Virus record (IMG/VR): IMGVR_UViG_3300036671_000177
Span: 1-57,427 of that record
DNA: 57,427 nt
DNA from: a virus
Strand: one strand, 5' to 3'
Part shown: positions 1 to 57,427 of the stretch, piece by piece
Position numbering within the stretch: position 1 is the first letter of the stretch
Layout: every line of letters starts with the position of its first letter
Made by a program: the position numbers and the translations under genes
Notes under the pieces: generated by a model
The model's database searches: none
Seen by the model: only the letters and a program-made list of their open reading frames with translations
What the model was told of the DNA's origin: nothing

Positions 1-18
1 CCTTTAGTGTTGGACTGA

Positions 19-1152
19 TTACTTCTTTAACGTAACCTTAGTCTTAGGATTCTTTGCATTCCACTTCTTAGCAAGAGCATTGTACTGTGCCTTATAAGTT
101 GCTGCTGCAAGATCTGTTGCTGCCTTATAAGTTGCTGCTGCAAGATCTGTTGCTGCCTTAGCAGATGCTGTTGCTGCAATCTTTTCTGTTACTGCATCTG
201 CAATTGCTTTTGCTGTTTCTGCTTTAGAAATTACAAGTGCTGCATCTGCTGCTAACTTAACTGAAACTGCTGTTGCCTCTGCTGCTGCTTTTGCAACTAA
301 ATTAGCATTAGTTAGTACAGCAACCTGTGCTGTCAATGCTGCGATCTGACTAGCAAGATCTGATACTGTAAATGTTGCAATTGCTGACTTGACTGCTACT
401 GGCAAACCAGTTGCTGTTGCTGCAATTGTTGCATCTGTTGCAACCACTGTAACTGAACCTGCAACTGCTGTAGCAAGTGTTCCTGTAGCAGAACCAAGGA
501 CTGTTACTGGAGTAACGCCTGCTGCTGAAGTGACTGCTGAAGTTGTAAGTGTCTTTGTAATTGAAGCATCAGAGAATGTTGCTCCAATCAATGTTACTGC
601 AACTGCTTCTGATGCAACGGGATTGCCGAATACATCTGTTGCTGATACATCAAATGTAGGAGTTGTTCCTACTGCTGTTGATGTTGGTACTGATAAAGCA
701 ATGTTTGCTGCTACTCCTGCTGTACCCTGAATATAAACGATTGTTGAATAGGCACCATTTGTAATGGTAACAGATCCAACTGTTGTTGATGTTGTGTAGG
801 CATAAACTGTCAATGCGGTTCCTGCCGATGTTGCTGAAGTAGATGTAACCCCTGAAGCAACTGTCTTTGGTGCATCTGTTGTATTAAGTGCAGTTACTAA
901 ACGAACTGCTCCTGATGCTGTAAATGTAACCACTGTTGCTGTATCTGCTGTTGCAGCAAGTGCAATAGTATTACCCGCAGCAATTACATTTGTTACTGGC
1001 ACTGCAACTGTTGAAGGCGCAAGTGCCGTTGTCGTGTTTGCTGCAGTTGCTACTGTAACAACTAACGGGGCTGCCGTTGCTGAAACTGTAGATAGACCTG
1101 TAATTGCTAGGGCTGCAGCGATAGCAATTGATATTTTCTTGAATGAATTCAT
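19..1152 (-). CDS. Secreted Ala/Thr-rich protein with Ig-like region and C-terminal coiled coil
   Basis: A 377-residue protein with a clear Sec signal peptide: a basic N-terminus (NSFKK), a hydrophobic run and an Ala-X-Ala type cleavage region near residue 28. The middle (about 145-260) reads like a bacterial Ig-like (Big/invasin) fold, with a VFGNPV-type motif in a beta-rich Thr/Val/Ala background. After about residue 265 comes an Ala-rich heptad region (SQIAALTAQVAVL) and a basic tail. An 11-codon unit is exactly duplicated near the end. A strong AAGGAG ribosome site precedes the ATG, so the start is firm. It is the last gene in transcription order here, after the terminase. Host S-layer or surface proteins of actinobacteria have similar composition, so it may be made to act on the infected cell surface or be a host-derived adhesin. 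Its function is not known. Confidence 0.8.
   Translation of the reverse strand: MNSFKKISIAIAAALAITGLSTVSATAAPLVVTVATAANTTTALAPSTVAVPVTNVIAAGNTIALAATADTATVVTFTASGAVRLVTALNTTDAPKTVASGVTSTSATSAGTALTVYAYTTSTTVGSVTITNGAYSTIVYIQGTAGVAANIALSVPTSTAVGTTPTFDVSATDVFGNPVASEAVAVTLIGATFSDASITKTLTTSAVTSAAGVTPVTVLGSATGTLATAVAGSVTVVATDATIAATATGLPVAVKSAIATFTVSDLASQIAALTAQVAVLTNANLVAKAAAEATAVSVKLAADAALVISKAETAKAIADAVTEKIAATASAKAATDLAAATYKAATDLAAATYKAQYNALAKKWNAKNPKTKVTLKK
89..154 (-). repeat. Exact tandem duplication of a 33-bp unit
   Basis: Bases 89-121 and 122-154 are identical and directly adjacent. The unit is 11 codons long, so the reading frame is kept and the Ala-Thr-Asp-Leu-Ala/Ala-Thr-Tyr-Lys segment of the secreted protein is doubled. 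This looks like a recent in-frame duplication in the coiled-coil part of the gene. Confidence 0.9.
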
Positions 1153-1169
1153 TCAGTATTTCTCCTTAT

Positions 1170-2951
1170 TTATAGTAGATTAAACCTATCCAGATAGTCT
1201 TTTACATCATCTGGCATAGGTTTAAAGTGTATCACATTACGATCAAGGCTGTCAACTTTCTTTGGCCTATCACTTATTGTATGAACCTCCACCACTTGGT
1301 TTTGATCCTTTGGGGTATGTGATATTGCCCCAAAGATAGCACCACAAACCGCATCAGCCAAATCTTTTGAAGATTTTCGTGGGTGGTCAACTCTATTATT
1401 TTTCATGATCTTTAGTTGTGTTAGTTCATCAAACAATAATTCTATTGCTGGCATAGCAACTCTTTCCTCATAAATAAGCATAGCCATATCCTCATAATGT
1501 TTTTTAGCAACAGAAACGGTATCAGTTCTTATGCCAACCTGCTTTAATTCATTTTGAATATCAAATGATTGCCAACGGTCAAAAGAAACCATGCCAATAT
1601 TAAATCCAAGCCTTCTTAAATTCTGAATCCACATTTTAACTTCTGATAAATTTACTGGTCCTTCAACCTTGGGTTCCCACCATGCTACTGCATCTACTAC
1701 TACAATAGGTGCTACTTGTTCATAATTATTAATTACTTGGATATTTACCCATTTATCAACATGAGCAATTGCAACTGCACATTTGTCATGCTTTTGTGCA
1801 AGGTCAGCGTGTACATAATAAACTTTGTCTGGGTCTGGCTTAAATGCTTCATCAAACCTTCTAAAATTATCTACTGGGTTTCGCAGTGTCATACAGGCTC
1901 TAACCTTTTCAGACTGCTTAAAGAATGCATCAGATGCAAATGTTGGAACACATGCAAATCTTTGCATAGCATCTCCAAGGTCATTAAGAAAAGCAATCTT
2001 AAAGTCATCAATCTTTCTTGTTGGGTTTACTTCCCATGTAGGTTTCTTTAATGCAAATACTCCAGGGTACTTATAAGACAACACATGGTCTTCATCCCAA
2101 GTAATATCAAAAGAGTTGTTAGGATCATCTTCAGGTAAAAGTGGGTTAATAATAAACTTATGGGTTCTTTCTACTACTTCTTTTTCTGCTATTACTGCAT
2201 CGTATCTTTGTGAGATAAAGTCTCCTGGATACCGTGGGAAAGACAGGAGAACTACTTTGCCAAGGTCAGGGAAACGAGAGTCAACTGAACCACGAAACGC
2301 TTTGTAGATGTTGTCAGCAGTTTTACCTTGCTCATTGCCAGTTCCAACCTCAGAGGCAAAGCCAGATATCTCATCAAGTACTGCAAGTAAAAGGTTTAAG
2401 CCTTCGTGTGATTCTCTTTCTGAGTGACCAGAGTAAACAGTAACAGACTTATCAAACTCTACAGAGTCTGCTTTTGCATTATACTTTCCAATAAACCAGG
2501 GGGAGTTTTCAATCTTTGTTTTAAATCCTTTAAAAAAAACATTCTTTGCTTGCTGAGCGTTAATGGCCACATTGATTAAGTCTATAGCGTCTCCAGATGG
2601 CTTTCCGAAGTATCTCGCAGGGTCTTTAAGACAAAGTAGTTTGTATACAATATAAGCGCAAGCCACAGTAGAGGTAAAGTCTTTACCGCTGCCTTTACCA
2701 AGTTGCAAGATGATCTCGTTCTTTGTATATTTTTCATAGTATCTTGCTCCTTTTTCTTCTCCCATAAGGTCAATTAAATCTTCTTTGCGATATATCTGGC
2801 TCATTGCCTCAACAATGTCATACTGAATATCTGACAATGCTGGCTGACCGAGATAATCTGGGGACTCAACAAATGTTTTTGTGTCTACTGGAATTTCTTC
2901 AAAATTATTATCTTTTAGTACCTCAAGAAACTCATTGAACCTCGTGGACAA
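1170..2951 (-). CDS. terL: Terminase large subunit
   Basis: This 593-residue protein is the ATP-driven DNA packaging motor with a headful or cos-type nuclease. A Walker A motif (GKGSGKD) lies near residue 85 and a Walker B motif (LLAVLDE) near residue 190. The C-terminal RNase H-like nuclease has Asp in VHADLA, Asp in SFDRWQ and a final Asp in KDLADAV. These three acidic positions are those expected for metal binding. The reading frame starts at TTG, which has a good GAGGTGA ribosome site about 7 bases upstream inside the end of the small subunit gene, and no better ATG lies near the N-terminus. It overlaps the terminase small subunit by 20 bases, as is usual for this pair. Function is confident; the packaging type cannot be told from sequence alone. 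Confidence 0.95.
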   Translation of the reverse strand: MSTRFNEFLEVLKDNNFEEIPVDTKTFVESPDYLGQPALSDIQYDIVEAMSQIYRKEDLIDLMGEEKGARYYEKYTKNEIILQLGKGSGKDFTSTVACAYIVYKLLCLKDPARYFGKPSGDAIDLINVAINAQQAKNVFFKGFKTKIENSPWFIGKYNAKADSVEFDKSVTVYSGHSERESHEGLNLLLAVLDEISGFASEVGTGNEQGKTADNIYKAFRGSVDSRFPDLGKVVLLSFPRYPGDFISQRYDAVIAEKEVVERTHKFIINPLLPEDDPNNSFDITWDEDHVLSYKYPGVFALKKPTWEVNPTRKIDDFKIAFLNDLGDAMQRFACVPTFASDAFFKQSEKVRACMTLRNPVDNFRRFDEAFKPDPDKVYYVHADLAQKHDKCAVAIAHVDKWVNIQVINNYEQVAPIVVVDAVAWWEPKVEGPVNLSEVKMWIQNLRRLGFNIGMVSFDRWQSFDIQNELKQVGIRTDTVSVAKKHYEDMAMLIYEERVAMPAIELLFDELTQLKIMKNNRVDHPRKSSKDLADAVCGAIFGAISHTPKDQNQVVEVHTISDRPKKVDSLDRNVIHFKPMPDDVKDYLDRFNLL

Positions 2952-3468
2952 CTGTAATCACCTCATTGTCTTTTGCAAATGAAGAAAGCCTACGCATAAT
3001 CTCATCACGAACCTGTGGATATTCTGATGCAATGTCTTTTAAAATAGATACTAAAATTTCTTGACGATTTTCAATCTCCATCATTTCATCTGCTAACTCT
3101 TTATTTTCAAGTAGCCCAGCCTTTTGAAGCATGTCAATTCTTTTAGACTCAATATCCATCACTAACTTAATTGCTGCTGTCTTTGCACTAAGATTATTTG
3201 TAAGTGATGCCTCATCCATTACTTCATAAGACTTTGATATAAGTTTACTGTAGTGTGCATCAGCACCAGATAGTGCTTCTTTAGCACGAGCACGGATAGC
3301 AGCATTGTTTGATGCACTTACTTTCCACTCATCAATATATGCAACAACTCTTTGTCTTGGTATTGCAAGTTCTTTTGATATTTGTGTTGGGTCATTGCCC
3401 TTTAGGTATTCTTCAACAACATTGTTGACTTGATCAAGATGCTTAATCATATCCTCTTCAGTTGTCAT
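2932..3468 (-). CDS. terS: Terminase small subunit (putative)
   Basis: A 178-residue protein immediately before and overlapping the large terminase gene. The N-terminal 50 residues contain a helix-turn-helix-like segment (DPTQISKELAIPRQRVVAYI), the usual DNA-recognition part of small terminases. The rest is predicted to be helical, including a long central helix rich in Glu and Lys suited to oligomer formation. The assignment rests mainly on position next to TerL and the HTH-plus-helix architecture; direct similarity to a named TerS family was not recognised. It would bind the packaging site and hand the DNA to TerL. Confidence 0.7.
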   Translation of the reverse strand: MTTEEDMIKHLDQVNNVVEEYLKGNDPTQISKELAIPRQRVVAYIDEWKVSASNNAAIRARAKEALSGADAHYSKLISKSYEVMDEASLTNNLSAKTAAIKLVMDIESKRIDMLQKAGLLENKELADEMMEIENRQEILVSILKDIASEYPQVRDEIMRRLSSFAKDNEVITVVHEVQ

Positions 3469-3700
3469 GTTGTTCCTCTAATCTTTTAATCTCATCTTGT
3501 ATGTAAAAAATGGCTTTTTCAAGATCTTGAACTGTTTTTGACTCATCTTTAAGTCCTGCTCTCCAAAGATACTTGAATGCATTGCCAATATTGAAATTGC
3601 GATGACGAGTAATTTCAATGCACTCAATTCCAGATGGGTCTGAAGTGTAGTGTAGTGGATTGTTAACTTGATCAACTGTAATATTTAAGTTTTCACTCAT
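3458..3700 (-). CDS. DUF3310 family protein
   Basis: An 80-residue protein with the hallmarks of the DUF3310 phage family: an N-terminal VNNPLHYT motif, then IECIEI, the GNAFKYLWRAG segment and a final helix with DLEKAIFYIQDEI. Members are common in tailed phages; some are annotated as nucleotide-kinase-like, but no activity can be assigned. The frame stays open upstream to a TTG, but the ATG at 3700 has a GGGAGG ribosome site 6 bases away and is preferred. The gene overlaps the terminase small subunit by 11 bases and begins inside the last codons of the small membrane protein before it. Confidence 0.85.
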   Translation of the reverse strand: MSENLNITVDQVNNPLHYTSDPSGIECIEITRHRNFNIGNAFKYLWRAGLKDESKTVQDLEKAIFYIQDEIKRLEEQHDN

Positions 3701-3815
3701 CGTCTTCCTCCCAATCAAATGATTCTGGAATACCTTTTAGTGCAGCCAAAGCAAAGGTTATCCCTACTGCGCCAGCGATACCTACTGTAATAAATAATTT
3801 TTTAAATTTATTCAT
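3693..3815 (-). CDS. Small single-span membrane protein, 40 aa
   Basis: A short frame with a basic N-terminus (MNKFKKL), one hydrophobic segment of about 20 residues (FITVGIAGAVGITFALAAL) and an acidic C-terminus ending in EEDDE. Its ATG overlaps the stop of the HTH gene upstream (ATGA) and its stop overlaps the start of the DUF3310 gene by 8 bases. An AAGGA site lies about 10 bases before the start. The tight gene packing supports it as real. It is probably an inner-membrane protein of unknown role; its size and topology would fit a small holin-like or host-takeover peptide, but nothing specific shows this. Confidence 0.65.
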   Translation of the reverse strand: MNKFKKLFITVGIAGAVGITFALAALKGIPESFDWEEDDE

Positions 3816-3967
3816 CGCTTTGACTTCCTTAATTTAAATTTAGCAAGATATACATAAATAGTTTCAATAGTGACTCCACACTCTTTGGCAATTTCTTCTG
3901 GAGATTTTTTATCTACCAGATATCTTTTACGCATAAAGGCTTCATTCATATACAGTTTAGCAGACAT
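3812..3967 (-). CDS. Small helix-turn-helix protein, 51 aa
   Basis: A 51-residue basic protein. The segment from SPEEIAKECGVTIETIYVYL is a textbook helix-turn-helix: a first helix with EEIAKE, a Gly-Val turn and a recognition helix with TIETIY. It resembles the DNA-binding part of small phage or resolvase-type regulators. The start at 3967 lies 4 bases beyond the RuvC-like gene stop, and its TGA overlaps the ATG of the next gene (ATGA). The ribosome site is weak, so it may be translated by coupling. A role as a transcription regulator or a small DNA-binding accessory is inferred from the fold only. Confidence 0.7.
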   Translation of the reverse strand: MSAKLYMNEAFMRKRYLVDKKSPEEIAKECGVTIETIYVYLAKFKLRKSKR

Positions 3968-3971
3968 AGTC

Positions 3972-4559
3972 TTATTTGTCAATTCCAATTGCTTTGCTCC
4001 AATTTTTTATCGCCCAATGCCCAATGCCACAGGCATCTGCAACGTCGTTATCAGTAATAGCCTTATCATAATTAATATTAATAAAATTAATTGTTCTTTG
4101 CTTTCTTAGGTCTCTTTCGTAACTTTTGTACCAAGATTCAGATTTACCAGTGTGTTGGGACCTTATAAAAAGTTTTTCATCTTTTGATATTTTTTTATTA
4201 CCAATAAAGTTTTGCCAAGTTATTGGAGATACTTTTCCTATGGTAGAAATACCAGATTGTCCTGCAGCCCCTAACAGGGCACCTTGAACAAGTGCAAGAT
4301 CAGCAGCAGTCTTAGGGCTATTCATGAATACGGTATGCTCAATAACAATAGCATCTACATTTATAATATGCTCAAACAATCCCCTTGACTTTCTACCAGC
4401 GTCAATAACTTTTTGATAGATATCTTTTCCCTCAAAATTAATTTTTCCAACTTCTTTTAAAACACCTTTATAAAATGTTGCATAGGCTAGGCTATTGGTA
4501 CTAGCATCAATTGCACATATTCTTTCTGGAGTATTACTTGTTATGTTAGAAAGTTTCAT
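3972..4559 (-). CDS. RuvC-like Holliday junction resolvase
   Basis: A 195-residue RNase H-fold nuclease. The acidic residues of the RuvC family are in place: Asp in CAIDASTNS (about residue 18), Glu in IVIEHTVF (about 73) and Asp in DNDVADACGIG near the C-terminus. It should cut four-way junctions during recombination or before packaging, and also branched replication products. It starts by overlapping the stop of the zinc-finger gene (ATGA type) and is followed at once by the HTH gene. Length fits phage RuvC-like proteins. The exact branch of the family cannot be told without a search. Confidence 0.85.
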   Translation of the reverse strand: MKLSNITSNTPERICAIDASTNSLAYATFYKGVLKEVGKINFEGKDIYQKVIDAGRKSRGLFEHIINVDAIVIEHTVFMNSPKTAADLALVQGALLGAAGQSGISTIGKVSPITWQNFIGNKKISKDEKLFIRSQHTGKSESWYKSYERDLRKQRTINFININYDKAITDNDVADACGIGHWAIKNWSKAIGIDK

Positions 4560-4831
4560 TTTAAATTATCCTTAATTATTTTTAATGCCCTTGTTACATC
4601 TGATGGATTTACTGAACAGTTGGAGCAAAGATTGTCATCATTATAAATAGATAAATCCTGGGAACAAGACTTGCACAATCTGTTTTTTCCTATTCTTTTT
4701 TGCCTTCTAGACATCAGGTACCTAGTAGCAATTTTTTCTTTGGTTGCTAGTTCCCTACAATCCGATGAACAGTATATCTGATAACTTATATCTGTTTGAA
4801 AGTTTTTATCACAAAATTGACAATGCTTCAT
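4556..4831 (-). CDS. Two-zinc-finger protein, 91 aa
   Basis: A small basic protein with two Cys4 clusters: CQFC with CSSDC in the N-terminal third and CKSC with CSNC in the C-terminal half. Both look like zinc ribbons, joined by a basic Arg/Lys-rich helix that could touch nucleic acid. It overlaps the 3' end of the Cas4-like nuclease gene and the start of the RuvC-like gene, so it belongs to the recombination cluster. Some phages place an HNH or endonuclease VII-like protein in this spot, but no HNH His-Asn-His pattern is present. The function is unknown beyond probable zinc and nucleic acid binding. Confidence 0.75.
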   Translation of the reverse strand: MKHCQFCDKNFQTDISYQIYCSSDCRELATKEKIATRYLMSRRQKRIGKNRLCKSCSQDLSIYNDDNLCSNCSVNPSDVTRALKIIKDNLK

Positions 4832-5609
4832 CTATCGGCTCCATGGACTTTAGTTTAAAGTCTCCCTTACCAGCCTCTGCACATGCCTTTTTAATTGGAC
4901 ATGATTTGCAAATTTTTGAATTAGAGCGATAGTTCTTTTCGGGCAGAGTTCTATCGACCCATGCCTTACGAACTGATCTCATCCATTCAAACGTCTGGTC
5001 TACCCACCGACGATAATAATCATTTACTTCTACAGGAAGAACAAGTATGTCGTGATTGTTTTTATTTTCATAAATCAAGACTGCCTTTGCTTTCTTTAGA
5101 ATCTTCATATAAATCAATAACTGAACAAGGTGTCCAGTCTTAGGCTTCATATGTGCTTTACGATATTCAAAACCTTCATTCATCATTGTCTTGATTTCAC
5201 CAAGGAGTTCTTCTCCTTGCCAATTAACAATTACATCTCCATAACCAAAGATCGGAGGATCTGGATAGGTTATCTTAAATTCTGAATCAACTAAGAAGTC
5301 TGGAACATTTCCCATTGCTTCTTGAATTCTTTCGTGTGACTTTGTTCCAGCAGTCATATTAGCTGCTCCAAATGGAGTTGCGTCGTCTTCAAACATTTGT
5401 CCATCAAAGGCTAGATACCAATACCTTGGGCACTCTCCATGTCCGTAGGCAATAGTTGATGGAGCAAAAGTTTTCTTTTGAGTCTGCTTGTCAATACGGT
5501 TTACCGTATATCCAGACTGAATCTTTTCAACAAGCCCTGCTGCATCAATCGGATGGATTGGTGCCTTCTCTTGCTTTACCATAATTTGTTGCAATAAACT
5601 TTTTGTCAT
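4809..5609 (-). CDS. Cas4/RecB-like PD-(D/E)XK exonuclease with Fe-S cluster residues
   Basis: A 266-residue nuclease. The PD-(D/E)XK core is visible: Asp125 in GYGDVIV, Glu138-X-Lys140 in GEIKT and the family's conserved Gln163. Four cysteines, Cys60 (HGECPRYW) and Cys234/237/243 (CKSCPIKKAC), match the [4Fe-4S] cluster pattern of Cas4 and AddB-type nucleases. It should resect DNA ends for RecA-style recombination. No cas1/cas2 genes or repeats are nearby, so this is a phage recombination exonuclease and not part of a CRISPR system. The ATG follows a short gap that carries a TGC-TATACT promoter-like element. Downstream genes overlap it. Confidence 0.88.
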   Translation of the reverse strand: MTKSLLQQIMVKQEKAPIHPIDAAGLVEKIQSGYTVNRIDKQTQKKTFAPSTIAYGHGECPRYWYLAFDGQMFEDDATPFGAANMTAGTKSHERIQEAMGNVPDFLVDSEFKITYPDPPIFGYGDVIVNWQGEELLGEIKTMMNEGFEYRKAHMKPKTGHLVQLLIYMKILKKAKAVLIYENKNNHDILVLPVEVNDYYRRWVDQTFEWMRSVRKAWVDRTLPEKNYRSNSKICKSCPIKKACAEAGKGDFKLKSMEPIDEALSIL

Positions 5610-5627
5610 TTTATTCTCGTTTCTATT

Positions 5628-5642
5628 AGTATAAGTATAGCA
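5628..5642 (-). promoter_or_regulatory. Extended -10 promoter before the Cas4-like nuclease gene
   Basis: On the minus strand a TGC followed by TATACT (hexamer 5634-5639) lies in the only gap of this gene cluster, with a second TATACT directly after it (5628-5633). The distance to the ATG at 5609 is about 18-24 bases. No convincing -35 is visible. The same extended -10 pattern is found in several other gaps of this genome. Confidence 0.5.
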
Positions 5643-5644
5643 GA

Positions 5645-5950
5645 CTATCTAGTTATGTACTTGAGTGCAGAGACTAAATTATTGATTGACTCTGCAGCAG
5701 TATAGTATAAATTTTTCTTTCCACGATCTGACTTGTCTACATTAGCCATCCATGTTGCTTTAAAAGCCATCTTTGCTGCGATTGCTTGTAGTCTTACAAT
5801 CTCTATATGTGCAACATTTATAGGAATGTCTGGTTTAATAATTAACTTAGCAATCATTGTCAGTGCCACTGTTAACTCTTCATCTTCCATATAGTCTGCA
5901 ATTTCTGACAAACCATTTACCATATCAATCGTTGTTGCCTGCTGTTCCAT
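5645..5950 (-). CDS. Conserved phage protein of unknown function, 101 aa
   Basis: A mostly helical 101-residue protein with the motif ARLQAIAAKMAFKATW-like near the middle (LQAIAAKMAFKATWM) and a C-terminal KKNLYYTAAESINNLVSALKY stretch. Proteins of this design are common in actinobacteriophages next to recombination genes, but I know of no assigned function. It starts on the stop of the preceding resolvase-like gene (they share base 5950) and is followed by the Cas4-like gene after a short promoter-bearing gap. A structural or partner role for the nucleases is only a guess. Confidence 0.75.
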   Translation of the reverse strand: MEQQATTIDMVNGLSEIADYMEDEELTVALTMIAKLIIKPDIPINVAHIEIVRLQAIAAKMAFKATWMANVDKSDRGKKNLYYTAAESINNLVSALKYITR

Positions 5951-6231
5951 TATTCCTCCACTAGATCTTCTAATATGCTCATCTCAATTATAGCAAGTCT
6001 AACCTTTGCGTTACCCTCGCCTATTACGACTACAATTGCTGGGTCTTTTCCATTCTTCATTGCATCAGTTGTAGCCTTGGCCCACACATCTTTGTTCAAT
6101 GTAAAGGACTTTCCCACTTCTTTAAAATCTACCACAAAGCTCTTCCAAGAAGCATCACCCTTTTGCATATTTCTGCCAGAATTTTTATGCTGCTTAGCAC
6201 CAATACGCTTTGACTCACTCTTCTCCGTCAT
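5950..6231 (-). CDS. Hjc-like PD-(D/E)XK nuclease (probable junction resolvase)
   Basis: A 93-residue protein with the order of conserved blocks seen in archaeal Hjc-like and phage PD-(D/E)XK resolvases: a basic N-terminus with KQHKNSGRNMQKGD (Ser/Asp region), then VVDFKEV (here Asp-Phe-Lys in place of the usual Glu-X-Lys), a KSFTLN strand, a helix and PAIVVVI. The Asp at KGD and the DFK pair would bind metal. The ORF is open to a TTG at 6255, but the ATG at 6231 follows a GGAAG site and is preferred. It sits between RecA and the Cas4-like nuclease, so a recombination role fits. The substitution of Asp for Glu and short length make the call tentative. Confidence 0.6.
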   Translation of the reverse strand: MTEKSESKRIGAKQHKNSGRNMQKGDASWKSFVVDFKEVGKSFTLNKDVWAKATTDAMKNGKDPAIVVVIGEGNAKVRLAIIEMSILEDLVEE

Positions 6232-6391
6232 TAGACTTCCACTTCTGCTTTCCAAATCTAACTTCGCTCAAGTGCTTTTCTTTGCACATCCAGGTTGCTA
6301 GTTTTTTCTCTGCATATAATCGTAAAGATCTAACCTCTGCCTTGCATTCATGGCAAACAAACTTTCCATAATATACTGTAAAACTATCCAT
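6215..6391 (-). CDS. Small zinc-ribbon protein, 58 aa
   Basis: A short frame with FVCHECKAEVRSLRLYAE followed by TWMCKEKHLSEVRF. The CHEC pair and the later Cys-X3-His could hold a zinc ion. The pattern of a zinc knuckle followed by RSLRLY and TWMC is common in small conserved phage proteins. Its ATG overlaps the last codons of recA (AATGGATAG) by 8 bases, and its end overlaps the start of the resolvase-like gene by 17 bases. This packing and the intact motif support a real gene. The function is unknown; nucleic acid or protein binding is likely. Confidence 0.75.
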   Translation of the reverse strand: MDSFTVYYGKFVCHECKAEVRSLRLYAEKKLATWMCKEKHLSEVRFGKQKWKSNDGEE

Positions 6392-7394
6392 TTAGTTTTG
6401 CCTTAATAGATTCCTGCAATTCAAGGTCCTCCCTTACACGATTAACGAATGCTTCTTTACCTTGTACTTTTGATCCATCAGGAAGTATGTACCAGGCACC
6501 AGTGCGCTCTACAATACCGTTTAATTCTGCGGTAGTAACCAAGTCGCCAATGGTATCAAGACCAATATTATCGCCTCTGAAATAAAAATCATACTCACCA
6601 GACTGAAACCCTGGAGAGGTTTTGGAGAATTGTAATTCCCACTTAATAGTTCTACCAACTTTTTCTTCAATTAGTTTATCTCCCACTTTAATTTTTCCTT
6701 TAATCGCTTGATTGTCTGATTCGGAACTAAACAATTTAACAATGCAAGAAGAGTAAAACTTAGTAGCCTGCCCACCAGAAGGCTGCTGGCTAGTATACAT
6801 AGCATTAATATTATTACGAGACTGAGAAATAAGAACAATAAGAGTTGGCTTAACTTTGTTATTAGCATAATTAAGCATCTTCCATGCGTTACTGAAGTCA
6901 CGGGATTCTGCTCCAATCTGTTTTGTATTTTCTAAAGCCTTCATCTCATCTGTATCTTTTTCAAAATATATTGCAGGAAGCATTGATGTAATAGAGTCTA
7001 CCACAATTAGGTCTACTCCTGCATTCATTAATCCAACACCTACATCAACCATGTCGCTAATAGTTCTTGCTTGTGAGTAAATTAGTTTTGTTGGATCTAC
7101 CCCCAAAGTTCTAGCCCAATCTTCTGAGTAAGACATCTCTGAATCAATCCAAGCACACAACTTTCCTTCTGCCTGTGCTAAAGCAATCATCTGAAGGCAC
7201 ATAGAGGACTTTGCAGAAGACTTTGATCCCCAGATAAGAACCTGTCTGCCATAAGGCAGTCCACCCCCTAAGGCACGGTTTAAGCCATAACTAGGTGTTG
7301 GCTGATATTCATAGTTAACGCCAACCCCAGTTCCAAGTCTTTTTCTTAACTTGGGATCAAGCTGTGCTAACGCTTCTTCTATGCTAACTGACAT
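6384..7394 (-). CDS. recA: RecA-like recombinase
   Basis: A 336-residue strand-exchange ATPase. The core ATPase domain holds a P-loop at residues 56-63, a Walker B-like strand (VDLIVVDSITSM) and an LISQSRNN segment with the conserved Gln that senses ATP. The P-loop reads GSKSSAKS: Ala61 stands where nearly all RecA proteins have Gly. The ORF is open further upstream to 7442, but the ATG at 7394 has a GGAGG ribosome site 6 bases away and gives the normal RecA N-terminus (SIEEALAQL). It overlaps the 3' end of the DNA polymerase gene by 11 bases. It would act with the Cas4-like exonuclease and the resolvases next to it. Confidence 0.9.
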   Translation of the reverse strand: MSVSIEEALAQLDPKLRKRLGTGVGVNYEYQPTPSYGLNRALGGGLPYGRQVLIWGSKSSAKSSMCLQMIALAQAEGKLCAWIDSEMSYSEDWARTLGVDPTKLIYSQARTISDMVDVGVGLMNAGVDLIVVDSITSMLPAIYFEKDTDEMKALENTKQIGAESRDFSNAWKMLNYANNKVKPTLIVLISQSRNNINAMYTSQQPSGGQATKFYSSCIVKLFSSESDNQAIKGKIKVGDKLIEEKVGRTIKWELQFSKTSPGFQSGEYDFYFRGDNIGLDTIGDLVTTAELNGIVERTGAWYILPDGSKVQGKEAFVNRVREDLELQESIKAKLNG

Positions 7395-10300
7395 GTACAT
7401 CCTCCAATGTAATCGTTCCATCTTTTGTTTTTCCAAAATCAAACTTATAAGATTTTCCTTCTTCTATGTGCATGTATGCTTTTGCAAAAGATGTGGAAAA
7501 TACTGTAATAGAATGAAGATCTCTGCTTGTATCTGCAAGAGTAAGTGATGCCATCTTTTTGCCAGCCTTGGTTACTCGTGGTTTAAATGATACTACAAAC
7601 ATTTCATCATCCTTGTATGGCAACTGCTTGTAACTTAAGAACTTAACGAGTGCATGAGAAGATTCTTTTATTTCATCAGAAGGTATAAAAGAAACAATTC
7701 TGTTATCATTGCAAAGAAGTAAATAAGAACGACCTGTTTCTATAGTTGTATTCTCATCATCGAATATACCAACACTACCAGTTTTATCTAAGACTTCAAC
7801 TCTTGACCAGCCTGGTCCTCTTTTAATTGCCTTTACCATGCCCATAAAAATATATGATCCTTTTTCCTCAAAGTCATCTATGTCTTGAATGAATGCATAG
7901 TAGTGAGAAGGTATTGTAATATTAAACTCTGGCAAATTTAAATATTCATAAAGATTTTCTTTAATCTCTTGGTCATTTCTAGGATTATCATTAAAGGTTG
8001 CAGCACCAATTACTCTTAGTGCTTGTAGTGCACGACTGTTTACTCCGTTACCCTTGGTAAATGTAAACTCTTCAAGTTCTTTGTACGAACTGAATGGTCG
8101 TGCTGCCATATATCTTTCACCAATTTTGTCAGATATGAACTTGATAGCACTGAGTCCAAACCGAATACCCTTACCCTCAATTTTAAAATCAATATCCGAA
8201 TCGTTAATGTGAGGTAACTTAATACTAATGCCCATTCTTTTTGCTTCAATAAGATATTCAGTTCTTGCATCTTTGTCCTTTTCATTTTTTAATAGTGAGT
8301 ACATAAATTCAATTGGATAATAATATTTTAGCCACGCCGTCCAATATGACAGTGTCGAATATGCTACTGCATGAGACTTATTAAATGAGTACCCTGCGTG
8401 AGCCTCAAAGTCATGCCATAGATCACGAGCAAGATTGGGAGAAATAAACTTAGATGCACCTACTACGAACTTTTCCTTAAACTGATCAAATTCCTTAGCA
8501 TCCTTCTTCTTGCCAATGATCTTTCTGACTTTATCCGCCTCAGACATTGACATACCTCCAAGTGACACGCATGCCTGCATAACTTGTTCTTGGTAAAGAA
8601 TACAACCATAAGTTTCCCCCGTAAATTCCTTCAAAATGGTGTGAGTATAGTCGATGTTTTGACGACCATGCTTTCGTTCAATATAATCTTTTCCAATTGT
8701 ATTCATAGCACCTGGACGAACCAGGGCGTTTGATGCTGCAAGTTCTGAAAGATTTTTTACACCCATCTTAACAAGAAGGTTTGTGTATGGTGCTGCTTCA
8801 CATTGGAACACCCCCTTTGTGTATCCATCAGACAACATCTGATAAACATTAGCATCATCCATCTTGATCTTAAGAAGATCAATCTTTTTACCATCTCGCT
8901 CTTTAATAATATCAATTGTGTTCTTAAGAACAGATAAAGTTTTAAGACCTAGAGCATCTATCTTAATTAGACCAATCTTTTCTGCTTCTTCCATGTCAAC
9001 ACCAACAACAGGGATTCTATTATCAGAACCTGTAGAAGATCTTGTTTCTAATGGAGCATACCTAAAGATGGGATCTTTGCTAGTAACAACACCTGCAGCA
9101 TGAATTCCAGTTCCACGAATTCGACCACGAAGTTGTTCTCCGTAGATCTCTACCTCTGGATACTTTTCTCTAAACTCTCTTGTTGACCTTGAACTACAGA
9201 AATCATCCCAAGAGTCTACAGTCTTTAGGACTTTGTTTACATCTGACAAAGGTATGTTTAATACTCTTGAAACATCTCTAACAATTCCCTTACCAGTAAA
9301 CTGCAAAAAGGTTGCAATAGATGCAACATGTCTATATTGTCTAACTAAATAATCTTTTACCTCTTCACGACGAGTGTCTTGAATATCTGTATCGATATCA
9401 GGAAAATCATTTCGATCAGGGTTAATAAATCTAAAGAACAAAAGGTTGTGTTCTATTGGATCGATGTCTGTAATTCTTAAAGCATAACAAACAAGAGAGC
9501 CAGCAGAAGATCCACGACCTGGACCTACCATAATATCTTCTTTCTTTGCCCAGTTGATCATGTTACTTACAACAAGAAAGTATGGTGCAAACTTCTTATC
9601 TTTAATAATTTTAAGTTCTACTTCAAGCCTATCAAGGTATTCTTGGTTTTCTGACAAACCTCGCTCAACCAAACCTTCCATAGCAATCTTTGCTAGTTCT
9701 TTATCTGGACTCTTGTATTGAACAGGAAGAAGGTCTAGTCCTTCTTGAATGTCATAGTCTTCTACTGTGTCTGCTAGTAATAGTGTGTTTGAATAGATGT
9801 CTTCTCTATCGATACCCTGTAATTTCATGGCTTCTTTAATCTCTTCATAAGAAAGAAGGTGAATGTCAAACTTATTAAAAGTAATCTGTCGATCTTCCCC
9901 GTAAAGATAATCAAGACGCTTCATCATCGTTGGTTGCTTCTTAGACTTCTCGTATGAGGTTTCTTTAATAACCTTTGCGTGAGTGTTCATCAGTAGCTTA
10001 AACTCTTGAATTTCAATTTGAGATTTGTCTGAATGGTGGCAGTCTGGAGTTACGATGACCTTGATTTTAAACTCATCTGCAAGTTCTATAAGATACTTAT
10101 TGATATGCGCTTCTGTGTGAGGCATAACCTCAATATAGTAGTCATCACCAAACCTTTCTTTAAACCAGTTTATATACTTTTTAGCAATAGCAAACTCTTC
10201 TTCTTCAAGTGCTTTTACTAATACGCTACTTGGACAAGCAGAAGAAACAATAATTCCTTCTTTGTACTTATCTAATATAGCAAAATCAAACCTTGGCTTT

Positions 10301-10659
10301 TTAAAGAAGCCATCTGTCCAAGACAGTTCACTAATCTTATTTAGGTTTTCTAAACCTATTTTATTCTTGGCTAGAAGGATAATGTGATTGTAGACAAGAT
10401 CTTGTTGACCTTCTCTTTCAGACTTATCTCTTTTATCAGATATGTCTGCACACATGTATCCTTCTAGACCTAGAATTGGCTTAATGCCCTTTGCTTTTGC
10501 AAGACGATGCAGTTCTCTATGCCCAGATAAGGTCCCGTGATCTGTGATAGCCAATGCTGGCATACCAAGTTCAACTGCTCGGTCAATGTATTCTTCTGGA
10601 GTAGCAATCCCATCAAATAAACTAAAATGGGTGTGGACATGTAAGCCGACGTAACTCAT
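7384..10659 (-). CDS. dnaE: DNA polymerase III alpha subunit (family C)
   Basis: A 1091-residue replicative polymerase of the DnaE type. The N-terminal PHP domain begins with HVHTHFSLFDG (metal-binding His residues). The polymerase active site is clear: GPGRGSSAGS near residue 381 and the catalytic PDIDTD pair near residue 420, with a third acidic site in KIDALGL. The C-terminal part holds helix-hairpin-helix and OB-like strands (GMVKAIKRGPGWSRVEVLD). Length is slightly short of cellular DnaE (about 1160). The gene starts 1 base after the stop of the ssDNA-binding-like gene and overlaps recA at its end. A phage-encoded DnaE lets the phage copy its genome with its own polymerase. Confidence 0.95.
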   Translation of the reverse strand: MSYVGLHVHTHFSLFDGIATPEEYIDRAVELGMPALAITDHGTLSGHRELHRLAKAKGIKPILGLEGYMCADISDKRDKSEREGQQDLVYNHIILLAKNKIGLENLNKISELSWTDGFFKKPRFDFAILDKYKEGIIVSSACPSSVLVKALEEEEFAIAKKYINWFKERFGDDYYIEVMPHTEAHINKYLIELADEFKIKVIVTPDCHHSDKSQIEIQEFKLLMNTHAKVIKETSYEKSKKQPTMMKRLDYLYGEDRQITFNKFDIHLLSYEEIKEAMKLQGIDREDIYSNTLLLADTVEDYDIQEGLDLLPVQYKSPDKELAKIAMEGLVERGLSENQEYLDRLEVELKIIKDKKFAPYFLVVSNMINWAKKEDIMVGPGRGSSAGSLVCYALRITDIDPIEHNLLFFRFINPDRNDFPDIDTDIQDTRREEVKDYLVRQYRHVASIATFLQFTGKGIVRDVSRVLNIPLSDVNKVLKTVDSWDDFCSSRSTREFREKYPEVEIYGEQLRGRIRGTGIHAAGVVTSKDPIFRYAPLETRSSTGSDNRIPVVGVDMEEAEKIGLIKIDALGLKTLSVLKNTIDIIKERDGKKIDLLKIKMDDANVYQMLSDGYTKGVFQCEAAPYTNLLVKMGVKNLSELAASNALVRPGAMNTIGKDYIERKHGRQNIDYTHTILKEFTGETYGCILYQEQVMQACVSLGGMSMSEADKVRKIIGKKKDAKEFDQFKEKFVVGASKFISPNLARDLWHDFEAHAGYSFNKSHAVAYSTLSYWTAWLKYYYPIEFMYSLLKNEKDKDARTEYLIEAKRMGISIKLPHINDSDIDFKIEGKGIRFGLSAIKFISDKIGERYMAARPFSSYKELEEFTFTKGNGVNSRALQALRVIGAATFNDNPRNDQEIKENLYEYLNLPEFNITIPSHYYAFIQDIDDFEEKGSYIFMGMVKAIKRGPGWSRVEVLDKTGSVGIFDDENTTIETGRSYLLLCNDNRIVSFIPSDEIKESSHALVKFLSYKQLPYKDDEMFVVSFKPRVTKAGKKMASLTLADTSRDLHSITVFSTSFAKAYMHIEEGKSYKFDFGKTKDGTITLEDVHVS

Positions 10660-10660
10660 A

Positions 10661-11311
10661 TTACCAATCTGCGTTGGTAGATGAAGTTATTGATGGGCCA
10701 TCAAAGCCCAAGTAGAACGCTTCTTGTTCTGCGTATGGAACCTTGCGAAGAGCAGACTCTAGAGGATAAGGCTGAATTGTACCCCAATCAAATGGCTCCT
10801 TGTCTGGTGCTGTTGGAATCAAAGTGTAATTAGTTTCAGTTCCCTGGCCATTACGCTTTAACTTCCACATAACATTTGAGATGCTTTGTGTTTCAAGCGC
10901 ATACTCACGAATTGTATTAAATGATGACTGCTTGCTGATACCCATTGACCAGATAGCAACATAAGGTGCTTCGATACCGTCATCAACTAGAACGTTGCAA
11001 TAAAATCTAAGGCGTGCTCTCCAGCCAGCCTTTGGATCCTTTCGGTGCATCTCTTCTGCCCAGTCGCGTCCTTCTGTATCCATTGTATCTACAGCCTTGC
11101 GCTTGTAATCTTTTGGATTTGTGTGCTCTGATACTACAAGAGCAAGTCCACGATCTGCATTGTAGTTTGCTGAATCTTCATCAAGTTCTTCGATGAATCT
11201 AATCTTTACTGATTGGCCATCTGCAAGTTTTAACCACTTGACCTTTGGACCATCTGATTTTGGCTTGTCGAGTAGGGCATCGATTGCTTTTAATCCCTTT
11301 ACTATACTCAT
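10661..11311 (-). CDS. Single-stranded DNA-binding protein (putative)
   Basis: A 216-residue protein between the primase and the polymerase, the usual place for an SSB in this kind of phage. The N-terminal segment WLKLADGQSVKIRFIEELD has the beta-strand pattern of an OB fold, and the middle (WRARLRFYCNVLVDDG, APYVAIWSMG) is like gp32-type ssDNA-binding proteins of actinophages. The C-terminus is not strongly acidic (ends TNADW), which is unlike cellular SSB. The ATG has an AAAGGAG site and is preceded by a TGC-TAAACT promoter-like element overlapping the primase stop. The call rests on context and weak family resemblance. Confidence 0.6.
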   Translation of the reverse strand: MSIVKGLKAIDALLDKPKSDGPKVKWLKLADGQSVKIRFIEELDEDSANYNADRGLALVVSEHTNPKDYKRKAVDTMDTEGRDWAEEMHRKDPKAGWRARLRFYCNVLVDDGIEAPYVAIWSMGISKQSSFNTIREYALETQSISNVMWKLKRNGQGTETNYTLIPTAPDKEPFDWGTIQPYPLESALRKVPYAEQEAFYLGFDGPSITSSTNADW

Positions 11312-11338
11312 ATGTTTTTCTCCTTTGTGTTGTTTGTA

Positions 11339-11349
11339 TTAGTTTAGCA
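11339..11349 (-). promoter_or_regulatory. Extended -10 promoter before the ssDNA-binding-like gene
   Basis: The minus strand reads TGC-TAAACT (hexamer 11341-11346) across the primase stop codon, about 29 bases before the next ATG, which has its own AAAGGAG ribosome site. It is a weaker version of the TGN-TATAAT element found elsewhere in this genome. Confidence 0.35.
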
Positions 11350-12283
11350 TAGACTGTATTGATTTGTCAAACTGGAAATCCAGCTCTTGAATTGACGTAT
11401 CGTCCATATCGCCTATATCTTTATATTGTTTGTTTAGTTTTATTACGGATACACGAGAACCAAGTTTTTCAACTATCTTAGTTTTCATATTTCCACCTGC
11501 TTCATCGTTATCCGCAATGACAATTATATCATTAAAGTACTTTTGAAGCAATTCTATTTGTATGTTTGAAACATTTGATCCAAGGGTTGCAACTGCTGGA
11601 AAGCCACATTGATCAAGTCTTATGGCATCAAAAGAAGACTCTACTACATAAACTTTGCCAGAAGTCTTTACTCTGTGTAAATTAAAAAGTGTTTTTGATT
11701 TTGGAAGACCAGGAGTATTTTTAAATTCTTTACCTTCAATAGATCTTCCAACGAATCCAATTGGCAAACCATCTGGACTATGTACTGGTACAGTTACCAT
11801 GTCTTGCTTATCTGAATATCCTAATGAAAATTTTGATGCAGATTCTTTTGCTATTTTCCTGTAGTTAAAATAATTTGTTGCTCTTTCAGAAGAAATAAGA
11901 TTATTATGTAAACGCTTAAGAACTAACTCATCAAATAAAACAAACTCTGGTTTTTTGTATAATGCTTTATCTATATCCTGCTCAATGCTAGTTTCAGTTT
12001 CTTTACTCTTGATAAACCGTGCTGCCTCAAAATATGTCCTATTTGACATGTGCATAATAAATTCAATAAAGCCTGTTACATGGTGACATGCAAAACAAAA
12101 AAATGTTCCATCTGTTTTATCTATTTCTCCTGCTGGGGTTCTGTTGTTGTTATGGTATGGACAAAAGATTATGTAGTCTGAGTCTACCTCAGACTCAATC
12201 GTTACACCTGTTCCTGCGAGAACTCTTCTGATTTGCTCTTTTGTGTATAGATTGCTGTGCTTCCGTCTATTCCTGATATCCAT
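11339..12283 (-). CDS. DNA primase (DnaG type)
   Basis: A 314-residue primase. The N-terminal CHC2 zinc-binding module uses Cys41, His44, Cys63 and Cys66 (FCPYH and FCFACH). A Toprim domain follows: VYVVESSFDAIRL near residue 215 (catalytic Glu) and VIADNDEAG (Asp-X-Asp) near residue 255. It is shorter than cellular DnaG, which has a helicase-binding C-terminal domain that is missing here. It would lay down primers for the phage DnaE polymerase and partner the DnaB helicase two genes upstream. The 82-base overlap with the preceding small gene is large; the ATG at 12283 has a GGGGAG site and no later start keeps the domain better. Confidence 0.9.
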   Translation of the reverse strand: MDIRNRRKHSNLYTKEQIRRVLAGTGVTIESEVDSDYIIFCPYHNNNRTPAGEIDKTDGTFFCFACHHVTGFIEFIMHMSNRTYFEAARFIKSKETETSIEQDIDKALYKKPEFVLFDELVLKRLHNNLISSERATNYFNYRKIAKESASKFSLGYSDKQDMVTVPVHSPDGLPIGFVGRSIEGKEFKNTPGLPKSKTLFNLHRVKTSGKVYVVESSFDAIRLDQCGFPAVATLGSNVSNIQIELLQKYFNDIIVIADNDEAGGNMKTKIVEKLGSRVSVIKLNKQYKDIGDMDDTSIQELDFQFDKSIQSMLN

Positions 12284-12555
12284 TCGCTTTGCTTTCTCCC
12301 CGTATATGTTCCGTGTACTGTTAGTTGAAATTTAAAATATTTTTTGTTATGGTTATAGTCTAGCGTAAAATCTGGAAGTATGTCGAGCCTAGGAACATAT
12401 CCCGAAAGCCGCATTTCTGACTCAAGAAGTCTAACATACTCTGCCTTAAGTCTGCCAAGTGCTGACTCATCATGGATGATACCATCAAGATAAAACTTCT
12501 TGATGGGCTTATGATGATAGAAGGTTGGAGGAATGTTTTCTTTACTTTGTGACAT
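12202..12555 (-). CDS. Conserved phage protein of unknown function, 117 aa
   Basis: A 117-residue protein between helicase and primase genes. It starts with a Pro/His/Lys-rich segment (IPPTFYHHKPIKKFYLDG), then a helix (ALGRLKAEYVRLLESEMRL) and a beta-rich part (FQLTVHGTYTGRKQSEWISG). Similar small genes lie next to DnaB/primase genes in actinobacteriophages, but the role is not established. It overlaps the primase gene by 82 bases. A TATAAT box ends only 5 bases before its ATG and there is no ribosome site, so a leaderless mRNA is likely. A helicase-primase accessory role is inferred from position only. Confidence 0.75.
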   Translation of the reverse strand: MSQSKENIPPTFYHHKPIKKFYLDGIIHDESALGRLKAEYVRLLESEMRLSGYVPRLDILPDFTLDYNHNKKYFKFQLTVHGTYTGRKQSEWISGIDGSTAIYTQKSKSEEFSQEQV

Positions 12556-12560
12556 ACCAT

Positions 12561-12566
12561 ATTATA
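12561..12566 (-). promoter_or_regulatory. TATAAT box 5 bases before a start codon
   Basis: The minus strand reads AGG-TATAAT, then 5 bases, then the ATG at 12555. There is no purine-rich ribosome site in between. This is the spacing expected for a promoter that makes a leaderless mRNA. It sits in the 12-base gap after the helicase gene. Confidence 0.5.
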
Positions 12567-12567
12567 C

Positions 12568-13788
12568 CTACTTATCTTCAAAGTCTTTATATCTATAATA
12601 ACCTTTATCAAAATCACATTGAACTAAGAAATCTCCCATAAATCCATTACGATTCTTTCTAAAAGCACATTCAATGATGTCACTGTTAGCAGCACGGCCG
12701 AGGGCCAATACCCAGTCAGCATCATAAGCGATTTGTCTAGACCAAGAAGTCTGTCCAAGAGTTGGAACACTATTTAAATCGTTTGCATCATCTGGGGTAG
12801 CAGATGAGATAGCAATAATAGGAACCTCTTCACCAATAGCCATTAGCTTAAGTTCTCTTGAAAGGTTCTTCATTCGTACCGTTTCATTATCAGACTTTTG
12901 ATTAGGAGCCATCAACTGAAGGTAGTCAACAATAACAAAATCTGGCTTATATTGATCAATCTTTCCACGAAGAACTGATGGATTAATCTCTCCACCTTGA
13001 TCATTAGAAATAATATGAAACTCTGGCTTTCCTTGAAGATGCTTTGCATGCCAAGCCTTAAGCGTATCAAGTTCTACTTCTCCGTTGCACAGTTTTCTAT
13101 GAGACCAAATACCTTCGCCCATAATTGTAAACACACGATTACGAACTTCTGTTTCGGACATCTCAAGTGAAATTACAAGAGGTGTCTTACCCTGTTTCCA
13201 TGCCTGTACAGCAAAGTATAGAGCCATCCATGACTTTCCTATACCTGGGTATGCTAAGAAAACTCCTAACTGCCCTGGCATAATTCCAGATGGTAGGTAG
13301 TTATCAAATCCTGGCAGGTTAGTTTTAATTCCTACATGTCCAAGAGCCTGTTGTTCTTTAAGATTTTCAAAGTATGCAATTGCAGACTCAAGATCTGTGA
13401 CATCAATATCACGAATTGCTGATGTGTTTTTCTTTAATTCTGATGTTTGAGTAATTAAATCATTTAATGCAACCTGTCCTTGATTGTTCTGAACATTGCC
13501 TGCTGCAGATCTTAAAATATCCTTGAGGCTATCTGTTAGGTACTCGCCCTGTAATTCTTCAAGGTGATGCTTTGTTGCTCCAACACTTGAGATAGGGGAA
13601 AAGTCTCTAAACTTTTCTGTTACAAGTTCTGCAGGTGGCAAAGACTTATTGTTTTCAAAGTACAGTCTTATAAAATTCCAGATATCTCCATGAGTTCTAA
13701 GAAGATTATCTACATTAGCCTGCAGAAGTACATGAATCTGTTTATCTTGAAGAACTGCAGTAATTAATTTGGACTCTGTATTATTCAC
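12568..13788 (-). CDS. dnaB: Replicative DNA helicase (DnaB family)
   Basis: A 406-residue hexameric-helicase-type protein. The N-terminal helical domain (residues 1-150) resembles the DnaB N-domain. The RecA-like motor has a Walker A motif (YPGIGKS) near residue 180, LVISLEMS (motif H1a), a Walker B (DFVIVDYLQLM) near residue 275 and a C-terminal arginine-finger region (FRKNRNG). Length is a little short of cellular DnaB (about 450). The start is a GTG overlapping the stop of the preceding small gene. It unwinds DNA ahead of the phage polymerase and recruits the primase encoded just downstream. Confidence 0.93.
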   Translation of the reverse strand: MNNTESKLITAVLQDKQIHVLLQANVDNLLRTHGDIWNFIRLYFENNKSLPPAELVTEKFRDFSPISSVGATKHHLEELQGEYLTDSLKDILRSAAGNVQNNQGQVALNDLITQTSELKKNTSAIRDIDVTDLESAIAYFENLKEQQALGHVGIKTNLPGFDNYLPSGIMPGQLGVFLAYPGIGKSWMALYFAVQAWKQGKTPLVISLEMSETEVRNRVFTIMGEGIWSHRKLCNGEVELDTLKAWHAKHLQGKPEFHIISNDQGGEINPSVLRGKIDQYKPDFVIVDYLQLMAPNQKSDNETVRMKNLSRELKLMAIGEEVPIIAISSATPDDANDLNSVPTLGQTSWSRQIAYDADWVLALGRAANSDIIECAFRKNRNGFMGDFLVQCDFDKGYYRYKDFEDK

Positions 13789-14089
13789 TTAGCCACTCCC
13801 TTGCCATTATTCTACGCTCTGCTCTCTCTTTATCATCTTTATTTTTATCTTTTTGTGCTTGTAAAATTTTTTCTGCATTATATGCAAAGTAATTCCAAGA
13901 TGGATTCTCTGCAACTGAAAAGTAGTACTCAAGTATGTCATAACAACCAGAGATACTGTATGACTCTACAAGGGCATCAGAAGCCCACTGCTCTACGTTT
14001 AAATTAAGTGATGGCTTTGACTCGTACCTTGCGGTATGATACTTGCTGTATCTTGAAAGCAAAGCCATTCGGTCTTTGCGATCGGCCAT
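13781..14089 (-). CDS. Conserved helical protein upstream of DnaB, 102 aa
   Basis: A 102-residue charged helical protein with DRMALLSRYSKYH near the start, EQWASDALVESYSISGCYDILEYYF in the middle and a Lys/Glu-rich C-terminal helix ending REWLSE. Proteins of this kind are found directly before DnaB in actinobacteriophages. The position and size would fit a helicase loader or adaptor, but no AAA+ or other named domain is present. Its ATG overlaps the previous stop (TAATG) and its end overlaps the dnaB start, so the three genes are translationally coupled. Confidence 0.75.
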   Translation of the reverse strand: MADRKDRMALLSRYSKYHTARYESKPSLNLNVEQWASDALVESYSISGCYDILEYYFSVAENPSWNYFAYNAEKILQAQKDKNKDDKERAERRIMAREWLSE

Positions 14090-14295
14090 TACTCGTTAAT
14101 TTCAGACTTTGCTTCGTTAATCTTTTCAGTTAACTTGTCTTCTACAAACTTGTAGACACGCTCGAAGGCATCATTTGTATTCTCTCCATTGCGCTTACTA
14201 TCAACAACACCAAGATCAAGTCTTAGTGATTGAAAGTTTCCAAGGTTAAGTGTGTATCCAAGTGTAACAGATACATTTGTCTCTTCGTTTTCCAT
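14089..14295 (-). CDS. Conserved small phage protein, 68 aa
   Basis: A short protein with a beta-rich start (VSVTLGYTLNLGNFQSLRLD) and an acidic helix at the end (DAFERVYKFVEDKLTEKI). This layout recurs in many unrelated phages as a conserved protein without a known role, usually near replication genes. Two in-frame ATGs lie 6 bases apart; the second (14295) has the better distance from the GAAGGG ribosome site, the first would be at 14301. It is coupled to the next gene by a TAATG overlap. Confidence 0.75.
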   Translation of the reverse strand: MENEETNVSVTLGYTLNLGNFQSLRLDLGVVDSKRNGENTNDAFERVYKFVEDKLTEKINEAKSEINE

Positions 14296-14309
14296 TTTCA
14301 TACCCTTCG

Positions 14310-14852
14310 TTAAATTGATTCAGACCAGATTGGAATGAATCGACCATCTTCAGTTCTCGTATATGTAAGTATACCATCGCCCATTCTTCTTGTCAATTCT
14401 TGCTTACTAGGCGTAATATCATTTGTAATTAAATTGTCTTTTCTTGGTCTACCAATATGGTATGTAGCAAGTATATCACGTATCTCTCTTACTTGCGATT
14501 CTGAGTAGTATGATCTAACTTGAAATCCTCTTGCTCCACCTTTTTGAGATCCCGTTGGAAAAGGGATGATTCCTCGTTTCATTAATGATGGCATATATTT
14601 TTTATGACGATTTACAAGTGTGGCAGTTTCACCAACAGTGTATGCTCGCTCTCTTTTCTTTTTAAAATCACTAATTAAACAACTTTCAATTTGATCTTTA
14701 GTTATATTATAAACAGACATTATTCCGTTAGATTTATTTAAATGATATACTCGTACTAAATCTTTATTAAGAAACCAAACCTTTTTATTCCCTGGGATTA
14801 CAGGGAGGACATTGTATCCTTCGCTCTCAATACTTCCTTTTTTAGCAGCCAT
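14310..14852 (-). CDS. MerR-like helix-turn-helix DNA-binding protein
   Basis: A 180-residue protein. The centre (RAYTVGETATLVNRHKKYMPSLM, then PFPTG and FQVRSYYSESQVREI) has the order of a MerR-type winged helix: a helix-turn-helix, a short wing and a third helix that starts with YYSESQV. The N-terminal part (NKKVWFLNKDLVRVYHLNKSNG) is beta-rich and less clear. A strong GGAGG site lies 5 bases before the ATG, although the gene overlaps the zinc ribbon gene by 55 bases. It stands at the head of the replication genes and could control them or help start replication. No effector domain is visible. Confidence 0.75.
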   Translation of the reverse strand: MAAKKGSIESEGYNVLPVIPGNKKVWFLNKDLVRVYHLNKSNGIMSVYNITKDQIESCLISDFKKKRERAYTVGETATLVNRHKKYMPSLMKRGIIPFPTGSQKGGARGFQVRSYYSESQVREIRDILATYHIGRPRKDNLITNDITPSKQELTRRMGDGILTYTRTEDGRFIPIWSESI

Positions 14853-14989
14853 GAACCCTCCGCAGAACTTCCTGGTGGATTAAAAAAATTTCTTGATCCA
14901 CAATGCATGCAGTATGTTTCAAGGTGTCCGACTGTACTGTATTGTCTATCGAGAAACATTCTCCCTCTGCACCTTTTGCACACCAACAT
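14798..14989 (-). CDS. Small zinc-ribbon protein, 63 aa
   Basis: A 63-residue protein with CKRCRGRMF near the N-terminus and CMHCGSRNFF about 25 residues later, a classical four-Cys zinc ribbon. The same arrangement (CKRC-RGRMF ... YC-x-x-CG) is common in small proteins of actinobacteriophages and lies close to replication or regulation genes. Its start overlaps the stop of the preceding gene (TAATG). The function is unknown; nucleic acid binding is likely. Confidence 0.8.
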   Translation of the reverse strand: MLVCKRCRGRMFLDRQYSTVGHLETYCMHCGSRNFFNPPGSSAEGSWLLKKEVLRAKDTMSSL

Positions 14990-15438
14990 TAGTTTGGTAC
15001 ACCAATAATTATTAAGTTAACATTAATGGATACGTTATCTCCAGATGTATTAAACCTTACAAATCCATCAAGACCAGAAGTCGTAATACTTTTTAATACA
15101 ACCGTAACATTTTTACCAGCAAGAGTGTTGCCAACATTGATGGCTGTTGCCGTTGCTATAGGAGTAAGTCTAAATTCACCAGCAAAAGAATAGGTAAAAG
15201 GTTTTTCTTCTCCAGCAGTTTTTGTTTCACTACTTGTAACAATAACATTTCCACCAATTATTCTAACCTGATTGGTTGTTAGGTGTTGCGGTCCATCGTT
15301 TACGGTATCAACAGTAACAAGCTTATTTGTTGATGGAGACATGACAGTTCTCAACTCATTAACAGCTTGGGCTAGTTGAGAAATATAAGTTACATCAAGT
15401 GGCTGACCACGCTCAGGTAAAGGAATTGTTGCTGCCAT
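14989..15438 (-). CDS. Probable tail tip or fibre protein, 149 aa
   Basis: A 149-residue protein with a short helical start (LPERGQPLDVTYISQLAQAVNEL) followed by about 100 residues of beta-rich, Thr/Val/Asn-rich sequence (VTVVLKSITTSGLDGFVRFN). That design, a short helix and a beta-sandwich, is common in phage fibre attachments and trimeric spike bases. It lies at the end of the tail gene block, just before the replication genes. A TATAAT box stands 6 bases before the ATG without a ribosome site, so it may be made from a leaderless mRNA, which would also serve the replication genes downstream. The structural role is inferred. Confidence 0.6.
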   Translation of the reverse strand: MAATIPLPERGQPLDVTYISQLAQAVNELRTVMSPSTNKLVTVDTVNDGPQHLTTNQVRIIGGNVIVTSSETKTAGEEKPFTYSFAGEFRLTPIATATAINVGNTLAGKNVTVVLKSITTSGLDGFVRFNTSGDNVSINVNLIIIGVPN

Positions 15439-15444
15439 ACTACT

Positions 15445-15453
15445 ATTATACCA
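15445..15453 (-). promoter_or_regulatory. Extended -10 promoter, 6 bases before a start codon
   Basis: Minus-strand TGG-TATAAT (hexamer 15445-15450), 6 bases before the ATG at 15438, in the gap between two tail genes. No ribosome site follows, which fits a leaderless mRNA. This could be the promoter that takes transcription into the replication block. Confidence 0.6.
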
Positions 15454-15913
15454 CTAAGCTTAATGGGTTAGACTCAAAAAGTGTAGCCTTGACAAACCTC
15501 TGTTTAGGAAATGTTGGAACTTGAACTGCAAAACTTACTGTATTATATCCTAATAAAACTAAAATAGAATGTGAAAATGCTTGAACAGAAGCAGCATATT
15601 TAAAATTATCTTCTCCCCACTTAACATATAAATCAAAATCAGATTTTAAGTTTATTGGAGGGGTCCAAACAACATTAATAATTTGCTTGTTTTCACTTAA
15701 TGCTACAGCGTGTGCGATCCAAGGTTCTTGTGGAACTGTTTCTCTATTTATTTCTGGCTCAACATTTATTTTATATCTTGGAGACCAGTGAGAATTTCTA
15801 TTTTTATCTTCAGAGACTATTCTATATCTAACTAAATAACTTTGCAAGACTCCGTTAAATGCTGGTAAATCTTGTTTTTTAATTATTACTTTTTTTACTA
15901 TAGGGTTTGACAC
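15446..15913 (-). CDS. Tail protein with fibronectin III-like fold, 155 aa
   Basis: A 155-residue protein. The YLVRYRIVSEDKNRNSHWSPRYKI block and the INVVWTPP segment look like the strands and Trp of fibronectin type III domains, which often decorate phage tails and bind sugars weakly. No enzyme motif is seen. The start is a GTG that overlaps the stop of the preceding gene (TAGTG), so translation is probably coupled. It is in the tail-tip gene run. The exact site in the virion is unknown. Confidence 0.65.
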   Translation of the reverse strand: MSNPIVKKVIIKKQDLPAFNGVLQSYLVRYRIVSEDKNRNSHWSPRYKINVEPEINRETVPQEPWIAHAVALSENKQIINVVWTPPINLKSDFDLYVKWGEDNFKYAASVQAFSHSILVLLGYNTVSFAVQVPTFPKQRFVKATLFESNPLSLVV

Positions 15914-17049
15914 TAAACAACACCCATCCCAAACCTAAACTCAATGTGGTTTGTAGTATTTGCATTTTTAATAATTGTTTCTGAATTAGTATTTTTAATT
16001 ACAGAATAGCCAGATAATCCATAAACTGGATTAGAAGATGAAATATTTTCTAGCCTTAGTGCATCTAAGCAAACATAGTAGTTATCTGAAGGAATGTCAT
16101 TTTTTATTACTGTAATATAAAACTTTACAGTATCTACAATATTCCAAGTAAACCCAGATGTTCTAATCAAGTTTTGTAAGGCAACCGAAGAAACAAAGTA
16201 TCTATTTGTTGCAAAATCAATTCCTAAGTCTGTTTCTTTTAGGACTACCTGAAGTCTTGCATACTGTGCATTTGTAGCATTTGCTTCATCTGTATCCGAA
16301 AACTCAACAACAACTCTTACTTCGTCTGGCTGAATTGAAGATTCTCCATTTTTATTTATAACAGAAAATGCAAGTTTTAGTTGATCAGCAGGAGCATTCT
16401 TATTAAAGTCAAGACTTGCGCCAGTTAAGTGTATGTGATTTGATCCTGTTGGAATACCAACTATCCCATTTGCAAGAGATAGATTGCTCATATCTCCTTT
16501 TATAACCATTACGTTATTTAAAAACCTGCACCTTTCATACCGTGAAGATCTTTCCTGGTTTGTAAAAATTTTATTATCTGCATTTGTTTGAAATACTGTA
16601 TTAGCTGTTGCTATAATATTATTTGGTGGATTTGAACCTGAGTCTAAAGGTTCGTAGATTGACTGAATTCCAACAGCACCTGTTTGACTATGGTATTCCC
16701 AGTTTTCTGTTTCACTAAAAGAATAAACTGTTTTGCTATCATATGCTCCTGCAGCAGGGTTTGCTCCAGCAGACCAAACTCCGACTTCAGTTATTTCATA
16801 TCTTTCTGCTGTAGGAAGTTCTGCTGTAAAAACAATTTTTGATTTACCGTTTTCGGTAACATATCCGCGTGAAGTAATTGGTACACGAAACATTTCAAAG
16901 TCTAGGGACTCTTTGCTTGAGTAGTCTCCAAGAACTCCATCAGAAGCAAGTGGCTTTGCTCCACAGCCAATTGCAATATGAGAAGCATAAGCAGGAGCCT
17001 GGCCAATAAGATATTTAGCCAAGATATTTTTACCTATATTAGTTATCAT
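15913..17049 (-). CDS. Minor tail protein, 378 aa
   Basis: A 378-residue protein. The first 110 residues (NIGKNILAKYLIGQAPAYA, HIAIGCGAKP, ERYEITEVGVWSAG) resemble the N-terminal domain of minor tail and baseplate proteins of actinophages, where AIG and EVG(V/L) strands recur. The C-terminal half is beta-rich and contains a carbohydrate-module-like stretch (VVVEFSDTDEANATNAQYARL). A GAAGAGGTG ribosome site stands before the ATG. It lies between the tail hub gene and small fibre-like genes, so it is likely part of the tail tip and host recognition. Confidence 0.7.
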   Translation of the reverse strand: MITNIGKNILAKYLIGQAPAYASHIAIGCGAKPLASDGVLGDYSSKESLDFEMFRVPITSRGYVTENGKSKIVFTAELPTAERYEITEVGVWSAGANPAAGAYDSKTVYSFSETENWEYHSQTGAVGIQSIYEPLDSGSNPPNNIIATANTVFQTNADNKIFTNQERSSRYERCRFLNNVMVIKGDMSNLSLANGIVGIPTGSNHIHLTGASLDFNKNAPADQLKLAFSVINKNGESSIQPDEVRVVVEFSDTDEANATNAQYARLQVVLKETDLGIDFATNRYFVSSVALQNLIRTSGFTWNIVDTVKFYITVIKNDIPSDNYYVCLDALRLENISSSNPVYGLSGYSVIKNTNSETIIKNANTTNHIEFRFGMGVV

Positions 17050-17052
17050 TTT

Positions 17053-17565
17053 CTACACCTCTTCATATATTGTACCATTAAGTATTTCTCCACTATCTAA
17101 TATTTCTACATCTACCTGCTCATCAAGATCAAGAGATGAAACGTTTATAACAAGATCTCCAGTCGTTGGATCTATGTATATAGTTTCTCCATTAGGCCCT
17201 GTTCCGTAGTTTGGCAACTTTGACTCTAGTTTTATAGAAAAGTTTTTAAAATATGTATCTGAGGTGTTTTCTAATTTTATAATATTATTTGGGTTGTATT
17301 GGACATATAGATCTTTTAGATTTTTAATAGGACTATAGATTACATCTTGTCCATTAACAATATCGTTTCTTGAGATATTGATTAACTCTTGTCCCCCAAT
17401 ATTTTCAAAAACTAACTCTACCATCCTCTCTGGATATAAAGTTGGGTTACTAAGCGCAACAAGGGATGGAGTTGCTGCTTTGGTAGCCTTAGTTAATAAA
17501 CTTAACTGGTACATATGCTTTTCAGAAATAGAAGTAGACTGATTTGCTACTGCATCTGTTGCCAT
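17053..17565 (-). CDS. Tail protein of unknown role, 170 aa
   Basis: A 170-residue protein between the hub protein and the minor tail protein. The N-terminus is helical (SEKHMYQLSLLTKATKAATPSL) and the rest is beta-rich, with FKNFSIKLESKLPNYGTG, a DPTTGDLVINVSSL segment and an acidic C-terminus. The first 50 residues could bind the hub. The ATG overlaps the preceding stop (TTTAATGG) and has a GAGGTGA ribosome site. No named family was recognised. Confidence 0.6.
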   Translation of the reverse strand: MATDAVANQSTSISEKHMYQLSLLTKATKAATPSLVALSNPTLYPERMVELVFENIGGQELINISRNDIVNGQDVIYSPIKNLKDLYVQYNPNNIIKLENTSDTYFKNFSIKLESKLPNYGTGPNGETIYIDPTTGDLVINVSSLDLDEQVDVEILDSGEILNGTIYEEV

Positions 17566-20500
17566 TAAATCACCTCACTTAAAAATATTGTCATTGATGG
17601 ACCGCTTTGATCTTTCGAGTACTCTATATTATACACAACAAATCTACTATTTTTTGATGAAACCATATCAATTGAATTATTGATGTAGTCTAAATTAACT
17701 ATATCTCCTAATTGAATCATAGGGTTTGCAAATATTTTAACTCCAACAGACTTTCTTGGTTTCATTATTTTATTAATAACCCAGGACATTAGGTTTTCTG
17801 CAGCATCTTGAGACTGAATGTATGGTACGTCTAAAACAAAATCTTTTTTACCATAAGACATTCTACTTAACTTTATATCCTGATAATCTTTTTTAATTTT
17901 AAATGGTGAGACCACTAACGAAGATTCAGTTATTTCTGAATCAGCCAAGTTGCTATTTTTTGAAAAATATTCATCAACCGTTAAGTCTGTGTTAGATTCC
18001 TGAGTAAATGTTATTCCTTGTATTTTCAAAAAATTTCCAGATGTTGAGTCTAAATTTAAAATAGTGTCTGTTGAATTAAAAACTAAAAATTCTGCCCCAT
18101 AAGATCCTGCTTTAAATCCAGAAACAGTATACCCTTTTATTCTATTAAAGGTGGGAGATAGTTTTGCATAAAGGGCTGGATAGGCCTTATCATATTTAAT
18201 ATTGAATGATGCTGCTTCTCGCATGATTGTTCCGAATTCTTCAAAATACATATTAAAGGCAGGTGGTTCAGCAGAACTTATACCAGATAGATATGTACTC
18301 TGGACCACACCGCTCACAGCGTATTTCATAAAAGAATCATTTGCATTTATTTCAGAATCTCCAAATGCTGATGCTATTGGTGCATTAATCTTAAACGCAG
18401 TATTTTGTGAGTAGTTATTTCCTAAAGCATATATATTTTCAAACATTACTCTCGATGATCCCCTAACAAATAGAGCCATGTTGTTATATACTGGAAGTGG
18501 ATCTTCGTCATCTACCTCTGCAATAAGATTATTATTTATATACAAAAAGAATCTTCTTCTTTTTCCTATATCTTGATACTCTACAGATAAATCATAGACA
18601 GTTGGGGTTTTTTCTGCTGCCATTCTATACTGACCAGTAAATTTTCCATCGTCAACAATTATTCCTGCCAGCCCTTCATATAGTTTAATTGGAATAGCAG
18701 ATGAGCCAGAGGCTTTTATTTTATAAAAAATTACGTCATTTACATTTTTCTTTTCAGAATCATTTAGATTGTTTGCACCAAGTGCAATAATTTCAAAATA
18801 GTAACCATTATTTGTTGATGGATTGATCATGACAGCCAAGCCGCCAGAGCCACCAACTATGCTTATGCTTTTATCTGGAGTAGTTCCTGGAACTGTAAAA
18901 TATGTAGAAGAACCAACAGAAGTTTGTCCAAGATTCCCATCATTTTCAATTTTTCCAACAATTCTCATTCTAGTTCCAAAGTGCTTATACTTGTTGTTTA
19001 ATTCTTTGTATACATAAGAAACAAAGTCTAATGGCGATTCTGTTGTGGTAAATCCTGGACCGTTCATAATTAAAGCCGATGATTGCACCGTTCCTGCTTG
19101 AGTAGAAAGCATAGCATTTATGTTTGACTCAGATATATACTTCGATGCTAAAGCATTTTTAATAATTCCGTTCCTTGATGTTTTTTGTGCAAGGGTATTG
19201 TTAATACCTGCAGGACCTACTGTTGTTAAAGGAGGAGTCTCTTCAAGTTTAAACAAATAGTCTGATTGCATTGTGCATCCCCGCACATTTTCATTGCTAG
19301 ACCAATAAGGACTGACTCCTGCTGAGTGCGAAGCAACTGCTGTTCCAAATTGCCCTCTTCCATGTTTTGCAACAACTCCATTCTTAAGTTTTATAACTCC
19401 AAAAACTTCTTCATAGTTTGGTTCAGCGTAGATCCTTACTAATCCAGTAGGGTAAATCTTTCCATTAAAAGGCAATGAGGAAAAGTATTTTTCATATTCT
19501 TGAACATTATTTATCCAAACATTCCCAGTGCCAGAAATATTATATTGAACAGCATCATACTTGATAATTTCTCCATTTGAATAAAAGTATCCGCTATATC
19601 TTGTTATAAAGAAAATTCCTTCTCCAAGATCCATAACACTGTCAACAACTTTATTGTTTTTTACTGATGGAATTGTTGAAGATAAATTTGAATTTAAAGG
19701 TATTGCACTTAGGGCATAGGTTGATTGATTTTGAATTACTTGATTTACAGATTTTGTGCCTTCTGATCCTCCTAATTCCCAAAGAAGTACTGGCTTATAT
19801 GCCCAGATTTTTTCATTGTCCACAAGGCTTGCCTGCTTTATTGTTCCAACTGATCTTTGTATAGACCTTGTGGTGTAAGTAATTTTTCCATCATTGTATA
19901 CTTCGTTATCCTGAGATGTTATTTCTAAAATATTTGAAAGTTTATTATTTGTTCTTTGATTTTTAATAACGCCCGTATCTGAAAAATCTGTAGTTCCATA
20001 AAGAGTTACATCTGTTGGTCTTTGAATAACTGATGGCATTATATAATCTTTGCTCATCATAACAAAATTATTGTATTCATCAAAAAACATTGCTGTTTGA
20101 GTTGATACTGCAAGATCCTGCAAAACTTCTGCTACACTTCTTTCTGGAGCAATAAAGAAATAAGGAATAATAACTTCAGATTCCCCATCAACTCTTTTAA
20201 AAACATAATTAGAAAATCCTATAGAGTCTAATAGTAGAGAAACTGCAGAACTTACAGATGTATTTGTAAGTAAAATTTGTGGTGCAATCTTTGATTCAAA
20301 ATAAAAAAACAAATCCCTAAGTTCTATAGAAACCTGCTTGGACTGATTATCTAGTTTTGGAAAGCCATCAGAATACATGGTCTTGATTGGCAAATAGTAT
20401 TCAGTTCCAGAATTATCTGTAATTACTTCATAAATTTTAATTTGAATGTTTTTAGAAACATATCTACTAATAATACTTTCTAAATTGTTTGGATGAAATG

Positions 20501-21842
20501 CATCATCAAAATCAAATAAATTTATAGAACCTGTTGATGCAAGAAGTTGACCAACTGGTAGACCACTAACCCCTAAATCGGAAGCACTTTTGTTAACAGA
20601 AAATTCTAAAACTCTATCACTTAAGTCTGAGACAAGTCTTGGAGATAGTTCAATTAAATCAAATGTAGAATCAAACTTATTCATACTATCAATCACAACT
20701 CTTATTCCAGAAATATACTCAAACTCTTTATACTTTGTTTCATTATTTAAGGTAAATGCTGGAGGGTTAGTCAAGTCTGTAACAAAACCTGTTAGTGTTT
20801 CAATCCTGTGTTCTTCAAGTTTCCATCCATAAGATGGAGTAAAAGTTTTCCATTCACCTTTATACCAAATATAGTATGTGCCTAAAGACATGCTATTAGA
20901 AATAACTGTGTATGCTTCTCCTTCTTGGGCTGTATCTGGTTTCAGTGTTACTGAAGATAACTCTGCAACAAATTTAAATATATTAGAATAAATGCTTGGA
21001 ACAATTAGACCATAGGAAACTTCGACGTATCCATCGGAGCCAATGATTGCTTTACCATCTTTTCTTATATCTCTGTCAGAAAAAGATATGGCATCTACCC
21101 AACTATTATTTTTTAATACTTGAATTTTCCAGTTGTTTGGAGTTGTTTTATTTATGTCCCCATAGTATGGATCTAAAAATGTTTTATATGAGTTAGAGAA
21201 TGTTCCATAATCTAATTCTCCCGTATTTGTTTGCATCTTTACTATTAGTCTGTTTGCTGGAATTTTTTCTTTATACACAACAAATGGCGCAGTATCTTCT
21301 ATTCTGTGCTTCCCATTAATAGTCTTATTAGCAACTCCATACTCAGTACCGTTTTCTGTTCTAAAAGAAGTCCAATACTTGAAGGGATCTTTTTTATCTG
21401 ACATATAGTATCTTGGTCTTTTTGCCATATTAATATTTGGATTATGCAAAAACTTTCCATTAAGGTATGTTGCTTTATTAATACCAGACCTTGGCCTTTG
21501 ATAACTAAAGCATTCTTCTAAAGAATATAACATCTTCATTTTTTCTTTAATTGGTTTTAGGATGGTTGGGTTTTCATCATCATCAAATCCACCATCAATA
21601 ACTATGTCTGCATCAGTTGCCCCAGTATAATATTTAATACCATTAGTTCCTGAGTCTAGTGGATCAAACGTGTTTGGTATTGTTTTATAAAAAGAATCTG
21701 TTTGTGTTGGACGATACCTATAGTTTCCTGTCATGCGTATGTTTGTTGCAATATTCATGTTCCACTCAGCAATAACTAAAGATTTTGTTTTAACAGAAGA
21801 ACTTGTCTCTATATAGTTTAATAATTCTTTATCTTGAAACAT
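17565..21842 (-). CDS. Large tail hub / tail-associated protein, 1425 aa
   Basis: A very large tail protein. The middle part (GQLLASTGSINLFDFDDAF, then VSIELRDLFFYFES, then ERSVAEVLQDLAVSTQTAMFFDEYNNFVMMSKD) has the pattern of the gp27-like hub/Tal family: a DUF-type hub with a flexible loop that starts with a strand ending in FD. A LamG/concanavalin-like region (GLAVMINPSTNNGYYFEII) follows near residue 1010, and the C-terminal part has further hub strands ending in QLGDIVNLDY and SGPSMTIFLSEV. The frame is open to 21875, but the ATG at 21842 forms a TAATG overlap with the Dit-like gene and has an AGAGG site. It should sit at the tail tip below the distal tail ring. Confidence 0.75.
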   Translation of the reverse strand: MFQDKELLNYIETSSSVKTKSLVIAEWNMNIATNIRMTGNYRYRPTQTDSFYKTIPNTFDPLDSGTNGIKYYTGATDADIVIDGGFDDDENPTILKPIKEKMKMLYSLEECFSYQRPRSGINKATYLNGKFLHNPNINMAKRPRYYMSDKKDPFKYWTSFRTENGTEYGVANKTINGKHRIEDTAPFVVYKEKIPANRLIVKMQTNTGELDYGTFSNSYKTFLDPYYGDINKTTPNNWKIQVLKNNSWVDAISFSDRDIRKDGKAIIGSDGYVEVSYGLIVPSIYSNIFKFVAELSSVTLKPDTAQEGEAYTVISNSMSLGTYYIWYKGEWKTFTPSYGWKLEEHRIETLTGFVTDLTNPPAFTLNNETKYKEFEYISGIRVVIDSMNKFDSTFDLIELSPRLVSDLSDRVLEFSVNKSASDLGVSGLPVGQLLASTGSINLFDFDDAFHPNNLESIISRYVSKNIQIKIYEVITDNSGTEYYLPIKTMYSDGFPKLDNQSKQVSIELRDLFFYFESKIAPQILLTNTSVSSAVSLLLDSIGFSNYVFKRVDGESEVIIPYFFIAPERSVAEVLQDLAVSTQTAMFFDEYNNFVMMSKDYIMPSVIQRPTDVTLYGTTDFSDTGVIKNQRTNNKLSNILEITSQDNEVYNDGKITYTTRSIQRSVGTIKQASLVDNEKIWAYKPVLLWELGGSEGTKSVNQVIQNQSTYALSAIPLNSNLSSTIPSVKNNKVVDSVMDLGEGIFFITRYSGYFYSNGEIIKYDAVQYNISGTGNVWINNVQEYEKYFSSLPFNGKIYPTGLVRIYAEPNYEEVFGVIKLKNGVVAKHGRGQFGTAVASHSAGVSPYWSSNENVRGCTMQSDYLFKLEETPPLTTVGPAGINNTLAQKTSRNGIIKNALASKYISESNINAMLSTQAGTVQSSALIMNGPGFTTTESPLDFVSYVYKELNNKYKHFGTRMRIVGKIENDGNLGQTSVGSSTYFTVPGTTPDKSISIVGGSGGLAVMINPSTNNGYYFEIIALGANNLNDSEKKNVNDVIFYKIKASGSSAIPIKLYEGLAGIIVDDGKFTGQYRMAAEKTPTVYDLSVEYQDIGKRRRFFLYINNNLIAEVDDEDPLPVYNNMALFVRGSSRVMFENIYALGNNYSQNTAFKINAPIASAFGDSEINANDSFMKYAVSGVVQSTYLSGISSAEPPAFNMYFEEFGTIMREAASFNIKYDKAYPALYAKLSPTFNRIKGYTVSGFKAGSYGAEFLVFNSTDTILNLDSTSGNFLKIQGITFTQESNTDLTVDEYFSKNSNLADSEITESSLVVSPFKIKKDYQDIKLSRMSYGKKDFVLDVPYIQSQDAAENLMSWVINKIMKPRKSVGVKIFANPMIQLGDIVNLDYINNSIDMVSSKNSRFVVYNIEYSKDQSGPSMTIFLSEVI

Positions 21843-22498
21843 TACGCCTCTTCCAGTGCAAGGGATACATTCCAAAAATCAAAGTTTAAACCATTTCTTT
21901 TTACAACTGAATAGTTGAAGTTTGAAAAAAATACTTCAATAATTTCGTTATATTTATTTACATTATTAAATCTATTATCATTTTTGCTGCTATCTGTGTC
22001 TTCAAAATTTGTATACTTATCGTAAGCAAGATAGACCCAGAATGATCCCTGATGGTTATCATACCAATCAAGTAGTTCTACTCCGCCTGAACCACCATCT
22101 GTTGTAAATTCTAATGGGTTAGTTCTAGTTACTGTTTGTTGTAGATCTGCTTTTCCATTATAATTAAAGTTTGCTTTTGTGTCATAGGCCCTGGATGGCA
22201 GCATATTCCATGATGTGTTTATTTCTAGTTTATCAGCAATATGGTATGACCTCATTCGGCCATTAATCATTCTCTCCCGTTTTTCAATTCTAACAGGGGT
22301 AAACTCTATTGCTGACCTATTATCATCAGATAGGATTAAAAAGTTTCCAGCGGTGGTCTCAGAGCCTGTATCGGCCCCTATCTCTTGTCCATCTGGAACA
22401 TAGAACCCATCAATCTTTGTGCCAGGGTTATCTGCAAATAGCATTGCCTGTGGTCTAAAATATTTTTTTCTACCAGACATATAACTATTAGTTGCCAT
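21842..22498 (-). CDS. Distal tail protein (Dit-like), 218 aa
   Basis: A 218-residue protein directly after the tape measure gene, the position of Dit in siphophages. The sequence is beta-rich and contains a RIEKRERMINGRMRSYHIADKL segment, a tail-typical TSWNMLPSRAYDT, and a GGVELLDWYDNHQGSFWVYLAYD block with the aromatic residues seen in Dit-like tail domains. It would form the ring that joins the tail tube to the tip proteins. The assignment rests on synteny and general pattern more than on a firm motif. It shares base 22498 with the tape measure stop. Confidence 0.65.
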   Translation of the reverse strand: MATNSYMSGRKKYFRPQAMLFADNPGTKIDGFYVPDGQEIGADTGSETTAGNFLILSDDNRSAIEFTPVRIEKRERMINGRMRSYHIADKLEINTSWNMLPSRAYDTKANFNYNGKADLQQTVTRTNPLEFTTDGGSGGVELLDWYDNHQGSFWVYLAYDKYTNFEDTDSSKNDNRFNNVNKYNEIIEVFFSNFNYSVVKRNGLNFDFWNVSLALEEA

Positions 22499-25400
22499 TA
22501 GAATCTAGCCCCCCTAATTCTTTGAGCATCTATGCTCTTTATTTGTACCATAACTGCTCTTGCAATATCGTCTGGTTTGGCATCAGATTTTACATTTAGG
22601 TTAAGGTTATAATTATACACTGATCCACCAACTAATTCTCCACTATTCATTTTTTTCATGTTATCTACCCCGTAAGAATCTACAGCATACTTGCTCATAA
22701 CAAATTCTCCAGGAGTCAACATTGCTGGCACAGTGTCTGTACCAACAGAATACCCCCCCTTGGCAAAGTATTTTGGAACTAGTCCTCCTGTTGCAAACGC
22801 CATGTCACGATCAATTCTTAGTCGATTAAATGTATCCATTGCGCTTAAACCTTTACGTTTAGATGTAGGCTCGGTCCTCAAACCCCCATGCCGTGCCTTC
22901 ATTCTCATAGCTTCTGTACTATCGTAAATGTTAGTATAAGGTAAGCCACCCTCTTTCTGACGCGTAGAAGCGTCTTCTAACATTTTTGTAATTGAGTTGC
23001 TATGTATTTCGCTACTAAGGTTAAGTTCCTTTCCTAGGCTATTAATGTTAGCCTGGCGAGCGTTGTCTGCTAGAGAATGGGCTCCTAATTTAACTGAGGG
23101 TGTATTGATACCTAATTGTTTTTTAGCAAATTGCAGGGTTATTTCTTCTAAAAGTTCACTTTCTCTTCCTATAAGGTCATCTGCTTTTAACCCTCCCCAT
23201 TCCGACATATTGGCTATTTGTGTTCTATCTTTAGGGCTATAGGAATTTTTTATAAGCTGCAAAACTTCTTTGTTGCGTGGATCACTAACCGCAAGAGGGG
23301 CTGGTTGTCCAGCTTTTATTAAGCCTCTTTTTATTAGTTCCTTTGCATATAGTGCAGAATCTGTATATGGACTAATAACACTAGCATTTGATATCTTTAA
23401 CGCTTGTCCTGGATTTCTTGTCCAGTAAGTATCAATAGGATTTAGATTGTATGGGAGACCGTTATTGTCCATCAAGTCAGATAATTTAGCAACTATTTTC
23501 TGGTTCTCTTTATTCCATGTTCCAAATAAGTGTGATTGAACTACATCTTCTAATGTAAAATGAAGTGTACTTCTCGGGACAGAGTCAAGAGATCCAGGAT
23601 TATAATTGCCAAAGGGATTAAGAAAAATATCCCCCTTTTTATCACGCACAACTGGATGCCTTGTTGAGTGTAGGGCAGTAACATTTTCAGCACCTGTACT
23701 CCCACCAGGAATTCTAGAGTTTTGCTCAAGCACTGTTTTCGTCTGCAATGCTTTCTTTTGTTCAATAATATCATAAAGTTTATTTGTTTTGTAATCAATA
23801 ATACTTGTAGCATTTTTATTTCCAGTTAAGTGTCCCAACATCATAGCAAAGCCGTCTGCTTGCTCTAAGGTTTGTTGTTTTCCTTTTTTACTAATTGAAA
23901 TGGATGCTATTACATTATCTAAAAATTTATTCGTATCTTCAGTCATATTATTCTTTTTAAAACTATTAAGCAATAACTGATTCTTTTTGTTCTTGGGATC
24001 TAATTTTAAGGCTGCTTTTAATAATCCCTCTGGCGTTGTTTGAACAGCTTCTACTCCAGGTAAATTAGAAAAATCTTGATTGTGTCCTTGAAAAGCAAAC
24101 TTCTTCTCTTGGTTTCCTAATGTATACGTGGGGAACATATTGCCATCAGATTCTATATCTTTTCTTTTATATATAGATCTAATTATATCGTTAGCTTGTT
24201 TATTGCTTTTGTTTATCAATCCTTGAGGCGTTGTTTCAGCAATCTTTGGCAATATTGATGGGGCTTTTCTGCCCAGTCCAGCTAATTTCCCGCTCATTGC
24301 AAGAACACCTTCACGTAATTTATCACTTAAGAGGCTGGGCTGTGCCCACGCAGGCAGGGCGCCTGAAACTTTTGATAGCACCCGTGTTCCAAGTTTATCT
24401 AGTTTTAGAGCTTTGCCAACTGTGCCAATCGGGGCAAACATCAAACCAAGGTGTAAAGCTGTCCCTTTAGCTGTGGCTTCATCCGCGCTTGAACCAAAGA
24501 CAAGCGTATCAAGAAAGTTTTTCATCTTAGATCCAAGTATGCTATTGTTGTCCTCCGCTCCCCAACTTCTGGCAACATTGTGAGCTATACCCAGCCACTC
24601 TTTACGGGATGTTAGCGCATTCCATGCTGTTACCTTTTTACGCCAGCCGCCATCTACAAATTCATATCCATTTTTTGCATACCATACTGCCATAGCCTTT
24701 TCACCTTTTTCAGCAGCTTCTGGGGTAGATGCTGACATTGATGGCAAAGGTTTGACTCTTGATCCAAAATTACTCATTCCCATATTATGTGGAGCACCAC
24801 CAACTTGTCCACCATCTGCAAAATTCTGTGCATTTAATTTATTAAGATTATCTACTCCATACTTTTTAACTGCATCTTTTCTTAATACATATTCTCCTGG
24901 AGTAAGCATTGCAGGGACTGTATCTGTTCCTTTAGGGCTAAACATTCCACCCTCAGCTATATAAGAAACCATGCCTCCCATATTCATTCTTTGGGTTGGT
25001 GCTGATTCTCTACGTGGCATAGGAATTATTCCTCCAGCTGCAAAGTAATTAGGTTTAATTATTCCACCGTTAGATTCATACTGCATTGCAAATCTTCCAC
25101 TTGAGCCACCGCGACTTTTGCTAGGTGCTAGCGCAGCTGCTGCGTCTGCTGCTGCTTTGGCAGCGGCTTTTATGTTGTAGTTACTATCTTTATTTTGATA
25201 AGGGTTAAAAGTTACACCTGCACCAGCGTTTGCTGCTGCAATTGCGTCTGCTGCTGCTATCGCTGCTGTAGTTGCTGCATCTGCTGATTCTGCGGCAGCG
25301 TTAGCTGCATCAAGTGCTGCTGCTGCTGCATCTGCTGCTTCCTCTGTTGCTGCTGCTGATGCTTTTTCAGTACTTGATTCATTGCTACCTTCTTCATTAC

Positions 25401-28400
25401 CACCAGGTAGATTTTTTACAGTTGAATACTGTGCCATTTTTAAAAGTATGTCTTTCCAAATTCCATCAAGTTTACTTGCTGCCTCTAGTAATCCTGCAAG
25501 TGGGGCTGTACCTTCTGCTGCTGCCTGTGCCGCGGCGTAATAATCAATTCTTGCATTAATAGTATCCCACGCAGCTCTTGTTTTACCAAGAACTTCAATG
25601 CTTTCTAATTCCTTATTAATAATTGCTTGTAATTGTGTGTTAGAGTAAACAAGTTTGTCAATTCTTTCTTGTAATGGCTCAATAGAAAATTCTTGAATTC
25701 TGTAAATAGAGTCTTCTATATCTCTAATTGAAATAAGCTTGTCTTCTCTTTTTTCTTCAAGGTTGTAAATATCATCTTGTTTACCCTGAATTTTGCTTAT
25801 TATGTCAAGTCTAAGTACATTATTTTCTAATGCATAGATCTTTTGTGAATTCTCATACTGCTTTTCGTTTATTTGTTCTTGATTTAAACCACTTTGTGGA
25901 CCAACCAAAGACCCAAGTGCATTTTCTCTTGCTTGCTGTAAAGCATTTGCTTGTCCAGAAGCAAACCTTTCAGCGTTTCCTGCTCTTATTTCTTGCACAG
26001 CACGGGCTGCTGAAGATATATCTCCAGATGTTATTGCATCTGCTAAATCAATTTGTTGATTCTGCTGTTCTATAATATCTTTATTAATATCAGAAACCTT
26101 CTGTAGGGCTTCTGCTTGATCATCATATTTTTTATTAACCTCTTCTGCAGCATTTGAAATAATTGTTAAATCATTAGACAAACTACTATTTTCGTCTTGA
26201 ATTTTTTGTATAAGGCGATCACCAAATAATGGGCTAGTCTCTAGTTCACGATTAAGATCACTAACCTCTTCATTTAATTTTTCAATTGGTCTTGAATAGT
26301 TTTCCTCGATTGCTCTTTGTCCATCTTGAAGCTCATCGTTAAGTAGTTCTATTGATCTTTGGAAAGGAGCAATTTTATTTTCAAGGTCTGCTATTGTTTT
26401 TTCATTCCCCTTAATTGTTATTGCATTTGCTCCTGTGCGAATAAGACCTTCTTGTGCAGCAAATAATTCATCTACAAGTTGTCTTCCCTGTTCTGCTGCC
26501 CCTGCAAGATCTCCCTCGTTTAGTTTAACTTGAATATCTATAATCTTTGTTGCTTCAATACTATTGAGATAATCCGCAATATTTTCTGCATCTACCTTTC
26601 CATCTTTTAAGTCTTCAATTAAAAACTTTGCAAGTTCTGGATCTCCAAGTACTGCATCAATCTGATCTGTGCTGTATCCAAGGTCTTTCATCTGAGTGAC
26701 AAGTTTTGGCATCTCCTTATACATCTTAAAGTCTTCATTTGCACGAATTGCTTTATTTAGAACTGCTAGTCGCTCAAGTTCTGTGCTTGCAGTCTTTATG
26801 TTTTTAACATATTTTTTCCATTCAGGATCTGATTTTTTAATTGCTCCGCCTGCAATTGCTGCGGCTTGGCCTTGATCTGAAACAACTGATAACGCTTCTG
26901 CTGCTGTAAGACCACTACCAATCAACATATTGTAGGCCTTAGTTTGATCTTGTATGTTCTTTATTGTGGTTTCATTAGCAAGGTTAAAATCTCCAAGTGC
27001 TTTTTCTTTATATCCCCGATCTACAGCCCTGCCAAATTCTGTTAATCCAGTAATGGTGTCTTTTGATTTTCCCTTGCCTTTTGCAAAGGTAAATAATGCC
27101 TTCTTATCTTTAAGTGCTGCTATCTTAGAAAAATCTTCTGCAGACATTGAGTCCACTGCATCTCTTAGGTCTTGTCCAACGTTCATCTTTAAAAGTCTAT
27201 TTTGTATACCGTCAAAAAGTTTAAAGGCACCCTGTTGTGTTTTTTTATCTCTAAATGCTGCAAGCAATGATTCTACAGGCTTCATTGCATTGAATGCATT
27301 ATCTCTTACTTGCTTTAATCTCATTGCAAGAGAGTCTAGGAATGCTAGGGAATTATTTTTACTACCGCCATCCTTAGGGCCATTATTCAAACTTGCATTC
27401 TTTGACAGTTGAGCTTGTTTTACTGCTTGCATAGTCAATTCAGCAGCAAGACTTGATTTTGCAGAGTTTCTCCCCGCTTCAGTTCCATAGAAATCGGCAA
27501 CTACACCAGCGCCACCTGCTGCTGCAACTCTTTTTTTAATCTCTGCATCTAATTGACCTTCACTAATTGTTCTTAAAAGTGTAATATACTCTTGTATAGT
27601 AGTTTTCTTTGTTTCATCATCAAGATTTTCCCATTGATCCCATAAGGCTAAAAGAGCACCCATATCTTGTGTTTCTGAATTTCCATCTGTATTAATTAAG
27701 GCAATTGCTTCTTTGGTAATTGGGTTTTTAATATTTTCAATTGCTGCTAGTTCAACCTGAAGAGCTTTGAGTCTTGCCATTGCATCCTCTTCTTCAAAAA
27801 ATGCTTCAATATTAAGTTCTTTTCCAGCCATCTTTTGCATAAGTGCAATTGTTGCCATTAACCTGTCTGCCTCTTCAGGATTTTTTGCTGCTATATCTAA
27901 AAGAATATCTGTGCCACCTTTTATTTTTTCAAGAGAATTTATTAGTTCAGCAACTTTTCCTGGATCTTTGGTTCTTGCTGTTATATTTAAAAATTTATCG
28001 AATTGCTTTTCTTTTCCAGCAAAAGTGTTAAGCAAAGAAACTGCTGTGTTAGTGGGCATTTGTCCACTACCAACAATAGTCTTAATCTTTACCTCGAGTT
28101 CTTTGCTTTTTAAGTCTGCTGCAGCATTTAAGAATGAATCAACAAAAGTCCCTTGTCCAGTTGCTTCAGCCTTTGCTTTTACTTGCTCGTTTAGTGAATC
28201 AAAAAAAGCAGCCTCTGTTGCGGCTCGAAGTTTTGCAACATTAAAATTATCAATTTGATTTTTTAATATATCTTTATTTCCTTGTCTTAATGTTTTAATT
28301 CCTTCTAATCTTTTTTTATCTAGTGCAGCAATCTCTATCCCTATATCTTTGCTTTTTTTAGCATCTGTAGTTGCAGCCTTCTTTGCTTCAAGTATTTTTA

Positions 28401-31400
28401 ATTCTTTGTCATATTGAACATCAAGGGAATCTATTTGTGCTTGGTTAAATTCAAGATTTTGAGTACCTGATGCTGCCATTGATGCAGACATTCTTTCTGC
28501 ATCTGTTTGAGTAAAAGCCTCTTCAAAGTTAAATCCTTTACCCGTTGCAGTTCCTTTCATGATTTCTTGAGTAATGTAGCCTCCTGGCGTGTTAGTACCC
28601 AACGTCCCCAATACGTTCTGTGCATTAAGAGCGCTATTTTCACCATCCATCATTTTTTTAAATTCATCGGATGCCTGTTGTGATAATTCCGTTTGAGCAC
28701 CTATAAGTTTTACTCTTACTTCTAATGGGTTTGTAAGTAAATCTTTTCCTCCTGGGCCAACTAATTCTAAAAGTTGACCACTTATTTTAGATGTAAGGCT
28801 TTGATTATTTAAATTAATTCCTATTTGGCTTGCTACGCTATGTGCTTGTTCAGCAGTCATTACTCCATCTGAAATATATCCACCAAGTTGAATTGCCATT
28901 TGACTTGCTGCAACATCTGTTCCTGATTTCATATTTTCAGTAAAAGTAGACATAACATCTTTACCAACTTCATTTTGTAAGAAGGTGGATCCAAATTGCT
29001 GCTTTCCTCTTTCAAATCCAGTTGTATATCTGTCTGAAACAGATCCTGATCTTTTCCTTGACATAATTTCTGAAGCACCAACTTTTCCAGTTAGTCCTCC
29101 AATTGTCTTCATTTTTTCAGTTGTTGAATATGTTGAATCAACTAACTTTGATTGTGCCTCTGCTGCTTTCTTTGCCATCTTGTCTAATATGAAAAGCGAT
29201 GCAGTTAGGGCAACAACGGCGACACCTGCAGCAACATATCCGTTTGTCAACATCGGAGCCATACCAGCGACTGCTGAGGCTCCCATTACGGCCATGCCAG
29301 CATTTTGTTGACCAGCCATCATAAGTCCCATACCAGCAGTTCCAAGAGCCATAGATGCTCCACCAGAGAATTTTCCAACTTTTTCTTGGCGAGCCATTCT
29401 ATTTTGTTTTGTTTGTGCTCTTTGTGTTTGTTTTTGTTCCTTTAGACCTCGTTTTTGTCCTTCTTTTACTGCAGCATCATAATTTAATGCTTGTTGACGA
29501 TTAAGTTCTTGGCGGCGTTGGCCTTCGGCAAATCTTTTTCTTGCACTTTCAGTTTGTTGTTTTTGAATTACAGCCTGCTCTTTTTGTCTTGCTGCTTCTA
29601 CTCTTGCGGCTTTGCCTGCTCCCTGCACTTGCGTTTCTTTAACCTTTATTTCTTGCTTTGCAATCTTACGTAAAATCTTATCAATTTCAGCCTGACTATA
29701 TCCCTTGTTTCGTAAATCAACTGCTACCTGTCCTTGACGAACGGTAGGGTTAGTTAGTCCTGGAGTTCCTTTATCTCTTCCAGGAAGAACTCTAATACCG
29801 CGTGCTACAGCAAACCTTCTTGCTTGAGATGCTGTTAAAATAGACTGTCCTGGTCTTTCAGTTGTAAGTCTATTGTCTCTTAAACTTCCGCTACTTGCTT
29901 CTGTACCTGCAGGTTTTGCAGAAGTATTTGTTGTTGTTAATTTTGTTAGTGTTCCAGTTTTTCTATCTAGTTTAAACTCTCCAGGCTTTACAAGAACACT
30001 ATCTGGGTTAGTTGCAGCAAGATTGATTGGTCTGCTTGGAGTAATTGATGAATCTCCAAGTATTGCACGAACAGCCTTAGCGTTTCTAACATCAGATCCT
30101 AATTTAACTCCAGGCATTTTATTACCTTGGGATTTGTGCGCAAATGCTTTTTCTTCTAACTCTGCTGCCTTGGCAACTAGTGCTCTTTCTTCTGGAGTTA
30201 CTGGATGAAGTCCAGTGGCCATGAACTCTGCTGCTTTTTTATATTCAGGGATAAGTGCTTGTGGCAATCCCAAAGCATTAGAAGATTTGCTATTCCAATT
30301 TAAGATTTGATTAAATCTGTCTGAGCCTTTTCCTATATATCTATTAAGGGCGTTGGAGTCATACTGTGCATAACCTGTTTTAAACTTTTGACTATCTCTT
30401 CCACCAATGCCAGTATTTCCTACAATATGAGAAAGTTCTGGAGATAATTTTTTAAGAATTTGTTTATCTGAAAACCCTAAAGATTTCATCTCTCTGGCAG
30501 CATTACTATTTAAAGCATTTCCTAATTTTTGATTATACGCTTCTAATAACTTCTTTGCCTCTGGTCTAACAACATTAGACAATACTGAAAGACCCCCTCC
30601 TGCTTGTTTTCCTGTTGACCTTAAGTCTGTTTCAAAGTGTGAAGGTGCTGCAAATCTTCCAGAGAATCCTCCATTTGCAACATAAGATCCTGCTCTTTCT
30701 TTTGCACCCATCCTGTAAAGCATGCTATCTGTTACTTCTTTAGCAGTTCTTGCATATCTTGCTCTACCAGTTGGGTCTGCTCTAAATGATTCTAAATCCT
30801 TTTGATGAACATACTTAGTCTCACCATCTACCATTATTGCGGTCATCTTTTGAATTTCATTCAAGAAGCTTGTTTGTCTTGGACGATTAAATGATCTTTC
30901 TTCTCCTGATGGAGGAACTAATGCTTTCCCACCGCTCCATGCTGCTTGTACTACTGCTCTTCTTTGTGGGTCAAGGTTTTCTAATGATTTGCCAAATTCT
31001 CCTGTAACATTTCTTTTTAAGTCATCTATAAGAGCATTGTTTTGTGTTCCTGCTGGCAAACTAAACTTTCTCAACTGATCTTCAATTAATGAATTTGATG
31101 CAACAGGATCTATTCCTGCCATAGCCCTTACAACGCCATCACCTGCTCTTGCATGTACAGGCTGAAGTTTAGACCAATCTGTTTTTGCTCCATCCTTAAG
31201 TCTTCCAAACATGTTATTATAAATAACTTGCTCCTCTGGAGTTAAATCAAAAGATTTAATGACTTTTTTTAATCTAGGAATAGCTTTATTAATTTCTGCT
31301 TTAATTGCAGCGTCATACTCCTGTGGAGACATTTTTGCAGCAATACCAGATGTTTCTTGTGCAAAGAACTTCCTTGCTCCGCCTTTAACTCCAAGAAGAT

Positions 31401-34266
31401 TTATCATTCCCTGTTGCTCCATGCTTGGCATAGCCTTAGAAAAATCTCTAAAGCCAGACGCTCTGTCAAATACTCCAGAAGCGCCAGGGTCTGTTAAAAC
31501 ATTTCCAGACAAATTTGATCTTTGTAAATCTTTATCTCCTCTTAGTGTTGAGGCAACTAATTGTTTAACCATGTCAGATTTTGAAAACTTACCACTCATT
31601 GTTGCAAATCGTGGATCATATGGGGACTCAATAACAATAAACTTTCTTTGTCCTGTTGGATCTCCTGGGTCTATCATTGTTTTAATATTTTGTTTTGGAG
31701 ATACTAGCCCATGTACTTCTCTAGCAATCTGTGTAGCCCGAATTTCAGCTAACGCAGTTTTTTCATCTAGAGTTGGTTTTACTACTACAACCTGTCCATT
31801 AGGCTTTCTGTATATCCCGCCAACTCCACTTGCAGGAAAACTTCTTCCAGAAAATGATTGAAGTAGTGTTCCAAAATCTGTGGGAGCAGTAGAACCAAAT
31901 CTTCCATTCTTTACTGATTGAGATATTTTTTCTCGTATTTGTCTAGATTGTGAAGCCTCTGCTGCAGACTTTGGCATTCCAACAAATTTTGCTCCAGATT
32001 GTTTCATTGGGTGTTCTGATCTATATGTTATTCCTTTAGGAATTCTTCCAGCCATAAATCCTGGAACTTTATCTTGGAACATTGCAGAAATAAGTCCTCT
32101 ATACTTATCAGTAATCTTAGTTGGGATTACCGCTTCTCCTGGAGAAAGCATTGCTGGCTGAATATCTCCTGCTCCCTTTGGACCAGGAACTGTCAATACT
32201 CCATCTTTGTACTTTCTTACTGGTGGTAACTTTGATACAGCTCTGCTTGCTCCTTTAGCACCACCTGCAAAAAGTGCTGGATTCTGAGATGCCATAGATC
32301 TCATTTGTGTAGTAAGAGAATTATAAGATGCAGTTAATGCGTTTACAGATATTTTTTCAACATTAAATACTTCTATTAATCTTGTATGTGTCTGATGTAA
32401 CTGTTGAGAAGATGCAGCATTTTCTATCTGCTCTTGGGTCATGTAGTTAAATCCTGCACCCATAACAGATGTCTGTCCATTTAACTTAGAAATTCCGCCT
32501 CGTAACATAGCAAAGAATTTAATAACATTTGCAATACCGTTTGCAAGTAATCCAAATGTCATTAAGATTACTGGTCCTATTCCTGCAACTGTAGCAACAA
32601 TAATTGCAACAATCTTTTTTGTGCCATCACTAAGACTATTAAACTTTTCAAAAATACTACCAAAAAACTTAACTACTGGGGTCAATGCTTCAAGAAATGC
32701 TTTTCCTATAGGCATGATGTCTTGTTTGAATTTTTCTACTGCTGCTTGAAATTTTACACCAACAGATTCTTCAATTTTTTTCATTTCTCGTTCAGATAAT
32801 ATTGCTAACTCTTCAACTGATTTTCCTGCTAAGTCAAATGCTCTTGATGCCTGACTACCATCTTTTGTTACATTCTGGAACAATGTAGACAAGCGTGCAA
32901 ACTGAAACTTACCAAACATTTGTTCAATTGCTTTTGCACGGTTTAATGGATCTAGGGTATCAAGTGCTCTTGCAAACCCTACAACAGTTGCTTTGATATC
33001 TCCACTATTGTTTTCTACAATACCACTAATATTAATTCCAAGCCCTGCAAGCATTTTGGATGCTTTCTCTGAAGGGTTAATTAAAGATGCTAAACCAGAC
33101 TTTAGAGCATTTGCTCCTTCTGATGCGTTGATTCCCCCCTCTTTCATTGCTGTCAAGAAGAAGGCAAGGTCTTCTACATTACCACCAAGTTGCTTTATGA
33201 CTGGTGCTGCTTTTGGAATTGCAATAGTTAAATCTTCAATAGATAATAAAGTTTGGTTTTCTACTGCGTTAAGAAAATCAATTTTCTTTGAAAGTTCTTC
33301 GCTTGAAAGACCAAAGGCGCTCTGTAAAGAAATAGTGGTTTCTAGTGCTTGCTGTTGTTCAACTTGGCCCAGAATTGCTAACTTTGTTGCTGTTTCAACT
33401 TGAGTATTTAAGGCTGAACCTGAAAACCCTGCTGCTGCTGCGGTTGCTGCCATTTCTACAGTTTTTGTTACTGAGATACCATACTTAACATATTCGTTTG
33501 CTAATGCTCGTATGTTACTTATTGCTACTTCTGTTTCTGCATCGTTTGTAAATGCATCTCCATATACACGACGGAACTTTACGATTTCTGCTTCAAGTTC
33601 TCTAAAAGTTCTTGCTGCCATCCCACCAAATAATGCAAGTGGCATTGTTAGACCAACCATCAACTGGCGACCAGCCCACTGTGTATTTTTACCAAAGTTT
33701 AAAAGCTGTGTAGACCCCTGCTTTAATAATTGATTTAAGAACTGTTGTCTTTGAGCAGCATACTGAATTCTTGTTCCAAGTTCTGTAAACTTGCCACTAG
33801 CCATAGCAAGGCTTTTTGGCATAACTCGAATAGAATCCATAAATCCAGAGTTGGACTTATTCATTTGAATATATTGTGCTTGTAAAGCCTTTACTCTATC
33901 TCTTCTTGCACGGTTAATAATTTCTCTTTCTGCTGCAAAGGCTTTTCCAAGAACACGAGTATTAGCAGTTGCTGCTGCCATAGTGAACTTATAGTACTGA
34001 AGAAGAGATAACTTATTTTTTTCTAGTGCAGAGGTAAAGGCTAATGTACTTCCTGCAACCTTAACTTGACTTGCAGAAAATTTTCCTGTAGCCCCAATAG
34101 ACTGTAACAGTTGTGCATTTAATCCTTTTTGTGCATTTGAAGCAGCTAGATTGCCCTCAGCAAGTGATTGATGAAACTTGCTAAGGCCAGCCTGAAGCGA
34201 TCTAAGTTGTGCGAGGGCGGCAGCCGTATTAAAATTAATATTTATATTAGAATTTACATCTGCCAA
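22498..34266 (-). CDS. Tape measure protein, 3922 aa
   Basis: The largest gene here, coding 3922 residues. Residues about 200-480 match the phage tail tape measure core (TFRELEAEIVKFRRVYG, GFSGSALNTQVETATKLA, GINASEGANALKSGLASLI). Hydrophobic segments near 560-590 and 1680-1720, a long coiled-coil centre and three (L/M)TPGE-type motifs (TDTVPAMLTPGE twice, QPAMLSPGE once) are typical of this class. It also holds a kinase-like region (about 765-1045), an Ala-rich linker near 3000 and a conserved-looking globular region near 3190-3720. The start codon is TTG with AAGGGGG about 12 bases upstream; no ATG is close. It sets tail length and enters the cell envelope with the DNA. Confidence 0.93.
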   Translation of the reverse strand: MADVNSNININFNTAAALAQLRSLQAGLSKFHQSLAEGNLAASNAQKGLNAQLLQSIGATGKFSASQVKVAGSTLAFTSALEKNKLSLLQYYKFTMAAATANTRVLGKAFAAEREIINRARRDRVKALQAQYIQMNKSNSGFMDSIRVMPKSLAMASGKFTELGTRIQYAAQRQQFLNQLLKQGSTQLLNFGKNTQWAGRQLMVGLTMPLALFGGMAARTFRELEAEIVKFRRVYGDAFTNDAETEVAISNIRALANEYVKYGISVTKTVEMAATAAAAGFSGSALNTQVETATKLAILGQVEQQQALETTISLQSAFGLSSEELSKKIDFLNAVENQTLLSIEDLTIAIPKAAPVIKQLGGNVEDLAFFLTAMKEGGINASEGANALKSGLASLINPSEKASKMLAGLGINISGIVENNSGDIKATVVGFARALDTLDPLNRAKAIEQMFGKFQFARLSTLFQNVTKDGSQASRAFDLAGKSVEELAILSEREMKKIEESVGVKFQAAVEKFKQDIMPIGKAFLEALTPVVKFFGSIFEKFNSLSDGTKKIVAIIVATVAGIGPVILMTFGLLANGIANVIKFFAMLRGGISKLNGQTSVMGAGFNYMTQEQIENAASSQQLHQTHTRLIEVFNVEKISVNALTASYNSLTTQMRSMASQNPALFAGGAKGASRAVSKLPPVRKYKDGVLTVPGPKGAGDIQPAMLSPGEAVIPTKITDKYRGLISAMFQDKVPGFMAGRIPKGITYRSEHPMKQSGAKFVGMPKSAAEASQSRQIREKISQSVKNGRFGSTAPTDFGTLLQSFSGRSFPASGVGGIYRKPNGQVVVVKPTLDEKTALAEIRATQIAREVHGLVSPKQNIKTMIDPGDPTGQRKFIVIESPYDPRFATMSGKFSKSDMVKQLVASTLRGDKDLQRSNLSGNVLTDPGASGVFDRASGFRDFSKAMPSMEQQGMINLLGVKGGARKFFAQETSGIAAKMSPQEYDAAIKAEINKAIPRLKKVIKSFDLTPEEQVIYNNMFGRLKDGAKTDWSKLQPVHARAGDGVVRAMAGIDPVASNSLIEDQLRKFSLPAGTQNNALIDDLKRNVTGEFGKSLENLDPQRRAVVQAAWSGGKALVPPSGEERSFNRPRQTSFLNEIQKMTAIMVDGETKYVHQKDLESFRADPTGRARYARTAKEVTDSMLYRMGAKERAGSYVANGGFSGRFAAPSHFETDLRSTGKQAGGGLSVLSNVVRPEAKKLLEAYNQKLGNALNSNAAREMKSLGFSDKQILKKLSPELSHIVGNTGIGGRDSQKFKTGYAQYDSNALNRYIGKGSDRFNQILNWNSKSSNALGLPQALIPEYKKAAEFMATGLHPVTPEERALVAKAAELEEKAFAHKSQGNKMPGVKLGSDVRNAKAVRAILGDSSITPSRPINLAATNPDSVLVKPGEFKLDRKTGTLTKLTTTNTSAKPAGTEASSGSLRDNRLTTERPGQSILTASQARRFAVARGIRVLPGRDKGTPGLTNPTVRQGQVAVDLRNKGYSQAEIDKILRKIAKQEIKVKETQVQGAGKAARVEAARQKEQAVIQKQQTESARKRFAEGQRRQELNRQQALNYDAAVKEGQKRGLKEQKQTQRAQTKQNRMARQEKVGKFSGGASMALGTAGMGLMMAGQQNAGMAVMGASAVAGMAPMLTNGYVAAGVAVVALTASLFILDKMAKKAAEAQSKLVDSTYSTTEKMKTIGGLTGKVGASEIMSRKRSGSVSDRYTTGFERGKQQFGSTFLQNEVGKDVMSTFTENMKSGTDVAASQMAIQLGGYISDGVMTAEQAHSVASQIGINLNNQSLTSKISGQLLELVGPGGKDLLTNPLEVRVKLIGAQTELSQQASDEFKKMMDGENSALNAQNVLGTLGTNTPGGYITQEIMKGTATGKGFNFEEAFTQTDAERMSASMAASGTQNLEFNQAQIDSLDVQYDKELKILEAKKAATTDAKKSKDIGIEIAALDKKRLEGIKTLRQGNKDILKNQIDNFNVAKLRAATEAAFFDSLNEQVKAKAEATGQGTFVDSFLNAAADLKSKELEVKIKTIVGSGQMPTNTAVSLLNTFAGKEKQFDKFLNITARTKDPGKVAELINSLEKIKGGTDILLDIAAKNPEEADRLMATIALMQKMAGKELNIEAFFEEEDAMARLKALQVELAAIENIKNPITKEAIALINTDGNSETQDMGALLALWDQWENLDDETKKTTIQEYITLLRTISEGQLDAEIKKRVAAAGGAGVVADFYGTEAGRNSAKSSLAAELTMQAVKQAQLSKNASLNNGPKDGGSKNNSLAFLDSLAMRLKQVRDNAFNAMKPVESLLAAFRDKKTQQGAFKLFDGIQNRLLKMNVGQDLRDAVDSMSAEDFSKIAALKDKKALFTFAKGKGKSKDTITGLTEFGRAVDRGYKEKALGDFNLANETTIKNIQDQTKAYNMLIGSGLTAAEALSVVSDQGQAAAIAGGAIKKSDPEWKKYVKNIKTASTELERLAVLNKAIRANEDFKMYKEMPKLVTQMKDLGYSTDQIDAVLGDPELAKFLIEDLKDGKVDAENIADYLNSIEATKIIDIQVKLNEGDLAGAAEQGRQLVDELFAAQEGLIRTGANAITIKGNEKTIADLENKIAPFQRSIELLNDELQDGQRAIEENYSRPIEKLNEEVSDLNRELETSPLFGDRLIQKIQDENSSLSNDLTIISNAAEEVNKKYDDQAEALQKVSDINKDIIEQQNQQIDLADAITSGDISSAARAVQEIRAGNAERFASGQANALQQARENALGSLVGPQSGLNQEQINEKQYENSQKIYALENNVLRLDIISKIQGKQDDIYNLEEKREDKLISIRDIEDSIYRIQEFSIEPLQERIDKLVYSNTQLQAIINKELESIEVLGKTRAAWDTINARIDYYAAAQAAAEGTAPLAGLLEAASKLDGIWKDILLKMAQYSTVKNLPGGNEEGSNESSTEKASAAATEEAADAAAAALDAANAAAESADAATTAAIAAADAIAAANAGAGVTFNPYQNKDSNYNIKAAAKAAADAAAALAPSKSRGGSSGRFAMQYESNGGIIKPNYFAAGGIIPMPRRESAPTQRMNMGGMVSYIAEGGMFSPKGTDTVPAMLTPGEYVLRKDAVKKYGVDNLNKLNAQNFADGGQVGGAPHNMGMSNFGSRVKPLPSMSASTPEAAEKGEKAMAVWYAKNGYEFVDGGWRKKVTAWNALTSRKEWLGIAHNVARSWGAEDNNSILGSKMKNFLDTLVFGSSADEATAKGTALHLGLMFAPIGTVGKALKLDKLGTRVLSKVSGALPAWAQPSLLSDKLREGVLAMSGKLAGLGRKAPSILPKIAETTPQGLINKSNKQANDIIRSIYKRKDIESDGNMFPTYTLGNQEKKFAFQGHNQDFSNLPGVEAVQTTPEGLLKAALKLDPKNKKNQLLLNSFKKNNMTEDTNKFLDNVIASISISKKGKQQTLEQADGFAMMLGHLTGNKNATSIIDYKTNKLYDIIEQKKALQTKTVLEQNSRIPGGSTGAENVTALHSTRHPVVRDKKGDIFLNPFGNYNPGSLDSVPRSTLHFTLEDVVQSHLFGTWNKENQKIVAKLSDLMDNNGLPYNLNPIDTYWTRNPGQALKISNASVISPYTDSALYAKELIKRGLIKAGQPAPLAVSDPRNKEVLQLIKNSYSPKDRTQIANMSEWGGLKADDLIGRESELLEEITLQFAKKQLGINTPSVKLGAHSLADNARQANINSLGKELNLSSEIHSNSITKMLEDASTRQKEGGLPYTNIYDSTEAMRMKARHGGLRTEPTSKRKGLSAMDTFNRLRIDRDMAFATGGLVPKYFAKGGYSVGTDTVPAMLTPGEFVMSKYAVDSYGVDNMKKMNSGELVGGSVYNYNLNLNVKSDAKPDDIARAVMVQIKSIDAQRIRGARF
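22950..24620 (-). other. Globular region inserted near the C-terminus of the tape measure protein
   Basis: Residues about 3215-3770 of the tape measure protein do not look like coiled coil. They include PLPSLL-type helical parts and a block with LHSTRHPVV, GDIFLNPFGNY, PRSTLHFTLEDVVQSH, and then DTYWTRNPGQALKI. The density of Trp, His, Arg and Tyr and the ordered strand-helix pattern suggest a folded domain, perhaps an enzyme. I did not recognise the family. It lies between two TPGE tape measure motifs, as if inserted into the C-terminal part. Confidence 0.35.
25120..25370 (-). repeat. Ala-codon-rich low-complexity stretch in the tape measure gene
   Basis: The DNA is dominated by GCT/GCA/GCN codons on the minus strand and encodes an Ala-rich linker (around residues 2965-3045) with a few Asp and Glu. 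It is not an exact tandem repeat. Such linkers probably form a long helix between tape measure segments. Confidence 0.7.
31131..31971 (-). other. Protein-kinase-like region embedded in the tape measure protein
   Basis: Residues about 765-1045 of the tape measure protein have the order of kinase-fold motifs. A glycine-containing strand pair (GGIYRKPNGQVVVVKP) carries a Lys, followed by a helix with Glu (ALAEIRATQIAREVHG), a hinge-like FIVIESPYD, a GDKDLQRSNLSGN block in the place of the catalytic loop and GVFDRASG in the place of the metal-binding Asp. This is similar in layout to HipA- or PI-kinase-like folds. It is an inference from motif order; spacing and identity were not tested with a search. 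Confidence 0.35.
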
Positions 34267-34281
34267 TTTTTATGTACCCCC

Positions 34282-34623
34282 TTATTTATTTAATGAATTA
34301 AGCAATGCTCCAGCATCGGCGTTTTGAAGTCCTGATGCTGCATCGATAATTTGATAGACAGTTGGAAGGTCTAGAAGATCTTCCAGTACTTCTCTGTCTT
34401 CTGCCAATTCTGGCTTGAATTGCTTTAGTGCAATTTGTGCACAATCAATAAGAATGTCCATTGACTTATCGTTATCTTCTGAAGCCTCTGACAGTAGAGC
34501 AAACTTAGACATGAATGGTCTAAGTAATGATAACTTAAGGGGTCTTACTGAAATTTCCGTACCATCCATTAGTGTAATAGTCTTGCCGCTTGTATTCTTA
34601 GTTGTTGAAGGCTTATCAGCCAT
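34282..34623 (-). CDS. Tail assembly chaperone, short paralogue, 113 aa
   Basis: A 113-residue helical protein directly before the tape measure gene, where tail assembly chaperones lie. It aligns through almost its whole length with the N-terminal half of the preceding 234-residue protein: both have PLK followed by helices, a (K)ASED/KNDEEA acidic bend, CA-X-I-X-(L/M)(K/R)QF/Y, then LDLPT(V/I)Y and a final (D)AASG or DYSAG. The two genes are therefore paralogues. It has its own strong AAGGAGG ribosome site and a TGG-TATAAT box 28 bases before the ATG. It would help load the tail tube around the tape measure protein. Confidence 0.75.
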   Translation of the reverse strand: MADKPSTTKNTSGKTITLMDGTEISVRPLKLSLLRPFMSKFALLSEASEDNDKSMDILIDCAQIALKQFKPELAEDREVLEDLLDLPTVYQIIDAASGLQNADAGALLNSLNK

Positions 34624-34651
34624 AGTCTTCCTCCTTATAGGTTAACAGTTA

Positions 34652-34660
34652 ATTATACCA
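34652..34660 (-). promoter_or_regulatory. Extended -10 promoter before the second chaperone and tape measure genes
   Basis: Minus-strand TGG-TATAAT (hexamer 34652-34657) overlaps the stop of the first chaperone gene, 28 bases before the next ATG, which has AAGGAGG. No -35 is obvious. It could serve the short chaperone, the tape measure gene and the tail tip genes. Confidence 0.6.
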
Positions 34661-35357
34661 CGCTGGAGGGTGAGGATTCTTCTAATTTTTCATAACTTAA
34701 TCCCATGCCGATTCCAAAACCAGCCTTTTGTGCATTAATTCCTTGTAGTGCCACAATGTCTTTGGAGTCTGATGCCTGACCTTTGCTAAATACTCTAGCC
34801 TTCATTTCTTCCCAAGGATCTTGCTTGCCACTTGATTTGTCTAAGTCAACCCCCTGCATTGCAGCAAGAAACTTTTTTTGAGAATAATCAAGTTCTCTTT
34901 TAATTTTTAGCGTTGCCATAATCTCTGGCATTGACATAGATGATTCTAGTTCATCATAGTCCTTCCATATACCCAGCAAAAATACCTCAGACTCTATCTC
35001 TGCTAAATCTAGTTCATCCCATGATGATCCACTATCTGTAGCCTGAGTCTTTACAGGTTCTTCAGAATTATCGTTTATTTTAATTCCTGCAGAATAATCT
35101 AGCAACTTATATATTGTTGGCATATCAATATTCTCTTCAAGTTGCTCTTGAGTTTTTATTGTTGGATAGTACTGCCTCATTGTTATTGTTGCACACTTTG
35201 ACAAATAGTCTATTGCCTCTTCATCATTTTTTGCTGTTTTAACATTTTCAAACTCTTCTAAAAATAACTTTAAATATTTTATTTTTAATGGAGTGATGAA
35301 CAACTCTGTTTCATCAAACAGTTTTATTGTTGAGGTCTTATATATTTCTGTAGGCAT
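34653..35357 (-). CDS. Tail assembly chaperone, long paralogue, 234 aa
   Basis: A 234-residue protein between the major tail protein and a shorter related gene. The first 95 residues match the short paralogue in motif order; residues 110-234 are a separate C-terminal part with Ser/Glu-rich stretches and a SYEKLEESSPSS end. In many siphophages such an extended form is made by ribosomal frameshift from the short one; here the two are separate genes with separate promoters, so the dual-product design seems solved by duplication. A TATACT box of extended type lies 6 bases before the ATG with no ribosome site. Confidence 0.75.
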   Translation of the reverse strand: MPTEIYKTSTIKLFDETELFITPLKIKYLKLFLEEFENVKTAKNDEEAIDYLSKCATITMRQYYPTIKTQEQLEENIDMPTIYKLLDYSAGIKINDNSEEPVKTQATDSGSSWDELDLAEIESEVFLLGIWKDYDELESSMSMPEIMATLKIKRELDYSQKKFLAAMQGVDLDKSSGKQDPWEEMKARVFSKGQASDSKDIVALQGINAQKAGFGIGMGLSYEKLEESSPSSVV

Positions 35358-35363
35358 TGTATA

Positions 35364-35372
35364 AGTATACCA
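35364..35372 (-). promoter_or_regulatory. Extended -10 promoter, 6 bases before the chaperone start
   Basis: Minus-strand TGG-TATACT (hexamer 35364-35369), 6 bases before the ATG at 35357. It directly follows the terminator after the major tail gene, so one transcript ends and a new one begins in this 66-base gap. No ribosome site is present, which suggests a leaderless mRNA. Confidence 0.65.
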
Positions 35373-35403
35373 AAGAGAAAGGCCCAGATTATTAGTCTGG
35401 GCC
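35371..35403 (-). terminator. Rho-independent terminator after the major tail gene
   Basis: A perfect 8-base-pair GC-rich stem (ggcccaga with tctgggcc, 35381-35403) with a 7-base loop, followed on the minus strand by a T-rich stretch (TTTCTCTTT). It lies 20 bases after the major tail protein stop. Confidence 0.85.
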
Positions 35404-35423
35404 GATCTTTATATTAAGTTGTA

Positions 35424-36059
35424 TTATACTCCTGGGATTGTACGATCTACGATTTTACCGTATGATGCATTATCATTTGGAAGAAGACGGAATGATACTT
35501 CAAACATTGAAGCCTCATCACGCTTTGCAGATACTGTTACGCTTTCGATTGAAAGAGCACGGTATGCCACGTAGATACGTTCGATTGAAGATCCTGCTGC
35601 ACAGTCACCTGTACCTGGACCAACTGCAACCAAACCACGCTCAACTGGACATTCTCCGATGTCTCCTGCTGAAAGGTTAAGTGCTACTGATCCTGTACCT
35701 GCAGTATTGTATGCTGCTAGGTCTGAATCTTTTCCTGCTAGTGAGAACAATAGGTTCTCTAGTGTTGCTTCAGCAAATGTGGTATTTAGATTTACCTGCA
35801 TACCCTGCTTGTACAACTTGGCTACGTCAAGAACCTGATCAACCTGTACTTCACCGAAGTCAGGTTGGAACTGGATCTCAAGACCATTCATTGTGTATCC
35901 AACGTTTGTAAAATCAGAGTCATTGCTTAAAGATTCTCTGAAAGATGTTGCTGCCACGTACGTTGGCAGATCAGCGTCAGTTAGAACGCCGTCATTGTGT
36001 GTAAAAAGTGCTGCTGCTCCAACGATAATGTTGTTGCTAGTACCTCTTGTATATGCCAT
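35424..36059 (-). CDS. Major tail protein, 211 aa
   Basis: A 211-residue protein rich in beta strands (NNIIVGAAALFTHNDG, GYTMNGLEIQFQPDFGEVQVDQVLDV), the type of tail tube subunit found in siphophages. It sits between the head-tail connector genes and the tail chaperones, the standard place. The ORF is open to a GTG three codons further up, but the ATG at 36059 has a GAGGTG ribosome site 6 bases away and gives MAYTRG. Its gene is followed by a strong terminator and preceded by a TATAAT box, so it has its own transcript, as expected for a highly made protein. Confidence 0.85.
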   Translation of the reverse strand: MAYTRGTSNNIIVGAAALFTHNDGVLTDADLPTYVAATSFRESLSNDSDFTNVGYTMNGLEIQFQPDFGEVQVDQVLDVAKLYKQGMQVNLNTTFAEATLENLLFSLAGKDSDLAAYNTAGTGSVALNLSAGDIGECPVERGLVAVGPGTGDCAAGSSIERIYVAYRALSIESVTVSAKRDEASMFEVSFRLLPNDNASYGKIVDRTIPGV

Positions 36060-36110
36060 GTATTTCACCTCTTTTTTCTTATAGATTAAAGGGCTTGTTT
36101 CCTCACCTTA

Positions 36111-36116
36111 ATTATA
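36111..36116 (-). promoter_or_regulatory. TATAAT promoter of the major tail gene
   Basis: Minus-strand TATAAT, about 51 bases before the ATG at 36059, in the 65-base gap after the connector genes. The preceding bases are TAG, so this one lacks the TGN extension. The leader holds a GAGGTG ribosome site. With the terminator at the other end it frames the major tail gene as a single unit. Confidence 0.5.
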
Positions 36117-36124
36117 CTACCCTT

Positions 36125-36697
36125 TTATATGACTATTTTATTGGCTAATCTGGCTTCTGGGATATATGTTTGTGTAAGTTCGTCGTTTTGATGATAGTCA
36201 AAATCAATTATTATTTTGTTTCCGCCATAAGTTCTGGCTGTTCCAAAGTCAATAATATCTCTGGTTTCTTCAAGTTGGTATATCCTGAAGTTATGAAAAT
36301 AAAACATGTTGTTTATTATGGACCCGTCATCCAACTCTATTTGTCTATTAGTACACCAAGCATTAATCTCTTCAGCACTTTCATCAAATCTATCCATTAG
36401 CCTAAGAACTGCCTCTTGAATTTTAACCATATTTAATACTGAGTTTTCTGCTGTGGCATAAAAATAATAAAGAAGTTGTTCAGATTTTATATGAGGAAAC
36501 CCTCTTTTATTCATTTTTATTAATCTATCCCAGGTTGCCATTACTCCACCATCTGGAAAAGAACCAGTTAAGGCATCTAGTGTAGATGGTGTAGATGGGA
36601 AAAACGGAGTATCAATATCTGTTAAAATAGAAATTTTATTTTGTAAATATTTATTTATCCATAATACTGGTGTGTTTAACATATCGTTATTTGCCAT
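36125..36697 (-). CDS. Head-tail connector or tail completion protein, 190 aa
   Basis: A 190-residue protein between the head and tail genes. The N-terminus has a helical segment (VLWINKYLQNKISIL), followed by an acidic/aromatic part (GSIINNMFYFHNFRIYQLEETRDIIDFG) and a beta end (NKIIIDFDYHQND). Its place just before the major tail gene fits a tail terminator or neck protein. The ATG overlaps the preceding stop (TAATG). No named family was recognised, so the function is inferred from position. Confidence 0.6.
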   Translation of the reverse strand: MANNDMLNTPVLWINKYLQNKISILTDIDTPFFPSTPSTLDALTGSFPDGGVMATWDRLIKMNKRGFPHIKSEQLLYYFYATAENSVLNMVKIQEAVLRLMDRFDESAEEINAWCTNRQIELDDGSIINNMFYFHNFRIYQLEETRDIIDFGTARTYGGNKIIIDFDYHQNDELTQTYIPEARLANKIVI

Positions 36698-37371
36698 TAT
36701 AATGCCCTCCCAGCCTTAGCAACCCATAGGTATCCAGTCTTAACTCCAAGGGATCTTCCACCATTTTTTGCTAAAGTTATATTTTTTTTGTAAACTTGAG
36801 GAGAATTAAAGTATTCTAGAAGTCCACTAGATTTTAAAAATGATTGTCTAAAATAAACACCAAAAAAATTATTGATTATGTTTTCAAACTGACCCTGTGT
36901 TTGTCCACCAGGGTTTTCTACAACAACTTCTCTTGATGTGTAAACCTCTTGTCCTTCTATTTCAAACCTTAGCGCACTTGCTTTTTTAGGTTTGATTGTA
37001 ACCGCAACTCCTTCTTCCATAATTTTTGCTTTATTATAAAACGGAACATTTGATCCATTTTTAATTGAAGTAGATTGCTTTAGTGATGAAGTAAATGTTA
37101 TTCCAACATTTGTCACAGCATAGTTTAAATCAAAGAGTCTTGCTGCAGGGCTTCCAACTTTTTCCCATTCATATATATGATGTAGTAGTGCTGGGGACAT
37201 TTTTGCATTTATGTCAATAAACTGAGATGCTAACTCTGAAATTTTTGGGGCTAAAGACATATACATTGCTGTTTTTCCTTTTTGAACTCCATCTAAAAAT
37301 CCAGTTGAGTACTGCATAATGTTGTTTATTTCTCTTTGAAACTGTTTGCTATCCATGATTACTTTAATCAT
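36697..37371 (-). CDS. Neck/tail completion protein, 224 aa
   Basis: A 224-residue protein in the connector run. It begins with a DNA-gp10/HK97-type helical part (FQREINNIMQYSTGFLDGVQKGKTAM) and contains a DLNYAVTNVGITFTSSLKQS beta segment and a basic end (KTGYLWVAKAGRAL). The order of genes (portal, protease, capsid, then four connector genes) places it as a neck or tail terminator component. The ATG overlaps the preceding stop (TAATG); a second ATG lies five codons later. No specific family was recognised. Confidence 0.6.
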   Translation of the reverse strand: MIKVIMDSKQFQREINNIMQYSTGFLDGVQKGKTAMYMSLAPKISELASQFIDINAKMSPALLHHIYEWEKVGSPAARLFDLNYAVTNVGITFTSSLKQSTSIKNGSNVPFYNKAKIMEEGVAVTIKPKKASALRFEIEGQEVYTSREVVVENPGGQTQGQFENIINNFFGVYFRQSFLKSSGLLEYFNSPQVYKKNITLAKNGGRSLGVKTGYLWVAKAGRAL

Positions 37372-37817
37372 TATAAATCTACCGCCTGATTTTCAGACCT
37401 TCTTATTACAAGATTGTAGTATTCTATACTTCCAAAAGGACCAACAAACGGATCTTGTGTTGCTATTTCAAATATTGTAGATTTGCTTGCACGGGGACCT
37501 GATGTTTCTATGTAAATATAATTACAGTTTGCATCACGGATATTGGTTAAGACTATATTGGTTATTGAGTTTGAAGAGTTTAAACTGGAAACTCTTATGT
37601 CTGACTTTACTCTTCCAATAAGGATAGTCTTTTGCGTAATATTTACATTTGGAACTATGTCTTCTTTTCCTGCACTACCTACAGAATTAAAGTTTCCAGC
37701 AATTGTTTTATCTAAAATCCACTGCTTTTTTAAATTTCCATAAGTACCCTGCTCAACAATAGGATAATAAATATCTGCTTGCATTGGAAAAACAAAGTCT
37801 GTTGTTTCGCATATCAT
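37371..37817 (-). CDS. Head closure or neck protein, 148 aa
   Basis: A 148-residue beta-rich protein (KKQWILDKTIAGNFNSVGSAG, KTILIGRVKSDIRVSS, GPFGSIEYYNLVIRRSENQ). Size, position and strand content resemble the head-completion protein family that sits between adaptor and tail. The start codon overlaps the preceding stop (TAATG), so it is coupled to the adaptor gene. The call rests on context. Confidence 0.6.
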   Translation of the reverse strand: MICETTDFVFPMQADIYYPIVEQGTYGNLKKQWILDKTIAGNFNSVGSAGKEDIVPNVNITQKTILIGRVKSDIRVSSLNSSNSITNIVLTNIRDANCNYIYIETSGPRASKSTIFEIATQDPFVGPFGSIEYYNLVIRRSENQAVDL

Positions 37818-38725
37818 TAAATTAACCCTGGTTTAAATATTGTTTTTGCATATTTATTTAAAATCTTATCAACAAGAAGATTTCCAGTCCCATCAAACAT
37901 GGCTTTGTCAAACTGAATTCTAAACTGATCTGTATTATAATTTGTTACATATCTCTTGTAGTAGTCTAATTTTCCACATTTAATGTCTTCCATTAATGTT
38001 TGTGTTGCATACTCTACATCTGAGGGAATTGTTTTATACCCTGCGTCTACAACAAATGTATAGTCAAAGCCTGCTGGGAATGCTATATTCCTATAACCAT
38101 AATATCCAAGATCTCCTCTTGCAACGGGTATTGATATTGGAGTAGATTCTGAAAGATTATAAAGATCTGGAATAACTCTTTGGATTGCAGAGTTGTCTAA
38201 AGTAATTACATAATTTTCAGTATTTACTTCTGGTGTTGCAACATCATAGACTAAAACATTGTTTTCGTAAACCTTTAAAACCTTGTTAGTATCTTGCCAT
38301 AGTGGGAAGTAGTCTGTACCTTGACCCACTGCTTGAATAATTTTTTTAGTATTATAAAACCCCTTTAAAATAATAGTATCTATAATTGCCCTTGATACAA
38401 GCTCTAGCATTTTATATTCTTTTATTTCAGATGCCGTTGTAGAAAGGTCGTTAGCATTAACATATGGTCTAATAATATCTAAACTATCTTCATATAGGAC
38501 ATGAATATGTTCTGAGTCATAGAACTTGATAGCAAAGTTTCTATCGTATGTTATTTTTTCTAATTCTAAAACATAATCTACTAAACCATTTTCATCTGAT
38601 ATTACTTCTGTTTCTAGAACTGAGTGATCCACCAGATCCTCAACATATTGAATATACGTATAGTTTGGTATAGGTAATTTCCAAGTTGTTGTAATAGGAT
38701 AAGGTGGAACTCTCATAACTTCCAT
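37817..38725 (-). CDS. Head-tail adaptor or connector protein, 302 aa
   Basis: A 302-residue protein downstream of the capsid genes. A central helical part (TASEIKEYKMLELVSRAIIDTIILKGFYNTKKIIQAVG) is typical of head-tail adaptors that dock on the portal; the flanks are beta-rich, with GYKTIPSDVEYATQTLMEDI near the C-terminus, a strand-helix arrangement seen in neck proteins (the P-x-D-V-x-A-x-x-x-L segment). It follows the Lys/Glu-rich small protein with a 3-base gap. The type of adaptor is uncertain. Confidence 0.7.
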   Translation of the reverse strand: MEVMRVPPYPITTTWKLPIPNYTYIQYVEDLVDHSVLETEVISDENGLVDYVLELEKITYDRNFAIKFYDSEHIHVLYEDSLDIIRPYVNANDLSTTASEIKEYKMLELVSRAIIDTIILKGFYNTKKIIQAVGQGTDYFPLWQDTNKVLKVYENNVLVYDVATPEVNTENYVITLDNSAIQRVIPDLYNLSESTPISIPVARGDLGYYGYRNIAFPAGFDYTFVVDAGYKTIPSDVEYATQTLMEDIKCGKLDYYKRYVTNYNTDQFRIQFDKAMFDGTGNLLVDKILNKYAKTIFKPGLI

Positions 38726-38728
38726 TGC

Positions 38729-39154
38729 TTACTTACCAAATTCCTTAGCAACTTCTTCTGGTGTTGCCACACGAATGTGTGATCTTGTAAGCCACTTTTC
38801 TGCTACATCTTTTTCAATAATGTTGTAGCCACGATAGACTTTGCCTACCCCTGACCATGTAACATTTTTTGTTGAATGAACTGCAATAGTGTCTTTCTTT
38901 TCAGCAGTCTTTTTTGAAGACTTTTTCTTTTCTACTGGTGCTGTTGTAACACCAATTGCTCCATTTACTGTTCCTAATGCCTGAACTTCTTCTGGCTTTG
39001 GTTCTTCAATGTGAACTTCTTCTGCAGGCTCTTCTTGTGCTTTAAAAACTGGCTCTTCAAATACTGGAGCCTCTTCGACTACTGGAGCCTCTTCGACTAC
39101 GGGTGTTTCAATAACCGATTCTTCTGCAGCTGGATTGTAATTGTAATTTTCCAT
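38729..39154 (-). CDS. Glu/Pro/Val-rich low-complexity protein with basic and folded C-terminus, 141 aa
   Basis: The first 65 residues are a repeat-like acidic region (VVEEAPVVEEAPVFEEPVF), followed by a Lys-rich stretch (VEKKKSSKKTAEKK) and a compact C-terminal segment (GYNIIEKDVAEKWLTRSHIRVATPEEVAKEF). The latter resembles a small helical domain found in neck proteins and in capsid-associated small proteins. The gene lies directly after the major capsid gene, behind its own TGA-TATAAT box and AGGAGG ribosome site. It could be a capsid decoration or head-completion protein; the disordered acidic part suggests a flexible arm. Confidence 0.65.
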   Translation of the reverse strand: MENYNYNPAAEESVIETPVVEEAPVVEEAPVFEEPVFKAQEEPAEEVHIEEPKPEEVQALGTVNGAIGVTTAPVEKKKSSKKTAEKKDTIAVHSTKNVTWSGVGKVYRGYNIIEKDVAEKWLTRSHIRVATPEEVAKEFGK

Positions 39155-39172
39155 TATTTCCTCCTTGTTTGT

Positions 39173-39181
39173 ATTATATCA
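39173..39181 (-). promoter_or_regulatory. Extended -10 promoter of the connector gene run
   Basis: Minus-strand TGA-TATAAT (hexamer 39173-39178), 18 bases before the ATG at 39154, with AAGGAGG in between. It follows immediately after the terminator of the major capsid gene. Confidence 0.6.
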
Positions 39182-39194
39182 TTATAAGTTATAA

Positions 39195-39224
39195 GGGGAG
39201 CAGGAGCGTTAACTCCTACTCCCC
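39195..39224 (-). terminator. Hairpin terminator after the major capsid gene
   Basis: A 12-base-pair GC-rich stem with one G-U pair and a 6-base loop (ggggagcaggag paired with ctcctactcccc), 24 bases past the capsid stop. The tail after it on the minus strand (TTATAACTTAT) is only moderately T-rich, so termination may be partial. Confidence 0.75.
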
Positions 39225-39248
39225 CTAAAATGTACTGTTTACAGATTA

Positions 39249-40391
39249 TTATTCTGCTGCAGCATCAGCGAATGCAATTGCATCCTGCTCTTCCCATTGA
39301 AGACCGAAACGGACAAATACTGTATATTCTACTGTATCCTTCTTTGGACGGTATTCACGGTTTACTGTGATGTCACGCTGGAATCCCCATACGCGGTTCT
39401 GTGGGAATGTCAAGTCGACATATCCTGCAGGGTAGTATGGAACTTCTTGTACGTCAATTCCGAGGACACGCGTTGTGCGTGCTCCACCGAATGTCTGTGC
39501 TCCGCCATCAAGGTATGCTTGACGGTTTGCGGGTGTTCCACCAGCCTGTGAAGCAAATGCTTCAGCAACTGCATCAGCAAGGGTACCATTATTCTTAATG
39601 ATTCCCTGGAATGCATCTGTTCCTGCGTAGAACTTCAAGTTAGACTTGATAGCACGGTACTTACGTGGCATTGCGAGAATGATCTTCTGCATTGCGTCAG
39701 TAGTCCAGTTGTCATTAACAACTGTAACAACTGCTTCGTGGGCATCTCCATCAGTCTTTACATGGTTTACGAAACCATTCATGATTGATAGGAAAGTGCC
39801 TGTTGATGCGTCACCATTGATAGCAAGATCTTCAATGTCATTACCAAAAGCATTGGTCATTAAACGAACAATGTGATCTTCTAGTGCTGCACCTTCGATA
39901 TTATCTTCTAGTGATTCTGCAGATACTTCCCAGTCAAGACGAATCTTCTTTGTAGTCAATTCAACCTTTGAGAATGTTGCACCTGCGTTTGTGTAATCTC
40001 CAACTGCTTGCGCTGCTGCACGAATTACACGCTCTCCGACGTTTACCTTTTCGAGTTCCATTGTATTGGCTCTCATGGTAACACGGCGACCATCTTTGGC
40101 GAGGATTGTAGCATCCCACACGTAGTCGATAAAACGACGTGCTTGCTCTGGGCGGAGAATTCCGCTTCCAGCCTCACCTGAAGGATTTACTGCGTTTGGA
40201 CCATCAGTATTACCTAATGTAGCATTTGGGATATTACCCAACACACCACCATCAGTATAATTACCTGGTACGTTCGAACCTGCTGTTGAGCCTGATGCAA
40301 ATGCACCCTGTCCCTGATACAATCCTGGTGTTGTTCCACCAAGTTCTCCAGATGCTCCTGGCTGATTCTTGATTATTTCTTGTTCCGACAT
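39249..40391 (-). CDS. Major capsid protein (HK97 fold), 380 aa
   Basis: A 380-residue protein downstream of the prohead protease. After a Gly/Ala/Asn-rich N-terminal arm (residues 1-85) the body has the HK97-fold pattern: GSGILRPEQARRFIDYVWDATIL, ANTMELEKVNVGERVI, then a spine helix (LEDHIVRLMTNAFGNDIEDLAINGD) and the C-terminal P-domain strands (YRPKKDTVEYTVFVRFGLQW). It has a strong AGGAGGTGA ribosome site and a terminator after it, as expected for the most abundant protein. The N-terminal 85 residues lack the strong charge of a classic delta domain; a separate scaffold function is likely in the protease gene. Confidence 0.9.
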   Translation of the reverse strand: MSEQEIIKNQPGASGELGGTTPGLYQGQGAFASGSTAGSNVPGNYTDGGVLGNIPNATLGNTDGPNAVNPSGEAGSGILRPEQARRFIDYVWDATILAKDGRRVTMRANTMELEKVNVGERVIRAAAQAVGDYTNAGATFSKVELTTKKIRLDWEVSAESLEDNIEGAALEDHIVRLMTNAFGNDIEDLAINGDASTGTFLSIMNGFVNHVKTDGDAHEAVVTVVNDNWTTDAMQKIILAMPRKYRAIKSNLKFYAGTDAFQGIIKNNGTLADAVAEAFASQAGGTPANRQAYLDGGAQTFGGARTTRVLGIDVQEVPYYPAGYVDLTFPQNRVWGFQRDITVNREYRPKKDTVEYTVFVRFGLQWEEQDAIAFADAAAE

Positions 40392-40428
40392 ATTGTCACC
40401 TCCTGTGATTTTTTACTTATTATTTTTT

Positions 40429-41745
40429 TCAATTAAATAAGTCGGCTGTTTTGAGGAAACTACCGCCCCATAGGGATTTTTCAACCGTTTCAGGTTGATT
40501 CTGTACTATCTCGCCGAGATCGCCAGACTTTCGGAAAGCGGTATCGGCTTCTACAGCGTTAACTCGCTTACCAAACTCATTGAATTCATTTGAAACAGAT
40601 GCAATATCTTTTGCAACTGCTTGAAAAGAATCTTTTACTACTTCAACATCGACCTTTGAAGACTTAAGAAGTTCTACTTCTGCTTGCAAAGATTTTACTG
40701 TTGAGACTAGATCGCTAAAGGCAGATGTTAGGGTATTCTTGATTTCAGCAATTGATTCAACAACTGTCTTATCTGATTTAGATACCTCTGTAACTTCAAC
40801 TACTGCGTTGATTGCTGGAGTCTCTTCAGACTTTACAACCTCCTCAGATGCTGGGACTTCATCAGTCTTAACAACATCTTCTACTGGAGTTTCAACTACG
40901 GCATCAACCTCTGGAGCGACCTCTGACTTTTTTACTTCTACTGCTGCTTCTGTTTCAACAACTTCTGCAACCATTGTTGTATCTTCTGTCATAGGACTTA
41001 CCTCCTTGTTAATCTTAGAAGTTTTAATGCCTTTAGCACTATCAACTAAGAATTTTATCATATTTAGTTTTTCATCATCCGTTTTTTCTACGAATCCTAT
41101 ATTGGTCATTTGCTCTCCTGTTACGGGGCTGATCTCTAATTCATTTTCAGATGAAATAACTAAACCACTTTCTTTATCATAAAAAACATTCTCTAGCACT
41201 GTTGAGTCACCTTTAATAACGGATACTCCATCAACTTTTTCTACCGAAACAATATTTGCAAATTGATTAGCAGGGGAATCAACAAGACTCAACTCTATCA
41301 AATCATATTCTTTAATAACTCTAACTGTTGTATCTGACTTCTCATCATAGGCATCGTCCCACTTGTTCATTCTACCTCCGATTGAAAAACCAGTAAGTGT
41401 TCCATCAATAACTTTTTCCCATGTGTCCTGTGCGCCTTTAGAAACATATGCTGAAACAAATACGCCTTTATAAAACTTTTTTGATTCTGGATCAAAGTAC
41501 TTATCTTCTTTAAAATTAATCATTTTACCAACTGCTAATGGTTGGTGCATTTCTCTAATGTTTCCACGAAAGTTTTCAAATGCTTTCATAGATGCCTCAG
41601 ATGTAACAATGTCCATTTGCTTGTCTAAGTTATCAAGTGACGCAAAACCAGAAACAATTCGTCGTTCTTTGTCGACTTTGCTAAATGGCATTGATAGGCG
41701 AACGTTTTCGCCTTCAGTGTCCCAATGTGCTTTAGATATAGTCAT
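40429..41745 (-). CDS. Prohead protease with probable C-terminal scaffold region, 438 aa
   Basis: The N-terminal 200 residues are a U35-type prohead protease: catalytic His67 in REMHQPLAVGK and Ser121 in LTGFSIGG, with a Val/Ala-strand before it. Residues 240-440 are a low-complexity acidic stretch (EVVETEAAVEVKKSE, VVKTDEVPASEEVVKSE) and then a coiled coil (TLTSAFSDLVSTVKSLQAEVELLKSS). That is the layout of proteases fused to their scaffold, which is cut away on capsid maturation. The start follows a TATAAT box 10 bases upstream with no clear ribosome site. It lies directly before the major capsid gene. Confidence 0.88.
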   Translation of the reverse strand: MTISKAHWDTEGENVRLSMPFSKVDKERRIVSGFASLDNLDKQMDIVTSEASMKAFENFRGNIREMHQPLAVGKMINFKEDKYFDPESKKFYKGVFVSAYVSKGAQDTWEKVIDGTLTGFSIGGRMNKWDDAYDEKSDTTVRVIKEYDLIELSLVDSPANQFANIVSVEKVDGVSVIKGDSTVLENVFYDKESGLVISSENELEISPVTGEQMTNIGFVEKTDDEKLNMIKFLVDSAKGIKTSKINKEVSPMTEDTTMVAEVVETEAAVEVKKSEVAPEVDAVVETPVEDVVKTDEVPASEEVVKSEETPAINAVVEVTEVSKSDKTVVESIAEIKNTLTSAFSDLVSTVKSLQAEVELLKSSKVDVEVVKDSFQAVAKDIASVSNEFNEFGKRVNAVEADTAFRKSGDLGEIVQNQPETVEKSLWGGSFLKTADLFN

Positions 41746-41755
41746 GGTATTATCT

Positions 41756-41761
41756 ATTATA
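41756..41761 (-). promoter_or_regulatory. TATAAT box before the prohead protease gene
   Basis: Minus-strand TATAAT, 10 bases before the ATG at 41745. The bases before it are CTC, not TGN. No clear ribosome site lies between it and the ATG. It is in the 49-base gap after the portal gene and could start a transcript for protease and capsid. Confidence 0.4.
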
Positions 41762-41794
41762 GAGCCTTATTTTACACAATCTCACAATACAAGA

Positions 41795-43381
41795 TTATGA
41801 AGAAGATCTTCCCTCACCCTTTGGATTTCTGCCACTAACTGTGGCTGATCCATCGGACTGGTTGTTAGTTCTTTCTGTGTCCCGTTGCCTTGTTGAATTA
41901 TTGCTGGATATTTGCTCTGGCTTTGGTTCATAAGGTTCATCTCCTCCCTGCATCTGTGGTAGTCCTAAAATTTCACGGCCTTCATTAGGCATCATAACCT
42001 GAGTCTTTACCAGTCTTTCAATAATCTGAGACTGTGCAATTTCATCTGTTAGAGTTAGTTCATTAAACTTGAACTCTAGAATATCTGTTTTTTCCTTGAC
42101 GATCTTATTAATCATTTTTTCAAGATTTCTTTGTGCTGGTCTGGCAACTTGCTCTTTAAATGTTCTGTCTTGTGCCAGTGCTGCAGCAATTGCAGATGAG
42201 TCACCACCACCAAGTTTTGACAAAGGCACTTGATGTGCAACTAAGATATCATCACGATTTTGTTTGCGATATTCTTTAAATGATGCTTCTTGAATTCCAT
42301 TTTCAACTGGATCCATTTTAAATTCAACCTTGTTGGTATCAGAGTCTCCTGGCAGTGGGATGTAAAGCGTTCTATGATTTTGCCCTTTAAGACCAGTCTG
42401 CAAAAATCTAAACATCTTGTCTTCTGCTTCTGGAGATAACTTTGCGCCTTTAAGTGTTACGACATATCTTGGAGTTGCTTTGTTTTGAAAATAGTCAATG
42501 TTATATCTTGATGCAAGTTGATCTCCATGTAGAGAACCAATTGCAGACATAATGTCTGGTACGCCATAAAAAGTATTTAAAGGAGAGTATTCTTTAAAAT
42601 GAATAATCTCATTTGGTCTTTGATCTGCTCCAACTGGGTTCATATTGGTTCCACCAAAATTACGAAAATAAACTACTTTGTTTCCAATAACCTGAACATA
42701 CCCATCTCTAAGTCTGCGGATACGCATTGTTGTTGATGGGATATGACCAACATATCCAATCTCTCCACGAGTAGTTCTTCCAACTTCTATGTAGGCATTT
42801 CCTGTTGACTGTAGATCTGTAAAAACTTTTTCCATAGTTGTTGTAAAAGAGTCTTCGTTATTTAATGACTCTAGCCAGTCTCTCATTTCAATCTTTGCTC
42901 TTTGAATTCTTTTTCTTGCATTTTCTGCAGTTTTTTCTTCTGATGCTTCCAACTTAAGCATTGTTCTTGGAGATACCTTAAACTCATAGCCAAGACCAAC
43001 AATGTTTTCTACCTTAGCATCAATGGCAGCATGGTTTGCAAAAGAAGTATCGTAAAAACTTGCAAGTTCGTATAGGTTCCAAGGTGGTGTAATTACATCA
43101 AATAAACCATAAGCATTTCTATATATAAGTCCTGCATTAATTTCTTTTGATTTTGCCCCATCAAGTCCAGTGCTTTCTGCCCTTGAACTATCTATGTATG
43201 CTTGTGATGCTTCTGTTTTAATTATGCGAGAAGTTCTTCTTTTAAAGTTGTTGTCTAGTCCCTGTAAATCTTTAACAATATCCCAAGACTGAGTAAAAGG
43301 GTCTTGCTTTGCAAATGTATCATCTTCTGGAAGTGGAACATCTACTTTTGCTCTAATAAACTCTGACTTGTCTTCAGCCAT
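41795..43381 (-). CDS. Portal protein, 528 aa
   Basis: A 528-residue phage portal protein. The central part has the strand-helix pattern of the HK97/SPP1 portal: NEIIHFKEYSPLNTFYGVPDI, QLASRYNIDYFQNKATPRYVV, and the helix with DILVAHQVPLSKLGG. A C-terminal low-complexity, Gln/Arg-rich tail (NNSTRQRDTERTNNQSDG) looks disordered. The N-terminal 60 residues are charged. The ATG overlaps the stop of the small protein before it (TAATG). It forms the dodecameric ring through which DNA enters and leaves, and it is next to the protease and capsid genes. Confidence 0.92.
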   Translation of the reverse strand: MAEDKSEFIRAKVDVPLPEDDTFAKQDPFTQSWDIVKDLQGLDNNFKRRTSRIIKTEASQAYIDSSRAESTGLDGAKSKEINAGLIYRNAYGLFDVITPPWNLYELASFYDTSFANHAAIDAKVENIVGLGYEFKVSPRTMLKLEASEEKTAENARKRIQRAKIEMRDWLESLNNEDSFTTTMEKVFTDLQSTGNAYIEVGRTTRGEIGYVGHIPSTTMRIRRLRDGYVQVIGNKVVYFRNFGGTNMNPVGADQRPNEIIHFKEYSPLNTFYGVPDIMSAIGSLHGDQLASRYNIDYFQNKATPRYVVTLKGAKLSPEAEDKMFRFLQTGLKGQNHRTLYIPLPGDSDTNKVEFKMDPVENGIQEASFKEYRKQNRDDILVAHQVPLSKLGGGDSSAIAAALAQDRTFKEQVARPAQRNLEKMINKIVKEKTDILEFKFNELTLTDEIAQSQIIERLVKTQVMMPNEGREILGLPQMQGGDEPYEPKPEQISSNNSTRQRDTERTNNQSDGSATVSGRNPKGEGRSSS

Positions 43382-43785
43382 TAGTCATCATTCCCATACT
43401 TTGCAATAGTGTCTTTTGCTGCTTGAACTGCTCCAAGGTCATTCATTGAGGGAATCAATCCTTCTTCCATTCTTTGCTTTTGCTCTGAGTATTCTTCTTC
43501 TGAGATTCTGGTTAGTCCTGGTACAAATATGCACTGGCCATCTCCTTCATCCCCGTAATATTTAGCAGCATCTCTAAGTTTTGCTATCTGGGAAATGTCA
43601 CCCTTCATTGATTCAACATTTAAAACAGAGCCAGCTCCGTCTGTAAACCACTTTCCATTAGATCTTTTGTATACATATAGGCCCCAGTCATAGTGCTTTT
43701 CAATAATTTTTGCACGAGACTCACCTACCTGCCCCTTCATTTTAGGCAGTTGCTTACGCTTTTTCTTTGTATTTTCAAGATTCAT
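43381..43785 (-). CDS. Small conserved protein upstream of the portal gene, 134 aa
   Basis: A 134-residue protein with a basic start (TKKKRKQLPKMKGQVGESRAK), a folded middle (HYDWGLYVYKRSNGKWFTDG, LRDAAKYYG) and a C-terminal helical part. It occupies the place between the large fibre-like gene and the portal, and may be a minor head or packaging accessory. No named family was recognised. It is preceded by a TGG-TATACT box 7 bases before the ATG with no ribosome site, so a leaderless mRNA is likely, and its end overlaps the portal start (TAATG). Confidence 0.7.
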   Translation of the reverse strand: MNLENTKKKRKQLPKMKGQVGESRAKIIEKHYDWGLYVYKRSNGKWFTDGAGSVLNVESMKGDISQIAKLRDAAKYYGDEGDGQCIFVPGLTRISEEEYSEQKQRMEEGLIPSMNDLGAVQAAKDTIAKYGNDD

Positions 43786-43792
43786 AACTATA

Positions 43793-43801
43793 AGTATACC
43801 A
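43793..43801 (-). promoter_or_regulatory. Extended -10 promoter, 7 bases before a start codon
   Basis: Minus-strand TGG-TATACT (hexamer 43793-43798), exactly 7 bases before the ATG at 43785. There is no ribosome site between them. This geometry fits a leaderless transcript that begins at the start codon and covers the portal gene too. Confidence 0.65.
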
Positions 43802-43803
43802 TA

Positions 43804-46800
43804 TTAGATGGCATTGGTTGTTATTTGTTTTGAAGTAATACCTTTATAGACAGTATATTCGTATCCATTAACTGTAAAAACCTTATCAGTATCAATAATA
43901 ATCTTATTAGTTCCTGTATAACTCTTATAAATTGTTGAGGGGTCTACTCCATAATAACTTGTTGAAGATAAAATTAATACACCATCCCAAAGAAAAGGAG
44001 AAGTTTTCCAGTGATCCCACTCAAGGGTAAGCGGTAATGAGTATTTGACACCAAACCATGGTCGAACATCAACCTTCTGAACCTCCTGTAGGTTTGTTGA
44101 TTGATAGTAGGATATTGTGTTAAATGTTAGTGGTCCATTTAAATTTACTGATCCAACCCTAGAACTAAAGTCTAGTAAGTTTGGAAAAGAAATTCCTAAA
44201 AATCCCCATTCTTTTACAGTTATAACTGGTTCCTTTACAAGTTTTCCATTCCAATAAAACCCTATGTTGTCTTCTAGCCTCCCAGTTTTTACATTTAGAG
44301 CATAAATCTTAGCCCGTTCTCCACTTGGATGAATGGCTACCATGTAAAATTTTATATGGTTGTTTTTTGACTTAATCTCAAATATTTCCGTTGAGCTATA
44401 TGGGAATGCGTCTTGATCATATCTTACTGCTATTTGCATGGCCATTACCTTATAGTTATTTGACATTTCTTTATTAATGGGGATAGATAAGCCACGATTA
44501 ACTATTGGATCGTGTGTTCCTTTTAATTCTATTCCAGTATACCTTGTTAAGTATAGGTATGGAGAACTACCCTTATAAATTGTAAAAGGATTTCTTTCTT
44601 TGTAGTCAAAATAAAAGCCAGATTTTTTGTAAGGATATATCTGATTTCCAAACCTTGTTCCAATTGGGTTTGATGATGTTGAATTAAATGCTTGGGATGC
44701 ATACTCAAGATTTCTTATTTTAATTCTGTTATTAATAATACCCTTTACATTAAAGTCTAAATGTGTAACAATAGCAAGGTCTAAAACACTAACATCTTTT
44801 GGAGGATAAACAATCATGTTGTTGACAACTTCATACTTTGTACTCATCCAATTTTCATCTGGAACAACTATAGAGTCATTAGATGGTTTTTCTACATTTG
44901 CAAAATTTGATTCTGAAAGATTTGCTCCATTTTGAATGTACTGAAATGTAACATAGGACTTTACCAAAGAATTTGAAGTATCATACTTGTAATTTTTAAA
45001 CGCCCTATTTTTTAAATCGTCATAGTTTAAATACCCTGTGAACAACTGATTATCTAAAGACTCATAAGTTCTTTGAATTGGTACTCCGTATTCTTCTGCC
45101 AACTCCTTGTAAGTCCAACTACTATTTTGTTCTTCTTCTACAAATATTGATGGTGCTGGATAGTTGATATTAAACTGAATCAGATCTAAATCGTAGTATG
45201 AACTATTTTTTTCATCTAAAACAAACTGAGAAAAATATGTCAAAGGAATATAGTCTTCCCAGTATCCCTGAATATCAATATCTAATGTATAACTATTAAA
45301 ATAAGAGGATGGGGAGAGAGTGTAACTTGCAGTATGAACTTGAAAACCTTCTAGAGGATAAGAGTCTACTCCTCCCGAATCAACCACCTGATCCCATTCT
45401 GCATTATTAGTTCCAAAATAATTATCTGTAGAGTTGTAGGCTACATCTTCAGTATCTAAATATAAATCAAAAACATTTTGATCATTTACTGGGATTCCGC
45501 GTTCATTAAATAAATACTCAATTTTTTTATGATTTCTTTCAGTACAGAAACCAACTTTATATATCTTGCCAGTAAATGTTTGTGTTAGGTCTGATTTTCC
45601 ACCTATGTAAAACTTTAGTGTGTTTATGTTGCCAAAGAAAGATGAAACATTTCCTCCAAAATATTTAGATACTTTATCAATATCTAGACCAACAGGAAAA
45701 ATTTCTTCTAAGGCTATTCCAGCAAATGGGTTTTCATCGGACCATGAAAATGTTGCAAGAATTTCTTCTGTACTTCCATACCCTAACTTATACACTATAT
45801 CTTTGTTTTGTGTAGATATTTCAAAATAATCAGAGGAGTTTTCTGATTCTATTCTAAATAAAATTTGTGTTTGAGTTGGCTCTTCTAAAAATTTAAAAGA
45901 ACCATAGAAAGACCTAACCTTTTGATTTAAAAAATTTAAATTATTAAAATACATGTATCCATTTGCAACAGAATCAAATGAAAAGAACTTGTCTGGCTCA
46001 TTTTGAATTTCTCCAAGGCTAGAATATAACTGAGTAATGTTTGATGATCCAAGAACTATTTCTGGAAGTTTATAGTCTGGGGTACATAGGAGATTATTTT
46101 CAACACTAAGATTATCAACAATTGCTTGGCTCCATTTTCCTATATTTGGATAGGAGTAATTATTTGTATAGTCTGCAAAAGGATAATCTATATATACTGA
46201 TGATCCACTATATGCTTGATTAATTCCCTCTGGAAATTCAACTCCTTGACCATAAACAAATCTTTTTTTAGCAAGTATAATTGGAACTTGATATGTATAA
46301 ATTGCAATACAATCAACTTCTATTGGCGAAACATCTTCATATGCATAAAACCCAATCCAGTCCTGATCTTTTCCAAATAAATTATTTTTCTTTGGTAGTT
46401 CCAACTCTGAACTAATATAGTTCAAAGATATAACTTCTTCTCCATTAATTAACAAAGATGAATTATTTTTTGAAAAGCGAATATGAATAAGCATTGGCCT
46501 AGTCCACTCTCCAACGTAATAAGACGAAGAATTTTTTCCAACCTTTAAAACAATAAATGGGCCCTCTACATATAGTCCATCGTCTGAACTAATTGGACCA
46601 AGGATTCTTTTTTTTGTAACTGAGTCTGAATTAATTCTCATCCATGCTTCTAAAGTATATTCTTTGTATTGTCCAGCCTCAGATAAAAATCCAAGGCCTG
46701 GAATTATTAGAGAAGGCATGTCATCATTTGGCAAAAGTTTTGTTAAGTTTGATGCACCGTACACAATAGGGATGCCTGTATTTTTTGCCATAAGACTATT

Positions 46801-47511
46801 GTCTTTAACCATATAGTATCCTTTATTTTCTTGAAGACCATAGGCATCTGCTTGAATTGCAAAAGAATTAGTCAAAGCAATGCTCGAAGGAAGTAAACTT
46901 TTTTCAACACCAAGGGAAGATGAGTTAAACTCTTCGCACCATTGACCAACAGTAATTCCATTTACCAAAAACTCATAGTCTTCTACGCTAGACGCTCCAC
47001 CAATATAGTTAATCTTGATAACAATTCTAAACTGAGTGTTATCTTGTGGGATGTCAAAAGTTTCTGATATAAAAAACCATCTATCTTGAACAGATGTTGA
47101 ATAAGACTTTAGCCTTTCTATTTTGTTTCCAGATGTAGTGTCATAATATTCATAACCTATTTCAAAACTAGATGCATATGCACTTATAGAATTAAAAAAT
47201 CCTCCTATAGAAAATGTTGCCAATGTTTGATTTAAGGTTGAGAAGTTGGTAATATCATTGCTTACGCAAACTATCTGACTAAAGTCATTATCTGTCAAGG
47301 TACCAGTAATTTTTGTTGTTTGGCTATCAGGAAATGGCTCATCTGATAAAGAATAAACGCTGGCTGATCCATTATCAATTTCCCAAGTAGTAACATCTCT
47401 ACCAGGCTCATCTACCAAACTTATATAGTCAGCCTTGTCATCCAGAGACCATAAAGCAATAGGGTGCTCTGCATATATTTTTTCTGCATAGAGATTAGAT
47501 GGAGTAGGCAT
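43804..47511 (-). CDS. Large LamG-like tail or fibre protein, 1235 aa
   Basis: A 1235-residue beta-rich protein. The N-terminus (YAEKIYAEHPIALWSLDD) is a typical opening of LamG/concanavalin-type domains of phage tail proteins. Several segments repeat this fold: YTLEAWMRINSDSV with FIVLKVGKNSSSYY near residue 290, and MYFNNLNFLNQKVRSFYGSFKF near 520. It is probably a receptor-binding or adhesion protein. Its place is unusual: it stands upstream of the portal, between the reductase and the head genes, and not in the tail-tip block. A TGG-TAAAAT box stands 8 bases before the ATG without a ribosome site. Confidence 0.7.
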   Translation of the reverse strand: MPTPSNLYAEKIYAEHPIALWSLDDKADYISLVDEPGRDVTTWEIDNGSASVYSLSDEPFPDSQTTKITGTLTDNDFSQIVCVSNDITNFSTLNQTLATFSIGGFFNSISAYASSFEIGYEYYDTTSGNKIERLKSYSTSVQDRWFFISETFDIPQDNTQFRIVIKINYIGGASSVEDYEFLVNGITVGQWCEEFNSSSLGVEKSLLPSSIALTNSFAIQADAYGLQENKGYYMVKDNSLMAKNTGIPIVYGASNLTKLLPNDDMPSLIIPGLGFLSEAGQYKEYTLEAWMRINSDSVTKKRILGPISSDDGLYVEGPFIVLKVGKNSSSYYVGEWTRPMLIHIRFSKNNSSLLINGEEVISLNYISSELELPKKNNLFGKDQDWIGFYAYEDVSPIEVDCIAIYTYQVPIILAKKRFVYGQGVEFPEGINQAYSGSSVYIDYPFADYTNNYSYPNIGKWSQAIVDNLSVENNLLCTPDYKLPEIVLGSSNITQLYSSLGEIQNEPDKFFSFDSVANGYMYFNNLNFLNQKVRSFYGSFKFLEEPTQTQILFRIESENSSDYFEISTQNKDIVYKLGYGSTEEILATFSWSDENPFAGIALEEIFPVGLDIDKVSKYFGGNVSSFFGNINTLKFYIGGKSDLTQTFTGKIYKVGFCTERNHKKIEYLFNERGIPVNDQNVFDLYLDTEDVAYNSTDNYFGTNNAEWDQVVDSGGVDSYPLEGFQVHTASYTLSPSSYFNSYTLDIDIQGYWEDYIPLTYFSQFVLDEKNSSYYDLDLIQFNINYPAPSIFVEEEQNSSWTYKELAEEYGVPIQRTYESLDNQLFTGYLNYDDLKNRAFKNYKYDTSNSLVKSYVTFQYIQNGANLSESNFANVEKPSNDSIVVPDENWMSTKYEVVNNMIVYPPKDVSVLDLAIVTHLDFNVKGIINNRIKIRNLEYASQAFNSTSSNPIGTRFGNQIYPYKKSGFYFDYKERNPFTIYKGSSPYLYLTRYTGIELKGTHDPIVNRGLSIPINKEMSNNYKVMAMQIAVRYDQDAFPYSSTEIFEIKSKNNHIKFYMVAIHPSGERAKIYALNVKTGRLEDNIGFYWNGKLVKEPVITVKEWGFLGISFPNLLDFSSRVGSVNLNGPLTFNTISYYQSTNLQEVQKVDVRPWFGVKYSLPLTLEWDHWKTSPFLWDGVLILSSTSYYGVDPSTIYKSYTGTNKIIIDTDKVFTVNGYEYTVYKGITSKQITTNAI

Positions 47512-47519
47512 TGTACTCT

Positions 47520-47528
47520 ATTTTACCA
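47520..47528 (-). promoter_or_regulatory. Extended -10 promoter, 8 bases before a start codon
   Basis: Minus-strand TGG-TAAAAT (hexamer 47520-47525), 8 bases before the ATG at 47511, in the 22-base gap after the reductase gene. No ribosome site is visible. It may begin the structural transcript. Confidence 0.55.
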
Positions 47529-47533
47529 TACGG

Positions 47534-49564
47534 CTACTTGATTTTTATCTCACAATAGTCTGTTGTACAGTAAGCCTCTCCTTGTGCTTCAAGGTTATCA
47601 ATACCGTCGTAAATTGCAGTAAAATCAATATGCTTCAACTTGCCAATATATGACTCATACTCTTCTTCAGTAATTCCTGTATATGGTTGTTGTGGATAAA
47701 CGGTATTACCCATTGGCAAGAAAGATACAGCCTTTAGTTGTCCCTCATACATATGAAGTACAGGAGCAACATGCTTAGACTCTGTTTCCTTATCAAAGGA
47801 TAATGTTACAGATACGCCATTGTCTGACCAGTACTTTTGAGCAGTTGCTGCAAGAGCAATTTTTTCAAATAAAGTAACCTCTTTTTCAGATCTCTGCTCT
47901 CCAGTCTTAACTGGAAAATAAACTACTGAAGTATTTGCTGAAACAACATCTGCTTCAATCGTATAGTCTGCTGCTTTAAATAAATGAAGCATTGGATCTG
48001 TATTTCCAAAACGAATAGCACGAAGATAGAATGCTCCACCAGGACCCCAGTGAACTCCAGGAGTTGCACCAGAAAGAATTGAAACAGAACCTGAAGGTTT
48101 TACAGTTGTTACACGAATTGACTCACGAACACATAGCCATTCTGAGTATTTCTTATCGTAATGACGAATCTTGTTATATCCTTCGTCCATCCATTCACGA
48201 ACTGCTGGTAAACCATTCTCATCAGCAAATGATGCAATACCTGTTAAGGATGTTCCAATACGACGATTACGTTGCATGATACCGTTTGTTTGTGGCCAGT
48301 GTGTTGGAAGAAGTGTTACAGTCTTTCCATAAAGATAAGCAAACTTCAATGTCTTGAGGAAGTCCTCCTTGGAGTCGTGACGATTTAAGTGCACTTCTAC
48401 AAGTGTACATAGTTCGTATGATTCCAATGGCTGCTCCGCACAAGGATTGAAGCCCATCACTCGATAGTCTTTGCCATCTGCAGGATCTGCAAGACGACCA
48501 TAATTACGAGCAACATCAAGCCAAACAAACCCTGGCTCTCCATTGTCAATAATTAAATCTGTATATTTTTCATAATCCATTCCTACTGTTGCAGAAATAG
48601 AATTGTTAGACATCCATGCCCATCCTGGATTTTCTGAATCAAAAGAGTTACGCTCTGGAAAAACTTCTGCATTCTTTAGATTAATAAAGTTATCATCTTC
48701 TGGTGTACCCAAAGCAAGAGTTGCTGAGCGACGAACATTTCCAGAAACAACACATGTTCCAATAAGGTTAATAATGTCTGTGATCCCACGAGAATCTAGA
48801 GTTTGCCCTGCTCTAGAGCCAATAACCTTGTCGATCTGCTCATGCATACGAATAAGTGGTGCTGGTCCGCTAGCAACCCCTCCAAAGCCCCTAATGGGGG
48901 CTCCTAAAGGACGTATCAAGTCATAGTTAAACTTTTGAATAGACTGGTTTGGTCTTAGGTATGAGTTAATTAAAATACGAACTGATTCTACCCATCCATC
49001 ACGAGTGTCTGGGATTTCATAGATCACTTCTGGCTCTGTAGGTTGACAGATTTGAATATTCTTATCCTGTCCTAAAGTATCAAACCCTACACCAATTCCA
49101 AGCATAAGTGCATCCATTACCCATGAGAACAATGCTCCTGGATCATTTTTGTCAATATCTTTTGTTGATACCATTGCGCAGTTTTGGAGTGCTGCAGAGT
49201 TTTTCTTTTCCATTGTCATGTGTGTTCCAAATGTCCACATTCCACGACCTGGTGGAGTCCACTTTAATTCAAACATTCTTTGAAATGCTTCTTGTGCTGA
49301 CTTTTGAGCCTTATAGTCATTCCATGGTAAACGGTTTTCCTTGGCATGATTCTTTTGAACTGAATACATGCCCTCGATTACACGGCGACAAACCTCATGC
49401 CATCTTTCTTTAGTTCCATCTTCTTTCATACGAGAGTATGTGCGAATAAAAGTAATCTCTCCAAGTGAATTTTCTGCTGCATCTTTAAACCCAAATGGGC
49501 TCTCTTGGTTTTTATACTTTTCTACAAAATCTTCTGGAAGTTTAAAACTAAAAAAATCTGACAT
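47534..49564 (-). CDS. nrdJ: Adenosylcobalamin-dependent ribonucleoside-triphosphate reductase (class II)
   Basis: A 676-residue monomeric class II reductase that makes dNTPs from NTPs with vitamin B12. It has the family opening (ITFIRTYSR, GRGMWTFGTHM), the first redox Cys in ALQNCAMVS, the NPCAEQPLESYELC block with the radical-bearing and second redox Cys, and a C-terminal CTTDYC pair for reduction by thioredoxin. The family is usually about 720-740 residues, so this one is slightly compact. It has a GAAAGGA ribosome site and a TGC-TATACT box 33 bases upstream. No intein or gap is visible. It supplies precursors for the phage DnaE polymerase. Confidence 0.92.
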   Translation of the reverse strand: MSDFFSFKLPEDFVEKYKNQESPFGFKDAAENSLGEITFIRTYSRMKEDGTKERWHEVCRRVIEGMYSVQKNHAKENRLPWNDYKAQKSAQEAFQRMFELKWTPPGRGMWTFGTHMTMEKKNSAALQNCAMVSTKDIDKNDPGALFSWVMDALMLGIGVGFDTLGQDKNIQICQPTEPEVIYEIPDTRDGWVESVRILINSYLRPNQSIQKFNYDLIRPLGAPIRGFGGVASGPAPLIRMHEQIDKVIGSRAGQTLDSRGITDIINLIGTCVVSGNVRRSATLALGTPEDDNFINLKNAEVFPERNSFDSENPGWAWMSNNSISATVGMDYEKYTDLIIDNGEPGFVWLDVARNYGRLADPADGKDYRVMGFNPCAEQPLESYELCTLVEVHLNRHDSKEDFLKTLKFAYLYGKTVTLLPTHWPQTNGIMQRNRRIGTSLTGIASFADENGLPAVREWMDEGYNKIRHYDKKYSEWLCVRESIRVTTVKPSGSVSILSGATPGVHWGPGGAFYLRAIRFGNTDPMLHLFKAADYTIEADVVSANTSVVYFPVKTGEQRSEKEVTLFEKIALAATAQKYWSDNGVSVTLSFDKETESKHVAPVLHMYEGQLKAVSFLPMGNTVYPQQPYTGITEEEYESYIGKLKHIDFTAIYDGIDNLEAQGEAYCTTDYCEIKIK

Positions 49565-49597
49565 GTGTATCGTCCTTTCAAAAACGGAATAATGTTA

Positions 49598-49606
49598 AGT
49601 ATAGCA
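49598..49606 (-). promoter_or_regulatory. Extended -10 promoter of the reductase gene
   Basis: Minus-strand TGC-TATACT (hexamer 49598-49603) in the 92-base gap before nrdJ, 33 bases from the ATG. An AAAGGA ribosome site lies in the leader. A short hairpin stands directly upstream of it. Confidence 0.55.
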
Positions 49607-49630
49607 GAGTTTTATAAAAAGCAAAACTCT
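49606..49630 (-). terminator. Weak hairpin between methyltransferase and reductase genes
   Basis: A perfect but AT-rich 8-base-pair stem (agagtttt with aaaactct) with a 9-base loop. On the minus strand it is followed by the TATACT promoter box, not by a T-tract. It could end the oxygenase transcript weakly or act as an operator; a clear call is not possible. Confidence 0.3.
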
Positions 49631-49656
49631 TCTCTAAAGTTGTTGTTTATAGTTTA

Positions 49657-50250
49657 TTAAAGAGTGTTCCATTTAAAAAATGGTCTATATGTTTCTAAGT
49701 CTATAACGTTTGGATCTACCCACCAGTCTTCATGTATTTCTCTTACTACTAAAGAATAACCAAGCGAGTCTAAAATTTCTCTTTGTGCATCCCTCATTGC
49801 TGTATTTCTCCAATACATATTTGCATCATGCTCAAAAGTAATAACAGAAAACCTATACTTGTTCAGTGGAACAGAAATCAATCCGTGCAAAGAAAGGTAG
49901 GCATTTCCTTGAGGTCTTCCATTAAGTTTATATCCAGAGTCAATATCTACCTGTAAGTAGTCTATTTGATCTGGAAAATTATTTTCTTGAAAATATTTTA
50001 TATAATCAAATTTTGTTGCATCACCAAGGACACATGGATTTTTTCTATTTTTTGAAACTTCTTTATGTAGTTCTGGGACTATCTCAAATGAAACACCAGA
50101 CCAATCAAATTCATTCTCAAGTCTATAGGTATTACTTCCATTTATAGAGTGTGCAGCACCTAGTTCTACATAGTATCCGTTTTTTTTATTATTTAACACA
50201 TTTAAAACAAACTGCTCTTGCTCACTAAACTGTTGATGGTGCAAGGGCAT
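49657..50250 (-). CDS. FkbM-type SAM-dependent methyltransferase, 197 aa
   Basis: A 197-residue methyltransferase. The SAM-binding motif I is GYYVELGAAHSINGSN, and the acidic SFEIVPE follows, typical of the FkbM branch, which methylates hydroxyl groups on sugars, antibiotics and other small molecules. A (Q)VDIDSGY strand forms motif IV. The frame stays open to a GTG at 50292, but the ATG at 50250 directly follows the stop of the last oxygenase gene (TAAAATG), so coupled translation from this ATG is preferred. It is the final gene of the oxygenase run, which suggests that it may methylate a hydroxyl that an oxygenase makes. Confidence 0.8.
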   Translation of the reverse strand: MPLHHQQFSEQEQFVLNVLNNKKNGYYVELGAAHSINGSNTYRLENEFDWSGVSFEIVPELHKEVSKNRKNPCVLGDATKFDYIKYFQENNFPDQIDYLQVDIDSGYKLNGRPQGNAYLSLHGLISVPLNKYRFSVITFEHDANMYWRNTAMRDAQREILDSLGYSLVVREIHEDWWVDPNVIDLETYRPFFKWNTL

Positions 50251-50251
50251 T

Positions 50252-50881
50252 TTAGTGAATCCAGTGTTGTGGAACCATAATCTTTTCACCACTCTTAACT
50301 AGATGAGCAGTGTGATGGTACGGTGGTGATGGAGGAAACACAATGATGCTTCCTGCTTTTGGTTTTACTGCAAAAGTGTAGACTTTGTTTTTTTCTGCTT
50401 CTGCAAAATCTGCTTCTGGACTTGCATTTTGTAAAACTCCATCTGGTGAAGCAATAGTAAAAGAAATTTCTCCGCCTTCGTAATCATCATTAAGATACAT
50501 AACAAAAGAAACCTTTAGCCTTTCGTCACCTTCTTGTTGGTCAAAGTGTGCACCCATAAAGGTTCCTGGTTGATACTTTTTAATTGGATACTGAGGAAAG
50601 AGTTTTGGCTCATCCGTAATTCCTTGCGCCTTAGCATAATCTCTTGCTACATCATCAAATGCTTTTTGCAAGGTTTCATAAATATATTTATTTTTTTCAT
50701 CTGTTTCTGATGTTAAAGTAATGGTCTTGTCTGTTCCATAAACATATGCTTGACCACTACAAGCCATCCATTCACCCCAGGGGTTCTTGTTGTCATCTTC
50801 AATTGCATTTATTAATTTCTTAGGATCCTCAATTACATTTGTGTAATAGTAAACCTTTTCTTCAAGTATCTCTCTATTCAT
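50252..50881 (-). CDS. 2OG-Fe(II) oxygenase, prolyl 4-hydroxylase-like (copy 7)
   Basis: A 209-residue dioxygenase with a double-stranded beta-helix. Iron ligands are His112 and Asp114 (GAHFDQQ) and His190 (HHTAHLV); Lys200 (SGEKIMV) stands where 2-oxoglutarate is held, usually an Arg or Lys. The MYLNDDYEGGEISF and KPKAGSIIVFP blocks are those of the whole set. Copy 7 carries a longer loop (residues 138-162) between the second strand and the KPKAG block. The ATG has a GGGGGA ribosome site. It is the last oxygenase before the methyltransferase gene. The substrate is unknown. Confidence 0.88.
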   Translation of the reverse strand: MNREILEEKVYYYTNVIEDPKKLINAIEDDNKNPWGEWMACSGQAYVYGTDKTITLTSETDEKNKYIYETLQKAFDDVARDYAKAQGITDEPKLFPQYPIKKYQPGTFMGAHFDQQEGDERLKVSFVMYLNDDYEGGEISFTIASPDGVLQNASPEADFAEAEKNKVYTFAVKPKAGSIIVFPPSPPYHHTAHLVKSGEKIMVPQHWIH

Positions 50882-50889
50882 TATTCCCC

Positions 50890-51552
50890 CTAGTATTTAT
50901 TGTTTTCGTAAAAGTTTTTAAGTTTTATAAAACCAACAAGAACATACCTAATTGGTCCTTCTCCAACATGTCTTACTCCGTGCTCATACTCTTCGTTTCC
51001 TGGAAAAACAAGAAGAGTTCCTGATTTTGGAACAGGCTCTACTCCTGGTTTATTTTTAAAAAACAAAGTTCCATCTTTATAGTCATCATTAAGATAAAGT
51101 ATCGCTGCATGTCTAATTGATGGGTCTGTGTGTTGATCTGTATGGCTTTTTAGTTCAACTCCAGGCTGCATCCTTTGTAGTGTTGCAAAGCCAGAAAGAT
51201 CTAATTGATCATCTGAAAGAGTAATTAATTTTTGAAGTCTTCCATGAATTGTTCTTGAAATAGCAAGATGACGAATGTCTAAGTTTTTGTCATACCAGTT
51301 ATGTGTTATTTCATATTTTCCTTCAGCAACAAGGTTATCTATGTCGTCTCTTCCAAACTTTTCCATACAAAAGTTTTTTAAACTTTTTTTATATTCTACA
51401 GACCAATCTTCGTCTTTTGTTCCATTAATTAAAGATAGTATTTCTTCTAACTCTTCCTTTAACAAAAAATTTTCAATCATAAGGATCTCTCCTTCAAGGA
51501 TTGTAGGGTTAAACCCTGCATCATCTAACTCTTTCTTTAAAAATATTTCCAT
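50890..51552 (-). CDS. 2OG-Fe(II) oxygenase, prolyl 4-hydroxylase-like (copy 6)
   Basis: A 220-residue member of the set. Iron ligands are His137, Asp139 (SHTDQHT) and His191 (EYEHGVRHV); Arg202 (PIRYVLV) should bind 2-oxoglutarate. The YLNDDYKDGTLFF block has Asp-Gly in place of the Gly-Gly seen in most copies. The N-terminal half is helical (LLKEELEEILSLI) and may hold the substrate. A GGAGG site precedes the ATG. It is separated from copy 5 by 4 bases and from copy 7 by 8 bases. Confidence 0.88.
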   Translation of the reverse strand: MEIFLKKELDDAGFNPTILEGEILMIENFLLKEELEEILSLINGTKDEDWSVEYKKSLKNFCMEKFGRDDIDNLVAEGKYEITHNWYDKNLDIRHLAISRTIHGRLQKLITLSDDQLDLSGFATLQRMQPGVELKSHTDQHTDPSIRHAAILYLNDDYKDGTLFFKNKPGVEPVPKSGTLLVFPGNEEYEHGVRHVGEGPIRYVLVGFIKLKNFYENNKY

Positions 51553-51556
51553 AGTA

Positions 51557-52300
51557 TTACTCCTCCACCTTATACTTATTGCCTTCAGAGTCTATTTTAT
51601 ACCCTTTTTTTAAAATTTCTTGCCATTCTGCTCTTTCAATCTCTTGTTTTGCTCTTGTCTCTTTCATCTCTGCTGCCCAAGAGTCTCTGAGTTCTTGCGG
51701 GTACGCATTTTCTTCTCTATCATCCCAAAATGATCCTATTGTATACCTTACTCCACTAGTAATAAGGGACACTTCGTGCATATTGTTAAATCCCCCGTCA
51801 AAAACGGCAAGCATTCCAACCTTGGGTTGAATTTCTATCTCTTGTCCTGGAAACTTAAGAAGACCACCCTCAAAATCATCATTTAAATATAAAAATCCTG
51901 CATACCTGCTTCTTGTAAATGCCCCCGAGTTTCCTCCTGCATCTGTATTGTCTGAATGAATACGAGCATATGCACCTGGCTCCCATTTTTGAGTGTGATA
52001 ACCAATTTTAGAAATTATTTTTGGATCTAGATCATGAACTGATGCAATTGCTACAGGCACCATATTTTCAATATCTGAAAAAATAGTTGGTACTAGTCCT
52101 GCATCAATAACTTCTTGATCGTTGTCTTGTGGCAAAACAGAAGAATATGACTCATAAAAAGAAATAGGCATCCAAGACATTTTTCCGTTTTCTGCTTGAG
52201 CATCTAAAGCATTTACAATTTTAGAACATTCATCTTTGGTTAAAAAGTCTTCGTAAACAACAATATCTTTTGTTATTCTATTTTTATTATTTAAATTCAT
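51557..52300 (-). CDS. 2OG-Fe(II) oxygenase, prolyl 4-hydroxylase-like (copy 5)
   Basis: A 247-residue member with iron ligands His115 and Asp117 (RIHSDNTDAG) and His175 (NMHEVSLI), and Arg185 (VRYTIG) for 2-oxoglutarate. The FLYLNDDFEGGLLKF block is conserved. It has a longer C-terminal extension (about 60 residues after the fold) rich in Glu, Lys and Arg (KETRAKQEIERAEWQEILKKGY) that looks like a helix and could hold a partner. An AGAGGA ribosome site is present. It overlaps copy 4 by 4 bases. Confidence 0.88.
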   Translation of the reverse strand: MNLNNKNRITKDIVVYEDFLTKDECSKIVNALDAQAENGKMSWMPISFYESYSSVLPQDNDQEVIDAGLVPTIFSDIENMVPVAIASVHDLDPKIISKIGYHTQKWEPGAYARIHSDNTDAGGNSGAFTRSRYAGFLYLNDDFEGGLLKFPGQEIEIQPKVGMLAVFDGGFNNMHEVSLITSGVRYTIGSFWDDREENAYPQELRDSWAAEMKETRAKQEIERAEWQEILKKGYKIDSEGNKYKVEE

Positions 52301-53154
52301 TGTATCCTCTTTTCTTTTTTTGCACTCATTTTATTTGGATGGTCGTCTCTAAATTTTTGCATAATTTCTGGTTGCATCTTTTCCCAAACATCTTTGCCAA
52401 ACTCTTCTTCTTTATCAAACCATTCATCAGATCCAACTTCATATTTCATCCAGTACATTCTAGAAATATATTTGTTTTCTCCTTTTGCAGGCATGACTCC
52501 ATGTAAGTATACCTGGCCTTCTTTAGTTAATACGTTTGGATGCCCTGAAGGAAATAATAAAAAATCTCCTGCTTTTGGCTTATACATGTATGCTTCTCCA
52601 TTTACAATAAAGTCAATCTCTCCGCCTTCGTAGTCATCATTAAAATAAGTCAAAGCAGTAATTGCAAACTTGTATCCTGGGCTTATGATTGGCTCTCTAA
52701 TGTAATCAGAGTGATACGTCATAGCAAGTGGGTCATCTGTGTCTGTTTTATATCTTGCTATTGATGGACCGTTAGTGGTCCATTCGTTTGTAGGCTGACC
52801 GTTTTTTTTAATCAAAATTTTGTCTATGTCAAATTCTACATTATTTGTTTTTATATAATGTTCGGTTGCTATGTGAAAATTTTCAAATAGTTCTACGACT
52901 GCATTTTTTTGATCTTTTTCTTTTTTTGTACTTGTTTTTACTTTTTTAAATTCATCGAGGCCCATGGTATATGGATAGTCTTTAAATAACGGATTAACAT
53001 AATCTCCAAAAAAAGACCACTGTGTCCATGGACTAAGAAGGCCTTCGTTATTTTTATTTTTTAAAACTAAAAGAGTGTTGTGTATATCTTTAAAAAGATT
53101 TTTATATACAAAAACTTTAGGATATATTTCAATAAAATCTATGTCTTTATTCAT
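52297..53154 (-). CDS. 2OG-Fe(II) oxygenase, prolyl 4-hydroxylase-like (copy 4)
   Basis: A 285-residue member, the longest. Iron ligands are His148 and Asp150 (TYHSDYIRE) and His218 (VYLHGVMPA); Arg232 (YISRMYW) or Lys228 is the likely 2-oxoglutarate contact. The TYFNDDYEGGEIDF block and KPKAGDFLLFPSG are conserved. It has a longer loop between the strand with VLTKEGQ and a C-terminal basic helix. Its ATG overlaps the stop of copy 3 (TAATG), with only a weak ribosome site further up, so it is likely coupled to copy 3. Confidence 0.88.
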   Translation of the reverse strand: MNKDIDFIEIYPKVFVYKNLFKDIHNTLLVLKNKNNEGLLSPWTQWSFFGDYVNPLFKDYPYTMGLDEFKKVKTSTKKEKDQKNAVVELFENFHIATEHYIKTNNVEFDIDKILIKKNGQPTNEWTTNGPSIARYKTDTDDPLAMTYHSDYIREPIISPGYKFAITALTYFNDDYEGGEIDFIVNGEAYMYKPKAGDFLLFPSGHPNVLTKEGQVYLHGVMPAKGENKYISRMYWMKYEVGSDEWFDKEEEFGKDVWEKMQPEIMQKFRDDHPNKMSAKKEKRIQ

Positions 53155-53828
53155 TATGGCTGTCTTTCCCCAGTGTGCTTAATTATCTCCCAAAAAAATG
53201 GGCATGTAAATCTTAATCCACTTTTAACTTCCGTTACTCCATGAATATAATTTTTGTCTCCTGGGAAAAAATATGCCGATCCCCTTTTTGGCTTAAACTG
53301 CACATTTTGTTTTGGAAAATATAATTCTCCGCCTTCGTAATCATCGTTTAAATAAAATAAACTAGAAATATCATAGTTTGGAAAATCATTAGGTGTTCCA
53401 GCATCTGGCCCTTCATGAAGTTCTTTGTCTGCATGAGGTTTTTGAAATTGTCCTGGAAGCCACTTGACAATTGTAGTTCCTGTAGGGTTAACTTCTACTT
53501 TATAAAAATCCTCAACAATTGGCTTTAATCTTTCAAACAGTCCTGCAATTATCGGAGAAATAGATCGATCATTCTTGTCTAAGGTTGGCTGTGTTGCAAC
53601 TCGATCTTTCCAGTAATCTGAATCATAAACGACTGTTCCATTTTCATTTACATGGCTTTGAGTTACATCCCAAATAGTTAAAGATTTTGCAGCCTTTTCT
53701 AAAAATAACATTTCTTCTTCTGTCATAAAATTTTGTAATTCTACAATCATATCTTTGCTATCTCCAAACCACCCAGAGGGAGTCATTGAAGGCTTTCTTA
53801 CTACAACAGATGAATTTATTTTTTCCAT
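53154..53828 (-). CDS. 2OG-Fe(II) oxygenase, prolyl 4-hydroxylase-like (copy 3)
   Basis: A 224-residue member with iron ligands His132 and Asp134 (KPHADKEL) and His196 (NYIHGVTEV) and Arg206 (GLRFTC) for 2-oxoglutarate. FYLNDDYEGGELYF and KPKRGSAYFFPGD blocks are intact. The long loop after HADKE (about 15 residues) is acidic. It follows a TGA-TATAAT box only 5 bases before the ATG, with no ribosome site, so a separate transcript may begin here that covers copies 3-7 and the methyltransferase. Confidence 0.9.
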   Translation of the reverse strand: MEKINSSVVVRKPSMTPSGWFGDSKDMIVELQNFMTEEEMLFLEKAAKSLTIWDVTQSHVNENGTVVYDSDYWKDRVATQPTLDKNDRSISPIIAGLFERLKPIVEDFYKVEVNPTGTTIVKWLPGQFQKPHADKELHEGPDAGTPNDFPNYDISSLFYLNDDYEGGELYFPKQNVQFKPKRGSAYFFPGDKNYIHGVTEVKSGLRFTCPFFWEIIKHTGERQP

Positions 53829-53833
53829 GTTTT

Positions 53834-53842
53834 ATTATATCA
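53834..53842 (-). promoter_or_regulatory. Extended -10 promoter, 5 bases before oxygenase copy 3
   Basis: Minus-strand TGA-TATAAT (hexamer 53834-53839), 5 bases before the ATG at 53828, in the 27-base gap after the unknown 151-residue gene. No ribosome site is seen; a leaderless mRNA is likely. Confidence 0.55.
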
Positions 53843-53855
53843 CAGGGTTAATGCC

Positions 53856-54311
53856 CTATAAAATCCTATTTATTTCTAGTTGTTTTAAAAATCTGTCTGA
53901 ACTAAATCTCCAGTTATCTTTTGCAAAGGAAGTAACAATTTTTATACATGCTTCTTCATAGTCTTCTTTATTTAATTTATTTTTTAAAGAATGAAGCACT
54001 TCAACTATATCGATATAGTTTTGTCTAACAAAAGATGGATCTCCTGCATGGTTTCTTTTTAAAACTTTTTCAACCTTATTTCCCGATGGATCATATAAAG
54101 ATACGGTTAAATAGTTTTTTGCAAAACCAGCGTCCTGATACATATCATATCCTTCTAAAGCCTGTTTTTCATTATCAAAAGAAATTATTGATCTAACTGG
54201 AGACTCTTCATCTCTAGAAACTGTTATCATATAATGACTAACTTTGCCTTCTTTAGCATTTTTGATATAATTGTTTACCATGTCATCATGCGTAATTTTT
54301 AATTCATTCAT
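53856..54311 (-). CDS. Unknown protein inside the oxygenase block, 151 aa
   Basis: A 151-residue protein between the two module copies and the further oxygenases. The first half is beta-alpha (MITVSRDEESPVRSIISFD, ALEGYDMYQDAGF), the second has two charged helices (DIVEVLHSLKNKLNKEDYEEACIKIV). No named family was recognised. It starts on the stop of the second DUF6065-like gene (TAATG). Its place suggests a role with the oxygenases, for example as a partner protein, but this is only context. Confidence 0.7.
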   Translation of the reverse strand: MNELKITHDDMVNNYIKNAKEGKVSHYMITVSRDEESPVRSIISFDNEKQALEGYDMYQDAGFAKNYLTVSLYDPSGNKVEKVLKRNHAGDPSFVRQNYIDIVEVLHSLKNKLNKEDYEEACIKIVTSFAKDNWRFSSDRFLKQLEINRIL

Positions 54312-55015
54312 TACTTACCCTTATCTTTCACTGTCAGTTTTAAAGTTTTTACTTCATGATACCCAAGAGGCTCTTGTTTTTCATTTACAGCATTTCTATA
54401 CCAATCTGTCCAGTCTCCAGATGAGTTTAACTTTTGTGCTGCACTTCCATAGGATATGTTTGCATCAATTCTTTTTCTATCTTCATCAGAATAATCTACG
54501 ATAGTAATAGTACTGTTGTTTAGTTGACTTAAAGAAATAGGAATTATTGTTGCTACTGGAGTTCCTGCTTTAATTACCGTTTTTTTATTAGGAATCTTTG
54601 CTTTAAGTGCAAGAGGAAGAGGATTATCATAAAATGACGTACTAATCAAAGATGACATTGTTTCAAATTCATCAGTAAAGTAGTTAACTGGATTAATCAT
54701 AAACATACTAACATCTTGTTGTGTTCTAAATATTAGTCCTGTATCAATGCTTATTGATGATTGACCTCTTCCAGAGTAAGCACTTAATGGACTAAATATT
54801 TCAACATGACTTGAACTTTGATCATTTACTCCATCCCAAATAAATTCTATGTCTTCTTTACAAGAAAGACTATAGCCAATAACATTTGCCTGGGTTACTG
54901 GAAAACACCTATAAGCATGATTTTCAGAAGTCTTGTCCATCCAGTCTCTTTTAATAGACATTGGAGAAAGTTCAAAAATTGCTCCTGGCATTTTTTCAAC
55001 AATTATGTCATACAC
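54311..55015 (-). CDS. DUF6065-like protein (second copy), 234 aa
   Basis: A 234-residue protein whose N-terminal part (SIKRDWMDKTSENHAYRCFPV, TQANVIGYSLSC, IEFIWDG) matches what I know of the DUF6065 family, which is often found beside oxygenase or sugar-modifying genes. The C-terminal part includes a KAGTPVATIIPISL strand pair. The start is a GTG overlapping the stop of oxygenase copy 2 (TAGTG). A neighbouring copy behind oxygenase copy 1 has the same gene order and the same start overlap. Function is unknown. Confidence 0.7.
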   Translation of the reverse strand: MYDIIVEKMPGAIFELSPMSIKRDWMDKTSENHAYRCFPVTQANVIGYSLSCKEDIEFIWDGVNDQSSSHVEIFSPLSAYSGRGQSSISIDTGLIFRTQQDVSMFMINPVNYFTDEFETMSSLISTSFYDNPLPLALKAKIPNKKTVIKAGTPVATIIPISLSQLNNSTITIVDYSDEDRKRIDANISYGSAAQKLNSSGDWTDWYRNAVNEKQEPLGYHEVKTLKLTVKDKGK

Positions 55016-55671
55016 TAGTTAGACTCTTCTACGTACATTTCTGGGGTATGAAACTTTTTATTATAATCTAACATCGTGACAATTGAATATTTAATTCCAG
55101 AAGTGACTGGCATTGCTTGGTGAGCATACATGAAGTTTGATGGAAAGATGAATAGGTCTCCTGCTTCTGGCTTAACCTTTAAATCTTGAAGCCTAAAGTA
55201 TAACTCCCCGCCATCATAGTCATCATTTATATAACCAACCAAAGATACAGTGCAGTTATAAGAAAACCCATGGTCGTGGTGCTCCATAAAGTGTTGTCCT
55301 GGCCCATATTTAATAAAATTAAACGCTTCCCAATATTGAAGATTATTAATGTTATACATTCTTGAATAATCCTGAACGACTGGAAGTTTTACATCATACA
55401 GGTCCTGCCATAAAGACTGTAGATTTAGCCCTACAGGACTTTTGTCATGCTCTATGTCTGTTTTTTTATATTTAAAATCATTGCAGTCTCTATAATCTGG
55501 CATCAACTGTTTATACCCAACATATGCAGGCTGCCAACTATAACCAGTTTCGTCTCCTTCTGGTTTTAGATTGGCCTCAATTCTTTCTATAACGTTAATT
55601 TCTTTTTTAATAACATTTTTGTAACAAAAAATACCATTTCCAAGATCTTGTTTTTCTGTCCATGTTTGCAT
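55015..55671 (-). CDS. 2OG-Fe(II) oxygenase, prolyl 4-hydroxylase-like (copy 2)
   Basis: A 218-residue member. Iron ligands are His131, Asp133 (MEHHDHG) and His184 (MYAHQAM); Lys194 (GIKYSIV) contacts 2-oxoglutarate. The WEAFNFIKYGPGQHF, YNCTVSLVGYINDDYDGGELYF and KPEAGDLFIFPSN blocks closely follow copy 1, including DC-x-DFKYK in the N-terminal half. The frame is open to 55731, but the ATG at 55671 has an AAGGA site 7 bases away that overlaps the stop of the gene before it. That start removes the 50-base overlap. Confidence 0.9.
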   Translation of the reverse strand: MQTWTEKQDLGNGIFCYKNVIKKEINVIERIEANLKPEGDETGYSWQPAYVGYKQLMPDYRDCNDFKYKKTDIEHDKSPVGLNLQSLWQDLYDVKLPVVQDYSRMYNINNLQYWEAFNFIKYGPGQHFMEHHDHGFSYNCTVSLVGYINDDYDGGELYFRLQDLKVKPEAGDLFIFPSNFMYAHQAMPVTSGIKYSIVTMLDYNKKFHTPEMYVEESN

Positions 55672-55681
55672 AATATATTCC

Positions 55682-56458
55682 TTATCTATATTCTCTTCTT
55701 GACCAGACTTTATTTTTATAAATACCGCCATCTGGTTGACGATAAAAGTTTGCGTTATCTACCATTTTATCATACATTTCTGACTGTGCCAAAATCTCAA
55801 GTTCATGACTCCAGTTTTCTCTTTTAAATGGAAGAATTTGCAGGTAAGGCGTTCCTGCTGGAATAGTTCCTTCCCAACCATCTGCAATAAAAAAAGGAAA
55901 ACTTCCAAGAAGATGAACGCTATCTGAATCAACTACTCCTGTTGTATTTATAAATGGAAGATCAAACCTATTCATGGGTGTCATAAATAAGGCACTGTAT
56001 CCCTCTGGTAACTCCAAGCCCCAATCAGCAAACCAAGCAAAATGATGTTTGTAAAATCCTTTTGGATGTTCAAATTGTGGCATTGGCGGTCTTTGAGTAC
56101 AAAAATCTTTATATCTTAAATCTTCAATTTTTACATTAATTATTCCTTGATCATTTTTAAAAAAAACTAAATCGCATGGAGTTTTAAAAACATACCCAGT
56201 TGAAAATGCATCCATGATTGCAGGACAGGCTTTCCATGTTGGAATCTTTCCATAGTCGTCAACAGTTCCTTCTTTAGGAAATGGACAAACCTCTTTTGGC
56301 GCTTTATAATATTCTCCATTTGGCATTTTAGCAAATCTGTCTGCATCTTTGTACCATTCTGGAATAACGCTTTGAGTTGATGAGGGAACGCTGATACTTT
56401 CTTTATTTAACCAAGGCCTAAATGATCTAAATATTGCTAGATTAAGCTTTTCGCTCAC
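55682..56458 (-). CDS. DUF6065-like protein (first copy), 258 aa
   Basis: A 258-residue protein without a recognised catalytic motif. It shares with the second copy a helix-strand start (CPAIMDAFSTGYVFKTPCDLVFF), an aromatic core (EGYSALFMTPMNRFDLPFINTTG) and a PAGTPYLQILPFKR segment that aligns with KAGTPVATIIPIS. The conserved Trp and Phe density suggests a compact fold like that of cupin or hydroxylase-type small proteins. The start is a GTG that overlaps the stop of oxygenase copy 1 (TAGTG). Similarity to DUF6065 is weaker than in the second copy. Confidence 0.65.
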   Translation of the reverse strand: MSEKLNLAIFRSFRPWLNKESISVPSSTQSVIPEWYKDADRFAKMPNGEYYKAPKEVCPFPKEGTVDDYGKIPTWKACPAIMDAFSTGYVFKTPCDLVFFKNDQGIINVKIEDLRYKDFCTQRPPMPQFEHPKGFYKHHFAWFADWGLELPEGYSALFMTPMNRFDLPFINTTGVVDSDSVHLLGSFPFFIADGWEGTIPAGTPYLQILPFKRENWSHELEILAQSEMYDKMVDNANFYRQPDGGIYKNKVWSRREYR

Positions 56459-57171
56459 TACTTATGGCCTAGTTCATTTATGTCTGTCATAACAACAACA
56501 CAGTACTTTGTTCCTGACTCCATAGGCAAAGAGGCATGCTCATATATATAGTTAGAAGGAAAAATGGCAATGTCTCCAACCTTTGGTTTATACACTAGGT
56601 TATCTAGTCTTGGGAACTTTAAGTCCCCACCTTCGTATTCGTCATTAATATAGATAACGGCAGACACAGTACAATTATATGCTGGGCCATGGTCTGCGTG
56701 TATATTAAAATGAGTACCTTTTCCTTCATACTTAACAAAGTTGAATGCTTCATAATATACAACATTTATACCCCAATATTTTGCATAGTCGTCTATACAA
56801 TACTTAAGTTTTTGATATATCTCTTCATGTAGATCTATTAACTCTGAGTTATGCTCATCTCTTGTTCCCAAATTTTCTTGCTTGTATTTAAAATCAACAC
56901 AGTCTCTTGCTTTTTTAATTGGTGTGGTAGAGTTTGTTACTGTTGCTTCAGACCACTTATATTTTTTATTTGTTGATAGGTTTGATTCAAGAATATCAAT
57001 ATATCTATTTGCATCATTTAATGAAAATGTGTTTTGATAAACATGTAGTCCTATTCCTAAGTTTGATACAGAAACATTGTTGTCTAAAAATCTTTTGGCA
57101 ACCCTATTTGACGCTGTTTCGGATCTATCTTTTGTAAACCACGGATTAACATTTTCATCATATATTGACAT
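56458..57171 (-). CDS. 2OG-Fe(II) oxygenase, prolyl 4-hydroxylase-like (copy 1)
   Basis: A 237-residue member, first in its run. Iron ligands are His158 and Asp160 (NIHADHG) and His212 (IYEHASL); Lys222 (GTKYCVV) is the expected 2-oxoglutarate contact. The YEAFNFVKY, YNCTVSAVIYINDEYEGGDLKF and KPKVGDIAIFPSN blocks are intact. The frame is open to a GTG at 57216, but that codon lies inside a terminator-like hairpin; the ATG at 57171 has a GATAGGA ribosome site about 6 bases upstream and is preferred. It follows the Pro/Phe-repeat protein gene, across the hairpin. Confidence 0.9.
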   Translation of the reverse strand: MSIYDENVNPWFTKDRSETASNRVAKRFLDNNVSVSNLGIGLHVYQNTFSLNDANRYIDILESNLSTNKKYKWSEATVTNSTTPIKKARDCVDFKYKQENLGTRDEHNSELIDLHEEIYQKLKYCIDDYAKYWGINVVYYEAFNFVKYEGKGTHFNIHADHGPAYNCTVSAVIYINDEYEGGDLKFPRLDNLVYKPKVGDIAIFPSNYIYEHASLPMESGTKYCVVVMTDINELGHK

Positions 57172-57199
57172 TTTATTCCTATCTCTATTAAAGTTTTCT

Positions 57200-57239
57200 A
57201 AATAAAAGTATACCACACCAAGACTCTGATGTGGTATAC
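57200..57239 (-). terminator. Hairpin terminator after the Pro/Phe-repeat gene
   Basis: A perfect 10-base-pair stem (gtataccaca, 57208-57217, with tgtggtatac, 57230-57239) and a 12-base loop, followed on the minus strand by TTTTATTT. It lies 18 bases after the stop of the repeat-protein gene and 36 bases before the oxygenase start. The 3' arm also contains the TGG-TATACT promoter-like box. Confidence 0.75.
57207..57215 (-). promoter_or_regulatory. Extended -10 box inside the hairpin, before oxygenase copy 1
   Basis: Minus-strand TGG-TATACT (hexamer 57207-57212) overlaps the downstream arm of the terminator hairpin. It is about 35 bases before the ATG at 57171. This would start the oxygenase transcript while the hairpin ends the upstream one, so the site may serve both purposes. 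Confidence 0.5.
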
Positions 57240-57256
57240 CTTACTTAGTTTTTATA

Positions 57257-57427
57257 TCATGTAGCCCTTGGTGACAATGGGCCCCCAAAGCGTGGGAAGT
57301 ACGGGAAGTACGGTGGGAAGAACGGGAAGTACGGTGGGAAGAATGGTCCAAAGCCTGGGAAGAATGGTGGGAAGAATGGGAAGAACGGGAAGAATGGGAA
57401 GAATGGTGGAAAGAATGGGAAGAATGG
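57257..57427 (-). CDS. Pro/Phe-repeat protein, 3' end only (5' end beyond the window)
   Basis: The last 56 codons of a minus-strand frame that runs off the right edge and ends with TGA at 57257. It is made of short blocks such as PFFPFFPPFF and PPYFPYFP: 20 Pro, 23 Phe and 3 Tyr in 56 residues, with a basic end (SPRAT). The bases form an imperfect repeat of a 9-base unit (gggaagaat on the plus strand). All other genes are on the minus strand and a terminator follows directly after the stop, which supports this strand. No family was recognised. A run of hydroxylase-like genes starts right after it, so its prolines are candidate substrates. Confidence 0.7.
   Translation of the reverse strand, partial: PFFPFFPPFFPFFPFFPFFPPFFPGFGPFFPPYFPFFPPYFPYFPRFGGPLSPRAT
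57291..57427. repeat. Short imperfect tandem repeat (GGGAAGAAT-like units)
   Basis: Units of about 9 bases (gggaagaat, gggaagaac, gggaagtac, with inserted ggt) run in phase to the right edge of the window. They code for Pro-Phe-Phe units on the minus strand. The repeat is likely to vary in length between related phages. Confidence 0.85.

Follow-up and report, generated by a model that had tools for sequence, protein, structure and literature searches.

Clusters of 2OG-Fe(II) oxygenases are among the most puzzling common genes of aquatic phages, and are usually filed as auxiliary metabolic genes with unknown substrate; the use of prolyl 4-hydroxylase (P4H) by viruses has been called cryptic in one recent paper (PMC9301287). 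Chlorovirus PBCV-1 encodes a P4H that hydroxylates Pro-containing peptides sequence-specifically (Eriksson et al. 1999, cited in PMC7019647), but this is one enzyme in an algal virus and its role in replication is unknown. Groups of 2OG-Fe(II) oxygenases of the same superfamily, with several copies per phage, occur in cyanophages and pelagiphages and have been linked to DNA repair, iron or 2OG/nitrogen metabolism (PMC3037559, PMC9599517). In pelagiphages these are frequently near each other but not adjacent, and are partnered with ferrochelatase, and no repeat substrate has been proposed. Bacterial P4Hs (PDB 3itq, 5hv0; Pseudomonas putida P4H/EF-Tu 4iw3) are single housekeeping enzymes whose known substrates are not Pro-Phe-Phe (PFF) repeats. 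Finally, collagen-like phage tail proteins and viral collagen hydroxylation offer a case of a repeat structural protein with protein hydroxylases near it.

Here, we analyzed a stretch of 57,427 nucleotides (hereafter the window), corresponding to the whole of IMG/VR virus record IMGVR_UViG_3300036671_000177. The window ends inside a gene for a PFF repeat protein of a bacterial virus, next to which lies a set of seven P4H-like enzymes (five to eight paralogues in relatives). The enzymes share the HxD...H core of the bacterial P4Hs, which are their closest solved relatives by sequence, while identity of the window enzyme to cyanophage homologues is about 25-39%. Differently from collagen, the repeat has no Gly-X-Y (it is made of Pro and Phe with 0.7% Gly), and collagen-like genes are only sometimes nearby. 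Literature searches, which did not cover subscription papers, found no description of this repeat.

The repeat gene and the neighbouring oxygenases

A sequence-only reading of the window had proposed that the gene directly upstream of seven prolyl-hydroxylase-like enzymes codes for a C-terminus made of Pro-Phe-Phe units, and this observation is confirmed. The minus-strand frame from 57427 to 57257 reads PFFPFFPPFFPFFPFFPFFPPFFPGFGPFFPPYFPFFPPYFPYFPRFGGPLSPRAT*, i.e. 56 residues, of which 20 are Pro and 23 Phe, followed by a TGA stop. The record ends at 57427, and only the 3' end of the gene is therefore present. The locus is organized as follows:

57257..57427 (-), 3' end of the repeat gene (C-terminal 56 aa), which runs off the contig
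57185..57256 (-), strong hairpin (z -6.2) followed by UUUUAUUU, probable (partial) terminator or processing site
56458..57171 (-), oxygenase 7 (2OG-Fe(II), PF13640), first after the repeat gene
55682..56458 (-), DUF6065-like protein b
55015..55731 (-), oxygenase 6 (PF13640)
54311..55015 (-), DUF6065 protein a (PF19541, E 3e-25)
53856..54311 (-), 151-aa protein of unknown function
53154..53828 (-), oxygenase 5 (PF13640)
52297..53154 (-), oxygenase 4 (PF13640)
51557..52300 (-), oxygenase 3 (PF13640)
50890..51552 (-), oxygenase 2 (PF13640)
50252..50881 (-), oxygenase 1 (PF13640)
49657..50292 (-), 211-aa protein, methyltransferase-like by eye only (no Pfam hit)
47534..49564 (-), B12-dependent ribonucleotide reductase (RNR), which borders the cassette in PFF and non-PFF relatives alike

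The reading frame is neither due to chance nor an artefact. A scan with the first oxygenase found 348 relatives (this and other related loci and records are designated here by L or G numbers), among which the near-identical contig L008, whose first oxygenase is 100% identical, carries the complete gene at 7081-7911. This codes for a short N-terminus (MAAGKK..KSQASNDFLEPLAP), two fibronectin-III (FN3) domains, then PFFPPFFPFF... and a short tail. In L008 and in more than 100 relatives the same frame runs from a start codon through two FN3 domains into the repeat, and the Pro and Phe codons vary at the third base (CCA/CCG/CCT/CCC; TTC/TTT). The G+K/N-rich plus-strand frame is also open to the contig end, but these continuous minus-strand ORFs and their third-base variation rule it out as the real gene. 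G+C is 53%, against 36% for the window. Full-length orthologues are L008:7081-7911 and L010 (C-tail RFGSPLGPRVT against RFGGPLSPRAT in the window). The repeat is thus a C-terminal module of a multidomain protein, and not a protein made of repeats only. It probably breaks assembly, as of 25 related loci with under 1.5 kb upstream of the first oxygenase, 20 show a PFF ORF and 19 of these are cut by the contig end.

For the window protein the presence of FN3 domains rests on orthology. Pfam fn3 is over the cut-off in relatives L024, L316, and L319, whereas L008 itself scores 22.2 bits, below the cut-off of 25. However, the AlphaFold model of L008 has two confident beta-sandwiches (mean pLDDT above 90) that match tandem FN3 structures, followed by a repeat without predicted secondary structure (pLDDT about 60). 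BLAST of the 56-aa repeat against cultured phages gave nothing, although this search says little because BLAST masks low complexity, and the FN3 part also gave nothing. The nearest cultured capsid is that of Streptomyces phages such as Comrade (about 40%, Stanwilliamsviridae), and an actinobacterial host is therefore likely, though not shown.

In 138 unique relatives the repeat has a median of 20 units (5 to 50) and consists of 53% Phe, 42% Pro, and 2% Tyr. The tails that follow it are Cys-rich (59), short without Cys (58), or long and Hint-like (18). The Cys-rich tails are hypervariable and 20-45 residues long (L015, L024, L029, L069, L325), and in G069 two different repeat proteins end in nearly the same Cys-rich tail (L325, L326). 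The Hint-like (bacterial intein-like, BIL) regions follow the aromatic repeat in many relatives (L314:11904-13199, L316:11297-12520, L050:2937-4226, L085:6572-7876), some with Cys...HNK and others lacking the catalytic residues; the PF14890 score is 35.0 bits against a cut-off of 35.8, and the best PDB match is 2lwy (BIL, E 2e-4). Such a domain could self-process or cross-link the C-terminus, but the window protein has a short tail instead. The gene upstream of the repeat gene is a tail-fibre protein (Mtd_N, tail-fibre PHROGs) or, in some relatives, a collagen-like tail protein, which gives only indirect indication that the repeat protein may belong to the virion.

Concerning the enzymes, that seven of them lie directly downstream of the repeat gene is right, although two DUF6065-like genes and one unknown gene are interspersed and the hairpin separates the repeat gene from the first oxygenase. 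A consensus scan for terminators found none, but the strong fold suggests that the late structural message ends there and that the enzymes are expressed at another level. All seven oxygenases score 32.6-50.9 bits against the PF13640 cut-off of 27; the iron-binding H158, D160, and H212 are invariant, a Lys or Arg stands at the 2OG-binding place, and 724 of 789 related enzymes fit the motif. A profile of the seven best matches solved bacterial P4Hs, then prolyl 3-hydroxylase 1 (P3H1), PiuC, EGLN1, and LH3, all of them protein hydroxylases.

In the 58 PFF loci with 7 kb downstream, orthologues of oxygenase 7 are present in 58, of oxygenases 6 and 5 in 97%, of oxygenase 3 in 88%, of oxygenase 2 in 83%, of oxygenase 1 in 81%, and of oxygenase 4 in 50%, while they almost never occur in non-PFF loci. 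As part of these loci were found through oxygenase 7 itself, its 100% is not free of selection. The 151-aa and the methyltransferase-like proteins are present in only 22 and 13 of the 58 loci, respectively, and are not fixed members. DUF6065 is near constant at this locus (two copies with PFF, one with FGA/FTPY repeats; e.g. L319:8535-9293) and has relatives in haloarchaeal tailed viruses (HF1, HRTV).

Pairing of repeat type and enzyme family among relatives

The sequence-only reading had named co-occurrence of the repeat and the oxygenases in related phages as the test of their link, and the link survived this test: co-occurrence was close to perfect in both directions. Of 50 records chosen by a PFF DNA pattern only, 47 have PF13640, mostly in six or seven copies; of the three without, two are contigs cut inside the PFF gene and one (L130/G021) has the repeat on a different protein. 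Among loci chosen by the first oxygenase, 41 of 41 with more than 4 kb upstream have a PFF ORF there. Among relatives chosen by capsid protein, the four PFF-positive records have 5, 6, 7, and 6 copies, while most of the 29 PFF-negative ones have 0-3, with the exceptions of G080, whose contig starts inside the set, and G081, which has six PF13640 genes that are scattered and not in this position. In 257 billion bases of bacterial and archaeal genomes there is one hit, L207 in GTDB genomes, which is a phage contig with the same gene order, arguing against a bacterial origin of the module.

PFF-negative relatives keep the same FN3 protein at the same place, between tail fibre and RNR gene, but with another aromatic repeat and other downstream genes. 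Scans with the FN3 domains of these relatives gave, together with the earlier loci, 118 dereplicated proteins with at least 4 kb downstream. Of the 69 with PFF or PPxFF repeats, 67 have at least three PF13640 genes within 9 kb and one has a second enzyme family; the two exceptions are second copies that precede the main tail-fibre/FN3 locus or tail-fibre genes. Of the 49 with other repeats, none has such a set: the FGFSPFG/FTPFGF (31) and NYYNFY (3) types have instead the second family in 32 of 34, and the FGAFGA (12) and FTPYAF (3) types have neither (0 of 15), but one DUF6065 each. With FN3-recruited loci only, 30 PFF loci have at least three PF13640 genes and one has fewer, against 26 non-PFF loci with fewer and none with at least three. 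These cut-offs were set after seeing the first data. The records are fragments, and absence of enzymes in a fragment is weak evidence, while the positive pairings do not suffer from this. The rare variants PPGFFA (L409) and PPLFFG (L559) also carry five and four PF13640 genes, respectively.

The second family has no sequence match to Pfam, PDB, or the window enzymes, and we found no sequence homology between the two families. However, it is predicted with good confidence to have a 2OG-oxygenase (double-stranded beta-helix) fold with a His pair and Arg (model pLDDT 86; Z 16.5 to 3bvc, 13-14 to PHD2 and P. putida P4H). Phages with Tyr-containing SFTPYAF repeats have a sulfotransferase-like gene (PF03567, 21.6 bits, just under cut-off) next to the repeat gene (L322:4247-5047 and L330), hinting at possible tyrosine sulfation, but two further FTPY loci (L331, L333) lack it.

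INDEPENDENCE. On an FN3-domain tree the PFF label changes seven times on the best tree and three times on supported branches, each time with the oxygenase set, but three pairs cannot reach significance (sign test, p 0.25). The FG/NYY label changes 16 times (seven on supported branches), with the second family following in about six, which is borderline (p 0.03). The pairing is thus very clean, but the number of firmly independent events is small for PFF.

Within a genome, every repeat-bearing protein found uses the same repeat type. Thirteen PFF records have no FG-type motif and three FG records have no PFF motif. At least eight PFF records carry the module at a second, distant site on an unrelated protein: long FN3 arrays (L452, L456, L458), InlB-like repeats (L451), PASTA-like (L326, L455), or Thr-Pro repeats (L457), these domain names being by eye except FN3. 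Similarly, G066 and G063 have their FTPFGF-Hint module on both an FN3 and a PASTA-like protein. The module thus behaves as a transferable unit whose chemistry is uniform within a genome, as expected if one set of enzymes serves all copies.

Possible role of the oxygenases

The proposal of the sequence-only reading that the repeat protein is the substrate of the adjacent hydroxylases is partly supported. The analysis establishes the gene and its architecture, the intact iron-binding residues of the neighbouring non-identical oxygenases, the near-perfect pairing of PFF/PPxFF repeats with this set and of FGFSPFG/NYY repeats with a different family of predicted 2OG-oxygenase fold, and the use of one repeat type per genome even on unrelated proteins. 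That repeat type and enzymes differ together is stronger support than adjacency. In contrast, hydroxylation itself, the residue modified, the module as substrate, the virion location, and any role as fibre, adhesive, or droplet former are inferences, without experimental evidence.

We consider it more likely than not that the enzymes use O2, Fe(II), and 2-oxoglutarate to hydroxylate the repeat module of a tail or surface protein, most likely at C4 or C3 of its prolines. A module of about 42% Pro and 53% Phe offers almost no nucleophile, and C-H hydroxylation is the obvious chemistry that could change it. Several paralogues could divide the positions, each preferring another one (the Pro after FF, the first or second Pro of PP, the last units). 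In this view, 4-hydroxyproline would stiffen a polyproline-like chain and make a very hydrophobic sequence more soluble, and the product would be a stiff, aromatic, and partly hydrophilic adhesive or cohesive module on the virion or on phage-made surface proteins, swapped between phages together with its enzymes. The FG types may resemble FG-nucleoporin or resilin-like sequences. However, FTPY repeats contain Pro yet have no oxygenase next to them, so that proline alone does not predict the enzymes, and repeat length does not track enzyme number (rho 0.21, p 0.11). The main exception to the pairing is a 38-kb fragment (G021/L328), which has several collagen-like genes and a PFF linker inside a different protein (L328:5085-6062) without PF13640 in the part seen.

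The most serious alternative, which we nevertheless consider rather unlikely, is that repeat protein and oxygenases are swapped together as one receptor or host-adaptation island, but that the enzymes modify something else, such as a virion glycan, another tail protein, or a host envelope component. Linked genes can be co-inherited without interaction, 2OG oxygenases also act on DNA, lipids, and small molecules, and the set also holds DUF6065 genes and, in some relatives, a sulfotransferase-like gene. Moreover, in Comrade (L450, 5361-9398), a distant relative although among the nearest cultured ones, two glycosyltransferases occupy the place upstream of the RNR gene where the window has the oxygenase set. 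Yet, the match follows the chemistry of the repeat and not just the locus, and all repeat-bearing proteins of a genome share one type although they sit far apart.

It is very unlikely that the oxygenases are instead collagen prolyl hydroxylases, with the PFF protein as a bystander. P4H acts on collagens elsewhere, and collagen-like genes lie directly upstream of the PFF gene in L024 (5324-6043) and L066 (6161-6871), where they may be additional substrates, but a collagen-like ORF is found within 2.5 kb upstream in only 13 of 68 PFF loci, while the oxygenase set is near constant. Equally improbable is a role as ordinary auxiliary metabolic genes, as suggested for other phages (PMC3037559, PMC9599517), since this does not explain the fixed place next to the repeat gene or the match with repeat type.

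A bolder hypothesis, which remains tentative and somewhat less likely than not, is that of a phage repeat and enzyme code: an aromatic low-complexity module, transferable between unrelated surface proteins, would exist in several types (PFF, FGFSPFG, FTPY, FGA, NYY), each paired with its own set of modifying enzymes, so that a phage would change the surface chemistry of all its repeat-bearing proteins at once by swapping repeat and enzymes, the PFF type being poly-hydroxylated by six or seven dedicated hydroxylases. The module has almost no Lys or Arg, and tryptic proteomics would largely miss it. In these freshwater phages the repeat type predicts the enzyme family in almost every case, which provides a concrete and testable candidate substrate for these enzymes. 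If right, this would represent protein hydroxylation on a large scale in a bacterial virus, a new kind of sticky biomaterial sequence, and a reason why many such contigs break at this spot.
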